From positions 1,860,001 through 1,924,000 of the forward strand of contig NZ_CP031447.1 of the NCBI RefSeq assembly GCF_003391095.1: a DNA stretch of 64,000 bases, in the 5' to 3' direction. Both the position numbers and the translations under genes were made by a program. This DNA comes from Austwickia chelonae (lineage in GTDB: Bacteria > Actinomycetota > Actinomycetes > Actinomycetales > Dermatophilaceae). Positions 1-64,000 of this stretch are shown one piece after another (positions within the stretch are counted from its first letter, which is position 1; every line of letters starts with the position of its first letter). Under the pieces are notes generated by a model, which worked only from the letters and a program-made list of their open reading frames with translations, did not search any database and was not told the DNA's origin.

Positions 1-712
1 CGGCTTCGAGAGCACGCAGGACGAGATCGAAGGTGGCGGTCTTCAGGAGGGTGGAGGACTCGGCCATATTGCTGTCGCCGACGATGACGTGGAGTCGACG
101 GTGACGGCTGGCGTCGGCGTGGGGTTCGTCGCGGGTGTTGATCATCGGGCGCGCGCGGGTAGTGGCACTGGAGGCGCCCTCCCAGATGACTTCGGCGCGT
201 TGGGAGAGGCAGTAACGAGCCTTCCCGTCAGGTGTGGTGATGAGTCTTCCTGCCCCGCAGATGAGCTGGCGGGTCACGAGGAAGGGGGTGAGTGTTCTGG
301 TGAGGGTGTTGAGGTCGGTGTTCCGGCAGATGAGGTAGTTCTCGTGGCAGCCGTAGGAGTTGCCCGCGGAGTCGACGTTGTTACGGAGGAGGAAGATCTT
401 CGTGTTCGGGTTTTCCTCGACGAGATGCTCCTCAGCGCGGATGACCAGGTCCTGGAGGATGCGGGTCCCGGCGCGGTCCTGGGCGAGGAGATCCGGGAGG
501 GTGTCGCACTCGGCGGTGGCATATTCAGGGTGATTGCCGACGTCCAGGTAGAGGCGCCCGCCGTTGCGGAGAAAAACATTGCTGCTGCGGTGACGTCGGA
601 CGATGTCACGGAACAGACACCGGACGATGTCATCGGCTCCGGGTCGGTGTTCTCCTCCGGCGTGGCAGGTGACTCCGTATTCGGTCTCGAGGCCGAGGAT
701 GCGCCGGTCCAT
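1..712 (-). CDS. pafA: Pup--protein ligase PafA, N-terminal part (cut by window edge)
   Basis: PafA attaches the C-terminal glutamate of Pup to lysines of target proteins using ATP, and belongs to the carboxylate-amine ligase fold shared with Dop. The 237 visible codons start with an ATG at 712 and read [14 protein letters not shown], the typical family opening with the metal/ATP-binding Glu. Further on come [25 protein letters not shown] and [11 protein letters not shown], all conserved PafA/Dop blocks. The start lies 3 bp after the prcA stop, so it is the last visible gene of dop-pup-prcB-prcA-pafA. The C-terminal half lies outside the window. It is distinguished from the Dop paralogue at 2477-4051 by its position and by lacking the Dop-specific insertion after the first block. 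Confidence 0.95.
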
Positions 713-715
713 GAG

Positions 716-1438
716 TCAGCGGCCGGTTCCGCGAAGATCGCTGTGCTGGGTCTGCGGGTTGGTGGAACGGGGACGCAGGTCGGGAAGGTCGACGTCGTCG
801 AGTCTGCGGAAGGTTCGTCGCGGACGGGTCCGGTCGAGCAGGGCGATCTCGAGGGGCGCCGGTGGGATGTCTTCGCGGCGCAAGGCGACAGAGGCTTGGG
901 AGATGACCTCGGCCACCGTCAGGGTGTGGCTCAACTGCGGGCGCAGTGCTGCGGTGACTCGTTCGGCCGCTCCCCCCGACACGGCGTAAAAGGGCTCGTC
1001 GCGGACCGACCCGTCGTAGGAGATGCGGTAGATCTCGTCCCGGGCCGGTTCGGCACCGACCTGGGCGAGGAGGATCTCCACTTCGAAAGGTTTGGAGTCC
1101 TGCGCGAAAGTAGCCCCCAAGGTCTGGGCATAGGTCCCGGCGAGCGCGCGGGCGGTGACATCGGTGCGGTCGTAGGCGTAGCCGCGGAGGTCTGCGTAGC
1201 GGATGCCGGCGACGCGGAGGGTTTCGAATTCGTGGTATTTGCCGACTCCGGCGAAGCCGATGCGGTCGTGGATCTCGGCGATTTTGTGGAGGGTGGGGCT
1301 GGGGTTCTCGGCGATGAAGAGGATGCCTTCTTGGCAGCTGGCGGCGAGGACGGAGCGTCCGCGGGAGATGCCTTTGCGGGCGAATTCGGCTCGGTCTTTG
1401 GTGAGTTGTTCGGGTGAGACGTAGAAGGGTGTGCTCAT
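716..1438 (-). CDS. prcA: 20S proteasome alpha subunit PrcA
   Basis: Structural alpha-ring subunit of the bacterial 20S proteasome. It gates the chamber and docks the ARC ATPase. The 240-residue protein starts MSTPFYVSPEQLTKDRAEFARKG, the usual actinobacterial alpha opening (family length about 230-270). It has the conserved GISRGRSVLA and YAQTLGATF blocks and no N-terminal catalytic threonine, as expected of an alpha subunit. The ATG at 1438 shares an ATGA with the stop of prcB, so the two are translationally coupled, which suits the 1:1 subunit ratio. Unlike some homologues, the tail shows no obvious Pro/Glu-rich low-complexity extension. Confidence 0.95.
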   Translation of the reverse strand: MSTPFYVSPEQLTKDRAEFARKGISRGRSVLAASCQEGILFIAENPSPTLHKIAEIHDRIGFAGVGKYHEFETLRVAGIRYADLRGYAYDRTDVTARALAGTYAQTLGATFAQDSKPFEVEILLAQVGAEPARDEIYRISYDGSVRDEPFYAVSGGAAERVTAALRPQLSHTLTVAEVISQASVALRREDIPPAPLEIALLDRTRPRRTFRRLDDVDLPDLRPRSTNPQTQHSDLRGTGR

Positions 1439-2253
1439 CGGGCGCCTCCGGGGTTGTGTCGGCGGTCGGCGACGAGGTTTTCGACGATGGTGGCGATGTC
1501 GGTGTCGGCGACGAGTCGGGCGCCGTTGGTGTCGGCGAGTGCACAGGTGGGCCAGAGTCTGCGGGCGATGTCGGGGCCGCCGGTGGCGGTGTCGTCGTCG
1601 GCGGCGTCGTAGAGGGCTTCGATGGCGATGTGGAGTGCGGTGTCGGCGTCGAGGGCGGGGTGCCAGAGTTTTTTGAGGGCTCCGCGGGCGAAGAGGGATC
1701 CTGATCCGACGCCGGCGTAGTCGTGTTCTTCGTAGCATCCGCCGGCGATGTCGTAGCTGAAGATGCGGCCGGTGTGGCCGTCGTGGCCGGCGTAGAGGGG
1801 GATGACGCCGAGTCCGCGTAGGGCGAGGGGGAGGTTTCCTCGGATCATGGTGCGGAGGCGGTTGGCGCGGCCTTCCAGGGAGAGGGGGGTGCCTTCGATT
1901 TTTTCGTAGTGTTCGAGTTCGACTTGGAAGAGGGAGACCATTTCGGTGGCGACGCCGGCGACGCCGGAGATGCCGACGAGGGAGCTTTCGTCGGCGACGA
2001 AGACTTTGTCGATGGTGCGGTTGGCGATGAGGTTTCCGCTGGTGGCGCGTCGGTCTCCGGCCATGACGACGCCGCCTTCGAAGGCGACGGCGACGATGGT
2101 GGTGCCGTGTGGGAGTGCGGTGTCGGTCTGGGTGGGCAGGGTGGTTGGTGCGGTGGGGAGGAGTTCGGGGGCGTGTTCGGTGAGGAAGGTGGAGAAGGAG
2201 GATGTTGAGGCGGTGAGGAAAGCGGGGTCGAATCCGCGGGTGTGGGAGGTCAC
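1435..2253 (-). CDS. prcB: 20S proteasome beta subunit PrcB with propeptide
   Basis: Catalytic beta-ring subunit, an N-terminal nucleophile hydrolase. The 272-residue precursor carries a propeptide of about 50 residues ending LPHG. Autocleavage would expose Thr51 as the catalytic nucleophile in TTIVAVAFEGGVVMAGDRRAT, which also contains the conserved Asp and Arg of beta subunits. The SGSLFARG block follows. Its start overlaps the pup stop by ATGA and its own stop overlaps the prcA start by ATGA, giving a tightly coupled pup-prcB-prcA unit as in mycobacteria and streptomycetes. Confidence 0.96.
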   Translation of the reverse strand: MTSHTRGFDPAFLTASTSSFSTFLTEHAPELLPTAPTTLPTQTDTALPHGTTIVAVAFEGGVVMAGDRRATSGNLIANRTIDKVFVADESSLVGISGVAGVATEMVSLFQVELEHYEKIEGTPLSLEGRANRLRTMIRGNLPLALRGLGVIPLYAGHDGHTGRIFSYDIAGGCYEEHDYAGVGSGSLFARGALKKLWHPALDADTALHIAIEALYDAADDDTATGGPDIARRLWPTCALADTNGARLVADTDIATIVENLVADRRHNPGGAR

Positions 2254-2444
2254 TGGCCGCCTTTCTGGATGAATCCGCGGACGAATTCTTCGGCGTTGGA
2301 TTCCAGGAGGCTGTCGATGTCGTCGAGGACGGCGTCGATGTCGGCGTCGAGTTCGGTTTTGCGGGTGGTGGTCTGGGGTGCGGCCGGGGGTGGGTCCTCT
2401 GCGGGGCCGGTGTGTGGGGGGGTGATTCTTTCCTGGCCTGGCAT
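2250..2444 (-). CDS. pup: Prokaryotic ubiquitin-like protein Pup
   Basis: A 64-residue disordered protein tag. It ends ...VRGFIQKGGQ. The C-terminal GGQ is the classic Pup ending, whose Gln must be deamidated by Dop to Glu before PafA can use it. The helical ARC-binding segment is visible as DIDAVLDDIDSLLESNAEEFVR. The N-terminal third is rich in Pro, Thr and Glu, as in other Pups. The stop overlaps the prcB start by 4 bp, and dop ends 32 bp upstream. Confidence 0.97.
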   Translation of the reverse strand: MPGQERITPPHTGPAEDPPPAAPQTTTRKTELDADIDAVLDDIDSLLESNAEEFVRGFIQKGGQ

Positions 2445-2476
2445 CGTGTCCTCCTGGTGGGGTGGTGTCTTTCAGA

Positions 2477-4051
2477 CTAGATGTTCCCGGTGAGTTCGTT
2501 CAGGAGTGTGTCGGCGTCCGGGCTGCGTTCCAGGAGTGCGTGGGTGCGTTGGCGGGTGCCTCTGGTCGGGTCGAGGGTGTCGATGCGTTGGAGTGCGGGG
2601 CGTCCGGGGATGTCGAAGACGAGGCTGTCCCAGGACGCGGCGATGATCTGGTCGGGGTAGCGGCGGAGGCATTCTCCGCGGAACCAGGCGCGGGTGTCCG
2701 GTGGGGGGTTGGTGGTGGCGTGGTGGACGTCGCTGGGGTCGGTGAGTCTTTCGAGGGAGCCGCGTTCTTCGAGCCGTCGGGCGAGGCCTCGTCCGGGGCG
2801 CAGGTCTGACCATTGGATGTCGACGGCGGTCAGTAGTGGGGCGTCCCAGTTCAGGCCGTCGCGGTGGCGGTATCCCTCCAGGAGGGTCATTTTGGCGACC
2901 CAGTCGATGTGGGCTGCAGCGGAAGCCGGGTCGTGTTCCAGTCGGTTGAGGACGTCTTCCCAGCGGAGCAGGACTTCGGCGGTGTCTGGGTCGAGGTCGT
3001 CGCCGACGGTGACGGCGAGATGGCGGTGGACCAGTTCGAGGTAGGTCCATTGGAGTTGTAGGCCTGTCAGGGTACGTCCGGTCTCGGTGCGGACGGTGGT
3101 ACGCAGGGTCGGGTCGTGGGAGACGGCGTGCATCGCGGTGACAGGGTCTGCGGGGGTGATCTCGGCGGGGTCGACGCCGAGGCCGGTGAGTCCGCCGTGT
3201 TCGATCATGCTCAGGACGAGGCTGGTGGTGCCGGTCTTGAGGAGACCGGCGACCTCGGCGAAGGTCGCGTCCCCGACGATCACGTGCAGTCGGCGGTGTC
3301 GGCGAGGGTCGGCGTGGGGTTCGTCGCGGGTGTTGATGATGGGGCGACGGAATGTGGTCTCCAGGCCGACGCGGTTCTCGAAGAAGTCTGCTCTGGCGGA
3401 GATCTGGTAGCCGGAGGTTTGGGATCGGGTTCCCAGGCCGACGCGTCCGGCTCCGCAGATGACGGGACGGGACACGAAGAAGGGGGTCAGGTCGGAGACG
3501 ATCCGCTCGAAGGGGGTCTCTCTGGTGACGAGGTAGTTCTCGTGGAAGCCGTAGGAGGCGCCTTTGCCGTCGGTGTTGTTCTTGTAGAGGTTGACCGGTG
3601 GTCCGTGGCGCGGGTCGGTGGCGGGTACACCTTCTGGTACGTCTTCGTCGAGCAGTTCGATGGCGCGCGCCATGGCGAGTTCACCGGCGCGTTCCCACAG
3701 GAGGGTGTCGCGGGGGGTGCTGGTCTCGGGGGCGCTGTATTCGGGGTGTGCGTGGTCGACGTAGAGGCGGGCGCCGTTGGTGAGGACGGTGTTGGCGACG
3801 GTGGGGTCGTCGGCCCATTCGTCGGTGAGTTGGCTGGGGTGGGCGTGTCTGCGGGGGGCGGTCCATCCGCGGGCGTCGGTCAGGGGGTCTTCGCCGGTGT
3901 AGTCCCAGTGGTGGTTGAGGTGGCGGTGTCCGCGGTCTTGGGCGTAGGCCTGTACGACGCGTCCGGAGGCGACCATGGGGTTGGCGTCGGGGTGTCCGGT
4001 GACGGTGATGCCGTATTCGGTCTCGGTGCCCATGATTCGTCGGACGGTCAT
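2477..4051 (-). CDS. dop: Deamidase of Pup, Dop
   Basis: Dop deamidates the C-terminal Gln of Pup and also removes Pup from substrates. The 524-residue protein opens MTVRRIMGTETEYGITV, has the family blocks YVDHAHPEYSAPE, LYKNNTDGKGASYGFHENYL and [11 protein letters not shown], and is longer than PafA, as expected. The region around residues 40-75 is the Dop-type insertion absent from PafA. It heads the minus-strand pup-proteasome operon. A TAGGCT hexamer sits 6 nt upstream of the ATG, so the mRNA is probably leaderless. The usual upstream neighbour arc is displaced here by about 3.7 kb. Confidence 0.95.
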   Translation of the reverse strand: MTVRRIMGTETEYGITVTGHPDANPMVASGRVVQAYAQDRGHRHLNHHWDYTGEDPLTDARGWTAPRRHAHPSQLTDEWADDPTVANTVLTNGARLYVDHAHPEYSAPETSTPRDTLLWERAGELAMARAIELLDEDVPEGVPATDPRHGPPVNLYKNNTDGKGASYGFHENYLVTRETPFERIVSDLTPFFVSRPVICGAGRVGLGTRSQTSGYQISARADFFENRVGLETTFRRPIINTRDEPHADPRRHRRLHVIVGDATFAEVAGLLKTGTTSLVLSMIEHGGLTGLGVDPAEITPADPVTAMHAVSHDPTLRTTVRTETGRTLTGLQLQWTYLELVHRHLAVTVGDDLDPDTAEVLLRWEDVLNRLEHDPASAAAHIDWVAKMTLLEGYRHRDGLNWDAPLLTAVDIQWSDLRPGRGLARRLEERGSLERLTDPSDVHHATTNPPPDTRAWFRGECLRRYPDQIIAASWDSLVFDIPGRPALQRIDTLDPTRGTRQRTHALLERSPDADTLLNELTGNI

Positions 4052-4057
4052 GCCTGC

Positions 4058-4063
4058 AGCCTA
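4058..4063 (-). promoter_or_regulatory. Putative -10 hexamer of dop, leaderless
   Basis: The minus strand reads TAGGCT, then 6 nt, then the ATG of dop. No Shine-Dalgarno fits in the gap. Spacing matches a transcript starting at or next to the start codon. Inferred, no transcript data. Confidence 0.5.
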
Positions 4064-4118
4064 CGCAGGGTCGGGGATCGGTTCGTGGGGGTTGGCGGTG
4101 GGGGTGGGTGTCCGGTTC

Positions 4119-4124
4119 TAGAGT
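4119..4124 (+). promoter_or_regulatory. Putative -10 hexamer of the 4132 methyltransferase, leaderless
   Basis: TAGAGT followed by 7 nt and an ATG at 4132. This is the mirror arrangement to the dop promoter, so both divergent genes share the 80-bp gap and both appear leaderless. Confidence 0.45.
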
Positions 4125-4131
4125 GGCGGGC

Positions 4132-4746
4132 ATGGTCGAGGGTTGTGCGGGTCCGGTCGGCGGGTGCCCGTCGGAGGGTTCTCCGGGTCGGGATGAGGAA
4201 GTGGCGGCGTTGGTGCACGGGGTCACCGGTGCGGGGTCAAGGATCCTGGATGCTGGGTGCGGCCCGGGTGGGGTCGCAGCTGTTCTGGCCGGCTTGGGGC
4301 ATCGGGTGATGGGGGTGGATGCTGATCTGGAGGTGCTACGTGCCGCGGCGGAGAAGGTTCCTCAGGTGCCTTTCTGGATGTCGGATCTGGCCGAGTTGGA
4401 TGTGCCTCAGGCTGCGGTGGCCGGCGGGTTCGATGTGGTGTTGTTGGCGGATGTGGTGCCTCGACTACAGCCGGGGAGCGTGGGCGCTGTGATGGGTCAG
4501 TTGAGGGGGGTCTGTCGTCCGGGTGGGTTGATCGTGGCGGGTCTTGCAGCGGATCCAGGGACGGTGGCCGAGTACGAGGGTGCGTGCCGGGCGGCGGGTT
4601 TGGTGTCCCAAGAGCGGTGGTCGGGGTGGTCCGGGGCGGCTTTCGGCCCAGGTTCTCGGTATCTGGTGTCGATGCACAGTCGTCCGGTGCCGCAGGATCG
4701 GGTCCTGCGCTCGGGGTGGTGGTCCCGGCTGTTCGGGCCGAGGTGA
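4132..4746 (+). CDS. Class I SAM-dependent methyltransferase, substrate unknown
   Basis: A 204-residue predicted cytoplasmic methyltransferase. Motif I is ILDAGCGPGGVAAVL (about residues 38-52), the acidic motif II is VMGVDAD, and VVLLADVVPRL and CRPGGLIVAG follow as later motifs. No substrate-specific domain is visible, so small molecule, lipid or RNA cannot be distinguished. I chose the ATG at 4132 over an in-frame upstream start (4108) because it lies 7 nt after a TAGAGT hexamer. It is divergent from dop and convergent with the TetR gene at 4794. The shadow frames on the minus strand are not credible. Confidence 0.8.
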   Translation: MVEGCAGPVGGCPSEGSPGRDEEVAALVHGVTGAGSRILDAGCGPGGVAAVLAGLGHRVMGVDADLEVLRAAAEKVPQVPFWMSDLAELDVPQAAVAGGFDVVLLADVVPRLQPGSVGAVMGQLRGVCRPGGLIVAGLAADPGTVAEYEGACRAAGLVSQERWSGWSGAAFGPGSRYLVSMHSRPVPQDRVLRSGWWSRLFGPR

Positions 4747-4793
4747 CTGTTCTTGGTCTTGGCTGGTTCTCCGTCAGGAGACCTGGTCATCGG

Positions 4794-5372
4794 TCAGGAT
4801 GTGGGGGTGCCGTCAGGGGTGGGGGGCGGGTGCCCTTCCAGTACTGCTTGGACGAGGGCGACGTAGCGGTCGATGAAGGGCTGCTGGGCTGGCTCGTCGA
4901 GGTCGTCGCGCAGCGCCATGGGACGTAATGCCAGTGCCAGTCCGATCAGCAGGCAGGCGACGGTGTCGGCCCGGTCGCGCCCATCGAGGTCGTCGGGTAG
5001 GTGTGCTCTGACGTGGGAGAGCACCTGGTCGAGGAAACGGTCTCGTTCCAGGCGAGGGTCCGGGGACTGCCAGGTCAGGAAGACACCTTGGGCCCAGGGG
5101 TCCTTCTCTCCGGTGCGGGCCCGGGCGACGACCCGGCCGACGAGGTAGTGGCCGAGTTCGTCGAGGGGTACTTCAGCGGTGGTGGGCTCCCCGACCTGTG
5201 GGGTGGAGATGGTGTAGAGGGCAGCTTTGGAACCGAAAAGTTTCATGACCAGGGCTGGTGAGACCCCGGCGTCTTCGGCGATGCCTCGGATGGTGACTCC
5301 GGCGTATCCGTATTGATGGAACAGGTTGGCTGCGCTGTCCTGGATACGTTGCCGTGTGGTGCTCTCTCCCAT
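4794..5372 (-). CDS. TetR/AcrR family transcriptional regulator
   Basis: A 192-residue one-component repressor. The N-terminal helix-turn-helix is clear: RQRIQDSAANLFHQYGYAGVTIRGIAEDAGVSPALVMKLFGSKAAL (written in pieces: RQRIQDSAANLF, VTIRGIAEDAGVS, LVMKLFGSKAAL). The C-terminal ligand domain resembles those of regulators with a TetR_C_17-like fold, but this is not certain. A good ribosome site GGAAGGG precedes the ATG at 5372. It is divergent from the PRPP-synthetase-like gene and could control it or itself; I see no perfect palindrome in the 183-bp gap. Confidence 0.85.
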   Translation of the reverse strand: MGESTTRQRIQDSAANLFHQYGYAGVTIRGIAEDAGVSPALVMKLFGSKAALYTISTPQVGEPTTAEVPLDELGHYLVGRVVARARTGEKDPWAQGVFLTWQSPDPRLERDRFLDQVLSHVRAHLPDDLDGRDRADTVACLLIGLALALRPMALRDDLDEPAQQPFIDRYVALVQAVLEGHPPPTPDGTPTS

Positions 5373-5555
5373 GTGATTTCCCTTCCAGCACTGAAGCTAC
5401 CCTCTGCGGCGTCTCCGGAAGGGCGGAGTGCTTCCGTCAGGTCGGGCAGCCTGCTTCGGTGTCGAGAAGATCGACTGTCGTTTTCGGCATGGCGCAGGAG
5501 CTTACGGTCGATATGCTGACTTTACGTTTTTCGCCGATGCCGAAGGACTTGCCCC

Positions 5556-6575
5556 GTGCGTGACGTCATTGTCTTCTCCGGCTCAGCCCATGAACCTCTG
5601 GCACGACGGATCTGCAGCCACCTGGGTGTGCCTTTGTCGCAGGTCGACATCAAGAGATTCAGCAACGACTGTCTTCAGGCCCAGCTGTTGGCGAACTGCC
5701 GCCAACGAGACGTGTACATCGTCCAACCGTTGGTGCCGCCCACCCAGGATCATCTCGTCGAACTGTTGATGATGGTGGATGCCGCTCGGGGTGCTTCGGC
5801 CTCGCAGATCACCGCGGTGATCCCCCACTATGCGTACGCCCGGTCGGACAAGAAGGACGCCTCCCGGATCTCCTTGGGCGGCCGGCTCGTGGCAGACATG
5901 CTGGTCACGGCAGGAGTGCATCGGGTGCTGACCATGGCCCTGCACGCCCCGCAGGTGCATGGTTTCTTCTCGGTCCCGGTGGACCATCTCACCGCGATCG
6001 GGGTCCTGGCCGACCATTTCCACGGTCGTTCCTTGGAGAACCATGTCGTGGTCTCCCCCGATCTGGGCAATGCCAAGCAGGCCACGTTGTTCGCCCGGCT
6101 GTTAGGTCTGCCGGTGGCTGCCGGGAGCAAGCAGCGGGTCTCCGACGAGAAAGTCGTCATCGATTCGATCGTGGGAGACGTGGCCGGGCGGCGAGCTATC
6201 GTCCTGGACGACGAGATCGCCACCGGGGGGTCGATCGTCGAGCTGCTGGACCGGTTGTCCGATGCGGGCTGCCCGCAGGCCTCGGTGGCGTGCACCCACG
6301 GCTTGTTCGTCGGGCAAGCCGTGGAACGTTTGACAGGACACCCGATGATTTCCGAAGTGGTGACCACCGATACGGTGCCACGGCCTGATAGTTTCGCCAC
6401 GCTCCAAGTCCGCTCCGTGTCACGTCTGTTCGCCGAAGCCATCGCCCGTATCCACGTCGGTGAATCTGTGAGCAGCCTGTTCGACGGAGTCGACCCGGCA
6501 CATGCATCTCCACAACGCCAGCTCCCCCTCTACGACGATGCGGACGACGCGACGTTGTGCACGACGGAAGGATGA
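5556..6575 (+). CDS. Ribose-phosphate pyrophosphokinase-like protein
   Basis: Predicted to transfer pyrophosphate from ATP to ribose 5-phosphate, making PRPP for nucleotides, His, Trp and NAD. The 339-residue protein has the family landmarks: VIPHYAYARSDKK, MALHAPQVHGFFSVPVDHL (ribose-binding), VVSPDLGNAKQA, and the PRPP loop IVLDDEIATGGSIVE. The usual DKRR loop is replaced by GSKQRVSD, so this is a divergent paralogue rather than the housekeeping prs, and activity is not assured. The start is GTG at 5556, after GAAGGA at about 5541. Its stop overlaps the next gene by ATGA. Confidence 0.82.
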   Translation: MRDVIVFSGSAHEPLARRICSHLGVPLSQVDIKRFSNDCLQAQLLANCRQRDVYIVQPLVPPTQDHLVELLMMVDAARGASASQITAVIPHYAYARSDKKDASRISLGGRLVADMLVTAGVHRVLTMALHAPQVHGFFSVPVDHLTAIGVLADHFHGRSLENHVVVSPDLGNAKQATLFARLLGLPVAAGSKQRVSDEKVVIDSIVGDVAGRRAIVLDDEIATGGSIVELLDRLSDAGCPQASVACTHGLFVGQAVERLTGHPMISEVVTTDTVPRPDSFATLQVRSVSRLFAEAIARIHVGESVSSLFDGVDPAHASPQRQLPLYDDADDATLCTTEG

Positions 6576-7000
6576 AGCACATCATGGAGGACTACGCCGT
6601 GTACGAGGCCCACAGCCCCGAGGCGACCCACGCGCCCCGAGTACCGTGGGCGGGTTTCGGGGTGGATATCGTCCTCATCCTGTTGTTCGCCGCGATCGGG
6701 CGGATCAGCCATGCCGAGACCATGAGCCTGCCTGGTTTCCTGATCACCGCATCCCCTTTCCTCGCCGGAACGGTCGCGGCCTGGGCCGTCTTGGTCGGCC
6801 GGGGTCATCCACGGCCTGGGTCCCTGCTCGGAGGCACCATCATCTGGATCTCCACTGTGGCAGTGGGTATGGCCTTGCGGGCCCTGACCGGGCTGGGCGT
6901 CCAGCCCAGCTTCGTGGTGGTCTCCTTGCTGTTCACCGGGTCTTTCCTGCTGGGATGGCGCGCGCTCGGAGACATTCTGGTGCGCCGTTATTCGCGTTGA
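6572..7000 (+). CDS. DUF3054 family membrane protein
   Basis: A 142-residue integral membrane protein with about four hydrophobic helices (WAGFGVDIVLILLFAAIGR, a second at LPGFLITASPFLAG, then GGTIIWISTVAVGMALRAL and PSFVVVSLLFTGSFLLGW). This matches the actinobacterial DUF3054 family, whose role is unknown. The ATG at 6572 overlaps the preceding stop as ATGA and has GGAAGG just upstream, which decides the start. Translational coupling to the PRPP-synthetase-like gene suggests coexpression, not necessarily a shared pathway. A long hairpin terminator follows at 7011. Confidence 0.8.
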   Translation: MKHIMEDYAVYEAHSPEATHAPRVPWAGFGVDIVLILLFAAIGRISHAETMSLPGFLITASPFLAGTVAAWAVLVGRGHPRPGSLLGGTIIWISTVAVGMALRALTGLGVQPSFVVVSLLFTGSFLLGWRALGDILVRRYSR

Positions 7001-7010
7001 AGGTTTGTTC

Positions 7011-7052
7011 GAGGGGCTGTTGACGACCGGTGGTGGTCGTCAACAGCCCCTC
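7011..7052. terminator. Bidirectional hairpin terminator
   Basis: A perfect 18-bp stem (GAGGGGCTGTTGACGACC paired with 7035-7052) with the loop GGTGGT. It lies between the convergent DUF3054 and pth2 genes. No long T-run follows, which is common in high-GC genomes. Confidence 0.85.
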
Positions 7053-7081
7053 GTCTGCTGTCGCCCCTCAGGTCGCTGCGG

Positions 7082-7792
7082 TCACCAGAAGGCGCGTGCG
7101 GTCTCCGTCGGCCCGTCGACTTCGGTCAGCCCGGCGTCGACGACCCGTACCGGCGCATCTTCGAGTGTGGACCACCTTGCAGGAGTAGGGGCGTCGAGGA
7201 CCAGGACGCGCCACCCCTGGTCGAACCAGGCGCGCAGTTTCGCTGATTCGTGGTCCAGGACGAGTCGTTCCCAGGCGAGTTGGGCGGCATGCCCACATTG
7301 GGCTGCCGCTTTACCGCTGCTGAGCTTCACCGCCGGGTTCAAGGCGATGACGACCTGTGCTGCGGATTCGTCGATCGAGCTGTCGTCTTCTCGAGGGAAA
7401 TCTGTTCCGGCGACCTGGAGGTCGTCGAGGATCTTGGGGAGCGGCCTGGCCGGCATGGGGACGAAGGCCCGGACCTGGGCGCCATGGTGGTCGACGGTGA
7501 CTCCGGGGATTTCCTGGGCGCGTTCCCAGCGGATCCCGCGGGCGCGACGGACCAGTTTTCGGATACGTCCACGTCGCCAATGATGTACGTCTGCGGCCCA
7601 GGCGCCCTCGCCGCGGGCACGTTCGTCAGCGAGGAGGCTGACCACGGCCTGGGCTGCTGCTTCGCATACCGCGCGGTGGCTGGACAGGTCGTTCTTGTCG
7701 TAGCGCACGGCCAGTTGCATGCCCCAGGGTTCGTCGGGATCGCGGGGTGTGGGGGAAGCAGGTGCGGTCTCGGCGGGGTGGGTTTCGTTCAC
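7082..7792 (-). CDS. Peptidyl-tRNA hydrolase, PTH2 type, with N-terminal extension
   Basis: Releases tRNA from prematurely dissociated peptidyl-tRNA. The C-terminal half (about residues 140-236) has the PTH2 core: [29 protein letters not shown], with the conserved K-x(2-3)-GK-AAQC-HA pattern (pieces [15 protein letters not shown]). The N-terminal 130 residues ([16 protein letters not shown]...) form a second, similar-looking domain seen in actinobacterial homologues. The 236-residue protein starts with GTG at 7792, overlapping the arc stop as GTGA, so it is translated coupled to the proteasomal ATPase. The context may be only operon economy, but it places rescue of stalled peptides beside protein degradation. 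Confidence 0.85.
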
Positions 7793-9501
7793 AAATATTC
7801 TCCAGTCACCGGTACGTCTTCCACCGGGCGGTGACGAGCGTGACCGGGGTATCCGTTGTCTGCCCCGTCCGGGGTCCCGGCGGATGTCCCGGTGGGTAGA
7901 TGGTGGTCCTTGAGCCTGATGATCTGAGTGACCCGTTCTGCTTTGCGTCCGGAGATCCGCATCCATTCATCAGGGTCGGCGGTATTGGGCAAGGTTTCGT
8001 TCTCGGCGAATTCTGCAGCGAGCGCGTCCAGGAGCAGGTCGACGGTCAGTCCTTTTTCTCCTCCGGAGAGGACCTGTTTGACGGCGGCGCGTTTGGCGCG
8101 GTCGACGATATTGCGGATCATCGCGCCGGAGGCGAGGTCGGCGTAGTCGAGGATCTCTTCGCGTCCGGAGGCGAAGGTGACGTGGAGGAAGGCGTTCTGG
8201 GGGGTGTGCGCGTACATGGCGTCGACGACGGTGTTGATCATCCGGAGGGTGGTGCGTTGGGGGTCGTGGTCGTCCTTGGCGAGTTCGCTGTGGCCGATCG
8301 GTAGGTCGGCGGTGAGATATTTCGCGAAGATCTCTTGGGCTCCGGTGTGGTCGGGGCGGTCGATGTGGATCTTCGCGTCGAGTCTTCCGGGACGCAGGAT
8401 TGCCGGGTCGATCATGTCTTCCCGGTTGGAGGCTCCGATGATGATGACGTTGTCGAGGCGTTCCACGCCGTCGATCTCGGCGAGGAGTTGCGGGACGATG
8501 GTGGTTTCCACGTCGCTGGAGCGGCCGGAGCCTCGGGTGCGGAACAGGCTGTCCATCTCGTCGAAGAAGATGACGACGGGGGTGCCGCTGGAGGCGTGTT
8601 CCCGGGCTCGGGCGAAGATCGTGCGGATGTGTCTTTCGGTTTCCCCGACGTATTTGTTGAGTAGTTCGGGGCCTTTGATGTTCAGGAAGTAGCCGGTGGG
8701 TTTCTCGTCGGGTCCGATGGCGGCGGCGCTCTGGCGGGCCAGGGATGCGGCCACGGCTTTGGCGATGAGGGTCTTGCCGCAGCCTGGGGGGCCGTACAGC
8801 AGGACGCCTTTCGGGGGGCGGAGGTGGTGTTCTCGGAAGAGTTCTGGGTGCAGGTAGGGCAGTTCGATCGCGTCTCGGATCTGTTCGATCTGTCCGGACA
8901 GTCCCCCGATGTCGGTGTAGGACAGGTCGGGTACTTCTTCGAGGAGGACGTCTTGGACTTCGGCGCGGGGGATGATCTCGTGGACGAAGCCGGTCCGGAG
9001 GTCGAGGAGGACCTGGTCGCCTTGGCGTAGTGGGCTCTCGGTCAGGGCTGCGGCGCGGAGCACGACCCGGTGGTCGGTGTCGGTGACCGTGACCACGAGT
9101 CGGCCGCCGGGCAGGGTTTCGTGGACGGTCACCACGGTGCCTGCGCGGGGGTCGTCGACGACTTCGACCACTGCGAGGGCTTCGTTGACTCGGACTTCGG
9201 TGCCGGGGGTGAGTGCGTCGGCCTGGACGTCGGGGCTGACGGTGACTCGCATCTTGCGTCCGCTGTGGACGAGGTCGACCGAGCCGTCCGGGTGGGTGGA
9301 GAGCACGCTGGCGAAGGTCGATGGCGGGGTGGAGAGCGCTTGGACCTGGTTCTTCAGGTCGACCAGTTGGGCGCGTACCGTGCCCAAGGCCTGTGCGAGC
9401 TCGGAGTTCTTCCTCGACAGGCGGGTCACCGTCGTCCGTAGCCCTGCCGTGGAGGTCTGGTCGGGGTCGGGTGACGCTGCGCCTGTCGAGCTGTGGGTCA
9501 T
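7789..9501 (-). CDS. arc: Proteasome-associated AAA ATPase ARC/Mpa
   Basis: A hexameric unfoldase that recognises pupylated proteins and feeds them to the 20S proteasome. The 570-residue protein starts at the ATG at 9501, which shares ATGA with the trmI stop. Order: N-terminal coiled coil ([19 protein letters not shown], residues about 20-60) that binds Pup, two OB folds (to about 200), then the AAA domain with Walker [14 protein letters not shown], Walker [13 protein letters not shown] and the RPGRLD arginine finger region. It ends GEYL, a close variant of the QYL tail that docks into the alpha ring. An upstream in-frame extension exists but lies inside trmI. Confidence 0.96.
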
Positions 9502-10589
9502 ACCTGTCCTTGACCTGACGTTGACGTGTCGGAGGGTGTGCCCGTGGTTTCGCGGGCGTTCCGGGCGAGTCGCCGCAGTTTCTTGTCGGACAGGGGGCGT
9601 TCGCCCATCGTCTCGGGCGTCCATTCCTCGGCGGACGTGGCGGATTCGCTTGCGTGCGCGGTGTCCTCGGTCACTGCAGAGCTCTCGGTGTCTCCACCAT
9701 AGGCTCCTTTGGCCGGGCGACGCTTACGAAGCGGCGGGGTCACTCCTGGGGCAAGGCGTCGGGTGGTGATCAGGAAGCCGGTGTGTCCGTGCATGCGGTG
9801 CTCCGGGCGGACCGCGAGGCCCTCGAGGTGCCACCCCCGGACCATCGATTCCCAAGCGGCCGGTTCGGTGAACCCGCCGTGCGAACGGGCGGTCTCAGCG
9901 ACGCGGGACAGCTGGGTCGCGGTGGCCACGTAGCAGATGAGCACTCCCCCGGGCACGAGTGCGTCGGCGACGACGTCCAAGCATTCCCACGGGGCCAGCA
10001 TGTCCAGGACGACACGGTCGACGGTGCCCGGTTCGATGTGCTGGGGCAGCTGCTCGACCAGATCGCCGACGGTGACCGTCCAGGCCGGGTGCGGGCTGCC
10101 GAAGAAGGATTCGACGTTGGCGCGGGCGATGTCTGCGAACTCGGGGCGACGTTCGAAGCTGTGGAGGCGGCCGGCGTCGCCGACGGCGCGCAGCAAGGAC
10201 ATGGACAAGGCTCCGGAGCCTACTCCGGCCTCGACGACGTGGGCTCCGGGGAAGATGTCCGCCATCTGCACGATCTGGCCGGCGTCCTTGGGGTAGACCA
10301 CTGCGGCGCCGCGCGGCATCGACATGACGTAGTCGGAGAGCAGGGGCCGCAACGCCAGGTATTCGACGCCGCTGGTGTTCGTGGCGGTGGACCCGTCGGG
10401 GCGGCCGATCAGGTCGTCATGGGCGAGGCTGCCCCGGTGGGTGAAGAACTGTCCCCCGGTTTGCAGGGTGATGGTGTGCATCCGACCCTTGGGGTCGGTC
10501 AGTTGTACCCGGTCCCCCGCGGCGAAGGGGCCGCGACAACGAGTCGCTCCCGTCGGAATCGGCGGCGTGGCATCGGGCTGAAGGCTCAT
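9498..10589 (-). CDS. trmI: tRNA (adenine(58)-N1)-methyltransferase TrmI
   Basis: Methylates A58 in the T-loop of tRNA using SAM. The protein of about 363 residues has the N-terminal small beta domain ([15 protein letters not shown]), the [17 protein letters not shown] block, SAM motif [27 protein letters not shown], and [10 protein letters not shown] with the catalytic Asp. The tail after about 300 is polar and probably disordered. The ATG at 10589 is preferred over TTG/GTG codons just upstream. It lies 11 bp after the M50 protease stop and its own stop overlaps arc by ATGA. A trmI-arc pairing is common in actinobacteria. Confidence 0.92.
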
Positions 10590-10600
10590 GGGCACCAAGT

Positions 10601-11794
10601 CTAGGTGCCGTTTTCGGCAGGTTCGGACACGGCCTGCTCGACGTCACCAGAGGTCAGCACCCCCACGCATCGCCCGTTCGCATCCTGCAACACGATCACT
10701 CCGTACGGGGAGGAGACCAGCGCGGGCAGGAAAGCCGCGACACGACCGTTCTGGTCGGCGTCATAGCGGGCCAGCCACCCTGCAGGTTGTGCGAGCAGCA
10801 GCGCACCGGCCGGGACGGTGGCCGTCTCTTCCGGTGAGAGTCGGCTGAAGGCTTCAGGGTCGACGAGCCCGGCAGGGGTCCCGTCGGTTCCCAGGAGAAC
10901 CGGCACGGCATATCCTCCGGGACTCGCGCCCACCCGCTCGGGAACGGCCGCGGCCGGTTCCCCCATCCCGACCAGGGCTACCGGACGGACCACGTCGGTC
11001 AGAGCGACCCTCTCCGCAGCTGCGAGTGCTTTTCCTGTGACGATCGAGGAGGAGGCTCCGGCCCAGAGGAAGGCGCCGATGAAGGCCAGCCAGGCCACAT
11101 TCCACAGGTTGACGTCTTCTCCGGAGATCAGGGGGCGGGCCACCAGCCAGAGGACCGCGAGTGCGGTGACTGCGCGGCCGGCCCATCCTGCGGTGATGAG
11201 CCCTGCGCTGCGGCGGCCGGTGTATCGCCATATTGCGGCGTCGACGAGGAAACCTCCGTCGAGTGGGAGCCCGGGGAGCATGTTGAACAGGGCGACGAAG
11301 GCGTTGGAGAAGGTCCAGGCGTAGCCGAGGAGGAGTGGGATCCCGGGTGGGAGAAGTGGGAGGAGCGCCCATCCTCCTGCGGCGAGGAGGGCGTTGGCGG
11401 CTGGTCCGCTGATGGCGACGAGTGCGCTGCCCCGTGGGGAGGGTTGGGCGGTGGTATAGGTGGTGTGTCCACCCCAGAGGTTGACCACGATCTGCTCGAC
11501 GTTGTATCCGCACCGGCCTGCGGCGAGAGCGTGTGCTGCTTCGTGGCAGAGGACGCTGATCGCGAGGAGGAGAGCGTAGGCGAGGGCGACCAGGTAGGCG
11601 GTGGCGGCGCCGATGCCGGGGAGGACTCGGTCGACGTCTGGTCCGAAGACGAGGACGACGGCTGCGGTGATGATGAACCAGCTGGTGGAGAGGTAGACCG
11701 GGACTCCGCCGACGGCGCCCAGGCGGAGTCGGTGGGTGGCGGTGGGTTCATCGAGGGTTCCCGGGCCGCCGTTCGTCTCGGGGCTGGTGGACAT
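10601..11794 (-). CDS. M50 family site-2 type zinc metalloprotease
   Basis: An integral membrane protease of the rhomboid-independent S2P class, predicted to cut within membranes. The zinc motif HEAAH lies in helix 2 (LCHEAAHALAAG), and the third ligand region is NMLPGLPLDGG. About six hydrophobic helices are followed by a cytosolic C-terminal region with two CBS-like halves (GMGEPAAAVPERV..., GVIVLQDANGRCVGVLTSGDV). The 397-residue start at 11794 lies 7 nt after TACTCT, better than two upstream in-frame ATGs. First gene of M50-trmI-arc-pth2. The substrate is unknown. Confidence 0.88.
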   Translation of the reverse strand: MSTSPETNGGPGTLDEPTATHRLRLGAVGGVPVYLSTSWFIITAAVVLVFGPDVDRVLPGIGAATAYLVALAYALLLAISVLCHEAAHALAAGRCGYNVEQIVVNLWGGHTTYTTAQPSPRGSALVAISGPAANALLAAGGWALLPLLPPGIPLLLGYAWTFSNAFVALFNMLPGLPLDGGFLVDAAIWRYTGRRSAGLITAGWAGRAVTALAVLWLVARPLISGEDVNLWNVAWLAFIGAFLWAGASSSIVTGKALAAAERVALTDVVRPVALVGMGEPAAAVPERVGASPGGYAVPVLLGTDGTPAGLVDPEAFSRLSPEETATVPAGALLLAQPAGWLARYDADQNGRVAAFLPALVSSPYGVIVLQDANGRCVGVLTSGDVEQAVSEPAENGT

Positions 11795-11801
11795 GGGTCT
11801 G

Positions 11802-11807
11802 AGAGTA
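11802..11807 (-). promoter_or_regulatory. Putative -10 hexamer of the M50-trmI-arc-pth2 operon
   Basis: The minus strand reads TACTCT, 7 nt, then ATG. This supports the 11794 start and a leaderless operon mRNA. Confidence 0.45.
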
Positions 11808-11906
11808 CGGCACGGGTGGCTGGTCGTTCTGGGCATGATCATGTCTGGACGGGCCGCTTCGGATGAGCGGAGGTCTGCGCTGGTGAGCGTTGTCGGACAT
11901 TCTTCT

Positions 11907-11912
11907 TAGGGT
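11907..11912 (+). promoter_or_regulatory. Putative -10 hexamer of the RecB-like nuclease gene
   Basis: TAGGGT, 6 nt, then ATG at 11919. No Shine-Dalgarno is present. Confidence 0.5.
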
Positions 11913-11918
11913 GGGCGT

Positions 11919-12731
11919 ATGCCTGTAGCTCTGTCTCCGAGTCGCGCGAGCGACTTCATGCAGTGTCCCTTGTTGTACCGATTTCGGGCCATTGACAAGT
12001 TGCCGGAGGCGCCGTCGGCTGCGGCGGCTCGGGGGACGCTGGTGCATGCGGTCCTGGAGCGGCTTTTCGATCTACCGGCGTCACGTCGGACGGTGGAGGA
12101 GGCCTGTGGTCTGCTTCCTGGCGAGTGGACGCGTCTGGTCGCCGAGCGGCCTGAGCTCGGGATCTTGGTCGATGCTGGTGCGGAGTCCGCGGACGGTCCG
12201 GTGGCGGGGGTGTCCGAGCAGGTCTGGTTCGATACGGCTCGGGTGTTGGTCGAGCGGTGGTTCACGTTGGAAGATCCGTCGCGGCTCGAGCCTGCGGAAC
12301 GTGAGCTGTACGTGGAGGCAGACCTGGACGGGCTCGTCCTGCGCGGGTACGTCGACCGGTTGGATGTTGCGCCGGACGGGCGGATGCGGGTGGTCGATTA
12401 CAAGACGGGCCGGTCCCCCAGCCCGCTTTTCGAGGGCAAGGCGCTCTTTCAGATGAAGTTCTACGCCTTGGTGTTATGGCGTATGTACGGCCGGTTGCCG
12501 ACGTTGTTGCAGTTGGTCTACCTGGGAAATGGGGAGATCGTGCGTTATGAGCCCAGGGAGGAGGATCTGCGCGCGGTGGAACGGAAGGTGAAGGCGTTGT
12601 GCGTCGCCATCGACCGGGCGGCCGAGATCGGTGACTTCCGGCCGAACCCGAGTCGACTGTGCGACTGGTGTGATCATCGGGCGTTGTGCCCGGCGTGGGG
12701 TGGCACGCCTCCTCCGTTCCCTTCGCGGTGA
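11919..12731 (+). CDS. RecB/Cas4-like PD-(D/E)XK exonuclease
   Basis: A 270-residue stand-alone nuclease of the RecB C-terminal family. It starts SPSRASDFMQCPLLYRFR, the usual opening with the first Fe-S Cys, then RGTLVHAVLERLF (His of the active site), the core DRLDVAPDGRMRVVDYKTGR with Asp-Asp-Tyr-Lys, QMKFYALVLW, and a C-terminal LCDWCDHRALCPAW giving three more Cys for a 4Fe-4S cluster. Such actinobacterial genes usually sit beside trmI and arc, as here. The role is DNA repair or processing, not established. Its last 58 bp overlap the convergent HAD gene. Confidence 0.9.
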   Translation: MPVALSPSRASDFMQCPLLYRFRAIDKLPEAPSAAAARGTLVHAVLERLFDLPASRRTVEEACGLLPGEWTRLVAERPELGILVDAGAESADGPVAGVSEQVWFDTARVLVERWFTLEDPSRLEPAERELYVEADLDGLVLRGYVDRLDVAPDGRMRVVDYKTGRSPSPLFEGKALFQMKFYALVLWRMYGRLPTLLQLVYLGNGEIVRYEPREEDLRAVERKVKALCVAIDRAAEIGDFRPNPSRLCDWCDHRALCPAWGGTPPPFPSR

Positions 12732-13426
12732 GCTCGGGCCGCGGGGCCGGCCAAGGCCAGGAGGTCGGTGGCTCGTACCCCGGCGAGGGAGTCCAGGACG
12801 ACCAGGCCGGGGCGGTCCGGCACTTCTTCGACGGAGGGGGTGACGAGAGTGGGGACGCCTGCGGCGGCGGCAGAGGTCGAGCCGGTGATCGAGTCTTCGA
12901 TGGCGACGCAGGCCAGTTTTGCGGTGGTGGGGACGCCCAGCATGTCCAATGCCGTCAGATAGGGCTCAGGGTGGGGTTTCCCTCGGGTGACACTGTCACC
13001 GGTGACGATCGCCGGGAAGATCCCCGGTGGGAGTTCGCCCAGGACGACGTCGAGGACGGGCCGCCAGGACATGGTCACCAGGGCTTGCGGGATCTGGGCG
13101 TCGTGGAGTTCGTTCAGCAGTTCGCGGGCTCCAGGGCGCCAAGGGACGTGGCCTCTGATACGTTCGACGACGCCGTTCTGGAGCCTGTCCACGATCTGCG
13201 GTACGGACAGGGTGACCGGCGAGTGCGCGCGCAGGAGGGCTGCGGAGTCGGGGAGGGCTTTGCCGACGAGGGTGAGCGCGTCGTCCATGGTCCAGGTGCC
13301 GCCGTATTCTTCGACGAGGCAGCGTTCTTCCTCGTACCAGTACGGTTCGGTGTGCATCACCGTTCCGTCGAAGTCCCAGAGGACCGCGGTCGGGAGGCCC
13401 GGTGCGGGGTCGTTCGTACTGTTCAT
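12674..13426 (-). CDS. HAD family hydrolase (beta-phosphoglucomutase-like phosphatase)
   Basis: A 250-residue HAD phosphatase. Motif I is VLWDFDGTVMHTE (both Asp present), motif II VTMSWRP (T/S), motif III lysine in GKPHPEPYLTA, and motif IV IEDSITGSTSA. The cap helix EEERCLVEEYGGTW is of the C1 type, as in sugar-phosphate phosphatases and mutases. The ATG at 13426 overlaps the metH stop as ATGA, so it is coupled to metH, a pairing seen in many actinobacteria. The substrate cannot be read from sequence. The C-terminus is Gly/His-rich and overlaps the nuclease gene on the other strand. Confidence 0.88.
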   Translation of the reverse strand: MNSTNDPAPGLPTAVLWDFDGTVMHTEPYWYEEERCLVEEYGGTWTMDDALTLVGKALPDSAALLRAHSPVTLSVPQIVDRLQNGVVERIRGHVPWRPGARELLNELHDAQIPQALVTMSWRPVLDVVLGELPPGIFPAIVTGDSVTRGKPHPEPYLTALDMLGVPTTAKLACVAIEDSITGSTSAAAAGVPTLVTPSVEEVPDRPGLVVLDSLAGVRATDLLALAGPAARAHREGNGGGVPPHAGHNAR

Positions 13427-16400
13427 ACCTTGAAGTACTTCGCTTCCGTGTGGTGGACGACGAGGGCGTCGGTGGATTGCTCGGGGTGGAGTTGGAGTTC
13501 TTCGGAGAGTTCGACGCCGATGCGGCCTGGTTCGAGGAGGCGGACGAGGGTCGCGCGGTCCTCCAGGTCGGGGCAGGCGGGGTATCCGAAGCTGTATCGG
13601 CAGCCGTGGAAGCGGACGTCGAGGACTTGGTCGAGGGGTAGCTCCCCCATTTTTTCCAGGCCGAGTTCTTCGCGGACGCGGGCGTGCCACATCTCGGCGA
13701 GTGCTTCGGTCAGTTGGACGGACAGTCCGTGGAGTTCGAGGTATTCGCGGTAGGCGTGCCGGGCGTAGAGCTCGGCGGTGACTGCGGAGACGTGCGTGCC
13801 CATGGTGACCAGTTGGAGGGGAAGCACGTCTGGTCCGTGGGTGCGGGCCTCGTCGTGGTCTCGGAAGAAGTCGGAGAGGCAGAGCCGTCGGTCGCGTTGT
13901 TGGCGGGGGAAGGAGAAGCGGGCGATCTCGGTGAAGGATGTCCCGGCGTCGGCGGGGTCGAGGACGACGAGGTCGTTCTCGGTGGAGTAGCAGGGGAAGT
14001 AGCCGTAGACGACGGCGGGTTCCATGATTTTCTCTGCGGTGATCCGGTCGAGCCACATGCGTAGCCGGGGTCGGCCTTCGGTGTCGACGAGTTCTTCGTA
14101 GGTGGCGCTTTCTCGTCCTTGGCCTTCGCCGCGTCCGGGTTTGAGCCCCCACTGTCCGAGGAAGGTCGCTCGTTCGTCGAGGTAGGCGGCGTAGTCGGCG
14201 AGTTTGATGCCTTTGACGACGCGGGTTCCCCAGAAGGGTGGCGTGGTGGGGCGGGTGGGGCGGGCGACGTCGGAGCGGGTGGTGTCCGGGGTGTGGCCAG
14301 GCGTCTGTGGATGGGGGTCACGCCGGGGCACTCGGCGGGGGCGGAGCGCGGGCAGGGCGTCGGCGAGGGTGGTGGCCGGGTCGGTGCGGGCGGTGGCGAT
14401 GGCGTCCATGAGCCGTAGCCCTTCGAAGGCGTCGCGGGCGTAGCGGACTTCGCCGGCGTAGATTTCGGCGAGGTCGGTTTCGACGTAGGCGCGGGTCAGG
14501 GCGGCGCCGCCCAGGAGGACGGGCCAGCGGGTGGCCAGGCCTCGGGTGTTGAGCTCTTCGAGGTTCTCCTTCATGATGACGGTCGATTTCACCAGTAGGC
14601 CGGACATGCCGATGGCGTCGACCTGGTGTTCTTCGGCTGCGGAGATGATCTCGTTGATGGGTTGTTTGATGCCCAGGTTGACGACCTCGTAGCCGTTGTT
14701 CGACAGGATGATGTCGACGAGGTTCTTCCCGATGTCGTGGACGTCGCCTTTGACGGTGGCCAGGAGGATCTTCGCTTTGGCCTGGCGAGTCGTGCCTGTC
14801 TCGGCGGCCTCGGCCTCGATGGCTGGTTCCAGGTGCGCGACGGCGGTTTTCATCGTCTCCGCCGATTGCAGGACGAAGGGCAGCTGCATCCGCCCGGAGC
14901 CGAAGAGCTCACCGACGGTCTTCATCCCGGTGAGCAGGTGGTCGTTGATGATCTCCAGGGGGCCGGTGCCCGAGGCGAGCGCTTCGTCGAGGTCGGTTTC
15001 CAGCCCGGTCCGTTCACCGTCGACGATGCGCTGGGCGAGTCGTTCCCCCAGCGGTAGTGCGGCGAGTGCGGCGGCACGGGACTCTTTGACGGAGGCGGAG
15101 TCGACGCCTTCGAAGAGTTCGAGCATGCGGGCCAGTGGGTCGTAGACGAGTCGGCCGTCGGCGTCGTATTCGCGTCGGTCGTAGACCAGGTCGAGGGCGA
15201 CTTTCAGTTGCTCCTCGGGGATGCGGGCGACGGGAAGGATCTTCGCGGAGTTGACGATGGCGCTGGACAGGCCGGCTTTGGCGCATTCGGCGAGGAACAC
15301 GGAGTTGAGGACGACCCGGGCGGCAGGTTTGAGCCCGAAGCTGACGTTGGAGACGCCCAGGGTGGTGCTGATGCCGGGGTGGCGGCGGTTGATCTCGCGG
15401 ATGGCTTCGATGGTTTCGATGCCGTCGCGGCGGGTTTCTTCCTGGCCGGTGGCGATGGGGAAGGTGAGGCAGTCGACGATGATGTCTTCGACGGCCATGC
15501 CCCACTCCTGGGTGAGGGCGTTGATCAGGCGATCGGCGACGTCGACCTTGTGCGCGGTGGTGCGGGCCTGTCCGGTTTCGTCGATGGTGAGTGCGACGAC
15601 GGCTGCGCCGTGCTCGGCGACAAGTCTCATCATCCGGACGAAGCGGCTGTTCGCGCCGTCGCCGTCCTCGTAGTTGACCGAGTTGATGACGGCTCGTCCG
15701 CCGATGCGTTCGAGTCCGGCCTGGACGACGCCCGGTTCGGTGGAGTCCAGGACGAGGGGCAAGGTGCTGGTGGTGGCGAGCCGGAAGGCCAGCAGGCTCA
15801 TGTCGTCGCGGCCGTCACGGCCGACGTAGTCGACGCAGACGTCGAGCAGGTGGGCGCCGTCTCGGATCTGTTCGCGGGCGATGTCGAGGCAGTCGTCCCA
15901 TCGTCCGTCGAGCATCGCTTCGCGGAAGGCTTTGGAACCGTTGGCATTGGTGCGTTCGCCGATGGACAGGAAGGAGGCGTCCTGGTGGAGGGGGACGGCG
16001 GTGTACAGGCTGGCGACAGAGGGTTCGCGGGCGATCTGACGGACCGGGACGTCCATCCCGGAGACGGCGTCGACGACGGCAGCCATGTGGGCGGGGGTGC
16101 TACCGCAGCATCCCCCGACGATCGCTACCCCGTAGTCGGTGACGAAGCGGCGATGGGATTCGGCGAGTTCGTCCGGGGTGAGCGGGTAGCGGGCACCGTC
16201 CTTGGTGAGTTCGGGGAGCCCTGCATTGGGCATCACGCTCAACGGGATCGGTGAATAGGTGGACAGGTGGCGTAGGTGTTCGCTCATCTCCGCGGGGCCG
16301 GTCGCGCAGTTCAGGCCGATGGCGTCGATTCCCAGGGGGGTCAGCGCGGACAGTGCAGCACCGATCTCGGATCCCATCAGCATGGTGCCGGTGGTTTCGA

Positions 16401-16983
16401 CGGTGACCTGCACGATGATGGGCAGGCTTGCGCCGGTGTCGGTCAGCGCCCGGCGGCATCCGGCGGCGGCGGCTTTGGCTTGGAGGAGATCCTGGCAGGT
16501 CTCGACGAGGAGGGCGTCGGCGCCGCCGTCGATCAGCCCGGCGGCGCAGGTCTGGTAGGCGTCGCGGAGTTCGGCGTAGGTGGCGTGGCCCAAGCTGGGG
16601 AGTTTAGTGCCTGGCCCGATGGATCCCAGGACGAAGCGGGGATGGTTCTCGGTAGAGTGGGCGTCTGCGGCTTCGCGGGCGATGGCGGCACCGGCGCGGG
16701 CGAGTTCGTAGATCCGCTCGGGGATGTCGTATTCGCCGAGGTTCGCCAGGTTGGCACCGAAGGTATTCGTCTCGATGGCATCACAGCCCACGTCGAGGTA
16801 GGCGTCGTGGACGGCCCGGACGATATCCGGACGGGTGACATTGAGGATCTCGTTGCAGCCCTCGTAGCCTTGGAAGTCGTCCAATGTCGGGTCCTGTGCC
16901 TGCAGCATGGTGCCCATACCGCCGTCGGCGACGATGACTTTGCGGCCCAGGAGGGCCCGGAATGCTTCGGAGCGGCTGCTCAC
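13423..16983 (-). CDS. metH: Cobalamin-dependent methionine synthase MetH
   Basis: Transfers a methyl group from 5-methyl-THF via cobalamin to homocysteine. The 1186 residues are in order: Hcy-binding domain (1-320; zinc Cys in GLNCATGP and IVGGCCGSTP), pterin domain (about 345-610; FLSIGERTNANGS, LLDVCVDYVGRDG), cap and cobalamin domain (640-880; KGDVHDIGKNLV gives the DxHxxG ligand motif), and activation domain (about 930-1186; RYSFGYPACPD, the SAM-binding RxxxGY). All four modules are present; E. coli MetH is 1227 residues. The linker at about 885-920 is unusually Arg/Pro/Thr-rich. I found no cobalamin riboswitch in the short upstream region. Confidence 0.96.
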   Translation of the reverse strand: MSSRSEAFRALLGRKVIVADGGMGTMLQAQDPTLDDFQGYEGCNEILNVTRPDIVRAVHDAYLDVGCDAIETNTFGANLANLGEYDIPERIYELARAGAAIAREAADAHSTENHPRFVLGSIGPGTKLPSLGHATYAELRDAYQTCAAGLIDGGADALLVETCQDLLQAKAAAAGCRRALTDTGASLPIIVQVTVETTGTMLMGSEIGAALSALTPLGIDAIGLNCATGPAEMSEHLRHLSTYSPIPLSVMPNAGLPELTKDGARYPLTPDELAESHRRFVTDYGVAIVGGCCGSTPAHMAAVVDAVSGMDVPVRQIAREPSVASLYTAVPLHQDASFLSIGERTNANGSKAFREAMLDGRWDDCLDIAREQIRDGAHLLDVCVDYVGRDGRDDMSLLAFRLATTSTLPLVLDSTEPGVVQAGLERIGGRAVINSVNYEDGDGANSRFVRMMRLVAEHGAAVVALTIDETGQARTTAHKVDVADRLINALTQEWGMAVEDIIVDCLTFPIATGQEETRRDGIETIEAIREINRRHPGISTTLGVSNVSFGLKPAARVVLNSVFLAECAKAGLSSAIVNSAKILPVARIPEEQLKVALDLVYDRREYDADGRLVYDPLARMLELFEGVDSASVKESRAAALAALPLGERLAQRIVDGERTGLETDLDEALASGTGPLEIINDHLLTGMKTVGELFGSGRMQLPFVLQSAETMKTAVAHLEPAIEAEAAETGTTRQAKAKILLATVKGDVHDIGKNLVDIILSNNGYEVVNLGIKQPINEIISAAEEHQVDAIGMSGLLVKSTVIMKENLEELNTRGLATRWPVLLGGAALTRAYVETDLAEIYAGEVRYARDAFEGLRLMDAIATARTDPATTLADALPALRPRRVPRRDPHPQTPGHTPDTTRSDVARPTRPTTPPFWGTRVVKGIKLADYAAYLDERATFLGQWGLKPGRGEGQGRESATYEELVDTEGRPRLRMWLDRITAEKIMEPAVVYGYFPCYSTENDLVVLDPADAGTSFTEIARFSFPRQQRDRRLCLSDFFRDHDEARTHGPDVLPLQLVTMGTHVSAVTAELYARHAYREYLELHGLSVQLTEALAEMWHARVREELGLEKMGELPLDQVLDVRFHGCRYSFGYPACPDLEDRATLVRLLEPGRIGVELSEELQLHPEQSTDALVVHHTEAKYFKV

Positions 16984-17125
16984 GTGATTCTCCTCGCAGC
17001 TGGACGACGACCTCGGCCTCGGCCTGGCAGGTCAGGGGCTTGCCATCGTATCGGCGCCAGGCTCACCGCGGGGCGCTTCGTCCGTCGGGCGGGACTGGGC
17101 TTCTGATCGGGTTCTGCCTACTGCG

Positions 17126-17131
17126 TAGGCT
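17126..17131 (+). promoter_or_regulatory. Putative -10 hexamer of the PAC2 gene
   Basis: TAGGCT, 6 nt, then GTG at 17138. The same hexamer and spacing occur before dop and mshC. Confidence 0.5.
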
Positions 17132-17137
17132 GGTCGA

Positions 17138-17986
17138 GTGATCGACTTCGACGACGTACCTGAGCTGCGCTCCCCTGTCGTGCTTGCTGCCTTCGAAGGG
17201 TGGAATGACGCCGCGGAGGCTGCGTCATCGGTGATCGGTCATCTCGCTCAGCAGTGGGAGGCCACCGGAGTGGCCGGTCTCGACCCGGAGGAGTACTACG
17301 ACCTGCAGGTCAACCGACCGAGGATCACTCGGGCGGAAGGCGTTCGTCAGATCGTGTGGCCAGGGACGGCAGTACTGGTGGCGACTCCCCCGGAGCTGGA
17401 ACATGACATCGTGCTGATCGACGGGGTAGAGCCGTCGATGCGTTGGCGTACGTTCAGCGCCGAGTTGGTGGACTTCATGGAGGAAGTCGGCGCGCAGTCG
17501 TTGTTCTCCTTGGGTGCACTCCTGGCCGAATCGCCGCATCGCCGCCCACTCCCGGTGACGGTGGCCTCCGAGAACGCAGACCTGCGGGAACGTTTCGACC
17601 TGCCACGAAGCACCTACGAAGGCCCGACCGGAATCGTCGGAATCTTGGGTGATGCAGCTGCGGCACAGGGCATCCCCTCGGCGTCGCTGTGGGTATCGGT
17701 GCCGCATTACGCAGCAGCACCACCAGCACCGAAAGCCACCTGGGCGTTGATCCGTAAATTGGAAGAACTGTTGTCCTGCACGCTTCCCCACGGAGACCTC
17801 ACCGAAGCGTCCCGGTCATGGGAAGAGAACATCGACCAGCTGGTCGAAGGCGACGAAGACGTCACCCGGTATGTCCGCCACCTGGAAACCTCAGCGGACG
17901 CGGCAGATTCCTTAGCAGCATCCGGCGACGCCATCGCTCGCGATTTCGAACGCTACCTGCGTGGGCGAGGCGGACAGGAGTCCTGA
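17138..17986 (+). CDS. PAC2 family protein
   Basis: A 282-residue protein of the PAC2 (proteasome assembly chaperone 2-like) family, common in actinobacteria and of unknown function. Visible features: the opening DVPELRSPVVLAAFEGWNDAAEAAS, EYYDLQVNRPRI, ELVDFMEEVGAQSLFSLGALLAESPHRRP and the GIVGILGDAAAAQGIPSASLW block; the C-terminal 50 residues are acidic and helical. It has no signal peptide. A GTG start at 17138 follows a TAGGCT hexamer. The relation to the 20S proteasome is by fold name only; its genomic closeness to the pup genes (13 kb) may be chance. Confidence 0.88.
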   Translation: MIDFDDVPELRSPVVLAAFEGWNDAAEAASSVIGHLAQQWEATGVAGLDPEEYYDLQVNRPRITRAEGVRQIVWPGTAVLVATPPELEHDIVLIDGVEPSMRWRTFSAELVDFMEEVGAQSLFSLGALLAESPHRRPLPVTVASENADLRERFDLPRSTYEGPTGIVGILGDAAAAQGIPSASLWVSVPHYAAAPPAPKATWALIRKLEELLSCTLPHGDLTEASRSWEENIDQLVEGDEDVTRYVRHLETSADAADSLAASGDAIARDFERYLRGRGGQES

Positions 17987-18017
17987 CCCTCCCCGCCCAC
18001 ACACGCACGAACGCTGC

Positions 18018-19286
18018 TCAGAGCGCGATACCGAGCAGCGCGTCGACGAGGTCCCGGACCGTCCGAGCCTGGTCCGCGGCATCCTGACCGGCGTAATCGC
18101 CGCTCAGGGCCTGCTCGGCCCAGGCATCGACGACACCCACAGCCCGGGGCGTGGCCAGATCATCGGCGAGCGCCTGACGCACACCGTCCAGGACCTTGGT
18201 GGCATCCGGCCCGCCAGCAGCCACAGCAGCACGCCAGGTCGTGAGCCGTTCCTGAGCCTGGTGCAGGTCGCTGTCCTGCCATTCCCATTCGGTGGCGTAA
18301 TGGTGGTTGAGCAGGACCAGGCGGACAGCCATCGGGTCGATGCCCTGCGCGCGCAGGGTGGAGACGAGCACGAGATTGCCTCGTGATTTGCTCATCTTGT
18401 GTCCTTCGTAGCCGATCATTGCCTGGTGCACGAAGGCGGTGGCGAAGGTGTCCTGTCCGGTGAGTGCGGTGGCTTGGACTGCGCTGATCTCGTGGTGGGG
18501 GAAGACGAGGTCGGTTCCTCCGCCTTGGACGTCGAAGCCCATGCCGAGGTAGTGCAGTGCGATGGCGGTGCATTCGATGTGCCATCCGGGGCGTCCGGGT
18601 CCGAGTGCGTCGGAGGGCCAGAAGGGTTCTTCGCCGCGGGCACCGCGCCAGAGGAGCGGGTCGAAGCGTCCGCGTTTACCGGCCCGGTCGGGGTCGCCGC
18701 CGCGGTCGGCGAAGACGCCGTCCATGCGCTGTTCGTCCCATCCGCAGGTGGCACCGAAGTCGGGGCAGGCGGTGAGGTCGAGGTAGATGTCGCCGTGGGT
18801 GCCGGGGCGGGTTTTCTCCCCTGCGGGGATGTCGACCCGGTAGGCCTGTCCGTTGGCCAGGAGTGTCGCGACCTGTTCTTCGATGAGTGGGATGGATTCG
18901 ACGACGCCGATGTAGTGGTCCGGGGGGATGACGCGTAGGGCGTTCATGTCGTCCCGGAAGAGTTGGGTCTCGGTCAGGGCGAGTTCCTGCCAGTCGACGC
19001 CGTCGCGGTGTGCGCGTTCCAGGAGGGGGTCGTCGACGTCGGTGACATTTTGGACGTAGGTGACCTGGTGTCCGGCGTCGCGTAGGGCCCGGTTGAGGAT
19101 GTCGAAGGTGACATAGGTGGCGGCATGCCCCATGTGAGTGGCGTCGTAGGGGGTGATTCCGCAGACGTACATGCGGGCCACCGGGCCGGGTTGGAGGGTG
19201 ACGGCGCCGCGGCGGCTGTCCGTCACTGTCGGTTCGCTGCCTTTTCCGGCGAGTACGGGCAGGTGCGGGATGTCCCAGGCGATCAC
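18018..19286 (-). CDS. mshC: Cysteine--GlcN-Ins ligase MshC (mycothiol biosynthesis)
   Basis: Joins cysteine to GlcN-inositol using ATP, the fourth step of mycothiol synthesis. Class I aminoacyl-tRNA synthetase fold derived from CysRS. Motifs: zinc Cys and HIGH-like CGITPYDATHMGHA, zinc ligands in WHIECTAIALHYLG and FPHHEISAVQA, and the KMSKSRGN loop. The 422-residue length is right for MshC and shorter than CysRS, which has an anticodon domain. GTG start, 6 nt after TAGGCT. Its presence indicates a mycothiol-using cell without glutathione, relevant to the YgiC-like gene at 24871. Confidence 0.95.
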   Translation of the reverse strand: MIAWDIPHLPVLAGKGSEPTVTDSRRGAVTLQPGPVARMYVCGITPYDATHMGHAATYVTFDILNRALRDAGHQVTYVQNVTDVDDPLLERAHRDGVDWQELALTETQLFRDDMNALRVIPPDHYIGVVESIPLIEEQVATLLANGQAYRVDIPAGEKTRPGTHGDIYLDLTACPDFGATCGWDEQRMDGVFADRGGDPDRAGKRGRFDPLLWRGARGEEPFWPSDALGPGRPGWHIECTAIALHYLGMGFDVQGGGTDLVFPHHEISAVQATALTGQDTFATAFVHQAMIGYEGHKMSKSRGNLVLVSTLRAQGIDPMAVRLVLLNHHYATEWEWQDSDLHQAQERLTTWRAAVAAGGPDATKVLDGVRQALADDLATPRAVGVVDAWAEQALSGDYAGQDAADQARTVRDLVDALLGIAL

Positions 19287-19292
19287 GGGGAA

Positions 19293-19298
19293 AGCCTA
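19293..19298 (-). promoter_or_regulatory. Putative -10 hexamer of mshC
   Basis: The minus strand reads TAGGCT, 6 nt, then GTG of mshC. Confidence 0.5.
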
Positions 19299-19321
19299 CC
19301 GGCCTGTTGCGGAGGCGGTGT

Positions 19322-20236
19322 TCACAGCGGAGGCCAGGGGACGGGGTGGCGGTGGGTGGGCGGGGTCGGGTAGACGGCTTGGCTGAGGAGGGTGTCGACC
19401 CGGGTGGTCAGGGCGTGGATCTCGCCGGTGGTGATCAGGGTGGACAGGGTGTGGCGTAGCCCGGTGGGGTTGGTGTCGTGCAGGCTGTCGCGGAGACGTC
19501 GTAGATGTTCCTGATGGCTTGCCGGCAGGGGTTTCCCTTGCCATCCCCACAGGATGGTGCGCAATTTGTCCTCTTGGTGGAGGCTGAGTCCGTGGTCGAC
19601 GGCCCAGATGTGGCCCTGTCGGTCGGTGAGGATGTGGCTGCCTTTGCGGTCGGCGTTGTTCAGGACGGCGTCGAGGACGGCCATGGCGGCCAGTCGGGGG
19701 TGGTCGTGGTGGCCGATGATCAGCGGGGTGCCGTCTTCCAGGGTGGCGTGGAGGACTGGGTGCCATCCCCGGTCGGGGAAAGCCTGCTCGGGGAAGACTT
19801 TCACCGGGGTGGGTTCGGCTGCTGTCGTGGGGTGGTCGTCTTCGGTAGGGAGGGGCCCGATCCATCGTTGGACGGATCCGGGGCCTGCTGGCCCGTCCCG
19901 GAGCGCGGTCTCGGGGATCAGCCCCCAGCCTGCGGCCTGGTCGACGAGGTAGGCAGCGGTTTCCCGTCCGGCGAGGGTGCCGTCGGGGAAGTCCCAGAGC
20001 GCTCGTTCTCCACGAATGGGTTTGTAGACGACGAAGCCGTGTCTGTCGGGGGTCTCCGGCGAGTCGAGTGCAGCCAGGTAGACCTCGTTGGAGGCCTCGG
20101 TGAGTCGCCCGATCAGGCGAATTTCGGCCTGGAGCAGCGTGGAGGCCTCTTCCGGGGCGGGGGTCAGCGTCGGTATCCGTTCGCGCGTGGGCAGATGTGT
20201 CCGTCGGGGTCGATGGGTCCGGCGCAGAAGGGGCAT
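19322..20236 (-). CDS. SCO1664-like protein, kinase-like fold
   Basis: An actinobacterial family of unknown function distantly like phosphatidylinositol 3/4-kinases. Kinase-like landmarks are VVYKPIRGERALWDFPDGTLAGRE (Lys), AVLDAVLNNADRKGSHIL (catalytic loop N-x-D-R-K-x-x-H) and IWAVDHGLSLH (DHG metal motif). The start is unclear: the only in-frame ATG (20236) puts 73 bp inside the upstream DUF3090 gene, while a CTG at 20167 overlaps the DUF3090 stop as CTGA and gives the family-like N-terminus (281 residues). No GTG or TTG lies between. It is cotranscribed with DUF3090, as in streptomycetes. Confidence 0.82.
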   Translation of the reverse strand: MPLLRRTHRPRRTHLPTRERIPTLTPAPEEASTLLQAEIRLIGRLTEASNEVYLAALDSPETPDRHGFVVYKPIRGERALWDFPDGTLAGRETAAYLVDQAAGWGLIPETALRDGPAGPGSVQRWIGPLPTEDDHPTTAAEPTPVKVFPEQAFPDRGWHPVLHATLEDGTPLIIGHHDHPRLAAMAVLDAVLNNADRKGSHILTDRQGHIWAVDHGLSLHQEDKLRTILWGWQGKPLPASHQEHLRRLRDSLHDTNPTGLRHTLSTLITTGEIHALTTRVDTLLSQAVYPTPPTHRHPVPWPPL

Positions 20237-20733
20237 TGCGGCCGTCCTGCGGCGACGACCTTGCAGCCACGGCGGGCGAAGGCGCGCGCCATCGCGGCGG
20301 GCATTGACACCCGGAGGACGAGTTGGGTGGGGTCGAGGGCCGGGTCTTCTGCGAGTTCGCCTGTTTCGGCGAGTTCTTCGACGTCGGCGGTGTCGAAGGA
20401 GTCGCCGACGGCGTGCAGTTCCAGGACGAGTCTGCGGGTGTCGGTGTCCCAGGAGAGCCCCATGGTGCCGACGCGGAATTCTTCATCGACGGGGGTGATC
20501 AGCGGCCCGTCGTCGGTGAACAGCTGGGCGGCGTGTTCGCTGGCGGAGCTCCCGGCGAATTCGTCGAGCAGGTCGTTGACCCGGTCGGAGAGTACGGACA
20601 CTTGGGTTTTCTCGACGCCGACGGAGGTGGTGCGTAGTCCGTCACTGGCTTGGAGGAAGAATTCGCGTTGTCCGGTGGGTCCGATCGTGCCCACGATGAA
20701 TCGCTCGGGTGGATCGTAGGAGATGAGCGCCAT
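20164..20733 (-). CDS. DUF3090 family protein
   Basis: A 189-residue actinobacterial protein of unknown function (the TIGR03847-type family). It starts MALISYDPPERFIVGTIGPTGQREFFLQA, the usual opening, has a middle LSWDTDTRRLVLELHA, and a C-terminal treble-clef-like pair: RGCKVVAAGRPQCPFCAGPIDPDGHICP (Cys-x2-Cys and a final Cys-Pro with His). The metal is probably zinc, by inference. It is conserved with the histidine phosphatase and SCO1664-like genes on either side. The ATG lies 6 nt after TATCGT. Confidence 0.88.
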   Translation of the reverse strand: MALISYDPPERFIVGTIGPTGQREFFLQASDGLRTTSVGVEKTQVSVLSDRVNDLLDEFAGSSASEHAAQLFTDDGPLITPVDEEFRVGTMGLSWDTDTRRLVLELHAVGDSFDTADVEELAETGELAEDPALDPTQLVLRVSMPAAMARAFARRGCKVVAAGRPQCPFCAGPIDPDGHICPRANGYRR

Positions 20734-20739
20734 AGGTCG

Positions 20740-20745
20740 ACGATA
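20740..20745 (-). promoter_or_regulatory. Putative -10 hexamer of DUF3090
   Basis: The minus strand reads TATCGT, 6 nt, then ATG. Confidence 0.45.
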
Positions 20746-20835
20746 ACGGGCCGATGGTGGTGGTGTCTTATGGATGTGGGGTGCCTGGGGTCGTGCCGTC
20801 GGATGCGGGGTTGAGATTGTCGGTGTAGGTGGCGG

Positions 20836-21525
20836 TCAGCCGGCTCCCCCGCCGACGCTTGCGTCAGTGTTCGCGCTGGGGGCGGCCGGAGGCGTCCAGG
20901 GTCGGCCGGTGTCATTGGCGCGGACCAGGAAGGGCCGGTCAGGGGTGTAGCGGACGACGGAAAGCCCGGCCGGGTCGACCTGCCAGCGTTGGAAGAGGTC
21001 GAGGGGGCAGCCTGCGGCGTCGGCGAGGATCGCTTTGATGACGTCGCCATGACTGACGGCCGCCCAGATGGCGTGGGTGCCGTGTTCGCTCTCGACGAGG
21101 GCGTCGATCTCCCGGACGGCGGCCACCGCGCGGGCCGACATGTCTCGCAGGGATTCCCCTGCGTAGTCTTCCCCGTCGGGGAAGCGTGCCGCACTGGGGT
21201 GGTGTTGGACGGTGTGCCAGAGGGGTTCGCTGGTGAGTTCGTTCAGCGCGCGGCCGGTCCAGGCCCCGTATCGGCACTCCCCCAGGCGTTCGTCCGTCTG
21301 TCGAGGCGCCAGGTGCCCGGCGAAAGCCAGGTCAGCGGTCTGTCGGCAACGGGTCAACGGGCTGGTGACCACGAGAACCAGGGGAATGTCAGCGAGGCGG
21401 TCGGCCAGGGATCGAACCTGTCCACGGCCGTGGTCGTCGAGTTCCACGCCGGGTGACCAGCCGGCCAGGATGCCATCGGCGTTGGCCGTGGTGCGTCCAT
21501 GCCGGACCAGCAGGACTGTCGCCAT
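20836..21525 (-). CDS. Histidine phosphatase family protein (MSMEG_4193-like)
   Basis: A 229-residue branch-1 histidine phosphatase. The motif LLVRHGRTTAN holds the catalytic His, with TSPLTRCRQTA, LGECRYGAWTGRALNEL (acid) and the second His in AAVSHGDVIKAIL. It belongs to the actinobacterial group found next to DUF3090. The substrate is unknown. ATG at 21525 is chosen over upstream ATG/other starts because it lies 7 nt after TACGAT and begins directly at the beta strand MATVLLVRHG. The C-terminal 20 residues are low complexity. Confidence 0.88.
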   Translation of the reverse strand: MATVLLVRHGRTTANADGILAGWSPGVELDDHGRGQVRSLADRLADIPLVLVVTSPLTRCRQTADLAFAGHLAPRQTDERLGECRYGAWTGRALNELTSEPLWHTVQHHPSAARFPDGEDYAGESLRDMSARAVAAVREIDALVESEHGTHAIWAAVSHGDVIKAILADAAGCPLDLFQRWQVDPAGLSVVRYTPDRPFLVRANDTGRPWTPPAAPSANTDASVGGGAG

Positions 21526-21532
21526 GGCTGCC

Positions 21533-21538
21533 ATCGTA
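21533..21538 (-). promoter_or_regulatory. Putative -10 hexamer of the histidine phosphatase gene
   Basis: The minus strand reads TACGAT, 7 nt, then ATG at 21525. This decides the start. Confidence 0.4.
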
Positions 21539-21605
21539 CGGCCCGGCACCGGCGCTACGGGTTGATCCGGGGGCGCAGATACGACGAAGGGTCCAGAATG
21601 ACCTG

Positions 21606-22580
<975 letters not shown>

Positions 22581-22609
22581 GCCGACGCCCGGCGACGAAC
22601 GAACGGACA

Positions 22610-22652
22610 CGACGGCGGCGCCACCCCTGATACCGGGATGGCGCCGCCGTCG
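22610..22652. terminator. Bidirectional hairpin terminator
   Basis: A perfect 14-bp stem (CGACGGCGGCGCCA with 22639-22652) enclosing further CCC/GGG pairing. It separates the convergent corA and uppP. Confidence 0.85.
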
Positions 22653-22668
22653 AAACCGATGAACAGGA

Positions 22669-23520
22669 TCAGGTCGCGGAGATCCACCCTGCGCCCACCG
22701 CGGCGGCCAGCAGCAGACCGGCCGGCACCCGGTAGTAGACGAAAGCTTTCAGAGAGTTAGACGCCACGAAGCGCAGCAGCCAGGCGATCGACGCATAGGC
22801 CACGAAGAAACTCACCACGATGCCGACGATCATCGGGCCGAGCGGCACCACCGCGAAATCGACATCCTTCAGACCGTACAGACCGGCCGCGGTCAACGCC
22901 GGGATCGCCATGAAGAAGGACAACTCGGTAGCCACGACGCGGTTCAGCCCGGTGAACAGACCTGCAGAGATCGTCGCCCCCGACCGGGACACCCCAGGAA
23001 TCAGGGAGAAACACTGGGCGATACCCAGGATGATGCCGTCACGAATGGTCACATCGTCCTCGGCCCGCTGCGTTCCCTCACGAACATCCTGATCGTGCCG
23101 CATCTCGGCGACCCACATCACGATGCTCCACAACACCAGAGCAGCAGCCACGACCCACAGGGAACGCAGCGACCCCGAGATCGCCTTACGACCCAAGAAT
23201 CCGACGATCCCGACCGGCAGTGAACCGATGATGACCGCCCAGGCCAACGTCCAGTCCTGATTGTCCCGGGCACGTTCGTCACGCAACCCGTCGATCCAGG
23301 CGAAGAACAGACGGGAGATCTTTCCCCAGAAGAAGACCAGGGTCGCCGCGATCGCACCGATCTGAATCGTCGCGGTGTAACCGGTGACCGCAGGGTCGTC
23401 GATCTTCAAGCCCATCATCTTCTCCACGACGGTGAGATGGCCGGTGGAGCTGATGGGCAGGTACTCGGTGATTCCTTCGACGATCCCCAGGATCACGGCA
23501 TGGACATAGGTCAGTTCCAC
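22669..23520 (-). CDS. uppP: Undecaprenyl-diphosphatase UppP (BacA)
   Basis: Recycles the lipid carrier undecaprenyl pyrophosphate for peptidoglycan synthesis and gives bacitracin tolerance. The 283-residue protein has about eight transmembrane helices with the family motifs GIVEGITEYLPISSTGHL (Glu-rich) and IPGVSRSGATISAGL (PGxSRSGAT). The length is normal. GTG start after GAGAGG. It stands alone between terminators. Confidence 0.95.
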   Translation of the reverse strand: MELTYVHAVILGIVEGITEYLPISSTGHLTVVEKMMGLKIDDPAVTGYTATIQIGAIAATLVFFWGKISRLFFAWIDGLRDERARDNQDWTLAWAVIIGSLPVGIVGFLGRKAISGSLRSLWVVAAALVLWSIVMWVAEMRHDQDVREGTQRAEDDVTIRDGIILGIAQCFSLIPGVSRSGATISAGLFTGLNRVVATELSFFMAIPALTAAGLYGLKDVDFAVVPLGPMIVGIVVSFFVAYASIAWLLRFVASNSLKAFVYYRVPAGLLLAAAVGAGWISAT

Positions 23521-23623
23521 GAATGGCCTCTCGCTCGATTCTGCGGCACGCTCTCCACCCCGAGTGGGCGCCCGCCACGGGCGCTCGCTGCCGCCCGGCG
23601 GCGCTAGTTTAGGCGGTCATGAA

Positions 23624-23659
23624 GAACGCCCGCGCACGGGTAACCGTCAGCGGGCGTTC
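23624..23659 (-). terminator. Hairpin terminator after the acidic protein gene
   Basis: A 10-bp stem GAACGCCCGC with 23650-23659 and an inner ACGG/CCGT pairing. It lies downstream of the 23702 gene and upstream of uppP. Confidence 0.65.
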
Positions 23660-23701
23660 AGCCTGACCGGAGGTCGGGCACCAGGGCTCGACCGCGAGCG
23701 C

Positions 23702-24025
23702 TCAGCGGGGAGCAGGCTCCCCGGCGACCTCGACAACTTCGATGTCGTCGTCGAGGTCGAGGTCGTCCTCGTCGTCGTATTCGAGGTCGTCGTCGTCCAG
23801 ATCGTCGTCATCATCCAGGTCGTCGTCGTTGTACACCTGCAGCGGGGTGACTTCTCCGAAGGCGTCCAGAAGGGCGTCGTCGTAGGCGTCAAAGGCCTCT
23901 GCAAGATCCTGATAGGCCGCGACGACGGCTGGGTCGTCCTCGCCACGACGCGATGAGGACGCCTCCAGGTGGCGTTCGAGGGCTGAGACGAACGTGGCCA
24001 GGGCGACTCGAGGATCTGAGCTCAT
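23702..24025 (-). CDS. Small protein with extreme Asp/Glu tail (called primosomal protein in relatives)
   Basis: A 107-residue protein. The first 60 residues form a helical domain (RVALATFVSALERHLEA, AAYQDLAEAFDAYDDALLDAF), followed by a low-complexity acidic stretch of about 25 residues made almost only of Asp, Glu, Leu and Tyr, then EVVEVAGEPAPR. Similar proteins in Micrococcales carry the name primosomal protein, which I think is unsupported. The coding of the tail shows repeats of GAC/GAT. It may bind basic proteins or nucleic-acid-binding partners; this is a guess. Single gene with its own terminator. Confidence 0.75.
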   Translation of the reverse strand: MSSDPRVALATFVSALERHLEASSSRRGEDDPAVVAAYQDLAEAFDAYDDALLDAFGEVTPLQVYNDDDLDDDDDLDDDDLEYDDEDDLDLDDDIEVVEVAGEPAPR

Positions 24026-24277
24026 GCCCTGAACGCTATCGCGTTCCAGCCGCCGGGTCATCCGGGTTGCAGTCAGATGTGACCTTTCCCGAGATGATCT
24101 GATTTCTGCCAGGGGTGTTGAACGGCAGGTCAGCTGGGCACACGTCGAGGGGTGACACGGAATCACTCGGCGGGGTCGAGGTCCGTCGACCGCACGGCAG
24201 CGGCATATCCTGCTGGCACGCCCCCGCGCGGAGAACACACTCGGGAGGACGACCCGCCTGTCGTCGAGGAGGAGATC

Positions 24278-24871
24278 ATGGCTCGACGCCGGAGCAGGTT
24301 GGTGGCCCTCGGGGTCACCGCGGTGTTGGCTGCGTCGGCCACCGGGTGTGGCGCTCCTGAGGAGGAGTCGAACGCGCAACCCGATCACACCGGTATCTGC
24401 GTGGACCGATCGACCGGCATCCGGCTCGACGATGCCGTGTGCGCGGCGGATCGAGTGCCGCCGTCGGAAGGTTCCCCGAGCAGTCCTGCTGCGACGCCGA
24501 GTCCGTCTCCACGGTGTACTCCAACCACGGCAACGCCGACCCCTTCCTCGACCGGTGGCATGTCCCCGGAGGGCACGGCGACGCCTCCTTCGCCGTGCCC
24601 TCCGGGGCAGGCGCTCACCGATGGTTCTGGCAGCAACGGTTCCACGACGCACCGCTCCCACGGGTGGTATTTCATTCCGTGGGGTTCTTCGGCTCCTGCG
24701 GTGGGGGCGAGGGCCAGCGGTGGGAGTTACTCCGAGCCTCGGTCGGGGTCGTACAGCGTGGGCGGGGTCGCTGCCTCGGGTGGGCGGTTGTCTTCGTCGT
24801 CCTTCTCCAAGGCGAAGTCGACGATCGTGCGGGGTGGTTTCGGTAGCAGTGGAAGCAAGGGTGGCAGCTGA
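24278..24871 (+). CDS. YgiB/DUF1190-like lipoprotein
   Basis: A 197-residue secreted lipoprotein. The signal peptide RRRSRLVALGVTAVLAASATGC has a lipobox ASATGC (Cys at about 22). A Thr/Ser/Pro-rich middle is followed by SHGWYFIPWGSS and a C-terminal SFSKAKSTIVRGGFGSSG, closely like the RGGFG ending of E. coli YgiB/YjfM (DUF1190). The next two genes are the same partners as in the E. coli ygiBC and yjfKLMC clusters, which supports the call. Start at ATG 24278 with AGGAGGAG upstream. The stop overlaps the next ATG by 1 bp (TGATG). Confidence 0.75.
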   Translation: MARRRSRLVALGVTAVLAASATGCGAPEEESNAQPDHTGICVDRSTGIRLDDAVCAADRVPPSEGSPSSPAATPSPSPRCTPTTATPTPSSTGGMSPEGTATPPSPCPPGQALTDGSGSNGSTTHRSHGWYFIPWGSSAPAVGARASGGSYSEPRSGSYSVGGVAASGGRLSSSSFSKAKSTIVRGGFGSSGSKGGS

Positions 24872-26238
24872 TGCAGCGGCAGAGGGTGAGCCCTCGTCCG
24901 CGGTGGCGTGAGCGGGTACAGGCGCAGGGCATGGTCTATTCGACGACGACTTTGCCCGGTGGGGGCGAGGCGCCGTACTGGTACGAGGAGGCCTGTTACG
25001 TCCTGTCCGAGGACGAGGTCGACGTCCTGGAGTCGGCGACGCAGCGCCTGCACGAAATGTCGGTCGAGGCTGCGCATTTCCTGGCTTCGGGGGCGATGGG
25101 TGATCTGGGGTTGCCGGCCGGTTCGCTGCCGCGGGCGGCGGCGTCATTGGCGGCGGATCCACCGAGTTTGTACGGCCGTTTCGATCTGAGGTTCGACGGG
25201 TCGGGGCCGCCGAAGTTGTTGGAGTACAACGCGGATACTCCGACGGGGTTGTTGGAGTCCTCGGTGGTGCAGTGGTACTGGCTGGAGGACACCCATCCTG
25301 ATCGGGATCAGTGGAATTCGTTGCATGAGCGTCTTGTCCTGGCATGGCAGCGGATCGCGCCCCAGCTCGGTGAGGGGCCGGTGTATTTCGCTCATCATGG
25401 GGACGAGCGGACCGGTGAGGAGCAGATGACGGTCACCTATCTGCGGGACACCGCCGATCAGGCCGGGTTGTCGACGGCGTCGATCACGGTGGGGCAGATC
25501 GGGTGGGATCCGGAGGGTCGGCGGTTCGTCGACCTGGACGGGGCTCCGATGGGTGCGGTGTTCAAGTTGTATCCGTGGGAGTTGATGTTGGCCGAGGAGT
25601 TCGGCCCGCAGGTGCGATCGGTTCCTCAGGGCCCGGGTTCGACGGTGTGGCTGGAGCCGTTGTGGAAGGTCTTGCTGTCGAACAAGGCGTTGCTGGCCGC
25701 GTTGTGGCATCTGTATCCGGAGCACGAGTTGTTGTTGCCGGCGTATCTGCACGAGCCGGGTCCGTTGACGCAGTGGGTGGCCAAGCCGTTGCACGGGCGT
25801 GAAGGTGACAACATTCGGGTGCATGCTCCGGGGGTCGAGGTGGAGCAGCCCGGCAGCTATGGCTCCGAGGGGTGGTGCTACCAGCAGTGGTGTCCTTTGC
25901 CGGAGTTCGACGGCAACAAGGCGGTCATGGGCTGTTGGGTGGTCGACGGCCTGCCCGCCGGTCTGGGTGTGCGGGAGAGCGACGGCTGGGTGACCGACTA
26001 CCAGGCCCGTTTCGTGCCCCATGTGATGACCTCGAGCCGGCCTGATGCTGCGGTGCAGCAGGCGTGGTTGGCGGACGCCGGCGCCGATGTGCAGGACGCC
26101 GTCGTGCAGGATGTGCTGCCGGGGGACGGCGGCCCCGGGGCGTCGGCATCGCACCCGATGTTGACTTTGGGTGGGCCCTCTGGTCTGCCTTCAGATGTGC
26201 AGGATGACACCTACCGTGACCGGCGAAGGGCACCGTGA
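24871..26238 (+). CDS. YgiC/YjfC-like ATP-grasp amide ligase (glutathionylspermidine synthase family)
   Basis: A 455-residue ATP-grasp protein of the glutathionylspermidine-synthetase C-terminal family. Family blocks: RPRWRERVQAQGM, PYWYEEACYVLSEDEVD, GRFDLRFDGSGPPKLLEYNADTPTGLLE, VQWYWLEDTHP, AVFKLYPWELMLAEEFG, VWLEPLWKVLLSNKALLAALW and WVAKPLHGREGDNI. It lacks the amidase domain of true GspSA. E. coli YgiC and YjfC are not known to make glutathionylspermidine, and this cell makes mycothiol instead of glutathione, so the substrates must differ. Translationally coupled to both neighbours. The last 60 residues are polar and extra. Confidence 0.85.
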   Translation: MQRQRVSPRPRWRERVQAQGMVYSTTTLPGGGEAPYWYEEACYVLSEDEVDVLESATQRLHEMSVEAAHFLASGAMGDLGLPAGSLPRAAASLAADPPSLYGRFDLRFDGSGPPKLLEYNADTPTGLLESSVVQWYWLEDTHPDRDQWNSLHERLVLAWQRIAPQLGEGPVYFAHHGDERTGEEQMTVTYLRDTADQAGLSTASITVGQIGWDPEGRRFVDLDGAPMGAVFKLYPWELMLAEEFGPQVRSVPQGPGSTVWLEPLWKVLLSNKALLAALWHLYPEHELLLPAYLHEPGPLTQWVAKPLHGREGDNIRVHAPGVEVEQPGSYGSEGWCYQQWCPLPEFDGNKAVMGCWVVDGLPAGLGVRESDGWVTDYQARFVPHVMTSSRPDAAVQQAWLADAGADVQDAVVQDVLPGDGGPGASASHPMLTLGGPSGLPSDVQDDTYRDRRRAP

Positions 26239-26654
26239 TGTTGATCAGTTTGTTCCATGGGGCCGTCTACTCCCTGTTGGGGGTGGCTCTCCTCGTGTTG
26301 GGGTTCTTCACTTTGGACCTGTTGACTCCGGGCCGGTTGGGTAAGCGGATCTACGAGGATCGTTCGGTGAACGCCGCGATCGTGGTGAGCTCGTCCTTCT
26401 TGGGGTTGGGGGCTGTGCAGGCCACGGCGATCTTCACGAACGGTGCCGCCGATCTGGGGCGGGCTTTCGCGTGGACGGCTGGTTTCGGTGTGTTGGGGAT
26501 CATCCTGCAGGCGGTCAGTTTCCTGGTGTTGGACGCGGTGACTCCTGGTTCGTTGCGGCGGATCACGGTGGACGAGGGCTTCCACCCGGGTGCCGTGGTG
26601 GCAGCGGCCTCGATGCTCGCGGTGAGTGCGGTGGTCTGCGCGTCGATCTCCTGA
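26235..26654 (+). CDS. DUF350 family membrane protein (YjfL-like)
   Basis: A 139-residue membrane protein with four predicted helices in two related halves, typical of DUF350: LGVALLVLGFFTLDLLTPGRLG and IILQAVSFLVLDAVTPGSLRR show the repeated motif D-x-LTPG / D-x-VTPG. E. coli YjfL has the same organisation and neighbours. Start GTG at 26235 (GTGA overlap with the previous stop) or the ATG at 26238. It is the third gene of a YgiB-YgiC-DUF350 unit, suggesting an envelope modification system. Confidence 0.85.
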   Translation: MMLISLFHGAVYSLLGVALLVLGFFTLDLLTPGRLGKRIYEDRSVNAAIVVSSSFLGLGAVQATAIFTNGAADLGRAFAWTAGFGVLGIILQAVSFLVLDAVTPGSLRRITVDEGFHPGAVVAAASMLAVSAVVCASIS

Positions 26655-26772
26655 TGTCGCCCGACGGAAAAGGCGCTGCGCGTCGGGCCTCGCACGGCAC
26701 GGGGTGCGGCAGGATGATCTGGTCGGGGTCTTGTGCCCGTGGCCTGTCGGGCTGATCCGAAGGAGCGTGCCT

Positions 26773-27411
26773 GTGCTGTCGTCCTGCCAGCTGCCGGTGT
26801 TCTCGCTGCGCCGTGGACGGAGGCTTCCCGGAGCGTTGGTGTTGTTCGCGGTGACAGCGTGGCTGGGTGTCCTCGGGGTGTGGGGGCCGGTGTCACCGGC
26901 AGGTGCTCATTCGCAGTTGGTGTCCTCCTCCCCCGCCGATGGTTCGACGGTGGATGCGCTGCCGGCAAACGCCACTTTGACCTTCAACGAAGAGGTGCAT
27001 CCCAAGTTCGTGCAGGCGGTGGTCGCACCGGCATCGGGTGAGGCCAGACCGGCCGAGGCTGTTGCCCAAGGCCCGAAAGTGGTGGTCACCCTGCCGCAGG
27101 ACCTGGGCGGAGGGAAGATCGCGGTGCGTTACCGGGTGGTGAGCAAGGACGGGCACCCCATCTCCGGGGAGATCTCGTTCACCGTTCCCGGCGGACAGCC
27201 CCCGGGACAATCCGGCCGGGATGCTTCGTCTGGCACACCCGGTTCGTCGGCACCGACTGGTACGACGTCCTCTGAGCAGGGCCGCCCGGTGACCACGCCG
27301 AACGGGGGCAGCCCGGTCGCCGTGTACCTGTTGACCGGGGGCGCCGCAGTGTTATTGCTGGTCCTGGGGATTCTGGTCTACCGGTGGGATCGGCAACGCG
27401 AACCTCAGTGA
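26773..27411 (+). CDS. CopC/YobA-like secreted protein with C-terminal membrane anchor
   Basis: A 212-residue exported protein. A signal segment (ALVLFAVTAWLGVLGV) ends near AGAHSQL; the mature domain is CopC-like with the N-terminal copper His (AHSQLVSSSPADGSTVDALP), TLTFNEEVHP, and YRVVSKDGHPISGEISFTV with the conserved DGH. A Pro/Ser/Thr linker and a C-terminal helix (VAVYLLTGGAAVLLLVLGILVY) then an RWDR stop anchor follow. It probably binds copper at the outer face of the membrane. I chose GTG at 26773, 7 nt after AGGAG; GTG at 26767 is too close. No CopD neighbour is visible. Confidence 0.82.
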   Translation: MLSSCQLPVFSLRRGRRLPGALVLFAVTAWLGVLGVWGPVSPAGAHSQLVSSSPADGSTVDALPANATLTFNEEVHPKFVQAVVAPASGEARPAEAVAQGPKVVVTLPQDLGGGKIAVRYRVVSKDGHPISGEISFTVPGGQPPGQSGRDASSGTPGSSAPTGTTSSEQGRPVTTPNGGSPVAVYLLTGGAAVLLLVLGILVYRWDRQREPQ

Positions 27412-27462
27412 TCGAACTGCCCCTCCTGTCCCGGTGAGTCGCCCTTGAGGCAGGATGATTCC

Positions 27463-28005
27463 ATGGAGGGCGTGGAAGATCCCGGGAAGATCGGTTCTGA
27501 CGATCGGGAGCAGGCTCGGACCCTTTTGCGTCGACATTGGGAAGCCCACACCCTCGACCCGGACGAGCACGAACACCGAACGACGATGGTGCGCAACGCC
27601 AGGACACTCAGTGAACTGGAAGCTGCGACAGCTGATCTCCCTGCCCTACCGGCCGAGCTAGGTGTGGTCTTGGCCAGCTATGACGACCCCTCTGCGCCGG
27701 GCAATCCCCCTCTGCTCCCTGCCGCCGACAGTGGCCCGACCTCCGAGAAGAATGTACCCTCCACGTCGGCCAGATCCCAGGGGATCATCTCGTTGCCGAT
27801 CGCGCTGTCCACGACGATCACAGCGCTCACACCTTTTCTGGCCTTCCTACTCTTCTTCAATACGGGGAATTTCCTGTACTTCTTCCTCATCCCGGTCGTA
27901 GGGATCCTCTTGAACGGCACCGGGAGCGGCACCTCGACGAAGAAAAACAAGAAGAAAAAGAAGAAGCGCAAGAAGAAAAAAGAGGGTGCGGACGCCTCGG
28001 AGTGA
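27463..28005 (+). CDS. DUF1707 domain membrane protein with polylysine tail
   Basis: A 180-residue protein. The N-terminal DUF1707 (SHOCT-like) domain is KIGSDDREQARTLLRRHWEA...LDPDEHEHRTTMVRNARTLSELEAATADLP. A polar linker leads to two transmembrane segments (LSTTITALTPFLAFLLFF, FLYFFLIPVVGILL) and a tail with about 20 Lys/Arg in a run. The polybasic tail lies on the cytosolic side by the positive-inside rule and could bind acidic lipids or nucleic acid. ATG at 27463 lies 6 nt after CAGGAT. Unrelated to its neighbours as far as I can see. Confidence 0.75.
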   Translation: MEGVEDPGKIGSDDREQARTLLRRHWEAHTLDPDEHEHRTTMVRNARTLSELEAATADLPALPAELGVVLASYDDPSAPGNPPLLPAADSGPTSEKNVPSTSARSQGIISLPIALSTTITALTPFLAFLLFFNTGNFLYFFLIPVVGILLNGTGSGTSTKKNKKKKKKRKKKKEGADASE

Positions 28006-28124
28006 GCTTCTACGGGCAGCTGACCCCACCCCAGAGCGACAGGCATCGGACACAAAGCAGACATACCCTGGTCTGAGGTGAGGACGTCCGGGTCTTCGCC
28101 ACTCGCCCACCTCGGGAGACCTCG

Positions 28125-30512
28125 ATGACGATGCCCGCTGTCCATCCTGCCGACCGCCATGACGTCATCCGAGTCCGGGGCGCACACGGGAACAACCTGC
28201 GCTCGGTGGACCTGGACCTGCCCAAACGTCGCCTCACCGTCTTCACCGGGGTCTCCGGCTCAGGAAAGAGCTCGCTGGTGTTCGGCACGATCGCCGCGGA
28301 ATCGCAGCGCATGATCAACGAGACCTACAGCACCTTCGTGCAGGGGTTCATGCCTGCCCTGACCCGCCCGGAAGTCGACCGTCTCGAAGGGCTGACCACG
28401 GCGATCGTCGTCGATCAGGAACGCTTGGGCGCGAATCCGAGATCGACCGTCGGTACCGTCACCGACGCCCACGCCGTCCTACGTGTGCTGTTCAGCCGGA
28501 TCGGCGACCCTCATGTCGGACCGGCGAGTGCTTTCTCGTTCAACACTGCGACGGTGCGCGGCGCCGGGGCGATCACCGTGGAGAAGGGTGATCGCCCGAC
28601 GAAGGAGAAACGGTCGTACGAGCGGCTCGGGGGAATGTGTCCACGATGTGAAGGCACAGGCCTGGTCACTCAGATCGACGTGTCTGCCTTGTTCGACAAG
28701 ACGCTTTCGCTCAGCGGCGGGGCGCTGACCGTCCCGGGGTATTCGATGGACGGCTGGTACGGGCGAGTCTTCAGCGGCAGTGGTTATTTCGACATGGACA
28801 AACCCTTGGACGAGTTCACCGAGCAGGAGATGCACGATCTGTTGCACCGTGAACCCACCAAGATCCGGGTGGACGGAGTCAACCTCACCTATGAGGGGCT
28901 ACTCCCCCGGCTGCGTAAATCGATGCTGTCGAAGGACCGGGAGGCGATGCAACCACACATCCGAGCCTTCGTGGACCGGGCTGTCGTCTTCGAGATGTGC
29001 CCTGACTGTGCGGGAACCAGGCTGAACGAGCGGGCCTTGTCCTCACGGATCGAGGGAAAGAACATCGCCGACCTGTGCGCCATGCAGGTCAGTGATCTCG
29101 CCGAGTGGATAGCTGTGCTCGAGGCGCCTTCGGTGACACCGTTGTTGGTCTCCTTACGGGAGACCTTGGAAGCTTTCGTGCACATCGGGTTGGGATATCT
29201 GTCGCTGGATCGGGCGACAGGAAGTCTGTCCGGCGGAGAGTCGCAACGGACGAAGATGATCCGACACCTGGGGTCGGCGCTCACGGAGGTGACCTATGTC
29301 TTCGACGAGCCGACGACGGGGATGCACCCGCATGACATCACCCGGATGAACGAGCTGCTGCTGCGCCTGCGGGACAAGGGCAATACGGTACTGGTCGTCG
29401 AGCATGCGCAGGAGACGATCGCGATCGCAGACCATGTGGTCGAGCTGGGACCAGGTGCGGGAGCTGCGGGCGGCCGGGTCGTCTTCGCCGGGAGCATCGA
29501 GGAATTGCGAACCGCAGACACGTTGACGGCGCGACATCTGGACGACCGGGCTCAGCTGAAGGGCTCGGTGCGGACACCGACGGGGATGCTGTCGGTGCGG
29601 GGTGCTTCGCGGCACAATCTGCAGGATGTCGACGTGGACATCCCGCTGGGCGTGTTCACCGTCGTCACCGGGGTTGCCGGGTCGGGAAAGAGTTCATTGA
29701 TCCACGGGTCGGTGTCTCCCCTGGAAGGCGTGGTCGCGGTGGATCAGTCACCGATCCGGGGTTCGCGACGCAGCAATCCGGCGACATACACCGGGCTGCT
29801 CGATCCGATCCGTAAGGCGTTCGCGAAGGCGAATGGCGTCAAGCCGTCGTTGTTCAGCTCGAATTCGGAAGGCGCCTGTCCGTCGTGCAAGGGCGCCGGG
29901 GTGGTGTACACCGACCTGGCGGTGATGGCCGGGGTGTCCACGGTCTGCGAGGACTGCGAGGGCCGCCGTTTCGATGCGTCGGTGCTCGAGCTTCGGCTGG
30001 GTGAGTTGAATATCGCCGAGGTCTTGGAACTGCCGGTGTCCGAAGCAACGGGTTTCTTCGCGGAAGGGCCGGCCCGCTCACCGGCTGCCGGCGCCGTGCT
30101 GGGGAGGCTGGGCGATGTCGGCCTGGGTTATCTGCGGCTCGGGCAGCCGTTGACCACGCTGTCCGGCGGGGAGCGACAACGGTTGAAATTGGCGGCGCGT
30201 ATGGCGGAGAAGGGCGAGGTCTATGTCTTGGACGAGCCGACGACAGGCCTGCACCCGGCCGATGTGACGCACCTGCTGGCCATGGTGGACCGGCTGGTCG
30301 ATGCGGGGCGCACCGTGATCGTGATCGAGCATCATGAAGCAGTGATGGCGCATGCTGATTGGTTGATCGACCTGGGGCCGGGTGCCGGTCATGACGGTGG
30401 ACGCGTCGTCTTCGAAGGCGTTCCTGCCGATCTGGTGGGTTCGGCGTCGACATTGACCGGTGAACATCTGGCGGCAGCGGTCGGCTCTCGCCGTGATGGC
30501 TGGGGACGTTAA
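28125..30512 (+). CDS. UvrA-like ABC ATPase (UvrA2/DrrC type)
   Basis: A 795-residue soluble double ABC protein. First half: Walker A GVSGSGKSSLVFGT, zinc Cys CPRCEGTGL and CPDCAGTRL, signature LSGGESQRTKM, FDEPTTGMHP. Second half: GVAGSGKSSLIHGS, CPSCKGAG...CEDCEGRR, LSGGERQRLKLA, LDEPTTGLHP. True UvrA is about 950 residues; here the UvrB-binding region is short, as in class III UvrA paralogues such as the daunorubicin-resistance protein DrrC. It may free DNA from bound drugs. It stands upstream of an ABC-F resistance gene, so a drug-tolerance role fits. Confidence 0.9.
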   Translation: MTMPAVHPADRHDVIRVRGAHGNNLRSVDLDLPKRRLTVFTGVSGSGKSSLVFGTIAAESQRMINETYSTFVQGFMPALTRPEVDRLEGLTTAIVVDQERLGANPRSTVGTVTDAHAVLRVLFSRIGDPHVGPASAFSFNTATVRGAGAITVEKGDRPTKEKRSYERLGGMCPRCEGTGLVTQIDVSALFDKTLSLSGGALTVPGYSMDGWYGRVFSGSGYFDMDKPLDEFTEQEMHDLLHREPTKIRVDGVNLTYEGLLPRLRKSMLSKDREAMQPHIRAFVDRAVVFEMCPDCAGTRLNERALSSRIEGKNIADLCAMQVSDLAEWIAVLEAPSVTPLLVSLRETLEAFVHIGLGYLSLDRATGSLSGGESQRTKMIRHLGSALTEVTYVFDEPTTGMHPHDITRMNELLLRLRDKGNTVLVVEHAQETIAIADHVVELGPGAGAAGGRVVFAGSIEELRTADTLTARHLDDRAQLKGSVRTPTGMLSVRGASRHNLQDVDVDIPLGVFTVVTGVAGSGKSSLIHGSVSPLEGVVAVDQSPIRGSRRSNPATYTGLLDPIRKAFAKANGVKPSLFSSNSEGACPSCKGAGVVYTDLAVMAGVSTVCEDCEGRRFDASVLELRLGELNIAEVLELPVSEATGFFAEGPARSPAAGAVLGRLGDVGLGYLRLGQPLTTLSGGERQRLKLAARMAEKGEVYVLDEPTTGLHPADVTHLLAMVDRLVDAGRTVIVIEHHEAVMAHADWLIDLGPGAGHDGGRVVFEGVPADLVGSASTLTGEHLAAAVGSRRDGWGR

Positions 30513-30541
30513 TCGACTCGCAGAGTGACCGCCCGACTGTG

Positions 30542-30547
30542 TAGCCT
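30542..30547 (+). promoter_or_regulatory. Putative -10 hexamer for the leader-ABC-F transcript
   Basis: TAGCCT, 7 nt, then the ATG of the 14-codon leader ORF. The mRNA would begin at the leader start codon. Confidence 0.45.
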
Positions 30548-30554
30548 CGGTGTC

Positions 30555-30599
30555 ATGTACTTGGGTATTGCCTCGATGAGGCTGCGGTCCGCCCGCTGA
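30555..30599 (+). CDS. Leader peptide MYLGIASMRLRSAR, probable drug-sensing stalling peptide
   Basis: A 14-codon ORF, 100 bp upstream of the ABC-F gene. Codons 8-11 read Met-Arg-Leu-Arg, the same MRLR that makes macrolide-bound ribosomes stall in the ErmDL leader (the +X+ rule). The hexamer spacing suggests leaderless translation. Stalling at MRLR would leave ribosomes over the first strand of the downstream hairpins. Nothing like this appears by chance in so fitting a place, but no experiment is known to me for this exact gene. Confidence 0.65.
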   Translation: MYLGIASMRLRSAR

Positions 30600-30674
30600 C
30601 GGCGGCGGGACCTCTTCTTTTCTCTCGTCTGCCGTCCTGGCCATCTGCCGGGCGGCTGCCTTGTGGTGCCCGGC
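30598..30674 (+). promoter_or_regulatory. Leader RNA hairpins, putative attenuator of the ABC-F gene
   Basis: Two stems are visible in the leader: GACGGC (30598-30603) with GCCGTC (30631-30636), and GCCGGGC (30647-30653) with GCCCGGC (30668-30674). The first begins inside the leader stop codon. Its 5' strand would be covered by a ribosome paused at or near the end of the leader, and alternative pairing of GTCCGCC (30587-30593) with the GGCGGGAC region is possible. No T-run follows, so control may be at translation or by Rho. Confidence 0.45.
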
Positions 30675-30698
30675 TCCATGACGAGCTGAGAGTACGCA

Positions 30699-32339
30699 AT
30701 GCCCACTTCACAACCTTTGTCATCGTGCGTGTGGGACGGGTCGCCTCACGGGGCTGCCGCACACATCCGCGCTGAATCCATCCACGTCACCTTCGGGGAC
30801 CGAGCGCTCCTCAACGGGGTGTCCGCCGGGTCACGCCTGGCGATCGTTGGTGATAACGGCCGGGGAAAGACCACCCTGCTGCACGTTCTGGCCGGCACCC
30901 TGAAGCCGGACTCGGGCGTGGTGCGTCGTCTAGGGTCCCTGGCCCTGGTCAAACAGGGCATGGCCGCCGAGGGTGGTCGCACGGTCGGCGACCTCGTCGC
31001 CGAGGCAACCGCCCCAGCCAGGGCGGCGCTATCTGCCCTGGACTCGGCGAGCCGTGCACTGGCGGCTGGTCAGGACGCCGCCGATGCCTACTCCGACGCG
31101 TTGGAAGCAGCCACTGCCCTCGACGCCTGGGATGCCGAGCGCCGGGTCGACATCGCCCTGGCGGGCCTTAACGCCTGCGGCGACCGCGACCGGGTCTTGT
31201 CGACGTTGTCGGTGGGCCAGCGGTACCGGGTGCGTCTGGCCGTCGCGCTCGGATCACACCCTGATCTCCTCCTGCTGGACGAGCCGACCAACCACCTGGA
31301 CGCGGCAGGGCTGTCCTTCCTGACCCAGCAGCTGCAGGGCCATGCCGGTGGCATGGCCCTGGTCAGTCACGACCGGGCGCTCCTGCGTGACGTGGCCACG
31401 AGCTTCCTCGATCTCGACCCGACCCGGGACGGCTTGCCTCGGATCTACGTCGGTGACTACCAAGGCTGGGTCGAGGGTCGCCAGCGGGAGCGGCTCGCGT
31501 GGGAGCAGGATCACGCCGCCCAACGTGCCCAGCACGCAGAGCTGACGCGCGCCGCGGCCGAGGCACGTTCCCGCCTGTCGCAGGGCGGTTGGAAGCCGGA
31601 CAAGGGCACAGGCAAGCATCAGCGGGCCACTCGGGCTGCGGGTGTGGTCCAGGCCTTCAACCGGCGGGTCGAAGACGTGGAACGTCATGAGATCAGCGTG
31701 CCTGAGCCGCCCCTGCGCCTGTCGTGGCCCGCATCGTCCACTCGCTCGGACCGGGCCATCCTGAACGCCTCCATGCTCACCGTCGAGGGTCGGCTGTCCA
31801 CGCCGGTCTCCCTGGACATGAGCGGCGGTGACCGGTTGCTGATCACCGGGCCGAACGGCACCGGGAAGTCCACGTTACTGGCGGTTCTCGCCCAACGACT
31901 CATGCCAAGCACGGGACATCTGCGGGTGAGTCCGAAGGCGCGCGTCTCGCTGTTGTCGCAGGAGGTCCCTCGCTGGGACCACGACCAGCCCGCCCACGTC
32001 GCCTACGAAACGCACCTGGCGCGGATCGGCCGGCGCGGGCAGGCACCTTCTCTCGGTTCTCTCGGACTGCTCGAAGCCTCCGCTCACCACACCCGGGTGG
32101 GGCGCATGTCCCAGGGTCAGCAACGTCGGCTGCATCTGGCCATGTGCCTGGCCGAGGACCCTGGACTGCTGCTGCTGGACGAACCCACCAACCACCTGTC
32201 CTCGAGCCTCGTCGACGACACCACCACCGAGCTTCTTCGCACCTCCTGCGCCGTGGTCGTGGCCACGCACGACCGGCAGATGCTCATCGACCTGGCCCAT
32301 TGGCCCCAGCTCCACCTCGCCCCGAAGGACCTTCGATGA
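30699..32339 (+). CDS. ABC-F ribosome-protection ATPase
   Basis: A 546-residue soluble double ABC protein of the ABC-F group, which frees ribosomes from macrolides, lincosamides or streptogramins. ABC1: Walker [12 protein letters not shown], signature [12 protein letters not shown], Walker [13 protein letters not shown]. Linker about 250-340 is charged and helical ([22 protein letters not shown]), as needed to reach the peptidyl-transferase centre. ABC2: [36 protein letters not shown]. There is no transmembrane region. Relatives include TlrC/CarA/SrmB-type producers' proteins. Its weak ribosome site and leader peptide suggest inducible expression. The drug specificity is not readable. Confidence 0.88.
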
Positions 32340-33570
32340 ACCCCCCTGCGTCCCTTGACCATCCCTGCCTACCGCTCTCTCTTCGCAGCCTTGACACTGG
32401 CGATCTTCGCCCAAGGAGCGTGGGCCCTCTACCTGGCGATGCAGACCCTCGTCCTGGGTGCCACGCCGGCAACCTTGGCGAGCGTGGTCGCGTGGAGCGG
32501 AATCGGCCTGCTCGCCGGTTCCCTGCCTGCTGGAGTAGCCGCCGACCGGCTGCCCAGCAGATCGATCCTGGTGGGCGCGCTCACCCTGAACCTGACAGTG
32601 GCGACGGTGACCTCCACCGCCGCCGCCACCGGCACGGTCAGATTCTGGATGCTCGGACTGTCGGCCTTCGTCATCGGGGCCTCCACCGCGTTCTTCTTCC
32701 CCGCCTACACAGCCCTCGTGCCGGTGCTCGTCGCGGCCGACGACCTCATGGCCGTCAACGGACTCGAGGGCGCCACGCGTCCCCTGGTCGGCCAGGCCCT
32801 GGCTCCCGCCGTCGTCGGAGCCGTGATCGGCGCGACCATGCCCGCCGCCGGCGGATACCTCATCGCCAGCACGCTAGGCATCGCCCTCGTCGCCGCGCTG
32901 CGACTGCCCCCACCTACCCCGGCCGAGACGCAAGCAGGCAGCTCAGCCACCTCACCGGTCAGGGACCTGATCGACGGCTTCGGCTACGTCGCCCGCACTC
33001 GCTGGATCCGCTCCAGCGTCCTGTTCGCCGCCTTCATGGGTCTCGCCGTCACCGGGCCGCTGGAAGTACTCCTGCCCGCCCTCATGCGCTCCTCGCACCA
33101 CAACGGCCCAGCACTCTACGGAGCCGTCCTCGCGGCCCTTGGTGCCGGTGGGCTGGCCGGGTCTCTGATCGCCGGGTCCTGGAGAACGCCGACACATTTC
33201 CTACCAGCCCTGATCGGCGCCTGGGCTCTCGGCTGCCTGCCCCTGTCCATCCCAGCGGTCATGGGTCATCGGCTCGGGGCTGATCTTCTACGGAGCCCTG
33301 ATCGGCCTCGGGATGGTCATCTGGGGCACCGTCTTGCAGGAACACGTTCCCCTGGAGATGCTCGGCCGGGTCGCCAGCCTCGACTTCTTCATCTCCGTCG
33401 CCTTCATGCCCCTGTCCGTCGCGCTCACAGGGCTCCTTAGCCGCCACATGGAAGCGCAGAGCCTGTTCGTCGCAGCAGGCCTAGCGCCATTTGCCGTCGC
33501 TGCCGTCCTTGCGGCCCTGGGTCAGCTTCGAGCCCCTGGTGGCCTTCCGATGCGGGAGGAGGGACGGTGA
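32336..33570 (+). pseudogene. MFS drug-efflux transporter, two frameshifts
   Basis: A macrolide-efflux-like 12-helix major facilitator. The ATG at 32336 overlaps the ABC-F stop as ATGA and should read MNPLRPLTIPAYRSLF, but the run at 32341-32346 has six C instead of five, so the frame is lost after MNP. The main frame continues to PLSIPAVMG at about 33264, where one extra base shifts the rest: GSGLIFYGALIGLGMVIWGTVLQEHVPLEMLGR lies in the next frame and ends at 33570. Both shifts are +1. A TTG at 32355 could restart the first part. It is a pseudogene unless these are sequencing errors. Gene order ABC-F then MFS suggests one resistance operon. Confidence 0.85.
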
Positions 33571-33700
33571 CGCACGACCATCCAGGCGCGATGTTCCACG
33601 CTGACGTGAAGAAACTCGGCAACATCCCAGACGGCGGAGGCTGGCGATACGTCGGCCGCCAGCACGGTGAGAAGAACCGCGCCGCGGCCACCCAACTACT
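33567..33700 (+). pseudogene. IS481-family transposase fragment
   Basis: About 40 codons (FHADVKKLGNIPDGGGWRYVG then RQHGEKNRAA) match the start of the IS481-type DDE catalytic domain, where the first Asp of the triad sits in DVKKLG. Nothing of the N-terminal HTH or the later Asp and Glu remains, and the frame loses resemblance after about 33700. It directly abuts the MFS gene end, so IS activity probably shaped the right edge of the resistance block. Confidence 0.75.
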
Positions 33701-33823
33701 GCAGCCACCACCGACCCCACACGGTCTGCGGGGACCAGCCGCCGTTCTCAAGATTGAGAGAGGTCCCCGGTCAGTACAGCTAGCAGGTGACGGCGCGCCC
33801 GAGGTATTCAGCCGTGCCCGCGG

Positions 33824-33858
33824 CTGTGCCCGTCCGTCATCAGCACGGACGGGCACAG
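33824..33858. terminator. Hairpin terminator
   Basis: A perfect 14-bp stem CTGTGCCCGTCCGT with 33845-33858 and the loop CATCAGC. It closes the resistance block. Confidence 0.8.
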
Positions 33859-34258
33859 TTCCGGCCTCGGGCCAGGGTGTTGTCTCAGGTTCAGACGGTG
33901 TCCTTGCCGGCCCAGGCTGGATCAGGCGTGGCATAGGTCATGTCTCGGCCGGGGTTCTCGAATTTCCCTGCGTGGTTCCGAGAGAGGTGCTTCGCCGACA
34001 TGAACAGCGGGTTTGTCCTTCTGGGATTGTGTGAAGCTTTGGGGGATTTTTGATGGTGGTGGTGATTTGAGTTGTTTTTAAAAGTGACATAAGTATTGTT
34101 ATCGGTGCTGATCAATTATCGATCACATCTCGAGTTTCGGCCAGAAGGGGTCGCCGGGGCGACAGTGGCTGCCGACCATCCCCCACCGGGAAAGCGCCGA
34201 TACACCGGCCGCTGCGTGTCGAGCCAAGGAATCAGGTACTGAGATATAACCTCAAAAA
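33859..34258. other. Gene-free, AT-richer stretch
   Basis: No credible gene. From about 34030 the sequence turns AT-rich, with TTGTTTTTAAAAGTGACATA near 34073 and GAGATATAACCT just before the next ATG (TATAAC, 8 nt, ATG at 34259). The composition differs from both sides and fits decayed or transferred DNA. Confidence 0.5.
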
Positions 34259-34771
34259 ATGCCGCACCCCCGAGTCCGGATTTATTACATCGTGGCGATC
34301 TTCGCGTGGACACTCGTCCTGACTTGGGCTTATCAGCAGCTGCCGGAACAGGTGGTCCACGAGTTCTCCATTCGCGGGTCCGCTGAACAGCAGGGGATGC
34401 GCAGCACGCACCTCACTGTGATGGCGTCGATGAGCATATTGGTAGTGATCGTCCTACCCGCGGCGTTCTGGCTCCTCTTGCGGAGAAGCCCTTCCTCGGC
34501 CTTCCCCCTTCCTCGCGAAGCTCGTAGCTATTGGTACGCGATCGAACGACTCGAGGAGTTCCGCCAGAAGGCGTTCTCCACCGTAATGAACTTGTCATCA
34601 ACCGTGCTCTGGCTTCTCACCATCATGGAATTTGGTGTCATCATTGCCAACCGCCGCTCCCCTGCCCAGGTCGGCCCAGAACTCTGGATTCTGCTGACGT
34701 TCTGGGCAGCTTTATTCGGGTGGCAGGCGCTCACTGCCGTGCGTTCTTTCCTGGTTCCGGCCAAATCCTGA
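34259..34771 (+). CDS. DUF1648-like small membrane protein
   Basis: A 170-residue membrane protein. Helix 1 (YYIVAIFAWTLVLTWAYQQL) is followed by LPEQVVHEFSIRGSAEQQG, which resembles the DUF1648 pattern LPxxVxxHFxxxGxxxxxG. Then come helices VMASMSILVVIVLPAAFWLLL, STVLWLLTIMEFGVIIA and LWILLTFWAALFGWQAL. Found in SdpI-like and related immunity or signalling contexts, but no such partner is present. The ATG at 34259 may be leaderless. Codon use is less GC-biased than the flanking genes. Confidence 0.65.
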   Translation: MPHPRVRIYYIVAIFAWTLVLTWAYQQLPEQVVHEFSIRGSAEQQGMRSTHLTVMASMSILVVIVLPAAFWLLLRRSPSSAFPLPREARSYWYAIERLEEFRQKAFSTVMNLSSTVLWLLTIMEFGVIIANRRSPAQVGPELWILLTFWAALFGWQALTAVRSFLVPAKS

Positions 34772-34796
34772 ACCAGGCGAACACCACCTCGGAATA

Positions 34797-35024
34797 TTAT
34801 TTTTGCCCTTTCCCCTCCCATTTCTCAGCGACGAAGTTGAACAGCTTTGCGTATCCGGCCACGAATATAGCGCTGAGCAGGAAGGTCAATATCACCAAGA
34901 GGATGGTTCTCACGTTTATCTTCTCGGCATCCAGGCCCGAGGCCCACAGGATACCCAGGGTCATCAGGATCGTTACGGCGACCTACTCCCCCGCCGAGAC
35001 TCTCCAAGGATTCTTCATCCCCAT
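34797..35024 (-). pseudogene. Small two-helix membrane protein with in-frame amber codon
   Basis: On the minus strand an ATG at 35024 opens MGMKNPWRVSAGE, then a TAG at 34983-34985, and in the same frame VAVTILMTLGILWASGLDAE and NVRTILLVILTFLLSAIFVAGYAKLFNFVAEKW up to TAA at 34797. The last part holds two hydrophobic helices and looks coding. Either a gene of 75 codons broken by one amber mutation, or a shorter protein starting at the internal ATG (about 55 residues). No similarity recognised. Confidence 0.4.
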
Positions 35025-35177
35025 ACGTTACGAAATTCTTCGAAGCACGGGGGGGCAGATGCCGGAGGAATAAATATCCCTCCACGAAATCCTTGTAAGG
35101 ATACAATCTCTTTCTCTTCGTTTACTTCACTCTGACACCGACTCTCCATGGGTCATCAACCGGATGATCATCACTAA

Positions 35178-35195
35178 CTAGCACGCCCGTGCTAG
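35178..35195. promoter_or_regulatory. Palindromic operator of the TetR gene at 35206
   Basis: CTAGCACGCCCGTGCTAG, an 8-bp perfect inverted repeat with a 2-bp centre. It ends 10 bp before the start codon and overlaps the -10 hexamer, as expected for self-repression. Confidence 0.75.
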
Positions 35196-35198
35196 CGT
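35193..35198 (+). promoter_or_regulatory. Putative -10 hexamer of the TetR gene
   Basis: TAGCGT, 7 nt, ATG at 35206. Its first three bases are the right end of the palindrome, so a bound repressor would cover it. Confidence 0.45.
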
Positions 35199-35205
35199 TG
35201 TGATC

Positions 35206-35838
35206 ATGGCACGGGTAGACCATCAGGAACGGCGACGTGAGATCGCTGAGGCGGTGTGGCGACTACTGGAAAACGGTGGAGTCGAGTCGGCCTCGGTGCG
35301 CGGTGTCATCGCCGAGACCGGGCTGTCATCGGGGTCCATCAGGTTCTTCTTCTCCACACAGGCCGCGCTGCACGAGTTCGCTATGTCCAGCCTCACTGAG
35401 CGGGTGCAGGAGCGCGTCCGCCGAGCGGCGTCCGAGCCAGACCCGGAGCAGCGAGCGGTGGCGATGGTCAGTGAGCTGATGCCGCTGCGTGATGACACCG
35501 AGCGAGAACTGGGCGTCTGGCTGGCATTCGTCGCCAAAGCTCGCTACGACCCGGCACTGGCGCGCATTGTCGGCGAGCAGGCCACAGCAGTCAGGGAGTT
35601 CCTGACCACTGTCCTGGTTGACCTGGCCGCCCTGGGGCTCGGACCGTCCGACACCGACATCGAAGCTGAAGTGATCCGTCTCAACGCCATCATCGATGGC
35701 ATCACCTTCGAGCTCCTGACCGCACCGAATCTGATCAGCCGTGAACAGGCCACGGCTGCGCTGCGAAGCGCATTACTTCCCGAGCGCGAACAGTCCCACA
35801 GCGAGAAGGAAGACCGCCATGGCCGTGGCAAGAGCTAA
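35206..35838 (+). CDS. TetR family transcriptional regulator
   Basis: A 210-residue repressor. N-terminal HTH: RREIAEAVWRLLENGGVESASVRGVIAE, then TGLSSGSIRFFFSTQAALHEFAM. The C-terminal domain (ERELGVWLAFVAKARYDPALARIV...) looks like the TetR_C_6 type, often linked to stress or drug sensing. ATG at 35206 or GTG at 35200. A palindrome upstream is its probable operator. The next gene, 24 bp downstream, is a membrane protein probably under its control. Confidence 0.88.
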   Translation: MARVDHQERRREIAEAVWRLLENGGVESASVRGVIAETGLSSGSIRFFFSTQAALHEFAMSSLTERVQERVRRAASEPDPEQRAVAMVSELMPLRDDTERELGVWLAFVAKARYDPALARIVGEQATAVREFLTTVLVDLAALGLGPSDTDIEAEVIRLNAIIDGITFELLTAPNLISREQATAALRSALLPEREQSHSEKEDRHGRGKS

Positions 35839-35862
35839 ACGCTACAGGCAGGACACGGCGTC

Positions 35863-36420
35863 GTGATCGCAGCGATCGTTTCCGCAGAGGTCATGTTCTG
35901 GGTGCTCCTGTTCGGTGGGCTCGGGTTGCGCTATCTCCTCCGAGCCCACCGGCTCAGCACCCTCGTCCTCGCCGGGGTACCGCTGGTCGACCTCGCGCTC
36001 CTCGTCCTCGTCGCGATCGACGTGATGCGTGGCGCGGAACCGACCCGCCCCCACGCCTTCGCGGCCCTCTATCTGGGCGTCACCATTGCGTTCGGTCACC
36101 ACATCATCCAAGCGACCGACGCCTGGTTCCGGTACCGCTTCGCCGACGGCCCCAAACCGTTCAAACCGCCCAAGGGCTCCACCGCGGAAGTGCGCGCGAT
36201 CTGGCACGAATGGTTGCGCGTCGTTCTCGCTGCCGCCATCGGCGCAGTCTGTCTGCTGGTCATGATTGCCCTCGAAGGGTGGCATGTTCCCACCAGCATC
36301 GACAGCGCCACCCAGCACCCCTACTGGGCCACTTTGCTGCTCCTGCCCACCATCACGGCAGGCTGGTTCCTGGCCGGACCCGCCTTCGCCGGGCGAGGCG
36401 ATCCCACCCTTGATCAGTAA
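35863..36420 (+). CDS. Membrane protein paired with the TetR regulator
   Basis: A 185-residue protein with about five hydrophobic helices (AAIVSAEVMFWVLLFGGLGL, STLVLAGVPLVDLALLVLVA, AFAALYLGVTIAFGHHIIQA, VVLAAAIGAVCLLVMIALEG, YWATLLLLPTITAGWFLAG). A conserved-looking GHHIIQATDAWFRYRF lies at the end of helix 3. I recall similar proteins next to TetR genes in actinobacteria and without known function. GTG start at 35863. It overlaps the convergent permease gene by 7 bp. Confidence 0.7.
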   Translation: MIAAIVSAEVMFWVLLFGGLGLRYLLRAHRLSTLVLAGVPLVDLALLVLVAIDVMRGAEPTRPHAFAALYLGVTIAFGHHIIQATDAWFRYRFADGPKPFKPPKGSTAEVRAIWHEWLRVVLAAAIGAVCLLVMIALEGWHVPTSIDSATQHPYWATLLLLPTITAGWFLAGPAFAGRGDPTLDQ

Positions 36421-37925
36421 CCGGAGATCTGGCTCAGGTCCTGCCACAGACAGAACCCGGCGATCAGGACGCCCACTGCGGCGGCGACCATCATCATCGG
36501 CCCCGGCATGACCAGGCCCGGCGCCAGCACCAGCGCCGGCAAAGAAGACCCACGCAGCACCCGTTTGACCACGCCCACCGGCAGCGCGCCAGCCGGGGTC
36601 GACACGACCAGGCCGACATCGGCCAGGTCAGGAGCTGAGGCCGTATGCGTCATCGCGACCAATGCCGCACCGACCAGTAAAGGTGTCGACCATACCGACA
36701 GGTGCGCTGCCGTCTGCGCGACCGCCGCCACGGCCGTCGCCACCACCGCTGGAACCACCAGAAAGGCGAGCGCCAGCGACCGGTTGGTGCCGGGGAGGGA
36801 TCGGCGGAGCCCTGTCGAACGCACCCATGCGCGTAGGCCTGCGGCGTAGGGCGTGGAGGTAGGGATGACGACCAGTGCCGCTAACAGGAGTCCGGCCCAG
36901 GATCCCTGTGCGGGGGTGAACAGCCATAGCCAGGGCAGGGTGCAAGTGGCTGCGAGCAAGGGGCCGGGACGTCGTGGCACCCGCCGTGCGTCAGCGGCAA
37001 CGAGGGCCCACAGGCCGTGGCCGGTCAGGGTGCGGCTTCGTCGCCGTCCGTGTCGGGCCAGGTTCCGTCGCGCGGTGGCTTGTAGGACGGCGGCGCTGTC
37101 CAGCATTGCCATGCTTTGTTCGGTGGCGTCGGTGAAGTCGCCTCCGCGGGCGATCTCACTCATCGGCAACCGGTGTGCTTGCCGGGCGACCAGCAGCAGG
37201 GTCACCGTGCCTGCTGAGGTGACTGCTGCTGCCGTGAGTGCGATCACCGTGGTGTCGGTCGAGGGCGGTGTAGGTGGGGCCAGGCCGATGGTCGGTAGTG
37301 CCGCGAGGGCTGTGGCGGCGAGGGTGGCAGCCACCAGCAGTGATGTACCGAACAGGGAAGTCCGGTCTGCTGCCGTGGTTGTCGGGGAGGCTGTCTGCCG
37401 CCAGGCTGCGGCGGCGACCACCCATAGCGTCAGCCCGGCCCCAGCTGTTGTGCGTGCCGTCCAGTCGCTGAGTGTGCTTTCCGCGCCGGCTGCGGCGGCG
37501 GCGATGCCGGTGAGGACGGCGCCGACGAACCAGGCCAGTACGCCTGTGCTGACGACCCGGCTTCGCAGCAGTACGCCTCGATCTGCTGGTGCTGCGAACA
37601 GCCAGGTCCGCTCTGCGGAGGGTGCGCCTAAGGGCCCTGCTGTCGCCGCTGCCCACAGAGCTGCCCCGGCCAGGGCGACCGGCAGGATCATCGGCAGCAG
37701 AGCGGCCACGTCACTGCGCAGGGTGTTCTCGAGTGCGAGGCTGGAGCCGCGCAGTAGCCCCGCGGCCATCGAGGCGAACACCAGCGCAGCCAAGACGAGC
37801 ATGTACCCGGTGTTCGCCGCGGAGTCGGTGAATTTTTGGTCGGAGGTGCGTCGCCACCGCAGTTCTCGTAGGACTGTGCGGGCTCGGCGGCGCTCTTCGA
37901 CGAGGTGGTCCGGCGTGGTGTTCAT
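36414..37925 (-). CDS. DUF6297-like ABC transporter permease
   Basis: A 503-residue multi-pass membrane protein, the permease half of the ABC exporter with the ATPase at 37922. A cytosolic N-terminus (TPDHLVEERRRARTVLRELRWRRT) precedes about 10-12 hydrophobic helices rich in Ala and Leu. Charged loops PLGAPSAERTWLFAAPADRGVLL and RRVPRRPGPLL match the actinobacterial DUF6297 family. The ATG at 37925 overlaps the ATPase stop as ATGA. The substrate is unknown; such pairs are sometimes near lantibiotic or defence genes. Confidence 0.75.
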   Translation of the reverse strand: MNTTPDHLVEERRRARTVLRELRWRRTSDQKFTDSAANTGYMLVLAALVFASMAAGLLRGSSLALENTLRSDVAALLPMILPVALAGAALWAAATAGPLGAPSAERTWLFAAPADRGVLLRSRVVSTGVLAWFVGAVLTGIAAAAAGAESTLSDWTARTTAGAGLTLWVVAAAAWRQTASPTTTAADRTSLFGTSLLVAATLAATALAALPTIGLAPPTPPSTDTTVIALTAAAVTSAGTVTLLLVARQAHRLPMSEIARGGDFTDATEQSMAMLDSAAVLQATARRNLARHGRRRSRTLTGHGLWALVAADARRVPRRPGPLLAATCTLPWLWLFTPAQGSWAGLLLAALVVIPTSTPYAAGLRAWVRSTGLRRSLPGTNRSLALAFLVVPAVVATAVAAVAQTAAHLSVWSTPLLVGAALVAMTHTASAPDLADVGLVVSTPAGALPVGVVKRVLRGSSLPALVLAPGLVMPGPMMMVAAAVGVLIAGFCLWQDLSQISGY

Positions 37926-38572
37926 GCAGCGCTGCCGTCGATGGGCATGATCGTTACGATCCGCGCGCCGACTCGTTCGAGCAGTTGTGGGTCGTGGCTG
38001 GCCAGCAGGATCGCTGCGCCGGCCTTTTTCGCTTGGGTCAGGTGGTCGGCCAGCCAGTCGCGGCCGACGACGTCGAGTCGTTGTTCCGGCTCGTCGAGGA
38101 TCAACAGGTCGTACGGGCGGATCAGAGTGGTGGCCAACGCGAGTCGTCGCCGCTGCCCGGAGCTGAGGCTGTCGGGGAGTTGGTCGGCGGCGTCGGTGAG
38201 TTGCACTGCTTCCAGTGCGGTGTCCACGGCGTCGAAGGGGTCGTTGCTGCCATGTGCGCGGGCGAACAGGTCGAGATGTTCCGCTGCGGTCAGGTCGGGG
38301 AACCATCCCATGTCGTCCAGCACGGTCGCGACCCGAGCGCGTACCTTCGGGTCGCGTTCGTCCAGGGGTGTTCCGTCGAGGAAGACCTGACCGCTGTCGG
38401 GTTCGACGGTGCCCAGCAGGCAATGCAAGGTGGTTGTCTTACCGACACCGTTCGGTCCGGTCAGTGCGATGGCTTCTCCTGCCTTCACGGTGAAGGAGAG
38501 ATCTCTGACGATCGGCCTGCCTCCATATGTTTTCGACAGTTGAGAGACTTCGAGGCAGGTGGAACTCCGCAC
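37922..38572 (-). CDS. ABC transporter ATP-binding protein
   Basis: A 216-residue ATPase: Walker A LTGPNGVGKTTTL, Q-loop region VLDDMGW, signature SLSSGQRRRLALA, Walker B DLLILDEPEQRLD and H-loop LLASHDPQ. The unusual EPEQRLD replaces the common EPTNGLD. It couples ATP use to the DUF6297 permease just downstream. Divergent from the large helicase gene at 38684, with a 111-bp gap. Confidence 0.9.
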   Translation of the reverse strand: MRSSTCLEVSQLSKTYGGRPIVRDLSFTVKAGEAIALTGPNGVGKTTTLHCLLGTVEPDSGQVFLDGTPLDERDPKVRARVATVLDDMGWFPDLTAAEHLDLFARAHGSNDPFDAVDTALEAVQLTDAADQLPDSLSSGQRRRLALATTLIRPYDLLILDEPEQRLDVVGRDWLADHLTQAKKAGAAILLASHDPQLLERVGARIVTIMPIDGSAA

Positions 38573-38683
38573 GCCGATGCTCCATTCGAGGTGTGTGGCT
38601 TGTCTTCAACCAGGCCTTTGAAGAAAGTACTTCATTGCCGACCGGGACAACAGCACTTCCTGCGCCGGGGCAGGATGGGGCCC

Positions 38684-41600
38684 ATGCGCGGTGAACGGAG
38701 TGAAGACGAACGGATTCGGATTCTGAAGTTCTGGTGGATGTTGGAGCTGTTCAGCCCACAAAAGATTCCAGCCCTGACCCGCAAAGCGACGCAGCCTTCG
38801 GACCACCAGGTATGTATCTGGCAGCCCGAGGACCCGCTGCCATGGGAGTCCTTGGCCCCACCTGACCCGGTGGGGTCGACCACCCGGGTCTGGCGCCACA
38901 CTGTCTATCTGGGCGTCTACCAGCTGAAAGCAACCTACGAGGCGTTGAGCCAGGTATTCGCGGAAGATCCTGACGCCTACGACCAGAGCCCCGACGGACA
39001 GAGCGCGTGCGCGGGACTGGTCATCGCGCAGGACGGCCGTTTGGTCCCCGATTCGGTCGTGCTTTCCTCAGCGTTGTGGGCGGCAGGCCGAACCCGCTCC
39101 CCCGGGCCGGAGAATCCACATTGGATGGAAGGATTCGGTCAGGCCCAGGCCCAACTCACCAAAGAAGTCGACGACAGCGAAGGCGAACGCCGTCAGGAAG
39201 ATGGCGGTGAACAGCCCCCTCCCCACAACCGGGCCTCCATGCTGGAATTGCTACGAATTGCCCATGGCGTTGCCGGTGTCACCGATTTCGACGACTTGGC
39301 CAGCAATTCCGTGATCATCGACAGCGTCGCTGTCTCCGAACGCCGGGCGCTGGACGGCGCGACCACCGATTTCCTGAACAGCTTCTACCTGGACGATCTG
39401 AAAGCTGTCCGAGAACACGTGACGCGCGGCAACCTGGGCGCTGCTCTCAGCAGCTATCTCACCGGCGATTCGTCGTTGCCAGTGGCCGAACGGATCGACA
39501 TCGTGGCGCATCCTGACATCATCGACGCAGCCACCAGTGTCGAACGACTTCCCAAAGGACGATGGCCTTCCTCCCCTCAGCATTCGCTGGCGTTGAGCCA
39601 GCAGTACGCCGTCAACCGGGCCCTGGGAGACCTCGCCCCGAGCAGCGGAATCATGGGGGTAAACGGCCCGCCTGGCACCGGCAAGACGACGATGTTACGC
39701 GACATCCTCGCGGGGAATGTCGTCGAACGAGCTCGACGTCTCGCTGCTCTCGCCACTCCTGCGGATGCTTTCACCAAAGTGACCCACCGATGGTCCGATG
39801 CTGCTGGCCATTCTCGGGCTGTCCCTCAGCTCCGACCCGAACTGACCGGTTTCGAAATGGTCGTCGCCTCGGCGAACAATGCCGCCGTCGAAAATGTGAC
39901 CGCTGAGATCCCCGCCCACAACGCCATCGCCGATCCGTGGCGCGGCAACATCGACTACTTCGGTGACATCGCCACCAAGGTCCTGCAGGCCTGCGCCGAC
40001 AAGGAAGACGCCTCTTCGAGCGACTCGCCCCCTTCGGCTTGGGGACTTGTCGCCGCCAGGCTGGGGCGGAAACGCAACCGTACTGCTTTCCAATCGGCGT
40101 TCTGGTTCGACGAGAAGACACCCCGGAACCGATCGGTGCCGCAGGACAATGTGCCGCGAATGCAGACCACGCTGACGCGATGGCGTGACGGTGACGCCGA
40201 GTACACCCCGTGGGCTCAGGCCAAAGCCGACTTCCGTGCTGCCGAGCGGCGGGTCGACCGTCTCATCAGCGAGCGGGCACAAGCCCAGGAACGTCTCCGC
40301 CGGCACCCACTGCTGACCAACCGTGAACGATCTCTCCACAAAGTAGCCGATCAGGCACGACGACACCTCGAAAAATCCAACCAGGCGCTGACCCGTCACC
40401 TAGCCGTCGAGCAGAGCAACGAAGCCGCTCTGGATCTCGCCACCGCGAACCACGAACGCCACCTCGCTGCGAAACCCGGCGTATTGGAAACGATTTTCTC
40501 CCTCGGTAGAGCAGTGCGGGACTGGCGCGAACAACTCGACACACTCACCACCGAACTCGACCTCGCCGCACGACAGCAACAGGAAACCCTCGAGCACGGC
40601 CGCCGGATCCGACAGACACTGCAGGAATCCCAGGACCGGATGGCATCAGTCCAATCCGTCTTGGACCACACCCAGCAGGAACAAGCACAGCTCAGCACCG
40701 CCTGCGCACACGACCAGGCACGATTCGGCAAGGCCTACCCCGGTTCAAAGGGAGACCAACGCGAGCTGCGCGCGCCGTGGCTCGATGAAGAGCTCGACTC
40801 CGCACGGTCGGATCTGTTCGTCGCCGCGTTGACATTGCACCAGCGTTTTCTCGCCAATGCCGCTCATGACATGCTTCACGGTTTGCGCGCCGCTATGGAT
40901 GTGGTTGCCGGTCACCACCCACATGATCTGGCACCGCAGAAAATCTTGGCAGCTTGGCAGTTGTTCTTCCTCACCGTCCCGTTGATTTCGACGACATTCG
41001 CCTCAGCTGGTCGGATGTTCGACGGTCTGGGGCAGGAATCCATCGGTTGGTTGCTCATCGACGAAGCGGGGCAGTCCTCACCCCAGTACGCAGTCGGCTC
41101 CATATGGCGTGCTCGGCGCGTCATCGCCGTCGGCGATCCGCTCCAGATCGAACCGGTGGTCACGCTTCCGAAGAAGGCCCAACGCAATATTGCCCTCAGT
41201 TATGGGATCGGGTCGACGTGGATCCCGCCTCGCGCGTCCGTGCAGACGTTGGCCGACCGGGTGTCCCGGTTCGGTACGGTGCTGGACCAGGGCGAGGAGA
41301 AGGTCTGGGTGAGCGCGCCGCTGCGGGTTCACCGGCGCTGCGATGACCCCATGTTCACGCTGTGCAACCGGATCGCTTACAACGATTTGATGATCAGCGG
41401 TGTGCACCGCACGGTGGACGATCCGGCCCATCCAGACCGTTTCGATGGCCCGGACGGGCCGATCATCGCGGTGAGCCACTGGGCCGACGAACCTGCGTCG
41501 GCCCGTGGCAGTCACCTGCAGCCCAATCAGATCCTGCGTTTCAAGAAGGCCCTCAACTATCTTGCCGGGCAAGATGTTCCGCCTTCCGATGTCATCGCCA

Positions 41601-41890
41601 TCTCTCCTTTTTGCGCGATGGCGGATCGATTGCATGGCCTCACCACCGAGTATCGCGGCTTGCGCGCGGGGACGATCCATACAGCGCAAGGTCGTGAGGC
41701 TCCGGTGGTGATCCTGGTGCTGGGCGGCGACCCGGATAAGCCTGGAGCTGCCGTGAATTGGGCTAGAACCCCCAACTTGGTCAATGTTGCTGCAAGCCGG
41801 GTGCAACGTCGCTTGTACGTGATCGGCGACCGCGCTTTCTGGTCCAGGCACAACTATTTCCGTGATCTTGCCAGGGCGCTCGGCCGATAG
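38684..41890 (+). CDS. Large SF1 helicase (AAA_11/AAA_12 type) with coiled-coil insert
   Basis: A 1068-residue Upf1-like superfamily 1 helicase. N-terminal 320 residues are an unrecognised domain beginning RIRILKFWWMLELFSPQKIP. Walker A NGPPGTGKTTM is at about 327, then a 450-residue insert with a long charged coiled coil (about 510-690; RLISERAQAQERLRR, HKVADQARRHLEKSNQAL), then motif II LLIDEAGQSSPQ (about 790), motif III GDPLQIEP, motif V TIHTAQGREAPVV (about 996) and motif VI NVAASRVQRRLYVIGD. ATG at 38684 (or 38675), 7 nt after CAGGAT. No nuclease domain is seen. The context, next to a FRG gene in a variable region, suggests a defence-type role, unproven. Confidence 0.85.
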   Translation: MRGERSEDERIRILKFWWMLELFSPQKIPALTRKATQPSDHQVCIWQPEDPLPWESLAPPDPVGSTTRVWRHTVYLGVYQLKATYEALSQVFAEDPDAYDQSPDGQSACAGLVIAQDGRLVPDSVVLSSALWAAGRTRSPGPENPHWMEGFGQAQAQLTKEVDDSEGERRQEDGGEQPPPHNRASMLELLRIAHGVAGVTDFDDLASNSVIIDSVAVSERRALDGATTDFLNSFYLDDLKAVREHVTRGNLGAALSSYLTGDSSLPVAERIDIVAHPDIIDAATSVERLPKGRWPSSPQHSLALSQQYAVNRALGDLAPSSGIMGVNGPPGTGKTTMLRDILAGNVVERARRLAALATPADAFTKVTHRWSDAAGHSRAVPQLRPELTGFEMVVASANNAAVENVTAEIPAHNAIADPWRGNIDYFGDIATKVLQACADKEDASSSDSPPSAWGLVAARLGRKRNRTAFQSAFWFDEKTPRNRSVPQDNVPRMQTTLTRWRDGDAEYTPWAQAKADFRAAERRVDRLISERAQAQERLRRHPLLTNRERSLHKVADQARRHLEKSNQALTRHLAVEQSNEAALDLATANHERHLAAKPGVLETIFSLGRAVRDWREQLDTLTTELDLAARQQQETLEHGRRIRQTLQESQDRMASVQSVLDHTQQEQAQLSTACAHDQARFGKAYPGSKGDQRELRAPWLDEELDSARSDLFVAALTLHQRFLANAAHDMLHGLRAAMDVVAGHHPHDLAPQKILAAWQLFFLTVPLISTTFASAGRMFDGLGQESIGWLLIDEAGQSSPQYAVGSIWRARRVIAVGDPLQIEPVVTLPKKAQRNIALSYGIGSTWIPPRASVQTLADRVSRFGTVLDQGEEKVWVSAPLRVHRRCDDPMFTLCNRIAYNDLMISGVHRTVDDPAHPDRFDGPDGPIIAVSHWADEPASARGSHLQPNQILRFKKALNYLAGQDVPPSDVIAISPFCAMADRLHGLTTEYRGLRAGTIHTAQGREAPVVILVLGGDPDKPGAAVNWARTPNLVNVAASRVQRRLYVIGDRAFWSRHNYFRDLARALGR

Positions 41891-42631
41891 CTGGTCTTTG
41901 ACTGTCCAAAGCTGATTTCTTCAACGACGCCGACGCCAAGGACGTAGCGTCGACAGACGCCAGCGCGTTCACTCAAGGAAGGGATCACCGCCATTTTCAT
42001 CCCAATACAGTGGTCATCCTGCCTAATTGTGAGAGTAATCTGACTCTTCTGGCTCGGGTCTCTCGCTCCAGGCAAGGTTGAGCGCATGACATTTGTGTTG
42101 TTGTCCTTGTGCGAGGGCACCCCTTGGCCCGGAACCACGGAGTACGCCAACAGCATGTCCTCCACCAGAAAACACGGTGATACCGAACTCATAGATCTTC
42201 TCTCTTCTGTGTTTAGTGCGTTATCAGTGGGCTTGCCCCCGAACCCAGTGAACTCCGGCTGAGGCCCCCGAGACATGGTGTCCTCGCAGGTCAGCCGCCA
42301 AATGTTGCGCGACGATTGTCGCCGTTTCGAGACGATTCTGAGCGCTTCGAGTGCCCGCGTGAGTGCCGACCTGGGCTGGCCAGACTGAGCCACCGATCCG
42401 ATAGCGGAGCACGAGAGGACGACGGAGGTACGGGTCAAGGGTGGCGTAGCCATCACGCAGCGACGCGACGCAGGAGCGCCCTTGACGCAGGCCGGAGTCG
42501 GCCGGAGTCGGCCGGATGCTCGGCATCGGGTCGGCGGCCCCAAGTGGCTTCTCATGACCAGCGCGTCAGGGACACCGCGTCTCGCGTTCACGTTCTATCG
42601 TGGTCGGAACACAGTCGGGAGACGGAGGGGC
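41891..42631. other. Gene-free region holding a tRNA-derived repeat
   Basis: No credible gene on either strand; the longest minus-strand frame (to about 42591) has no recognisable domain and crosses the repeat. It contains the 47-bp tRNA-Lys-like repeat at 42205 and a short tandem GGAGTCGGCC duplication at about 42491. It looks like the scarred left edge of an island. Confidence 0.5.
42205..42251. repeat. Imperfect copy of the tRNA-Lys 3' half (att-like, left)
   Basis: Aligns without gaps to 45096-45142 in the same orientation: 36 of 47 positions identical, with a perfect TTCTGTGTTT at the left end and a perfect CCCCGAACCCAGTGA at the right. The other half of the tRNA is missing here, so this is a fragment, as left by integration at a tRNA 3' end. 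Confidence 0.65.
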
Positions 42632-43660
42632 ATGTCCAACCATTGGGTGACAGATGGGTGGGGATATCGCATCTCATCGGTTGATCAACTGATGCGCGCA
42701 ATTTCACGGATTGGCACACTCCAGACAGGCGAGCAGTTTGTATGGCGGGGCGTTTCAAACGCCCGATACAAGATGCAATCCTCACTGCAGCGAGCCCTAA
42801 CGCAGTCACGCCCTTACTTCACGAATGGATTTCGCGGTTCTCCCGGCGAAGGTGAGATGCTATATGCAGAACGGCGCATCCTGCTTTCCGCGCGAGGTTG
42901 GGGCCTAGGCACACATCGGGGCACTCACCTGGAAGATCTTCAATTACTAGCAAACCTGCAGCACCACGGCGCACCGACTCGCCTGCTGGACTTCACAGAA
43001 GATCCGATGACCGCCCTATGGTTCGCGTGCCAACCGAACTCCGGGACCAGGGATGCGAGCGGCGTGCTGTTCGCCATGAACGTAACGAGACTGAGCCGAA
43101 TCCTGTCAACCGACGTTCCTGAGAATTCTTTGGGACGTATCGAAGATCCACTTGGGTGGGGCTTAAGCCAGGGGCTAGAGGAGTCCCGGAAGTCCCGAAT
43201 GCCGATTCTGGTCGAGCCATCTGCGAAGGACGCTCGCATGATCGCACAGCAGGGATTGTTCTTGATGGGCTCAACCGACCACCCCTCAGAAGTGCAGGGC
43301 ATAGAGGCGTTCAATTTCACACCGAGGGGCGGCCCGCCGACACAGTCGGGCCTCGCAAGCCTGTTCAGCCCTGGCGAGCGAAGCCGCGGTCGGCCGCCCT
43401 ATATCGACTTCTGCGCCATTGTCATTCCGACGCCAGTGAAGGGGCGCATGCTTCGACACCTTGCGGGGACCTACAATAAGACGGAGGCGAGAATTTACCC
43501 GGACTTGGCGGGATTCTCGTCGGCGCTGCATCGGCTCTCCGTGGAGCTAGAGGGGGCGCCCCGCCGATCCAGGACAGTCCGGCAAGACCTCGAAGAGCAA
43601 CAGCTGCGTGAATTTCAGTCGAGCCCCGTCTGGCACGAGCTGCAAAGACCTTTGGCTTGA
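42632..43660 (+). CDS. FRG domain-containing protein
   Basis: A 342-residue protein. The FRG domain is at about 20-130: GEQFVWRGVSNARYKMQSSLQRAL (FxWRG core), then LLANLQHHGAPTRLLDFTEDPMTALWFAC, the conserved QH-G-PTRLLDwt-P block. The remaining 200 residues have no known domain. FRG proteins have unknown biochemistry and are found often in defence islands and prophages. ATG at 42632 has GGAGGGG just upstream. Its codon use is less GC-rich at third positions than the housekeeping genes, suggesting transfer. It lies inside the tRNA-Lys repeats. Confidence 0.85.
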   Translation: MSNHWVTDGWGYRISSVDQLMRAISRIGTLQTGEQFVWRGVSNARYKMQSSLQRALTQSRPYFTNGFRGSPGEGEMLYAERRILLSARGWGLGTHRGTHLEDLQLLANLQHHGAPTRLLDFTEDPMTALWFACQPNSGTRDASGVLFAMNVTRLSRILSTDVPENSLGRIEDPLGWGLSQGLEESRKSRMPILVEPSAKDARMIAQQGLFLMGSTDHPSEVQGIEAFNFTPRGGPPTQSGLASLFSPGERSRGRPPYIDFCAIVIPTPVKGRMLRHLAGTYNKTEARIYPDLAGFSSALHRLSVELEGAPRRSRTVRQDLEEQQLREFQSSPVWHELQRPLA

Positions 43661-43681
43661 ATATCAACGTAAACGCAGATC

Positions 43682-43735
43682 GCGGCGGGGTGCCCGGAGG
43701 GCGGGGTCCCGCCGCGGCGCCGGCGCAGCCGGCGC
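43682..43735. terminator. Double hairpin after the FRG gene
   Basis: First stem GCGGCGGG (43682-43689) with CCCGCCGC (43708-43715), containing an inner GCCC/GGGC pair; second stem GCGCCGGC (43717-43724) with GCCGGCGC (43728-43735), loop GCA. It may be a terminator or a mobile palindromic repeat. Confidence 0.55.
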
Positions 43736-43866
43736 TCTTGAGGCAGTAGAGATATTCCTCACGGAGGCGCGAAGGCACCGGCAGGACCGCGTCGAGGATT
43801 AAGCGGCGCGCCAGCGGTCGCGTGAATCCCCGGTGGCGCGGGTGCAGACCATCGGCACACCGTTGC

Positions 43867-45002
43867 TAGTGTCCTGAGTCGGTAATAAGTTGGTTGTTTA
43901 GTAGGCTTAGGGTATGCCGGGTCCTGCCGCGAAACCTCTTGTCCTGACTGATCACGAACGGTCCGTGCTCTTGGGGCGGGCGCGTCGCCCGACGTCACCG
44001 GCGCGACTGGTGCAGCGCTCGAGAATCGTGTTGGCCTACGCCGATGACCCGTCGGTGGCGGGCGTAGCGCGCCAGCTCGGGGTGAGCGCCCCGACGGTGA
44101 CGAAGTAGCGCGACCACTTCCTGACAGGGCGCTTGGACGGCCTGGAGGACGCCCCACGGCCGGGACAGCCCCGCAAGCTGACCGACGAGCAGATCGAGAC
44201 GCTGATCAGCCGCACACTGGAGGGGGCTCCGCCGAACGGAGATACTCGCTGGTCGACCCGGTCGATGGCTGCCGATCAGGGGTTGAATCAGACCCAGGTG
44301 TCGCGGATCTGGCGGGCCTTCGGTCTCAAACCACACGCGGTAGACTCCACCGAAGTCGTCCAAGGACCCGGCGTTCGTGGACAAGGTCCGCGACATCGTC
44401 GGCCTGTACATGTCCCCGCCTCAGAACGCCCTGGTCCTGGTGGTGGATAAGAAGTCCCAGGTCCAAGCCCTCGACCGGACCGCGCCGATCCTGCCGATGA
44501 TGCCCGGCACACCCGCGCGGGCCACCCACGACTACGTCCACCACGGCACGACCACGGTCTTCGCGGCGATGGCCATCATCTCCGGGGCAGTCATCGCCCG
44601 GAACTACCGCCGACACCACTCGGTCGAGTTCCTCCGATTCCTCACAGAAGCCGACGCCGCCACCCCCACAGACCTCGAACTGCACCTGGTCCTCGACAAC
44701 TTCCCCCGCGAGCGGGAGGTGCCCCCAGTCACGCACAAAACCCCAGCCGTCAAGACATGGCTACTCAAACACCCCCGCGTCATACTGCACTTCACCCCCA
44801 CCAACGCGTCCTGCCTCAACCTCGTCGAACGCTGGTTCGCCGAACTCACCCACCATTCCGTGACCGAACTCGAACGCGACATCATCACCTGGACCCAGAA
44901 CTGGAACAACGACCCCAAACCCTTCGTCTAGACCAAGACCGCCGACCAGATCCTCAAAACCCTCACCAGCTACTGCCAACGAACCAACGACTCACGACAC
45001 TA
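43867..45002 (+). mobile_element. IS630-family insertion sequence, decayed
   Basis: About 1.13 kb between terminal inverted repeats: left GTGTCCTGAGTCG at 43869 and right, read inward, GTGTCGTGAGTCG ending at 45000 (12 of 13 match). TA flanks both sides (43867-43868 and 45001-45002), matching the TA target duplication of IS630. It contains one broken transposase gene. It lies in the island next to tRNA-Lys. Confidence 0.88.
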
Positions 45003-45003
45003 G
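43914..45003 (+). pseudogene. IS630 transposase with two amber codons and one frameshift
   Basis: Starts MPGPAAKPLVLTDHERSVL with the HTH GVARQLGVSAPTVTK. A TAG at 44106 takes the place where relatives have Trp (K-W-R). It continues RDHFLTGRLDGLEDAPRPG and WRAFGLKPH, then shifts by one base between about 44340 and 44365. The DDE core follows: VVDKKSQVQALDR (D1), LHLVLDN (D2), NASCLNLVERWFAELTHHS (E). A second TAG at 44929 again replaces a usual Trp (PFVW-TKTADQI). A 27-bp segment is inserted at 44701. The element cannot move by itself. Confidence 0.88.
44701..44727. repeat. Small palindromic insertion inside the transposase
   Basis: TTCCCCCGCGAGCGGGAGGT followed by GCCCCCA sits between the catalytic LDN and THKTP, where relatives have only two residues. 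It has a partial palindrome CCCGC/GCGGG and resembles, from memory, dispersed small repeats of streptomycetes (GGGGGCACCTCCC on the other strand). Confidence 0.5.
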
Positions 45004-45064
45004 ACGTCGGTAAGGATGTCGAGTCTTTGGGGGCACCATTGGACGAGCGCCGCCGGGAAAACAC

Positions 45065-45096
45065 AATGAGGCGAAACCCGAAGGTTCCGCCTCATT
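45065..45096 (-). terminator. Rho-independent terminator of tRNA-Lys
   Basis: On the minus strand a 14-bp stem (one G-T pair) with a TTCG tetraloop, AATGAGGCGGAACC-TTCG, followed by GTGTTTTCC. It lies just downstream of the tRNA. Confidence 0.85.
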
Positions 45097-45142
45097 TCTG
45101 TGTTTGGTGCGCCATCAGGGACTCGAACCCCGAACCCAGTGA
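45096..45142. repeat. att-like repeat in the tRNA-Lys 3' half (right copy)
   Basis: The intact partner of 42205-42251, covering the CCA end, acceptor, T arm and anticodon-stem edge of tRNA-Lys plus 9 bp beyond. Together they bracket about 2.9 kb. Confidence 0.65.
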
Positions 45143-45180
45143 TTAAGAGTCACTTGCTCTGCCAATTGAGCTAATGGCGC
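45105..45180 (-). tRNA. tRNA-Lys (CTT)
   Basis: 76 nt. Acceptor GCGCCAT pairs with ATGGCGC; D arm GCTC...GAGC; anticodon stem AGTGA/TCACT with loop CTCTTAA, anticodon CTT; T arm CGGGG-TTCGAGT-CCCTG; discriminator A and encoded CCA. Confidence 0.95.
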
Positions 45181-45474
45181 CTGCCGAACGAGTACGACTG
45201 TACATGAATTCGAGTTTCAACATGAAATCCGCTGGTCAGCGACCTGAAGCTCGGGCAGCACCCGATGCACGACACGCCGAAGAACCAGAAAAAGTCCCCA
45301 AAAAACTTCCGAACGTCTGATCCTGCCCCCGATCAGCCCTCCCACCGGCTCCCCCGGCGTAACGTCTGACATGTCTGCGCCCGCGGCGGCGCATCGTGAC
45401 CACCCCGCCGACACACCCCCGACCGCCACCACCCCCGGCGACGGACACGGTGTGCCACACGAAGGAGGACAATC

Positions 45475-46524
45475 ATGCGGGCACTCGTCAAGCCCACAGC
45501 CGGGCCAGGCCTGGAACTCCGCGACGTCCCCGAGCCCGAATGCGGGCCCACCGACGTCAAGATCCGGGTCCTGCGCGCAGGGCTGTGCGGCACCGACCTG
45601 CACCTCGAGCAGTGGGACGACTGGGCCGCCGCCACCGTCAAACCCCCGATGACCATCGGGCACGAGTTCTTCGGTGAGATCGTCGAGGTCGGCCACGAGG
45701 TCGAAGGAGTCATGCCACTGAAAGTCGGCATGAAGGCCTCCGGTGAAGGCCACGTCGTCTGCGGGTTCTGCCGCAACTGCCGCGCAGGGCGCCGCCACGT
45801 CTGCATCAACACCAAAGGCATCGGCGTCAACCGCGACGGCGCTTTCGCCGACTACGTCGTCATCCCCGCGAGCAACGCCTGGGTGCAACCCGACGACATG
45901 GACCCCGACGTCGGTGCCCTCTTCGACCCGCTCGGCAATGCCACCCACACCGCCCTGCAATGGCCCATGGTCGGCGAGGACGTCCTCATCACCGGCGCCG
46001 GCCCGATCGGCGTGATGGCGGCCGCCATCGCCCGCCACGCAGGAGCCCGCCACGTCGTCGTCACCGACCTGTCCGACTACCGTCTCGCCCTGGCCGAGAA
46101 AGCCGGTGCCGACCTCGTCGTCAACACCACCCGTAAAACCATCCGGGAAGCACAACACGAACTGGGTATGCGGGAAGGTTTCGACATCGGCCTGGAAATG
46201 TCCGGCGCGCCCATCGCCGTCAACGACATGATCGACAACATGAACCACGGCGGACGCGTCGCCATGCTCGGCCTCCCCAAAGACCCCTACCCCATCGACT
46301 GGGGCAAGGTCATCACCCACATGATCACGATCAAAGGCATCTACGGCCGGGAAATGTACGACACCTGGTATGCGATGAGCTCCATGCTGCAAACCTCCGA
46401 GAACCTCCGCGACGCCGTGAAATCGGTCATCACCCACCGGGTCGACTTCGAGGACTGGCCCGACGCCTGGGCCGCCGCCCGCAGCGGACAGTGCGGCAAG
46501 GTCGTCATGGACCTCACCCGCTGA
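45475..46524 (+). CDS. tdh: L-threonine 3-dehydrogenase Tdh
   Basis: A zinc medium-chain dehydrogenase oxidising L-threonine to 2-amino-3-oxobutyrate with NAD+. The 349 residues show catalytic zinc ligands in [11 protein letters not shown] and [14 protein letters not shown], structural zinc [15 protein letters not shown], the NAD fold [17 protein letters not shown], and [13 protein letters not shown], typical of Tdh. The ribosome site GAAGGAGG precedes the ATG. It is 42 bp upstream of kbl, the usual partner, and next to tRNA-Lys. Confidence 0.94.
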
Positions 46525-46566
46525 CCCCACGCAGCCACCTGAAGATCCACGAAAGGAACCACCACC

Positions 46567-47778
<1,212 letters not shown>

Positions 47779-47801
47779 TCGACTTCGCCGCGGCACACAG
47801 A

Positions 47802-47840
47802 TGAAGGCCGCCTGCCCGGTGGACGGGTAGGCGGCCTTCA
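47802..47840. terminator. Bidirectional hairpin terminator
   Basis: A 17-bp stem (TGAAGGCCGCCTGCCCG with 47824-47840, one G-T pair) and the loop GTGGA, between the convergent kbl and GroES-like genes. Confidence 0.85.
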
Positions 47841-47866
47841 CGGTGGTTCCGACCATGACGAGCGGG

Positions 47867-48277
47867 TCAGAGATAGAGCCCTGCGTCGGGGTCCTTCTCC
47901 GGGGTGGAGACGGCGTGGAGATCACGTTCCCGGAGGAGGACGTATTCTCGTCCGTCGAGTTCCACGGTGGCCCGTTCCGAGGGGTCGTACAGCGCCCGGT
48001 CGGCGAGGCGTACCTGCCGCACATTGGCACCGACCGCGACGACGGTGGCCCAGGCCAGGCGTTTGCCCAGCTGGGCGGTGGCCGGAATGATCAGCCCACC
48101 GCCGGTCTGTCGTTCGCCCTTCTCCCCTTCGTCGGAGAGCAGGACGCGGTCGTGCAACATGCGGAGGGCGAGCCCGCCCTCGGAGACGGCCTGTCGGCGC
48201 GGTGATGCGTCGGCTGGTTCGTCGGTGTTGGTCGGCTCGTCGTAGGCCCCGTCGTCGGGAAGTTCTGGATCAGCCAC
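47867..48277 (-). CDS. GroES-like co-chaperone
   Basis: A 136-residue protein with a chaperonin-10 domain: LRMLHDRVLLSDEGEKGERQTGGGLIIPATAQLGKRLAWATVVAVG shows the DRVL, the mobile loop (TGGGLIIP) and the beta barrel. A 40-residue acidic N-terminus is extra, and the C-terminus (YVLLRERDLHAV) is conserved. It is not the groES of a groESL operon, since no groEL is near; such stand-alone paralogues are usual in Micrococcales. GTG start at 48277 overlaps the DUF3618 stop region by 8 bp. Confidence 0.85.
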   Translation of the reverse strand: MADPELPDDGAYDEPTNTDEPADASPRRQAVSEGGLALRMLHDRVLLSDEGEKGERQTGGGLIIPATAQLGKRLAWATVVAVGANVRQVRLADRALYDPSERATVELDGREYVLLRERDLHAVSTPEKDPDAGLYL

Positions 48278-48533
48278 GGGAGCGGCGCATGATGCCGATG
48301 CCGACGAGCAGGATGACCGCAGCGGCCACGATGGCGACTCGTTCCATACGGAAGTCGCCCTTGGGGGTCATGAAGGTCTCTTGCAGTTTCGCGACGGTGG
48401 CGTCCTTCTGCCGCTGTGCGATGACACCCGGTTTGGCTCGATAGGCCAGCTCGTCGATCGTGGTCGCCAAGCGGGTACGAGTGGCTTCGATGTCCGCTTC
48501 GATCTGGTTCGGGTTGCGAGCTTCTTGGCTCAT
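48270..48533 (-). CDS. DUF3618 family small membrane protein
   Basis: An 87-residue protein. The DUF3618 motif is QIEADIEATRTRLATTIDELAYRAKPG, followed by a linker and one C-terminal helix VAIVAAAVILLVGIGIM with a basic RRSRG tail. Probably membrane-anchored; function unknown. It is upstream of and overlaps the GroES-like gene, and is divergent from bcp, an arrangement I recall from many actinobacteria. Confidence 0.85.
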   Translation of the reverse strand: MSQEARNPNQIEADIEATRTRLATTIDELAYRAKPGVIAQRQKDATVAKLQETFMTPKGDFRMERVAIVAAAVILLVGIGIMRRSRG

Positions 48534-48629
48534 CTGTTGTCCTTTCCTGCGCGGCCCCGGCGGGCCGGTGGCGTCCTGAACTAACCTACCGTGGAACACG
48601 CCTCGTCGTAGCCCTCCAAGGAGCAACCC

Positions 48630-49094
48630 ATGACCCGTCTGGAACCTGGCGAACTCGCCCCAACCTGGACACTCACCAGCGACTCGGGGACGACGGTGAG
48701 TCTGGCCGATTACGCCGGGCGCACACTGATCATCTTCTTCTACCCCGCAGCGATGACACCGGGGTGTACCAAGCAGGCCTGCGACTTCCGGGACTCCTTG
48801 GAGCCTCTTCTGGCGGCGGGCTACGACGTGGTGGGGATCTCCCCGGACAGCCCGGAGAAACTGGCGGCCTTCGTCGACAAGGAATCCCTGACGTACCCCT
48901 TGCTGTCCGACCCGGACAAGGCCGTCCTGACCGCTTATGGCGCGTACGGGGAGAAGAAGCTGTACGGCAAGACGGTGACCGGAGTGATCCGTTCGACCAT
49001 GGTGATCGACGGCGAGGGTCGGATCTCCCTGGCCCGGTACAACGTGAAAGCCACCGGTCATGTCGCTTCACTGCGTAAAGCGTTGAAGGTCTGA
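48630..49094 (+). CDS. bcp: Thioredoxin-dependent thiol peroxidase Bcp
   Basis: A 154-residue BCP/PrxQ peroxiredoxin reducing H2O2 and organic peroxides. The peroxidatic Cys is in YPAAMTPGCTKQACDFRDS with the resolving Cys five residues on (CTKQAC), typical of the alpha2-type. PLLSDPDKAV and STMVIDGEGRI follow. AAGGAG stands before the ATG. Length normal. Confidence 0.94.
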   Translation: MTRLEPGELAPTWTLTSDSGTTVSLADYAGRTLIIFFYPAAMTPGCTKQACDFRDSLEPLLAAGYDVVGISPDSPEKLAAFVDKESLTYPLLSDPDKAVLTAYGAYGEKKLYGKTVTGVIRSTMVIDGEGRISLARYNVKATGHVASLRKALKV

Positions 49095-49262
49095 CCTGCA
49101 CGGACGGGCGTATAGTCTGGTGTTCGGACAGGCCGTCGGGTGTCCCGGTCAAGGGCGACGAAATGTCTTAGTGCACCCGAATGCCTACTTCTCGTCGAAC
49201 AGGCCGTAAACTTCACGCTTGCGCGGCCATGATCACCGACGTGATGTCGGTCGTCTCCGTGC

Positions 49263-49344
49263 GCGCGGGAGTGGTGAAATTGGCAGACACGCAGGATTTA
49301 GGTTCCTGTGCCGCAAGGCGTGAGGGTTCAAGTCCCTTCTCCCG
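49263..49344 (+). tRNA. tRNA-Leu (TAG)
   Basis: 82 nt with acceptor GCGGGAG/CTCCCGC, anticodon loop ATTTAGG (anticodon TAG), a long variable arm TGCCGCAAGGCGT typical of Leu, and T arm GAGGG-TTCAAGT-CCCTT. The 3' sequence ACCCA shows that CCA is not encoded exactly. Confidence 0.93.
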
Positions 49345-49399
49345 CACCCAGTGCATTGCCGAACGGCCAGGTCCGGGACGCCCCAGGGCACAGGCTGTG

Positions 49400-49433
49400 G
49401 GCCGTCCGATCACCCGCTGGTGACCGGACGGCC
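49400..49433. terminator. Hairpin terminator
   Basis: Stem GGCCGTCCG with CGGACGGCC, one mismatch, then TCACC/GGTGA and the loop CGCT. Between tRNA-Leu and the convergent rdgB. Confidence 0.75.
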
Positions 49434-49477
49434 GCCGTTGGTTCCGACGTCGGCCTCCGGGCGCGACATCGCCCCGT

Positions 49478-50131
49478 TCAGTGCCGGCCCAAGCGCTCCC
49501 GCAGGTCCGCGGACAACACCCGGAAGGCCTGACCCCGGTGGCTGATCGCGTTCTTCTCCGCCGAGGACAGCTGCGCTGCGGTCCGCTCGTCGCCCTCCAC
49601 CAGGAGGATCGGGTCGTACCCGAAACCGTTCTCCCCACGAGGCTCACGGGTCAATGTTCCAGGGAAACGCCCCTTCCGGACCACCGTGGTGCACCCCTCG
49701 ACGGTGCCGCTTCCGTCCGGGATCGCCAAGGCCGCTGCACAGACGAAGGCTGCGCCACGCTCCTCGTCGGGCACATCGGCCAGTTGAGCGAGCAGAAGCT
49801 CCAGGTTGGCCCGGTCGTCACCGTGCCGGCCCGACCAGCGCGCGCTGAAGACGCCCGGAGCGCCGCCCAAGACATCCACCGCCAGGCCCGAATCATCCGC
49901 CAGGGCAGGTAGCCCGGTGGCTGCGGCCACCGTGGTCGCCTTCAACGTGGCATTCGCCGCGAAGGTCACCCCGGTCTCGACGACATCGGCGACCTCGGGG
50001 AAATCCCCGACGCCCACCAGTTCGGCACCGATCTCGGCGAGGACGTCGGCGAGGATCACCCGTAGCTCAGCGACCTTGCCCTCATTGCGGGTCGCCAGGA
50101 CGATCCGGCGGTCGGTCGACGAGGCATTCAT
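49478..50131 (-). CDS. rdgB: XTP/dITP diphosphatase RdgB
   Basis: Removes non-canonical purine nucleotides (XTP, dITP) from the pool. The 217 residues include [40 protein letters not shown] (catalytic Asp, SAR), and [14 protein letters not shown] at 50131 overlaps the rph stop as ATGA; the rph-rdgB pair is classic. The C-terminus [10 protein letters not shown] is the usual SHR ending. Confidence 0.95.
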
Positions 50132-50877
50132 CGGGTGCGCTCCCGGGCCGGGGCGTCCAGTGCAGCCTGCTGTAGGGCCGTCAAACGGGCGCAACCGATC
50201 TCGGCCAGCGACAGCAGCCCGTCGAGCAGAGCGCGGTCGAAAGGCTCACCTTCCGCTGTGCCCTGCACCTCCACGAAACGTCCGTCCCCGGTCATCACGA
50301 CATTCATGTCGGTGTCGGCGTCGACATCCTCCACATAGTCCAGGTCCAGCACCGGCTCACCCTTGACGACACCGACACTGACCGCGGACACCGAACCGGT
50401 GAGCACCGTCGCGGAAGAACGGATTGCCCGGGAGGCCTTCCCCGCGGCCACCGCGTCAGCGAGCGCCACATAGGCTCCGGTGATGGCTGCGGTGCGGGTG
50501 CCGCCGTCGGCCTGGAGGACGTCGCAGTCCAGGACGACGGTGTTCTCCCCCAGGGCTTTCATGTCGACGACGGCGCGGAGGGATCGGCCGACGAGCCGGG
50601 AGATCTCGTGGGTGCGGCCGCCGATCTTGCCTTTGACCGACTCGCGGTCGTTGCGGGTGTTGGTGGAGCGGGGAAGCATCGCGTACTCGGCGGTGACCCA
50701 CCCTTTGCCCTGGCCTTTCAGCCAGCGCGGTACGCCTTCGGTGAAGCTGGCTGCGCAGAGCACCCTGGTGCGGCCGAATTCCACCAGGACGCTGCCTTCG
50801 GCGTGGTCGAGCCAGTTACGGGTGATGCGGATGTCGCGGAGCTGGTCCGCGGTGCGGCCGTCGTGTCGGGTCGTCAT
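50128..50877 (-). CDS. rph: Ribonuclease PH
   Basis: A 3'-5' phosphorolytic exoribonuclease trimming tRNA 3' ends. The 249 residues include [76 protein letters not shown] and [17 protein letters not shown], all signatures of the family. The ATG lies 7 nt after TAGGGT, leaderless. Coupled to rdgB. Confidence 0.96.
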
Positions 50878-50884
50878 GGTCGAA

Positions 50885-50890
50885 ACCCTA
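50885..50890 (-). promoter_or_regulatory. Putative -10 hexamer of rph-rdgB
   Basis: The minus strand reads TAGGGT, 7 nt, then ATG. Confidence 0.5.
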
Positions 50891-50925
50891 TCGGGATCGG
50901 AAGCGGTCCGTTCCCGGTCGACAGC

Positions 50926-51732
50926 TCAGTTGTCCTGGGCGCTGCCTCGGTAGACGCCGGTGACCTCGGGGCCGAGGAAGCGTTTGGCCAGCTGCGCGAA
51001 TTCAGCGGGGTCGCCGGTGGTCGTGAAGCGGTGTTCCGGTGCGGCGAGGGTGTCGGCGCGGAGTTCGCCGCGGTCGGCCAGGACGCGGTAGACGTCTTTC
51101 GCGGTTTCTTCGGCTGAGGAGACGAGGGTCACCAGGTCGCCGACGACATAGCTGATCACCCCGGTGAGGAGCGGATAGTGGGTGCAGCCCAGGATCAGGG
51201 TGTCGACCCCTGCGGCGACGACCGGGTCCAGGTATTCGTGGGCGGCGGCGAGGAGGTCGTCTCCTCCGGTGATGCCTTGCTCCACGAAGTCCACGAAGCG
51301 GGGGCAGGGCTGGCTGAGGACGTCGATCTGCGGTGCGGCCGCGAAGGCGTCGGGGTAGGCCCGGCTCTGGTGGGTGCCACGGGTGGAGATCACGCCGACC
51401 TTCTGGTTGCGGGTCGCGGCGGCGGCTCGGCGGACTGCTGGGCGGATCACTTCGACGACGGGGACGTCATAGCGTTCCCGGGCGTCGTGCAGGACGGCGG
51501 CGCTGGCCGTATTGCAGGCGATGACGAGGACCTTGACTCCGCGGTCGACCAGCCCGTCGAGGCATTCCAGGGCGTACTGGCGGGTCTGCGCGATGGGCCG
51601 CGGTCCGTAGGGTGCGCGCGCAGTGTCGCCGAAGTATTCGACGGCTTCGTGCGGGAGCTGGTCCAGGACGGCTCGTGCGACGGTCAGGCCGCCGTAGCCG
51701 GAGTCGAAGATACCGATCGGAGCGTCCACCAC
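50926..51732 (-). CDS. murI: Glutamate racemase MurI
   Basis: Makes D-glutamate for peptidoglycan. The 268 residues show [15 protein letters not shown] (Asp/Ser), [11 protein letters not shown], the first catalytic Cys in VIACNTASA and the second in [10 protein letters not shown], as required for two-base racemisation. Start GTG at 51732, 7 nt after TATAGT. Upstream of rph with its own promoter. Confidence 0.96.
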
Positions 51733-51739
51733 GACGACG

Positions 51740-51745
51740 ACTATA
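51740..51745 (-). promoter_or_regulatory. Putative -10 hexamer of murI
   Basis: The minus strand reads TATAGT, close to the TATAAT consensus, 7 nt before GTG. Confidence 0.5.
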
Positions 51746-51781
51746 GAGGGCGGCGGGGTGTGGCTTTCTCCCAGGTGTGTC

Positions 51782-52429
51782 TCAGGTCGGGTCGTCCAGG
51801 GCGTGGAGGAGTGCTTCGGAGAGGGATTCCTGTAGCCAGGTGAGGAAGTCGTAGATCATCACGAGTTCGAGGGTCTTCTCGTCGAGGGTGTCCTCGGCGA
51901 CGGCCTGTTCGAGTCGGTCGCCGTCGTCGTCCGTGCGCAGGTCGAGTCGGTCGCCCAGGACGAGTCGTACGTCGGTGAGCGCCATGGCGAGTGCTTGTGC
52001 GTCGTCCTGGTCGAGGAGGAGTTCGTCGGTTTCTTCGGTGCTGTCTTTCCCGGTGGGGTCGGCGCTGAGCAGGGCGATCGCGGTTTCCAGGTTGGCGGCT
52101 TTGCGATCGCGGAGGCCTGGGGCCACCATGCGTCGGAATTCGGCGGCTGCCAGGGGGTCTTCCCGGTGTGCATCCGGGAGGAGCCTGTCCAGGGCCGGGT
52201 CTCGGCCGGGGTCGTCCAGGTCGTCGTCATGCAGACGCCCCGTGGCTTCGCTCAGGTCGGCGAGTCCGGCTCCGCGCATCAGGTCCTCGAAGTCGTCACC
52301 GGTGCTCGGGGTGACGGGGCGGGAGACGAGGCGGTGCACCTGTCCCATGAGGGCGATCAGCAGCGCCCGTTCGTCGCTGTCGAGGCGGGTGACGAAATGT
52401 CCTTGTCGGAAGCGGAAGGCGTGGGCCAT
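51782..52429 (-). CDS. DUF2017 family protein
   Basis: A 215-residue actinobacterial protein of unknown function. Landmarks: [50 protein letters not shown], and a C-terminal helical region [26 protein letters not shown]. Almost always next to clpS and murI in this phylum, as here. It starts directly after the clpS stop, so it is cotranscribed with the N-end-rule adaptor. It could be linked to ClpS/ClpCP proteolysis; this is inference from gene order. Confidence 0.88.
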
Positions 52430-52720
52430 CTACTCGTCCTTCTGGTAGGTCGCCCACAGGCCGTAGCCCTGGAGCGCTTCGGTGTGCCGTTCCATCTGCT
52501 CGCGGGGACCGCTGGCCACGACCGCGCGGCCCTTGTGGTGCACGTCGAGCATCAGGGAATGGGCTTTTTCCTGGGAGAATCCGAAGTAGCTACGGAAGAC
52601 CCAGGTCACGTAACTCATCAGGTTGACCGGGTCGTTCCAGACGATGGTCACCCAGGGAACGTCCACGTCCACCGTGGTCTCTTCGAGCTGGAGCAGCTGG
52701 TCCGTGGGGGCAGTCGACAC
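52430..52720 (-). CDS. clpS: ClpS adaptor (N-end rule)
   Basis: A 96-residue adaptor delivering N-degron proteins to ClpC/ClpA. The core PWVTIVWNDPVNLMSYVTWVFRSYFGFS includes the W/V-NDP-N substrate-pocket motif, then KAHSLMLDVHHKGRAVVASGPREQME. GTG at 52720 is chosen because TATTGT stands 6 nt upstream; the longer frame runs into pncB. Leaderless, divergent from pncB by only 22 bp. Confidence 0.93.
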   Translation of the reverse strand: MSTAPTDQLLQLEETTVDVDVPWVTIVWNDPVNLMSYVTWVFRSYFGFSQEKAHSLMLDVHHKGRAVVASGPREQMERHTEALQGYGLWATYQKDE

Positions 52721-52726
52721 GGCACC

Positions 52727-52736
52727 ACAATAGAGT
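52727..52736. promoter_or_regulatory. Overlapping divergent -10 hexamers of clpS and pncB
   Basis: Minus strand TATTGT (52727-52732), 6 nt before the clpS GTG; plus strand TAGAGT (52731-52736), 6 nt before the pncB GTG. The two hexamers share two base pairs, so RNA polymerase cannot open both at once. Confidence 0.6.
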
Positions 52737-52742
52737 GTGCCC

Positions 52743-54041
52743 GTGACCAGCACCGCACTCCTGACCGACCACTACGAGTTGACCATGCTGCAGGCTGCTC
52801 TTCATTCGGGCGCCGCGCATCGTCACAGCATCTTCGAGCTCTTCGGGCGGCGGCTGCCTGACGGGCGGCGCTACGGAGTGGTCGCCGGAGTGGGCAGAAT
52901 GTTGGATTCCTTGCGGGAGTTCCGTTTTCAGGAAGCAGAGCTCGACTTCCTCGCGGCGCGCAAAGTCGTCGATACCAAGACCATCGACTTCCTCAGCGAT
53001 TACGCCTTCACCGGGAACATGTGGGGTTATCGGGAAGGTGAGATCTACTTCCCCGGTTCGCCGCTGCTCGTGGTCGAAGGCACTTTCGCCGAGGCCTGCA
53101 TCCTGGAAACGCTCCTGCTGTCGATCTACAACCACGACTGCGCGGTCGCCTCGGCGGCTTCCCGGATGGCGACCGCCGCCGGGGGGCGTCCACTGATCGA
53201 GATGGGGTCACGGCGCACCCATGAGGAAGCGGCGGTCGCAGCTGCTCATGCCGCCTACGTGTGTGGTTTCTCCACGACGTCCAACCTGGAGGCGGCCCGG
53301 CGGTTCGGGATCCCCAGCGCCGGCACGTCGGCGCACAGTTTCACTCTCCTGCACGACGGCGAAGAGGCTGCCTTCCAGGCGCAGGTGGACAGTTTGGGCG
53401 CCTCCACGACCCTCCTGGTCGACACCTATGACGTCGTCCGGGCGGTGACCCGCGCCGTGGACATCGCCGGTCCGGAGCTCGGCGCGGTACGCATCGACTC
53501 CGGCGATCTCGTCACCCAGGCCTACGACGTCCGAGCCCTGCTCGACTCGCTCGGTGCGACGAAGACCCGCATCGTGGTCACCTCCGACCTGGACGAACAT
53601 GCCATCGCTGCCCTGGCGGCCGCCCCGGTCGACGCCTACGGTGTCGGCACCTCCCTGGTGACCGGGTCGGGGCACCCCACTGCGGGGCTCGTCTACAAGC
53701 TGGTCTCGCGGGCCGACGAGGACGGAGATCTGGTCGATGTCGCCAAACGCAGCAAGGACAAGGCCTCGGTCGGCGGACGCAAGCACGCGCTGCGTCGAAT
53801 AGGACCTTCCGGCGATGCCGAAGCCGAGGTCATCGGCATCGGTGAAGAGCCTGCTGCTCAGGAGCACGACCGATCCCTGCTCGTCGAGCTCGTCCGCCAC
53901 GGTGAGATCGTGGCGGACACCGGGGCGGACATCGCTCGCGCCCACCACAAGAGAGCTCTGGCCGAATTGCCGGCCGGTGCGCGTCGTCTCTCTCGTGGCG
54001 AGCCCGTCATCCCTACGATCTTTCAGGACGACATCCGCTGA
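52743..54041 (+). CDS. pncB: Nicotinate phosphoribosyltransferase PncB
   Basis: Converts nicotinate and PRPP to nicotinate mononucleotide with ATP. The 432 residues open TSTALLTDHYELTMLQAAL, and have FELFGRRLPDGRRYGVVAG, the phosphorylated-His region IEMGSRRTHEEAA, GTSAHSFTLLH, and GVRIDSGDL-like AVRIDSGDLVTQAY. GTG at 52743 follows TAGAGT by 6 nt; the GTG at 52737 is in frame but lies within the promoter. Forms an operon with pncA, 23 bp downstream. Confidence 0.95.
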   Translation: MTSTALLTDHYELTMLQAALHSGAAHRHSIFELFGRRLPDGRRYGVVAGVGRMLDSLREFRFQEAELDFLAARKVVDTKTIDFLSDYAFTGNMWGYREGEIYFPGSPLLVVEGTFAEACILETLLLSIYNHDCAVASAASRMATAAGGRPLIEMGSRRTHEEAAVAAAHAAYVCGFSTTSNLEAARRFGIPSAGTSAHSFTLLHDGEEAAFQAQVDSLGASTTLLVDTYDVVRAVTRAVDIAGPELGAVRIDSGDLVTQAYDVRALLDSLGATKTRIVVTSDLDEHAIAALAAAPVDAYGVGTSLVTGSGHPTAGLVYKLVSRADEDGDLVDVAKRSKDKASVGGRKHALRRIGPSGDAEAEVIGIGEEPAAQEHDRSLLVELVRHGEIVADTGADIARAHHKRALAELPAGARRLSRGEPVIPTIFQDDIR

Positions 54042-54064
54042 CCCCTACGCCCTCAGGAGGAGAA

Positions 54065-54661
54065 ATGACCGCAGACGACCGAGCGTTGATCGTCGTGGAC
54101 GTGCAGAACGACTTCTGCGAAGGAGGAAGTCTGCCTGTCCCAGGAGGGGCCAAAGTCGCCGTCGACATCGCTGACTACCTCCGATGCCACACCCCGGACT
54201 ATGTGGCGGTGGTCGCCAGTGCCGACTGGCATGTCGATCCTGGATCGCATTGGTCGGACAAGCCGGATTTCGTTGACGGCTGGCCCCGGCACTGTGCGGC
54301 GGGCTCCGCTGGGGCCCAGTTCCATCCGGCGTGGGACGATCAGGCACAGAAAGTGGATGCGATCTTCCGTAAGGGTGAGCACAGCGCCGCCTACAGCGCT
54401 TTCGAAGGTTCCACCGTGGAAGACGGCCAGCAGGTGGCCTTGGCCGACTGGCTACGGGCGAATGGCGTCCATGCTGTCGACATCGCGGGGCTGGCCACCG
54501 ACTACTGTGTGCGCGCCACAGCTCTGGACGCTGCCGCTGCCGGTTTCCCGGTGCGTCTGCTACTCGACCTGACCGCAGGCGTCGCCAAGGAGAGCACCAT
54601 CCGTGCTCTTGCCGAGCTTCGCGAAGCAGGAGTGGAACTCGCGGGGACATTCACCGGCTGA
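54065..54661 (+). CDS. pncA: Nicotinamidase PncA
   Basis: Hydrolyses nicotinamide to nicotinate (and would activate pyrazinamide). The 198 residues carry the triad: Asp in ALIVVDVQNDFCEGG, Lys in FRKGEHSAAYSAFEG, Cys in GLATDYCVRATAL. Metal ligands Asp/His are in ASADWHVDPGSHW. The ribosome site AGGAGGA is strong. Downstream of pncB, giving a complete nicotinamide-to-NaMN salvage unit. Confidence 0.95.
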   Translation: MTADDRALIVVDVQNDFCEGGSLPVPGGAKVAVDIADYLRCHTPDYVAVVASADWHVDPGSHWSDKPDFVDGWPRHCAAGSAGAQFHPAWDDQAQKVDAIFRKGEHSAAYSAFEGSTVEDGQQVALADWLRANGVHAVDIAGLATDYCVRATALDAAAAGFPVRLLLDLTAGVAKESTIRALAELREAGVELAGTFTG

Positions 54662-54684
54662 GCCTGCACGGCTCAACCGGTGAA
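54650..54684. terminator. Hairpin terminator after pncA
   Basis: Stem TTCACCGG with CCGGTGAA, one mismatch, then TGAGCC/GGCTCA with the loop TGCAC. It overlaps the end of pncA and ends before the convergent gene. Confidence 0.75.
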
Positions 54685-54689
54685 CGACG

Positions 54690-55940
54690 TCAGGCCAGGC
54701 CCAGGTTGCGGGCCTCGTCCCACAGTTCGTCCCGCACTCGGGGGTGTGCGGCTCGTTCGATGAGGTTCGCAGCCTGCCGCTTCTCCGAACAGCCAGCCAT
54801 TTCAGCGACACCGTTCTCGGTGATCACGCAGGTGTGCTGGAAAGAGGTCACCGGTTCGTCCAGCAAAGGGACGATCGTCGACACATCGGCTTTGGGATGC
54901 CAACTGCGCAATGCCATGATCGCCTGCCCACCGGGGGCATGCATCGCACCGACCGTGAAATCGGTTTGTCCACCGAAACCGGAATGGATGCGCGCCTTGA
55001 TCCGAGAAGCATTGGCCTGGTCGAGCAGATCCACCTGAAGAGCGGTGTTGATGCTGACCATCGCCGGATTCTGACTGATCCGGCTGGGCGAGTTCACCGT
55101 CTCCGTCCGCAGTACCCGGACCCGAGGGTTCCGGTCGATCCACCGGTACAACTCGGCCGAACCATAGACGAAGGAAGCTGTGATCACCCGGCTGGTGTCC
55201 AATGACCCGGCTTCGTCCAAGGCAAGGACCCCGTCGGAGAGCATCTCCGTCCAGATGCCCAGATCCCGGCGCTCAGCCAGGAAAGGCAGAGTGGCGTCAG
55301 GGATCTCCCCGATACCCAGTTGGAGAGTGGCCCCGTCGGTGACCCGTTCGGAGACCAGGGCCCCAATCGTCCGGGCGGAGGCCGCACGGTCGACGACACC
55401 GCTCGTAGCCGCCGGGGCGGCATGCCGCAGCGGCTCCAGAGGAATGTCGGACTCGACCAGAGCATCGAAGACGTCGACCTCGTACTCGCCGTCGCCGAAG
55501 GTGTAGGGCATCGACGGGTTGGTCTGCGCGATCAGGACAGCGCCCTGGCTACGCGCAGCATCGATGACCCCACAGAGGATATTGATCTCACAGCCGAGGC
55601 TGACCTTGCCCTCGTGCGGCTCCGACGTGTGTACGACGACGGCATCGACCGGAAGATGCCCCTTGAGGAAGAGATGGGGCACGTGGCTGAGCCGAGAGGG
55701 GTAGTAGTCGAGACGCGGGCTACGGCGCATCCCCGCACCGACAAAAGCCGACTCGAGAGCCACCCCTTCCCGATCAGGAACCCCAGGAGGGGCGTTGAGG
55801 ATGAAGAGCCGGTATTCGGCGAGGGCCTGGTCGAGGGCCTGCGCCATGGTCCAGGGAACAGCTCCATTGCCGCTCATCACGATGCGGGGGTTCGCCCCGC
55901 GTGCTGCGACCAGCGCACACGCTTGATCTGGTGTCATCAT
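54690..55940 (-). CDS. Acetyl-CoA hydrolase/4-hydroxybutyrate CoA-transferase family protein
   Basis: A 416-residue CoA-transferase of the Cat1/AbfT family. Visible: ALVAARGANPRIVMSGNGAVPW, LGCEINILCGVIDAARSQGAVLIAQ, LQLGIGEIPDATLPFLAERRDLGIWTEMLSDGVLAL, FVYGSAELYRWIDRN, and SGFGGQTDFTVGAMHAPGG. These are the two CoA-transferase halves. It probably moves CoA between acetate and another acid. Start MMTPDQ at 55940. The upstream in-frame extension overlaps the acyltransferase gene and has no similarity. Single gene. Confidence 0.87.
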   Translation of the reverse strand: MMTPDQACALVAARGANPRIVMSGNGAVPWTMAQALDQALAEYRLFILNAPPGVPDREGVALESAFVGAGMRRSPRLDYYPSRLSHVPHLFLKGHLPVDAVVVHTSEPHEGKVSLGCEINILCGVIDAARSQGAVLIAQTNPSMPYTFGDGEYEVDVFDALVESDIPLEPLRHAAPAATSGVVDRAASARTIGALVSERVTDGATLQLGIGEIPDATLPFLAERRDLGIWTEMLSDGVLALDEAGSLDTSRVITASFVYGSAELYRWIDRNPRVRVLRTETVNSPSRISQNPAMVSINTALQVDLLDQANASRIKARIHSGFGGQTDFTVGAMHAPGGQAIMALRSWHPKADVSTIVPLLDEPVTSFQHTCVITENGVAEMAGCSEKRQAANLIERAAHPRVRDELWDEARNLGLA

Positions 55941-56013
55941 TCGCACGTCCCCACTGTGCCAAAAACAGGCAGTCCGACGCAGCAGGTCGACCGAAGACGT
56001 CCGAACGCCACGC

Positions 56014-58005
56014 TCAGGGCTGGGGCGGGACAGCAGTAGTCGGTCTGACTGGTGGCCGACTGGTCGGCCGCCCTGGCCCTCCGGTTCTTCCCGGAGCACC
56101 CGCAGGCTTGGACGGCCCAGTGGCGGTCGGAGTCGGTGAGGAGGTCGTCGGCGTCGGCTTCGGCAAAGACCCCTCGGAGTCGGGGATCGTGACCTGCGAC
56201 AGGATCAACCGGGTATAGGCCTCTTTGCCCGGCTCGGCCAGGTGAATCCCGTCGGAGACGAACCAGCTGGGTTTGTTCTGGGCGTAGGTGTGCCAATCCG
56301 CAATCGTGGCATTGGCATATCCAGGGGTGATGGAACGGACCGACTGGACAGCCCGACGCTCCCAGCTGCGGGGAACCTTCGGAGTGACCACAATGACTGA
56401 TCGGATGTTCTTCACCGAGTCCAGCGCACGTTTCAGTTCTGCGTCGGGGATGATCCCGTTGTCGCCGGTGTGGATGAGCAGGACATCGGCACGGATCTTC
56501 CCGGCGGCGGCATCTGCGGATAACTCCGGGAGAAGCTTCCAGCTGTGTTCGGCCACCTTGGCCCGGTTGTCCACCTTGCCGAAGAACTTCTGCAGGGCGC
56601 TCTGCGCACCCACCGGCACGGAGTCCCCGTAGACCACCAGGGAAAGATCCAAGCGGGGAGTCACTTGTTCTGGACTCAAGCTCGGAGTCGGTTTGGATGG
56701 CGTGGGAGTCGACGGAGCCACTGCGGTGGGCAGCTGCGGCTGCGGGACATCGACCCGTGCCGGGATCGCGAAGGCCACCGCCATCCCGGCCACCAACTGG
56801 ATGATCGACAGCCGGAAGACCGGGAAGGACCACCGCATATTGCTCCAGGGGTTACGCCAACCGTGCAGACGCACCGGCTGCTCCACCAACTGGTAGGACA
56901 GCTCCGCCAGGACAAAAGTCAGCACGAAGCGCAACACCATGACCCGCGCGCCGCTGAACGGAAGGTCGAGATCGGGCCGGGTGAACGCAGCTACCGGCCA
57001 ATGCCACAGGTACAGGCCGTAGGAGCGTTGCCCGATGTAACGCAGGAGCGGGATGGAGAAGAGTTCCTCGAGAATGCCCGGCCTCGACACGACCGCCACC
57101 AGAAACACCGTGATCACCGAGATGATCGGGAAGCCGAAGCGATACAGCGGGACGGAGAACTCGTCGATCATGACCACCGCGGACACCAAGAGCCCCAGAC
57201 AGGCGACACCGATCCCGGTGTGGACACGGGTCGCCGGTCGGATCGTCGGCATCAGTGAGCCGAAGCCGGCCCCACCGCGGTGAAAAGCCAGCGCAGCACC
57301 GAGCAGGAGGCCGATGGCGTGGCTGTCCGTGCCGAAATACCACCGGCTGGGGTCGCCCGCATCAGGCACTCGGGCCATCGCAGAACCGAATCCCATGATG
57401 AGTGCGGAGATGATCGCCAGCGTGAGGCTGACGATGGTCAGGATCTGCCGACGGGCCCGCTGCCGTGGCACCTTGTTGAGGACCAGGAGGACCAACAACG
57501 GCCAGACGACATAGAACTGTTCCTCGACCGCCAGACTCCACAGATGCTGAAGGACCGGAGGTCGTCCGCTGGCCTCGAAGTAGGAACGCTGGTGGAAGAT
57601 GTACCACCAGTTCGAGGTGTAGGTCGCGGCGGCACCGACATCCCCGAAGAAGACCCCCAGTTGATCACGCCCACCGATCAGCATCGCGACGGTACAGGCC
57701 AGAATGAGCGCGAAGACCGCGGGGAAAAGCCTGCGCATCCGCGCGAGCCAGAACATCTTCAGGTCCGGCCCGTGTACCGCCCATCTGGACCACAGCTGGC
57801 TGCTGATCAGATAACCGGACAAGACGAAGAAGATGTCGACCCCGAGGAAACCGCCGGTGGAGAAGGGGACATGGAAGTGATAAGCCAGCACTGCCAGTAC
57901 TGCGAACGCGCGTACGCCGTCCAGACCGGTCAGGTAGTGAGCTTTCTTGTTCCTTCTCGTACTAGCACGCGTCTCGAGCTCTGAACCGAAAATGCCTGTC
58001 CGCAC
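56014..58005 (-). CDS. OatA-like acyltransferase with SGNH domain
   Basis: A 663-residue membrane protein. N-terminal acyltransferase-3 domain (residues about 20-380, 10-11 helices): HYLTGLDGVRAFAVLAVLAYHF with the catalytic His later in FFVLSGYLISSQLWSRW, and HLWSLAVEEQFYVVWPLLVLL. A Pro/Thr/Ser linker leads to an extracellular SGNH esterase-fold domain: VVYGDSVPVGAQSAL (GDS) and DGIHLAEPGKEAY (DxxH). It probably O-acetylates peptidoglycan or a wall polymer and gives lysozyme resistance. The Pro/Thr-rich C-terminal 50 residues are extra. GTG start after AGGGACAGGA. Confidence 0.9.
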   Translation of the reverse strand: MRTGIFGSELETRASTRRNKKAHYLTGLDGVRAFAVLAVLAYHFHVPFSTGGFLGVDIFFVLSGYLISSQLWSRWAVHGPDLKMFWLARMRRLFPAVFALILACTVAMLIGGRDQLGVFFGDVGAAATYTSNWWYIFHQRSYFEASGRPPVLQHLWSLAVEEQFYVVWPLLVLLVLNKVPRQRARRQILTIVSLTLAIISALIMGFGSAMARVPDAGDPSRWYFGTDSHAIGLLLGAALAFHRGGAGFGSLMPTIRPATRVHTGIGVACLGLLVSAVVMIDEFSVPLYRFGFPIISVITVFLVAVVSRPGILEELFSIPLLRYIGQRSYGLYLWHWPVAAFTRPDLDLPFSGARVMVLRFVLTFVLAELSYQLVEQPVRLHGWRNPWSNMRWSFPVFRLSIIQLVAGMAVAFAIPARVDVPQPQLPTAVAPSTPTPSKPTPSLSPEQVTPRLDLSLVVYGDSVPVGAQSALQKFFGKVDNRAKVAEHSWKLLPELSADAAAGKIRADVLLIHTGDNGIIPDAELKRALDSVKNIRSVIVVTPKVPRSWERRAVQSVRSITPGYANATIADWHTYAQNKPSWFVSDGIHLAEPGKEAYTRLILSQVTIPDSEGSLPKPTPTTSSPTPTATGPSKPAGAPGRTGGPGRPTSRPPVRPTTAVPPQP

Positions 58006-58131
58006 TCCTGTCCCTTCATGACTGCTCGGGCAAGGGAAATCTTCACCCTGTATTTATATCGAGCCTGTCACAAGCCGCTGCGCTCTTGTGCGCCGACCCC
58101 GTCAAGGGGCTCGGTGAGTCATGCTCCCGGA

Positions 58132-59295
58132 TTAGCGGCCCGTTCCTGGGCCACCGAATCTGTTCGGCTGCTGAGCCATGGTCCGTGGTGCGGCCATGAC
58201 CACCTGGGTACTACCCAAAACATCATGGATGGTGCAACGGTTCCGGTCGATGAGGCCACGCCCGAAATCGAACAGCGTGAGGAAAAGTCCAACCCCTGCG
58301 AGGAAAGGTGACCCGGTCAGCAGACGACCGATGACCTTCATCGCACTGCGGCGTGAAATCATATCGAATGTCAACGGCGCTCCTGTACGGGAGACGACTT
58401 TGATACCGAGCATCTGCCTCCCCAGGGTCGTTCCGAACTTCCCGAGGCCGATCAGCTCATAGCTGAAGTAGACGAGCACTGTCACAACGGTGATGACGTC
58501 GGTGAGGGCAAGCACGCTTTCCGGGGTCACCGGCAGCTTCCCTCGCCCGAGGAGAGACCGCTGAACGTCCGCTGACCACGACTCCACTTCTGACCACCGG
58601 GTCAACAGAATCATGGTGGTGAACGGCAAGGCCATCATGACGGACAGCATCAGGTCGGCCAGGAAAGCAAGAATCCGCCGCCACCAGGGAGCCAAGGAAT
58701 GCGTCTGCTGTGCAGGAGCAGACGTGGGTGCAACAGGAATGTGCTGCGGCAGGCCGTGCCGAGGGTCCACCTGCGGAAGCGGTGAGGAGACCGGCGGTGT
58801 GGGCGCGGTCGGCGGAGCTGACGGAGCCGGCGGATGCACCGGGGCCGGAGCGTCAGCAGGTGACGCAGGAGCCGAGGTGGCGCCTGATGTCGTCTCGGCA
58901 GCGCCAGGGTCGGAATGTCCGGCAGATTTCTTCGTTTCCTCGTTCATCGCCGGTGCAGGCTGATTCGGCGGCGCAGGCCGCTCACCTCCCCAACTAGACC
59001 CAAAAGGCCAAAATTCTTGCGCACCAGAGCCACTCGGCTTTCCTTCAGGGCTAGTGGAACTGCCTGTCGTCGAGACGTCACCGGTCGGTGCCGCTGATGA
59101 CCCGCTCACCGTCTGACCTGCAGAACTGCCTGCCGGTGGCATCCCCTTCGACGGGCTTCCCCCGTCCGTCGTCGGTGCTTGCGGTGCATTCTCAGCCCGA
59201 TCCGCCAACTGATCAGTCCAGGCAGACCCGTCCCAATAGCGCAGGCGGCCGCTGTTAGCGGGATCGTCGTACCAACCGGGAGGAGGAGAAACCAT
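58132..59295 (-). CDS. DUF2510 plus RDD domain membrane protein
   Basis: A 387-residue protein. N-terminal DUF2510: PPGWYDDPANSGRLRYWDGSAWTDQ. Then 190 residues of Pro/Ser/Ala-rich linker, and a C-terminal RDD domain with three helices: PWWRRILAFLADLMLSVMMALP, VLVYFSYELIGLGKFGTTLGRQMLGIKVV, RLLTGSPFLAGVGLFLTLFD, ending RNRCTIHDVLGSTQVV. RDD proteins are membrane proteins of uncertain role. The ATG lies 6 nt after CAGGAT. Divergent from the Lrp gene. Confidence 0.87.
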   Translation of the reverse strand: MVSPPPGWYDDPANSGRLRYWDGSAWTDQLADRAENAPQAPTTDGGSPSKGMPPAGSSAGQTVSGSSAAPTGDVSTTGSSTSPEGKPSGSGAQEFWPFGSSWGGERPAPPNQPAPAMNEETKKSAGHSDPGAAETTSGATSAPASPADAPAPVHPPAPSAPPTAPTPPVSSPLPQVDPRHGLPQHIPVAPTSAPAQQTHSLAPWWRRILAFLADLMLSVMMALPFTTMILLTRWSEVESWSADVQRSLLGRGKLPVTPESVLALTDVITVVTVLVYFSYELIGLGKFGTTLGRQMLGIKVVSRTGAPLTFDMISRRSAMKVIGRLLTGSPFLAGVGLFLTLFDFGRGLIDRNRCTIHDVLGSTQVVMAAPRTMAQQPNRFGGPGTGR

Positions 59296-59365
59296 GAAGA
59301 CATCCTGTCAGACCATCGGCCAAGCGCCTGCACCGGAAAGCCTCCAGGAGCAGCTATCGGCGGAT

Positions 59366-59371
59366 TACGCT
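59366..59371 (+). promoter_or_regulatory. Putative -10 hexamer of the Lrp-family gene
   Basis: TACGCT, 7 nt, then ATG at 59379. The RDD gene start is 83 bp away on the other strand. Confidence 0.4.
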
Positions 59372-59378
59372 CCTGAAC

Positions 59379-59924
59379 ATGATCAGCGGAGTGGACCAGC
59401 TCGATGCCCGGATCATCGATCTCTTCACCGAACAGCCTCATATCGGAGTCCTCGGCGCCTCCAGAGCATTGGGTATCGCCCGAGGAACAGTCCAAGCCAG
59501 ACTGGATCGCCTTCAAGAACGCGGTGTCATCACCTCGATGGCGCCCACCGTCGATCCTCGAGCGCTGGGCTACCCGGTGACTGCTTTCTGCAGCCTGCAG
59601 ATACGACAGACCTCCGGACAGTCGACCGTCGTACGACATCTCTCGCAGATTCCAGAAGTCATCGAGACACACACCATCACCGGAAGCTTCGATCTCTTCG
59701 TCAAAGTCGTCGCCCGGAGCAACCACGACCTGCAGCGGGTGATCGACACCATCGTCGACCATGACGACGTCCAACGTGCTTCCACCCAGATCGCGCTGGC
59801 CACCCATATCGGCAGGCGGACCCTGCCACTGGTCCATGCCGCTGCTCACCGGCGCGAGACCCGGTCCGAGCCAGCAGAGAGTCTCGTCAAGCCGGTGGAG
59901 CATCCCAGAACACAGCGACGATGA
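59379..59924 (+). CDS. Lrp/AsnC family transcriptional regulator
   Basis: A 181-residue regulator. N-terminal winged helix: QLDARIIDLFTEQPHIGVLGASRALGIARGTVQARLDRLQERGVI, followed by the RAM domain VTAFCSLQIRQTS, IPEVIETHTITGSFDLFVKVVARSNHDLQRVIDTIV. The helix reads IARGTVQARLDRLQ, a group seen in actinobacteria. Amino-acid-responsive, target unknown. The C-terminal 30 residues are extra and polar. It ends 33 bp before the convergent helicase gene. Confidence 0.9.
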   Translation: MISGVDQLDARIIDLFTEQPHIGVLGASRALGIARGTVQARLDRLQERGVITSMAPTVDPRALGYPVTAFCSLQIRQTSGQSTVVRHLSQIPEVIETHTITGSFDLFVKVVARSNHDLQRVIDTIVDHDDVQRASTQIALATHIGRRTLPLVHAAAHRRETRSEPAESLVKPVEHPRTQRR

Positions 59925-59957
59925 CGCCCACCCGACGAAGGCCCCGACCCGATCGGT

Positions 59958-61712
59958 TCAACGTCGCCCTACGAACCATTCCCTGATCAACGTGATCCGA
60001 GCCGTGACCTGCTCATAGGTCGCGTGATCGAGTGTCGGCCCGCCACATTGACGGCGTAGATCCGAATGGACCATCGCATGAGGATGACCCGTTTTACGCG
60101 CATAGGCGGCGACCAAAGAGTTGAGTTCTTTGCGTGTCGCTGCCAATGCCCGGTGTCCGGCCACTTGTGCTGTTTCCGACGCAGGACGTCGCCGGGCATG
60201 CCGTCGCTGCTTCTCAGCCAACAGTCGCGCCACCTGATCGGGTTCAAGCAGCCCTGGCAGACCGAGGAAGTCCTGTTCATCGTCCGAGCCCGCCTCGGAG
60301 ACGAAGCCGTACTGTTCGGCATCGAAAAGCACATGGTCGAAGGAGGCATCGGACTCCAAGGCCTCGAAGGACAGCTGCTCATCGCCCAGGTCAGCGGTCT
60401 TCTGCGTCCGGTTGGCCTCGGCGAGGAGTTCCTCTTCAGGAGCCCACAAATCATCGGCTCCAGGCTGCTTCGGCCGGTCCAGAGCATGATCGCGTTCGTC
60501 CTCCAGCCTGGCCGCGTGTTCGAGAATGATCGGCACGCTCGGCAGGAAGACACTGGCGGTCTCCCCCCGACGTCGTGCCCGGACAAAACGGCCGACAGCC
60601 TGTGCGAAGAACAACGGGGTCGAGGTCGAGGTGGCGTAGACGCCCACAGCAAGTCGAGGAACGTCGACGCCTTCGGACACCATGCGGACAGCGACCATCC
60701 ATCGTTGTTCCCCCGCCGAGAAGTCCTCGATACTCCGCGACGCCTTGGGATCGTCGGAGAGCACCACGGTCGGCGACTCCCCGGTGATCTGTTTCAGGAT
60801 GCCCGCATAGGCTCTGGCCTGGCTCTGGTTGGTGGCGATCACCAACGCCCCGGCATCGGGAACATGCCTGCGGACCTCGGTGAGCCGCCGGTCAGCTGCC
60901 GCCAGCACCGAAGGGATCCACTCCCCTCTCGGATCCAATGCGGTACGCCAGGCGTGAGCGATGAGATCCTTCGTCATCGGCTCGCCCAGCCGTGCCGCCA
61001 CCTCATCCCCGGCCTTGGTACGCCAACGCATATTGCCGCTGTAGGCCAGGAAGATCACCGGGCGGACCACCCCGTCCGACAGCGCCTCGGCGTAACCGTA
61101 GGTGTAATCGCTGGCCGAACGGCGAATGCCGTGCTCGTCCGGTTCGTAACGGACGAACGGGATGGGAGCGGTGTCCGACCTGAACGGAGTACCGGTCAAC
61201 GCCAGACGCCGCGTGGCCGGTTCGAAAGCCTCCCTGATGGCGTCTCCCCAGGCTTTCGTGTCACCTCCATGGTGAATCTCGTCGAGGATCACCAAGGTGC
61301 GCCACCGTTCGGTACGTGCCCGATGGAGCAACGGCTTGGTGGCGACTCCTGCGTAGGTCAAGGCCACGCCCTGGAAGTCTGCGCTGGTGCCGCCTGCGCC
61401 ATTGGTGAAGCCCGGGTCGATGTGGATGCCGACCCGGGCGGCGGCATCCGCCCACTGGGTCTTCAGATGTTCGGTGGGAGCGACGATGGTGACCTTCTGC
61501 ACCACGCCCCGGTCCAACAGCTCGGTCGCGACCCGCAGGGCGTACGTCGTCTTACCGGCCCCTGGGGTGGCCACCGCCAGGAAGTCACGAGGCTCCACAG
61601 CCAAGTAGCGGTCGAGCGCCTCCGCTTGCCAGGCACGCAGCTTCGAGGCGGTACCCCAAGCCGCACGTTTCGGGAACGCTGGGGACAGGTGGGAGGCAGC
61701 CGAGGTACTCAT
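59958..61712 (-). CDS. DEAD/DEAH-box SF2 helicase (COG1061/XPB-like)
   Basis: A 584-residue SF2 helicase. Walker A FLAVATPGAGKTTYALR, motif Ia IVAPTEHLKTQW, DEIH in LVILDEIHHGGDTKAWG, motif III RLALTGTPFRSD, and motif VI FFAQAVGRFVRARRRGE. The C-terminal 180 residues (from about 400) hold no known domain but include HARRRPASETAQVAGHRALAATRKELNSLVAAYARKTGHPHAMVHSDLRRQCGGP, a conserved actinobacterial tail. It is probably a DNA helicase with a repair role. The ATG at 61712 follows TACCGT by 9 nt. Confidence 0.88.
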   Translation of the reverse strand: MSTSAASHLSPAFPKRAAWGTASKLRAWQAEALDRYLAVEPRDFLAVATPGAGKTTYALRVATELLDRGVVQKVTIVAPTEHLKTQWADAAARVGIHIDPGFTNGAGGTSADFQGVALTYAGVATKPLLHRARTERWRTLVILDEIHHGGDTKAWGDAIREAFEPATRRLALTGTPFRSDTAPIPFVRYEPDEHGIRRSASDYTYGYAEALSDGVVRPVIFLAYSGNMRWRTKAGDEVAARLGEPMTKDLIAHAWRTALDPRGEWIPSVLAAADRRLTEVRRHVPDAGALVIATNQSQARAYAGILKQITGESPTVVLSDDPKASRSIEDFSAGEQRWMVAVRMVSEGVDVPRLAVGVYATSTSTPLFFAQAVGRFVRARRRGETASVFLPSVPIILEHAARLEDERDHALDRPKQPGADDLWAPEEELLAEANRTQKTADLGDEQLSFEALESDASFDHVLFDAEQYGFVSEAGSDDEQDFLGLPGLLEPDQVARLLAEKQRRHARRRPASETAQVAGHRALAATRKELNSLVAAYARKTGHPHAMVHSDLRRQCGGPTLDHATYEQVTARITLIREWFVGRR

Positions 61713-61833
61713 CGCCCCGACACGGTACCCGAATCGGCCGGGCTACAGCTGCACGCTTCGATGCATCACCGTGTCTCCGCCGCTGAAGCGTCACCACTCG
61801 GCGTGCGTAGCCCGAAACGCACCGCTGTCGTTC

Positions 61834-62175
61834 TCAGTCCTGGCCGTCCTGAGGCTCCCGCAGCCCCTCGTAGATCTCCTTGCAGACCGGACACACCGGG
61901 AAACGCTGGGGATCGCGCCCCGGCACCCACACCTTGCCGCACAAGGCGACGACCGGCTGTCCGGACAGAGCACTCTCCAGGATTTTCTCCTTGCGCACAT
62001 AGTGGGAGAAACGTTCGTGATCGCCAGGTTCGGACAGCTGTTGCTCAGTCGAGGTCTCTTCGCGCTCGAGGACGCTGGTGGCGGTCGACGGCCCGAGCGG
62101 CCCGCCAGGACCGTAGGGGTCGAAGGGATCGCTCCCGGGACCGGCTGGGCTCGACTGTGCGAACGGGAAGATCAT
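61834..62175 (-). CDS. DUF3039 family protein
   Basis: A 113-residue actinobacterial protein. The conserved core is HERFSHYVRKEKILESALSGQPVVALCGKVWVPGRDPQRFPVCPVCKEIYEGL, with CPVCK and ALCGKVW giving three Cys, likely zinc-binding. A disordered Gly/Pro N-terminus of 35 residues may be extra. Usually found next to the SF2 helicase gene, as here. Function unknown. The ATG lies 7 nt after TACACT. Confidence 0.87.
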   Translation of the reverse strand: MIFPFAQSSPAGPGSDPFDPYGPGGPLGPSTATSVLEREETSTEQQLSEPGDHERFSHYVRKEKILESALSGQPVVALCGKVWVPGRDPQRFPVCPVCKEIYEGLREPQDGQD

Positions 62176-62182
62176 GTCGCCA

Positions 62183-62188
62183 AGTGTA
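62183..62188 (-). promoter_or_regulatory. Putative -10 hexamer of DUF3039
   Basis: The minus strand reads TACACT, 7 nt, then ATG at 62175. Confidence 0.45.
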
Positions 62189-62228
62189 GTGGCGACCGGT
62201 CAGCGTGCTCCTTACGGGCGGGGCGTGC

Positions 62229-62783
62229 TCAGTTCCACTCCGGATCATCCGGATAGTGGGCGACGAAGGCCAGTCGACCTGGTTGACGTCGGAGGACAGC
62301 CCGCCACAATACTGCCGGATCGAGACAGAAGACGTCCTCTGGCGTGGAATCCACCACGTACCAGCTGCCCTCGTCGATCTCCTCCTCCAATTGGTTTTCG
62401 GACCATCCCGAATAGCCGGCGAAGACCCGCATCCCAGCAGCTCCGGGCAGGGCGTCTTCGGGCCGAACATCCAGATCTACGACGCCCACTGCTCCGAACA
62501 GCAGATGAACCGACGAGGGCGGCTGCCCGCCGGGTAGCCACGCCAGGCCCAAGGCGGTGTCCAGGGAGACGGGCCCGCCCTGGAAGAGCTCGCGAGGAGA
62601 ACACACCTGCTCGCCCCACCCGGGCAGGACCCGGTCCACGTCCACACCGATCGGCTTGTTCAACAACAACCCGTGGGCCCCCGCGGTGTCGTGGTGCAGA
62701 AGCAACACGACACCGCGACGGAACACCTGAGTCGTGATCTGCGGCGTGGCCACCAGCAGCCGACCGGCCAGACTCGTCTCCAC
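62229..62783 (-). CDS. YqgE/AlgH family protein
   Basis: A 184-residue protein of the YqgE/AlgH family. It starts SLAGRLLVATPQITTQVFRRGVVLLLHHD, then GAHGLLLNKPIGV, FQGGPVSLDTALGLAWLPG, and RVFAGYSGWSENQLEEEIDEGSW, the full family pattern. Function unsettled. GTG start at 62783; the gap to the DEAD-box stop is 9 bp, so it is likely cotranscribed, though TAATTC (62790-62795) stands 6 nt upstream and could act as an internal promoter. Confidence 0.93.
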   Translation of the reverse strand: METSLAGRLLVATPQITTQVFRRGVVLLLHHDTAGAHGLLLNKPIGVDVDRVLPGWGEQVCSPRELFQGGPVSLDTALGLAWLPGGQPPSSVHLLFGAVGVVDLDVRPEDALPGAAGMRVFAGYSGWSENQLEEEIDEGSWYVVDSTPEDVFCLDPAVLWRAVLRRQPGRLAFVAHYPDDPEWN

Positions 62784-62792
62784 AGTGGCGAA

Positions 62793-64000
62793 TTACCCCC
62801 GGTCGTACCCGTTCATGCGCTCCCCGCCCTCACGGCGACGGCCGTTGTCGCGTCCGCGGTAGCCGCCGCCACCACGTCCGGGGCGCCCGCCCTGGCGCGG
62901 ACCACCACGGAAGGACCGCTTCGGTCGTCCTTCCACGATTCGCTGGTAGGACTCCTCCGGAACCGGGATACCTGAAGTACGCCGAGCGCCGGTCGCAGCC
63001 AACAGGGAGTCGTCTCCGGGACCGACCTCCACGGGACTGGCTTCGACACCGGCGGTACGCAGCAGCCGTTCCGTGGAGCGACGCTGATGAGGCAACGCCA
63101 AAGTCACCACGGCGCCGCGCTCACCGGCGCGAGCGGTCCGACCTGCCCGGTGTAGATAGTCTTTGTGATCCCGTGGCGGGTCGACCTGGAGGACGACCGA
63201 GACCTCGTCGACGTGGATACCCCGGGCAGCTACATCGGTGGCCACCAGGACCGGCATCCGGCCGTCCTTGAACGCCGCCAGCACCCGGTTACGGGCTCCC
63301 TGGTTCAGGCCTCCGTGCAGGGCGGCTGCCAGCACTCCCTGGTCACGGATCTCCCGGGCGACCCGGTCCGCGCCAAGCTTGGTCCGGACGAAGACGATGG
63401 TCCGTCCCTCCCGGTTCGCGACCTGAGCTGTCACGATCTTCTTGTGCTGCGGCTGGATCAGCAGGACGTGGTGGTCCATCGTGGTGACGCTGGCCGTGGG
63501 CTCATCGGTGGAGTGGATCGACGGGTCATTCAGGTAACGCTCGACCAGTTCGTCGATGCCGTTGTCGAGGGTCGCGGAGAAGAGCAGCCGCTGCCCGCCT
63601 GCTGGGACCTGGTCGAGGATCGCGGTCACATCGGGCAGGAAGCCCATGTCTGCCATGTGGTCGGCCTCGTCGAGCACCGCGATCGTGACACCATCCAGCC
63701 GGACAGCTCCTCGGTCCAACAGATCCATCAGACGCCCCGGTGTGGCGATCAACAGGTCGACGCCGCGTTCCAGTGCGGAGATCTGAGTGGTGTACGCAAG
63801 CCCACCTGCGACGAGCTTGTGACGCAGGCCGAGTACGTGAGCGATCGGTTCGAGCGCGTCGCTGACCTGCATGGCCAGCTCTCGCGTCGGCACCAGGACC
63901 AAAGCGCGGGGACGCTTGGGCTCGGACGGCTTCCCCTCGGCGAGACGCGCCAGGGTCGGCAGTCCGAAGGCCATGGTCTTACCTGATCCGGTCTGTCCAC
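62793..64000 (-). CDS. DEAD-box RNA helicase (RhlE/DeaD-like), cut by window edge
   Basis: An ATP-dependent RNA helicase missing its N-terminus (Q motif) beyond the right edge. The first visible codons give GQTGSGKTMAF (Walker A), then LVPTRELAMQVSDAL (Ia), ATPGRLMDLLDRG, VLDEADHMADMGFLPD (DEAD), LFSATLDNGID (SAT), TIVFVRTKLGAD, VLVATDVAARGIHVDEVS (V) and HRAGRTARAGERG (VI). The C-terminal 60 residues are RG/GG-rich (RGGGGYRGRDNGRR), an RNA-binding tail. The Met in MAFGLP is internal, not the start. Confidence 0.94.
   Translation of the reverse strand, partial: GQTGSGKTMAFGLPTLARLAEGKPSEPKRPRALVLVPTRELAMQVSDALEPIAHVLGLRHKLVAGGLAYTTQISALERGVDLLIATPGRLMDLLDRGAVRLDGVTIAVLDEADHMADMGFLPDVTAILDQVPAGGQRLLFSATLDNGIDELVERYLNDPSIHSTDEPTASVTTMDHHVLLIQPQHKKIVTAQVANREGRTIVFVRTKLGADRVAREIRDQGVLAAALHGGLNQGARNRVLAAFKDGRMPVLVATDVAARGIHVDEVSVVLQVDPPRDHKDYLHRAGRTARAGERGAVVTLALPHQRRSTERLLRTAGVEASPVEVGPGDDSLLAATGARRTSGIPVPEESYQRIVEGRPKRSFRGGPRQGGRPGRGGGGYRGRDNGRRREGGERMNGYDRG

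Follow-up and report, generated by a model that had tools for sequence, protein, structure and literature searches.

Three genes of the actinobacterium Austwickia chelonae, encoding a lipoprotein, an ATP-grasp ligase of family PF03738 and a DUF350 protein, form an operon with stop/start overlaps throughout. They raise the question of what a ligase related to glutathionylspermidine and trypanothione synthetases might join in a host with mycothiol, and to what. The operon lies in a window of 64,000 nucleotides, the whole stretch of DNA that was analysed, and has the following features, all on the plus strand.

24266-24274, +: strong Shine-Dalgarno-like GAGGAGGAG 5′ of the lipoprotein gene (read from the sequence)
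24278-24871, +: lipoprotein, presumed ligase substrate, 197 aa, with a small beta domain and a disordered C-terminus (ORF, AlphaFold2, homologues)
24338-24349, +: lipobox-like A-T-G-C, lipidated Cys24 expected (sequence)
24830-24868, +: conserved tail RGGFG-SSGSKGGS, proposed recognition motif and acylation site at the C-terminal carboxylate (116/116 partner tails)
24871-26238, +: predicted YgiC/YjfC-type ATP-grasp peptide-amine ligase, 455 aa (PF03738, PDB relatives, invariant residues)
26029-26235, +: C-terminal extension of the ligase (residues 387-455), containing three VQD repeats (not present in E. coli YgiC/YjfC)
26235-26654, +: DUF350 (YjfL-like) small membrane protein, 139 aa, accessory (PF03994)

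The operon and its ligase

The lipoprotein gene runs from an ATG at 24278 to a TGA at 24869-24871, and its product ends in STIVRGGFGSSGSKGGS. The ligase start ATG, at 24871, shares a base with that stop (TGATG). DUF350 begins at GTG 26235 or ATG 26238, either of which overlaps the ligase stop TGA at 26236-26238; coordinates and overlaps thus hold as an earlier note on this DNA had described them. The mshC gene that the same note placed at 18018 was recovered at 18018-19286 on the minus strand (TIGR03447, E = 1.3e-170, above cut-off). By Pfam, the operon is flanked by CopC downstream and by UppP and CorA upstream. The CopC-domain protein adjoins the operon at 26626-27411 (+), and its long N-terminus suggests that the true start is further in. 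A hyperacidic protein (DDDDLDDDDDLDDDDLEYDDEDD) is encoded divergently at 23700-24025 (−), and two genes past the operon, at 27445-28005 (+), lies the gene for a small protein with hydrophobic stretches and a terminal lysine run (KKNKKKKKKRKKKKEGADASE). The window also holds a piece of an IS630-family transposase at 44377-44931 (+), covering only model positions 129-276 of 299.

The ligase matches PF03738 (GSP_synth) over the full-length domain (E = 1.7e-133). Among solved structures it is closest to E. coli YgiC (7uk8, 6.8e-77) and YjfC (7uk6, 1.1e-60), the more distant PDB matches being trypanothione synthetase (TryS, 2.1e-30) and glutathionylspermidine synthetase (GspS, 1.5e-19). RefSeq now names the two E. 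coli proteins 'peptide--spermidine ligase', and Pederick et al. 2023 (Biochemistry 62:899) reportedly described them as peptide-spermidine ligases. YgiC is without GspS activity (PMC12506659).

Residue roles described for GspS and TryS (Mg/ATP, glycyl-carboxylate, spermidine contacts and GSH pocket; PMC3581523, PMC6272389) were mapped onto 117 ligases, comprising the window ligase, its relatives and the E. coli enzymes. R103, D105, E118, N120, K272, K305 and R368 are invariant in 117/117, as are the spermidine-contact glutamates E183 and E129; the invariant set covers the phosphate/carboxylate Arg, the Mg ligands, the ATP lysines, the essential Arg and both spermidine-contact glutamates. In all 117, by contrast, the GSH-pocket T441 is replaced by L, M or I and the neighbouring A443 by P (L233 and P235 in the window ligase). 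This pattern suggests that carboxylate activation and the site for a polyamine-type amine have been kept, while glutathione recognition has been lost. The GspSA equivalog model NF007801 gave the ligase 103.9 bits, against a cut-off of 882, and GshB (GSH-S_ATP, PF02955) was not found in the host genome. Since the pocket residues are replaced, mshC is present and GshB is absent, glutathione is an unlikely substrate, as the earlier note had suspected, and an assignment as glutathionylspermidine synthetase (EC 6.3.1.8) was rejected. The ligase stands close to YgiC/YjfC and is predicted to join a polyamine-type amine to a peptide C-terminus.

Two peculiarities of the ligases may be mentioned. The C-terminal extension holds three VQD repeats in the window ligase and two to three in six relatives, while [VI]QD is rare in ligase cores (6 in 43,967 aa); carried by the ligases of the host family, this extension is perhaps a docking element. 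Seven ligases, including those of loci L014, L015 and L017, have Trp at the position of window R310, an otherwise conserved Arg in a KP-x-x-REG loop (EcGspS R538).

The lipoprotein and its C-terminal tail

The earlier note had called the lipoprotein a YgiB. No Pfam match was found for it at E<=0.1, so that the name is not a sequence-family assignment; PF06693 (DUF1190) matched E. coli YgiB and YjfM at 2.9e-55 and 2.9e-17, and in hhalign the lipoprotein partners reached a probability of 42-54% against DUF1190, confined to the signal and first-Cys region. Identification as YgiB/DUF1190 was accordingly rejected, the window protein having only the signal/anchor and the tail in common with YgiB. 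An AlphaFold2 model (6 sequences; mean pLDDT 59.8) shows a small beta domain, predicted with confidence, and a tail disordered from residue 186, with pLDDT >=70 mainly at residues 31-60 and 131-170 and <50 at 186-193 and 195-197.

Ligase loci were drawn from the host's relatives, from named genomes (80 loci) and from the phylum, and the partner class was defined here by four features: a PF03738 ligase as neighbour, a membrane anchor, an RGG[FL]G-type motif within ~12-34 residues of the C-terminus and an end in -GG or -GS, all of which the window lipoprotein shows. A first tail scan found such a partner in 105/116 loci, the other 11 being one-residue variants or larger gaps rather than absence. 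In the final count an upstream tailed partner adjoins the ligase in 116/116 loci, which are related rather than independent events and were scored with a pattern widened after inspection of the 11 misses. One fixed strict pattern recovered 111/116 partners and 1/735 other genes of those loci, an excess well beyond chance. That sole background match is a second tailed gene beside the partner, in an Actinomadura locus (L092:3769-4407, upstream of the ligase partner), which suggests that some ligases may serve two substrates. In one genome (G062), two separate ligase loci (L015 and L017) each have an RGGFG-tailed partner of their own.

Among the 116 partners the motif reads RGGFG in 93, RGGLG in 9, RGGIG in 5 and QGGFG in 3, with six one-off variants; by position, R is found in 112, G in 114, G in 116, F in 101 or L in 9, and G in 114. 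V or I stands two before the motif R in 90/116. From motif start to C-terminus there are 12-34 residues, forming a Ser/Gly tail that varies in length and composition outside RGGFG, and the last two residues are GG in 83 and GS in 29 (112/116). Most partners carry a lipobox-like site (75) or a lone hydrophobic anchor (39; 2 unclear), which would place the end of the tail outside the cytoplasm. In the host genome RGGFG is encoded at 20 sites (CGN codons only), of which only that in the lipoprotein forms a Ser/Gly-rich C-terminal tail on the product of a plausible gene; no other convincing tailed substrate was seen among them.

The tail might be a docking or regulatory element by which the lipoprotein would bind the ligase and control it, the product being a separate small peptide-polyamine or acid-amine metabolite. 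GspS and trypanothione synthetase do act on a small tripeptide (PMC3581523, PMC6272389), the ligase is a soluble protein and the tail ends outside, and RGGFG, lying at least 7 residues from the C-terminus, need not be the acylated site. Docking alone, however, would not require the last two residues to be limited to GG or GS; moreover, the GSH-pocket residues are lost, and no further gene for an enzyme or peptide is conserved beside the pair across families. We regard this explanation as unlikely. As the same tail is found on the ligase neighbour at every one of these loci, it is probably what the ligase modifies.

The tail extends beyond Actinobacteria. E. coli YgiB ends in RGGFGESVAK...SMGG and YjfM in RGGYGRSSSARGHWGG, and Acidobacteria loci carry the tail too, as do plasmid loci of Pseudomonas, Acinetobacter (two), Indioceanicola, Methylobacterium, Deinococcus and the actinobacterium Tsukamurella. 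In Sulfitobacter the gene order is reversed and the tailed partner lies downstream of the ligase; the Rhizobium partner has the variant RQGFG, and Brevibacillus only a weak GIGSIKGGGAGS. An adjacent tailed partner was not found for two distant plasmid ligases, of Photobacterium (L173) and Azospirillum (L181).

Such conservation would also be expected if the tail were an ancestral piece of one lipoprotein family, a structural element or export signal, and its link to the ligase inherited gene order. Indeed, 115/128 partner bodies connect by single linkage, so that much of the set is homologous. Beyond the signal/first-Cys region, however, no homology could be demonstrated between actinobacterial and DUF1190 bodies, and those of Deinococcus, Acinetobacter and Brevibacillus have no detectable similarity to the actinobacterial set. 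The tail is also kept where the gene order is reversed, and genomes without the ligase have essentially no partner: over 78 relatives, a partner profile (A2) matched 14/14 ligase-positive genomes, six of which supplied sequences to the profile and match by construction, and 1/64 ligase-negative ones, weakly (5.7e-4). Common ancestry as the whole explanation thus appears quite improbable. The comparative search that the earlier note had proposed, for co-occurrence and for the tail, has in this way been carried out with a positive outcome; its idea that the ligase acts on the Gly-rich C-terminus of the lipoprotein passed this comparison.

The third gene of the operon belongs to DUF350 (PF03994, E = 1.2e-19, 71.1 bits, cut-off 26). 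DUF350 genes occur in 38/113 loci, nearly always directly after the ligase. Hence the triad of the earlier note is real as an operon, but the core is a dyad to which DUF350 is accessory, and the notion of an obligatory partner was discarded. No extra neighbours are conserved across families of ligase loci. SHMT near Streptomyces ligase loci looks like synteny. In an Arthrobacter (L023:6209-7744) an APC-family amino-acid permease follows the ligase in place of DUF350, and a further locus (L005) is alike by sequence.

The amine and its source

The complete genome of the host gave no match to the AdoMet decarboxylase (AdoMetDC), spermidine synthase (SpeE) or carboxynorspermidine decarboxylase (nspC) families. 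De novo spermidine formation, whether via AdoMetDC/SpeE or via carboxyspermidine, was discarded as a source, these genes not being found, and the amine must be imported or different. This absence of spermidine-synthesis genes is a point that the earlier note had missed. AdoMetDC is likewise absent from 28/35 ligase-positive actinobacterial genomes. A deep-branching actinobacterial family (f34) presents another arrangement: its operon (G398, L130:4122-9860) encodes the lipoprotein, the ligase, DUF350, a class III aminotransferase, two AdoMetDC proteins and SpeE, and matching operon pieces occur in two other genomes, G204 (G204:C43) and G362.

These genomes bear on another explanation, in which the tail would be the substrate and the actinobacterial amine would be something other than a polyamine, such as ethanolamine, an amino acid, an amino sugar or a lipid or wall-precursor amine, the product being an anchor or cross-link. 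The absence of AdoMetDC from the host and most ligase-positive relatives, together with that of SpeE and nspC from the host, speaks for it, as do the weak scores of the Arthrobacter permease to several amine and amino-acid permease models. However, the spermidine-contact glutamates are invariant in all 117 ligases, the deep-branching family couples the ligase to SpeE/AdoMetDC, and diamines or imported spermidine would fit equally, so that we hold a non-polyamine amine to be rather doubtful. The best fit would seem to be a polyamine or diamine that some hosts synthesize and others take up.

The proposed reaction and its relation to known systems

Taken together, the data make it probable that the ligase and the lipoprotein are a dedicated enzyme-substrate pair, in which the former amidates the tail of the latter with a polyamine-type amine before export. 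From the observed operon, family, residue and tail conservation and co-occurrence we infer the tail as acyl substrate, the timing before export, the amine and the surface role; the substrate assignment draws on comparative genomics and the predicted chemistry on family knowledge. The YgiC-type ligase, cytosolic as judged by its sequence, would bind the lipoprotein precursor at the RGGFG-type motif of the flexible tail; the C-terminal Gly/Ser carboxylate would be phosphorylated with ATP and Mg to an acyl phosphate, which would then be amidated by a polyamine-type amine held at E183 and E129. As the ligase appears cytosolic and the mature tail would lie outside, modification would have to precede or accompany export. 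The amidated precursor would be exported and lipid-anchored, and the membrane surface would thereby show a protein with a cationic amine end, DUF350 serving as an accessory membrane partner. The amine would be spermidine in E. coli, by report, and here an imported polyamine or other diamine.

The closest known systems are E. coli ygiBC and yjfIJKLMC, with the ligases YgiC and YjfC, the DUF1190 proteins YgiB and YjfM and the DUF350 protein YjfL. They share with the window operon the ligase family, the catalytic and spermidine residues and an adjacent lipoprotein ending RGG[FY]G...GG, and the yjf operon also has DUF350. In contrast, the body of the window lipoprotein is not DUF1190, no PspA, YjfI or YjfK genes are present, the ligase carries its VQD extension, and the host has mycothiol rather than glutathione and is without spermidine synthesis genes. 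With glutathionylspermidine and trypanothione synthetases (PF03738) the ligase shares the fold family, the Mg/ATP and glycyl-carboxylate residues and the spermidine glutamates, but its GSH-pocket residues are replaced, it has no amidase domain and its host is without GshB.

The earlier note considered the system undescribed. This cannot be maintained as such, since chemistry has been reported for YgiC/YjfC and PMC11237479 catalogues the operon class: PspA/CesT-Tir-linked polyamine operons with an ATP-grasp ligase, DUF350, DUF1190, DUF2491 and a K+ channel, and with AdoMetDC variants. The window operon has the same logic of ligase, DUF350 and lipoprotein, with the SpeE/AdoMetDC variant in f34 genomes, but it is reduced to three genes and has no PspA, channel or DUF2491 alongside; the neighbours tested (CopC, UppP and CorA) and the absence of AdoMetDC from the genome place it outside the PspA-linked polyamine operons. 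The passage of PMC11237479 on polyamine operons does not mention the tail. Our literature search found no description of the RGGFG tail or of a peptidyl-polyamine lipoprotein, the text of the main enzymology paper lying outside the search and priority therefore being uncertain, and no statement of the physiological substrate of YgiC/YjfC. Thus the ligase family, the E. coli activity and the operon class are known; what seems new is the universal tail as putative native substrate. A distant parallel is offered by eukaryotes, in which spermidine is amidated to the C-terminal Gly-Gly of SUMO (PMC12270671). The proposed product, a spermidine amide on a protein C-terminal -GG carboxylate, would be alike; SUMO/ubiquitin-spermidine, however, uses E1/E2 chemistry and eukaryotic beta-grasp proteins, and the likeness is one of analogy only (PMC12270671).

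Whether the reading can be generalized appears to us evenly balanced: a widespread ATP-grasp ligase would read the C-terminal RGG[FL]G...GG/GS tag of a membrane-anchored protein and add a polyamine cap, so that the surface would carry a cationic protein in Actinobacteria, Proteobacteria, Deinococcota and Acidobacteria, with scavenged or alternative amines in non-spermidine hosts. The cross-phylum tail on the neighbouring product provides, both for E. coli and for Actinobacteria, a substrate candidate that can be tested. If the reading is correct, polyamines would modify protein C-termini at the surface of bacteria, in chemical parallel to SUMO-spermidine, and would be tied to envelope stress operons (PspA, DUF350).
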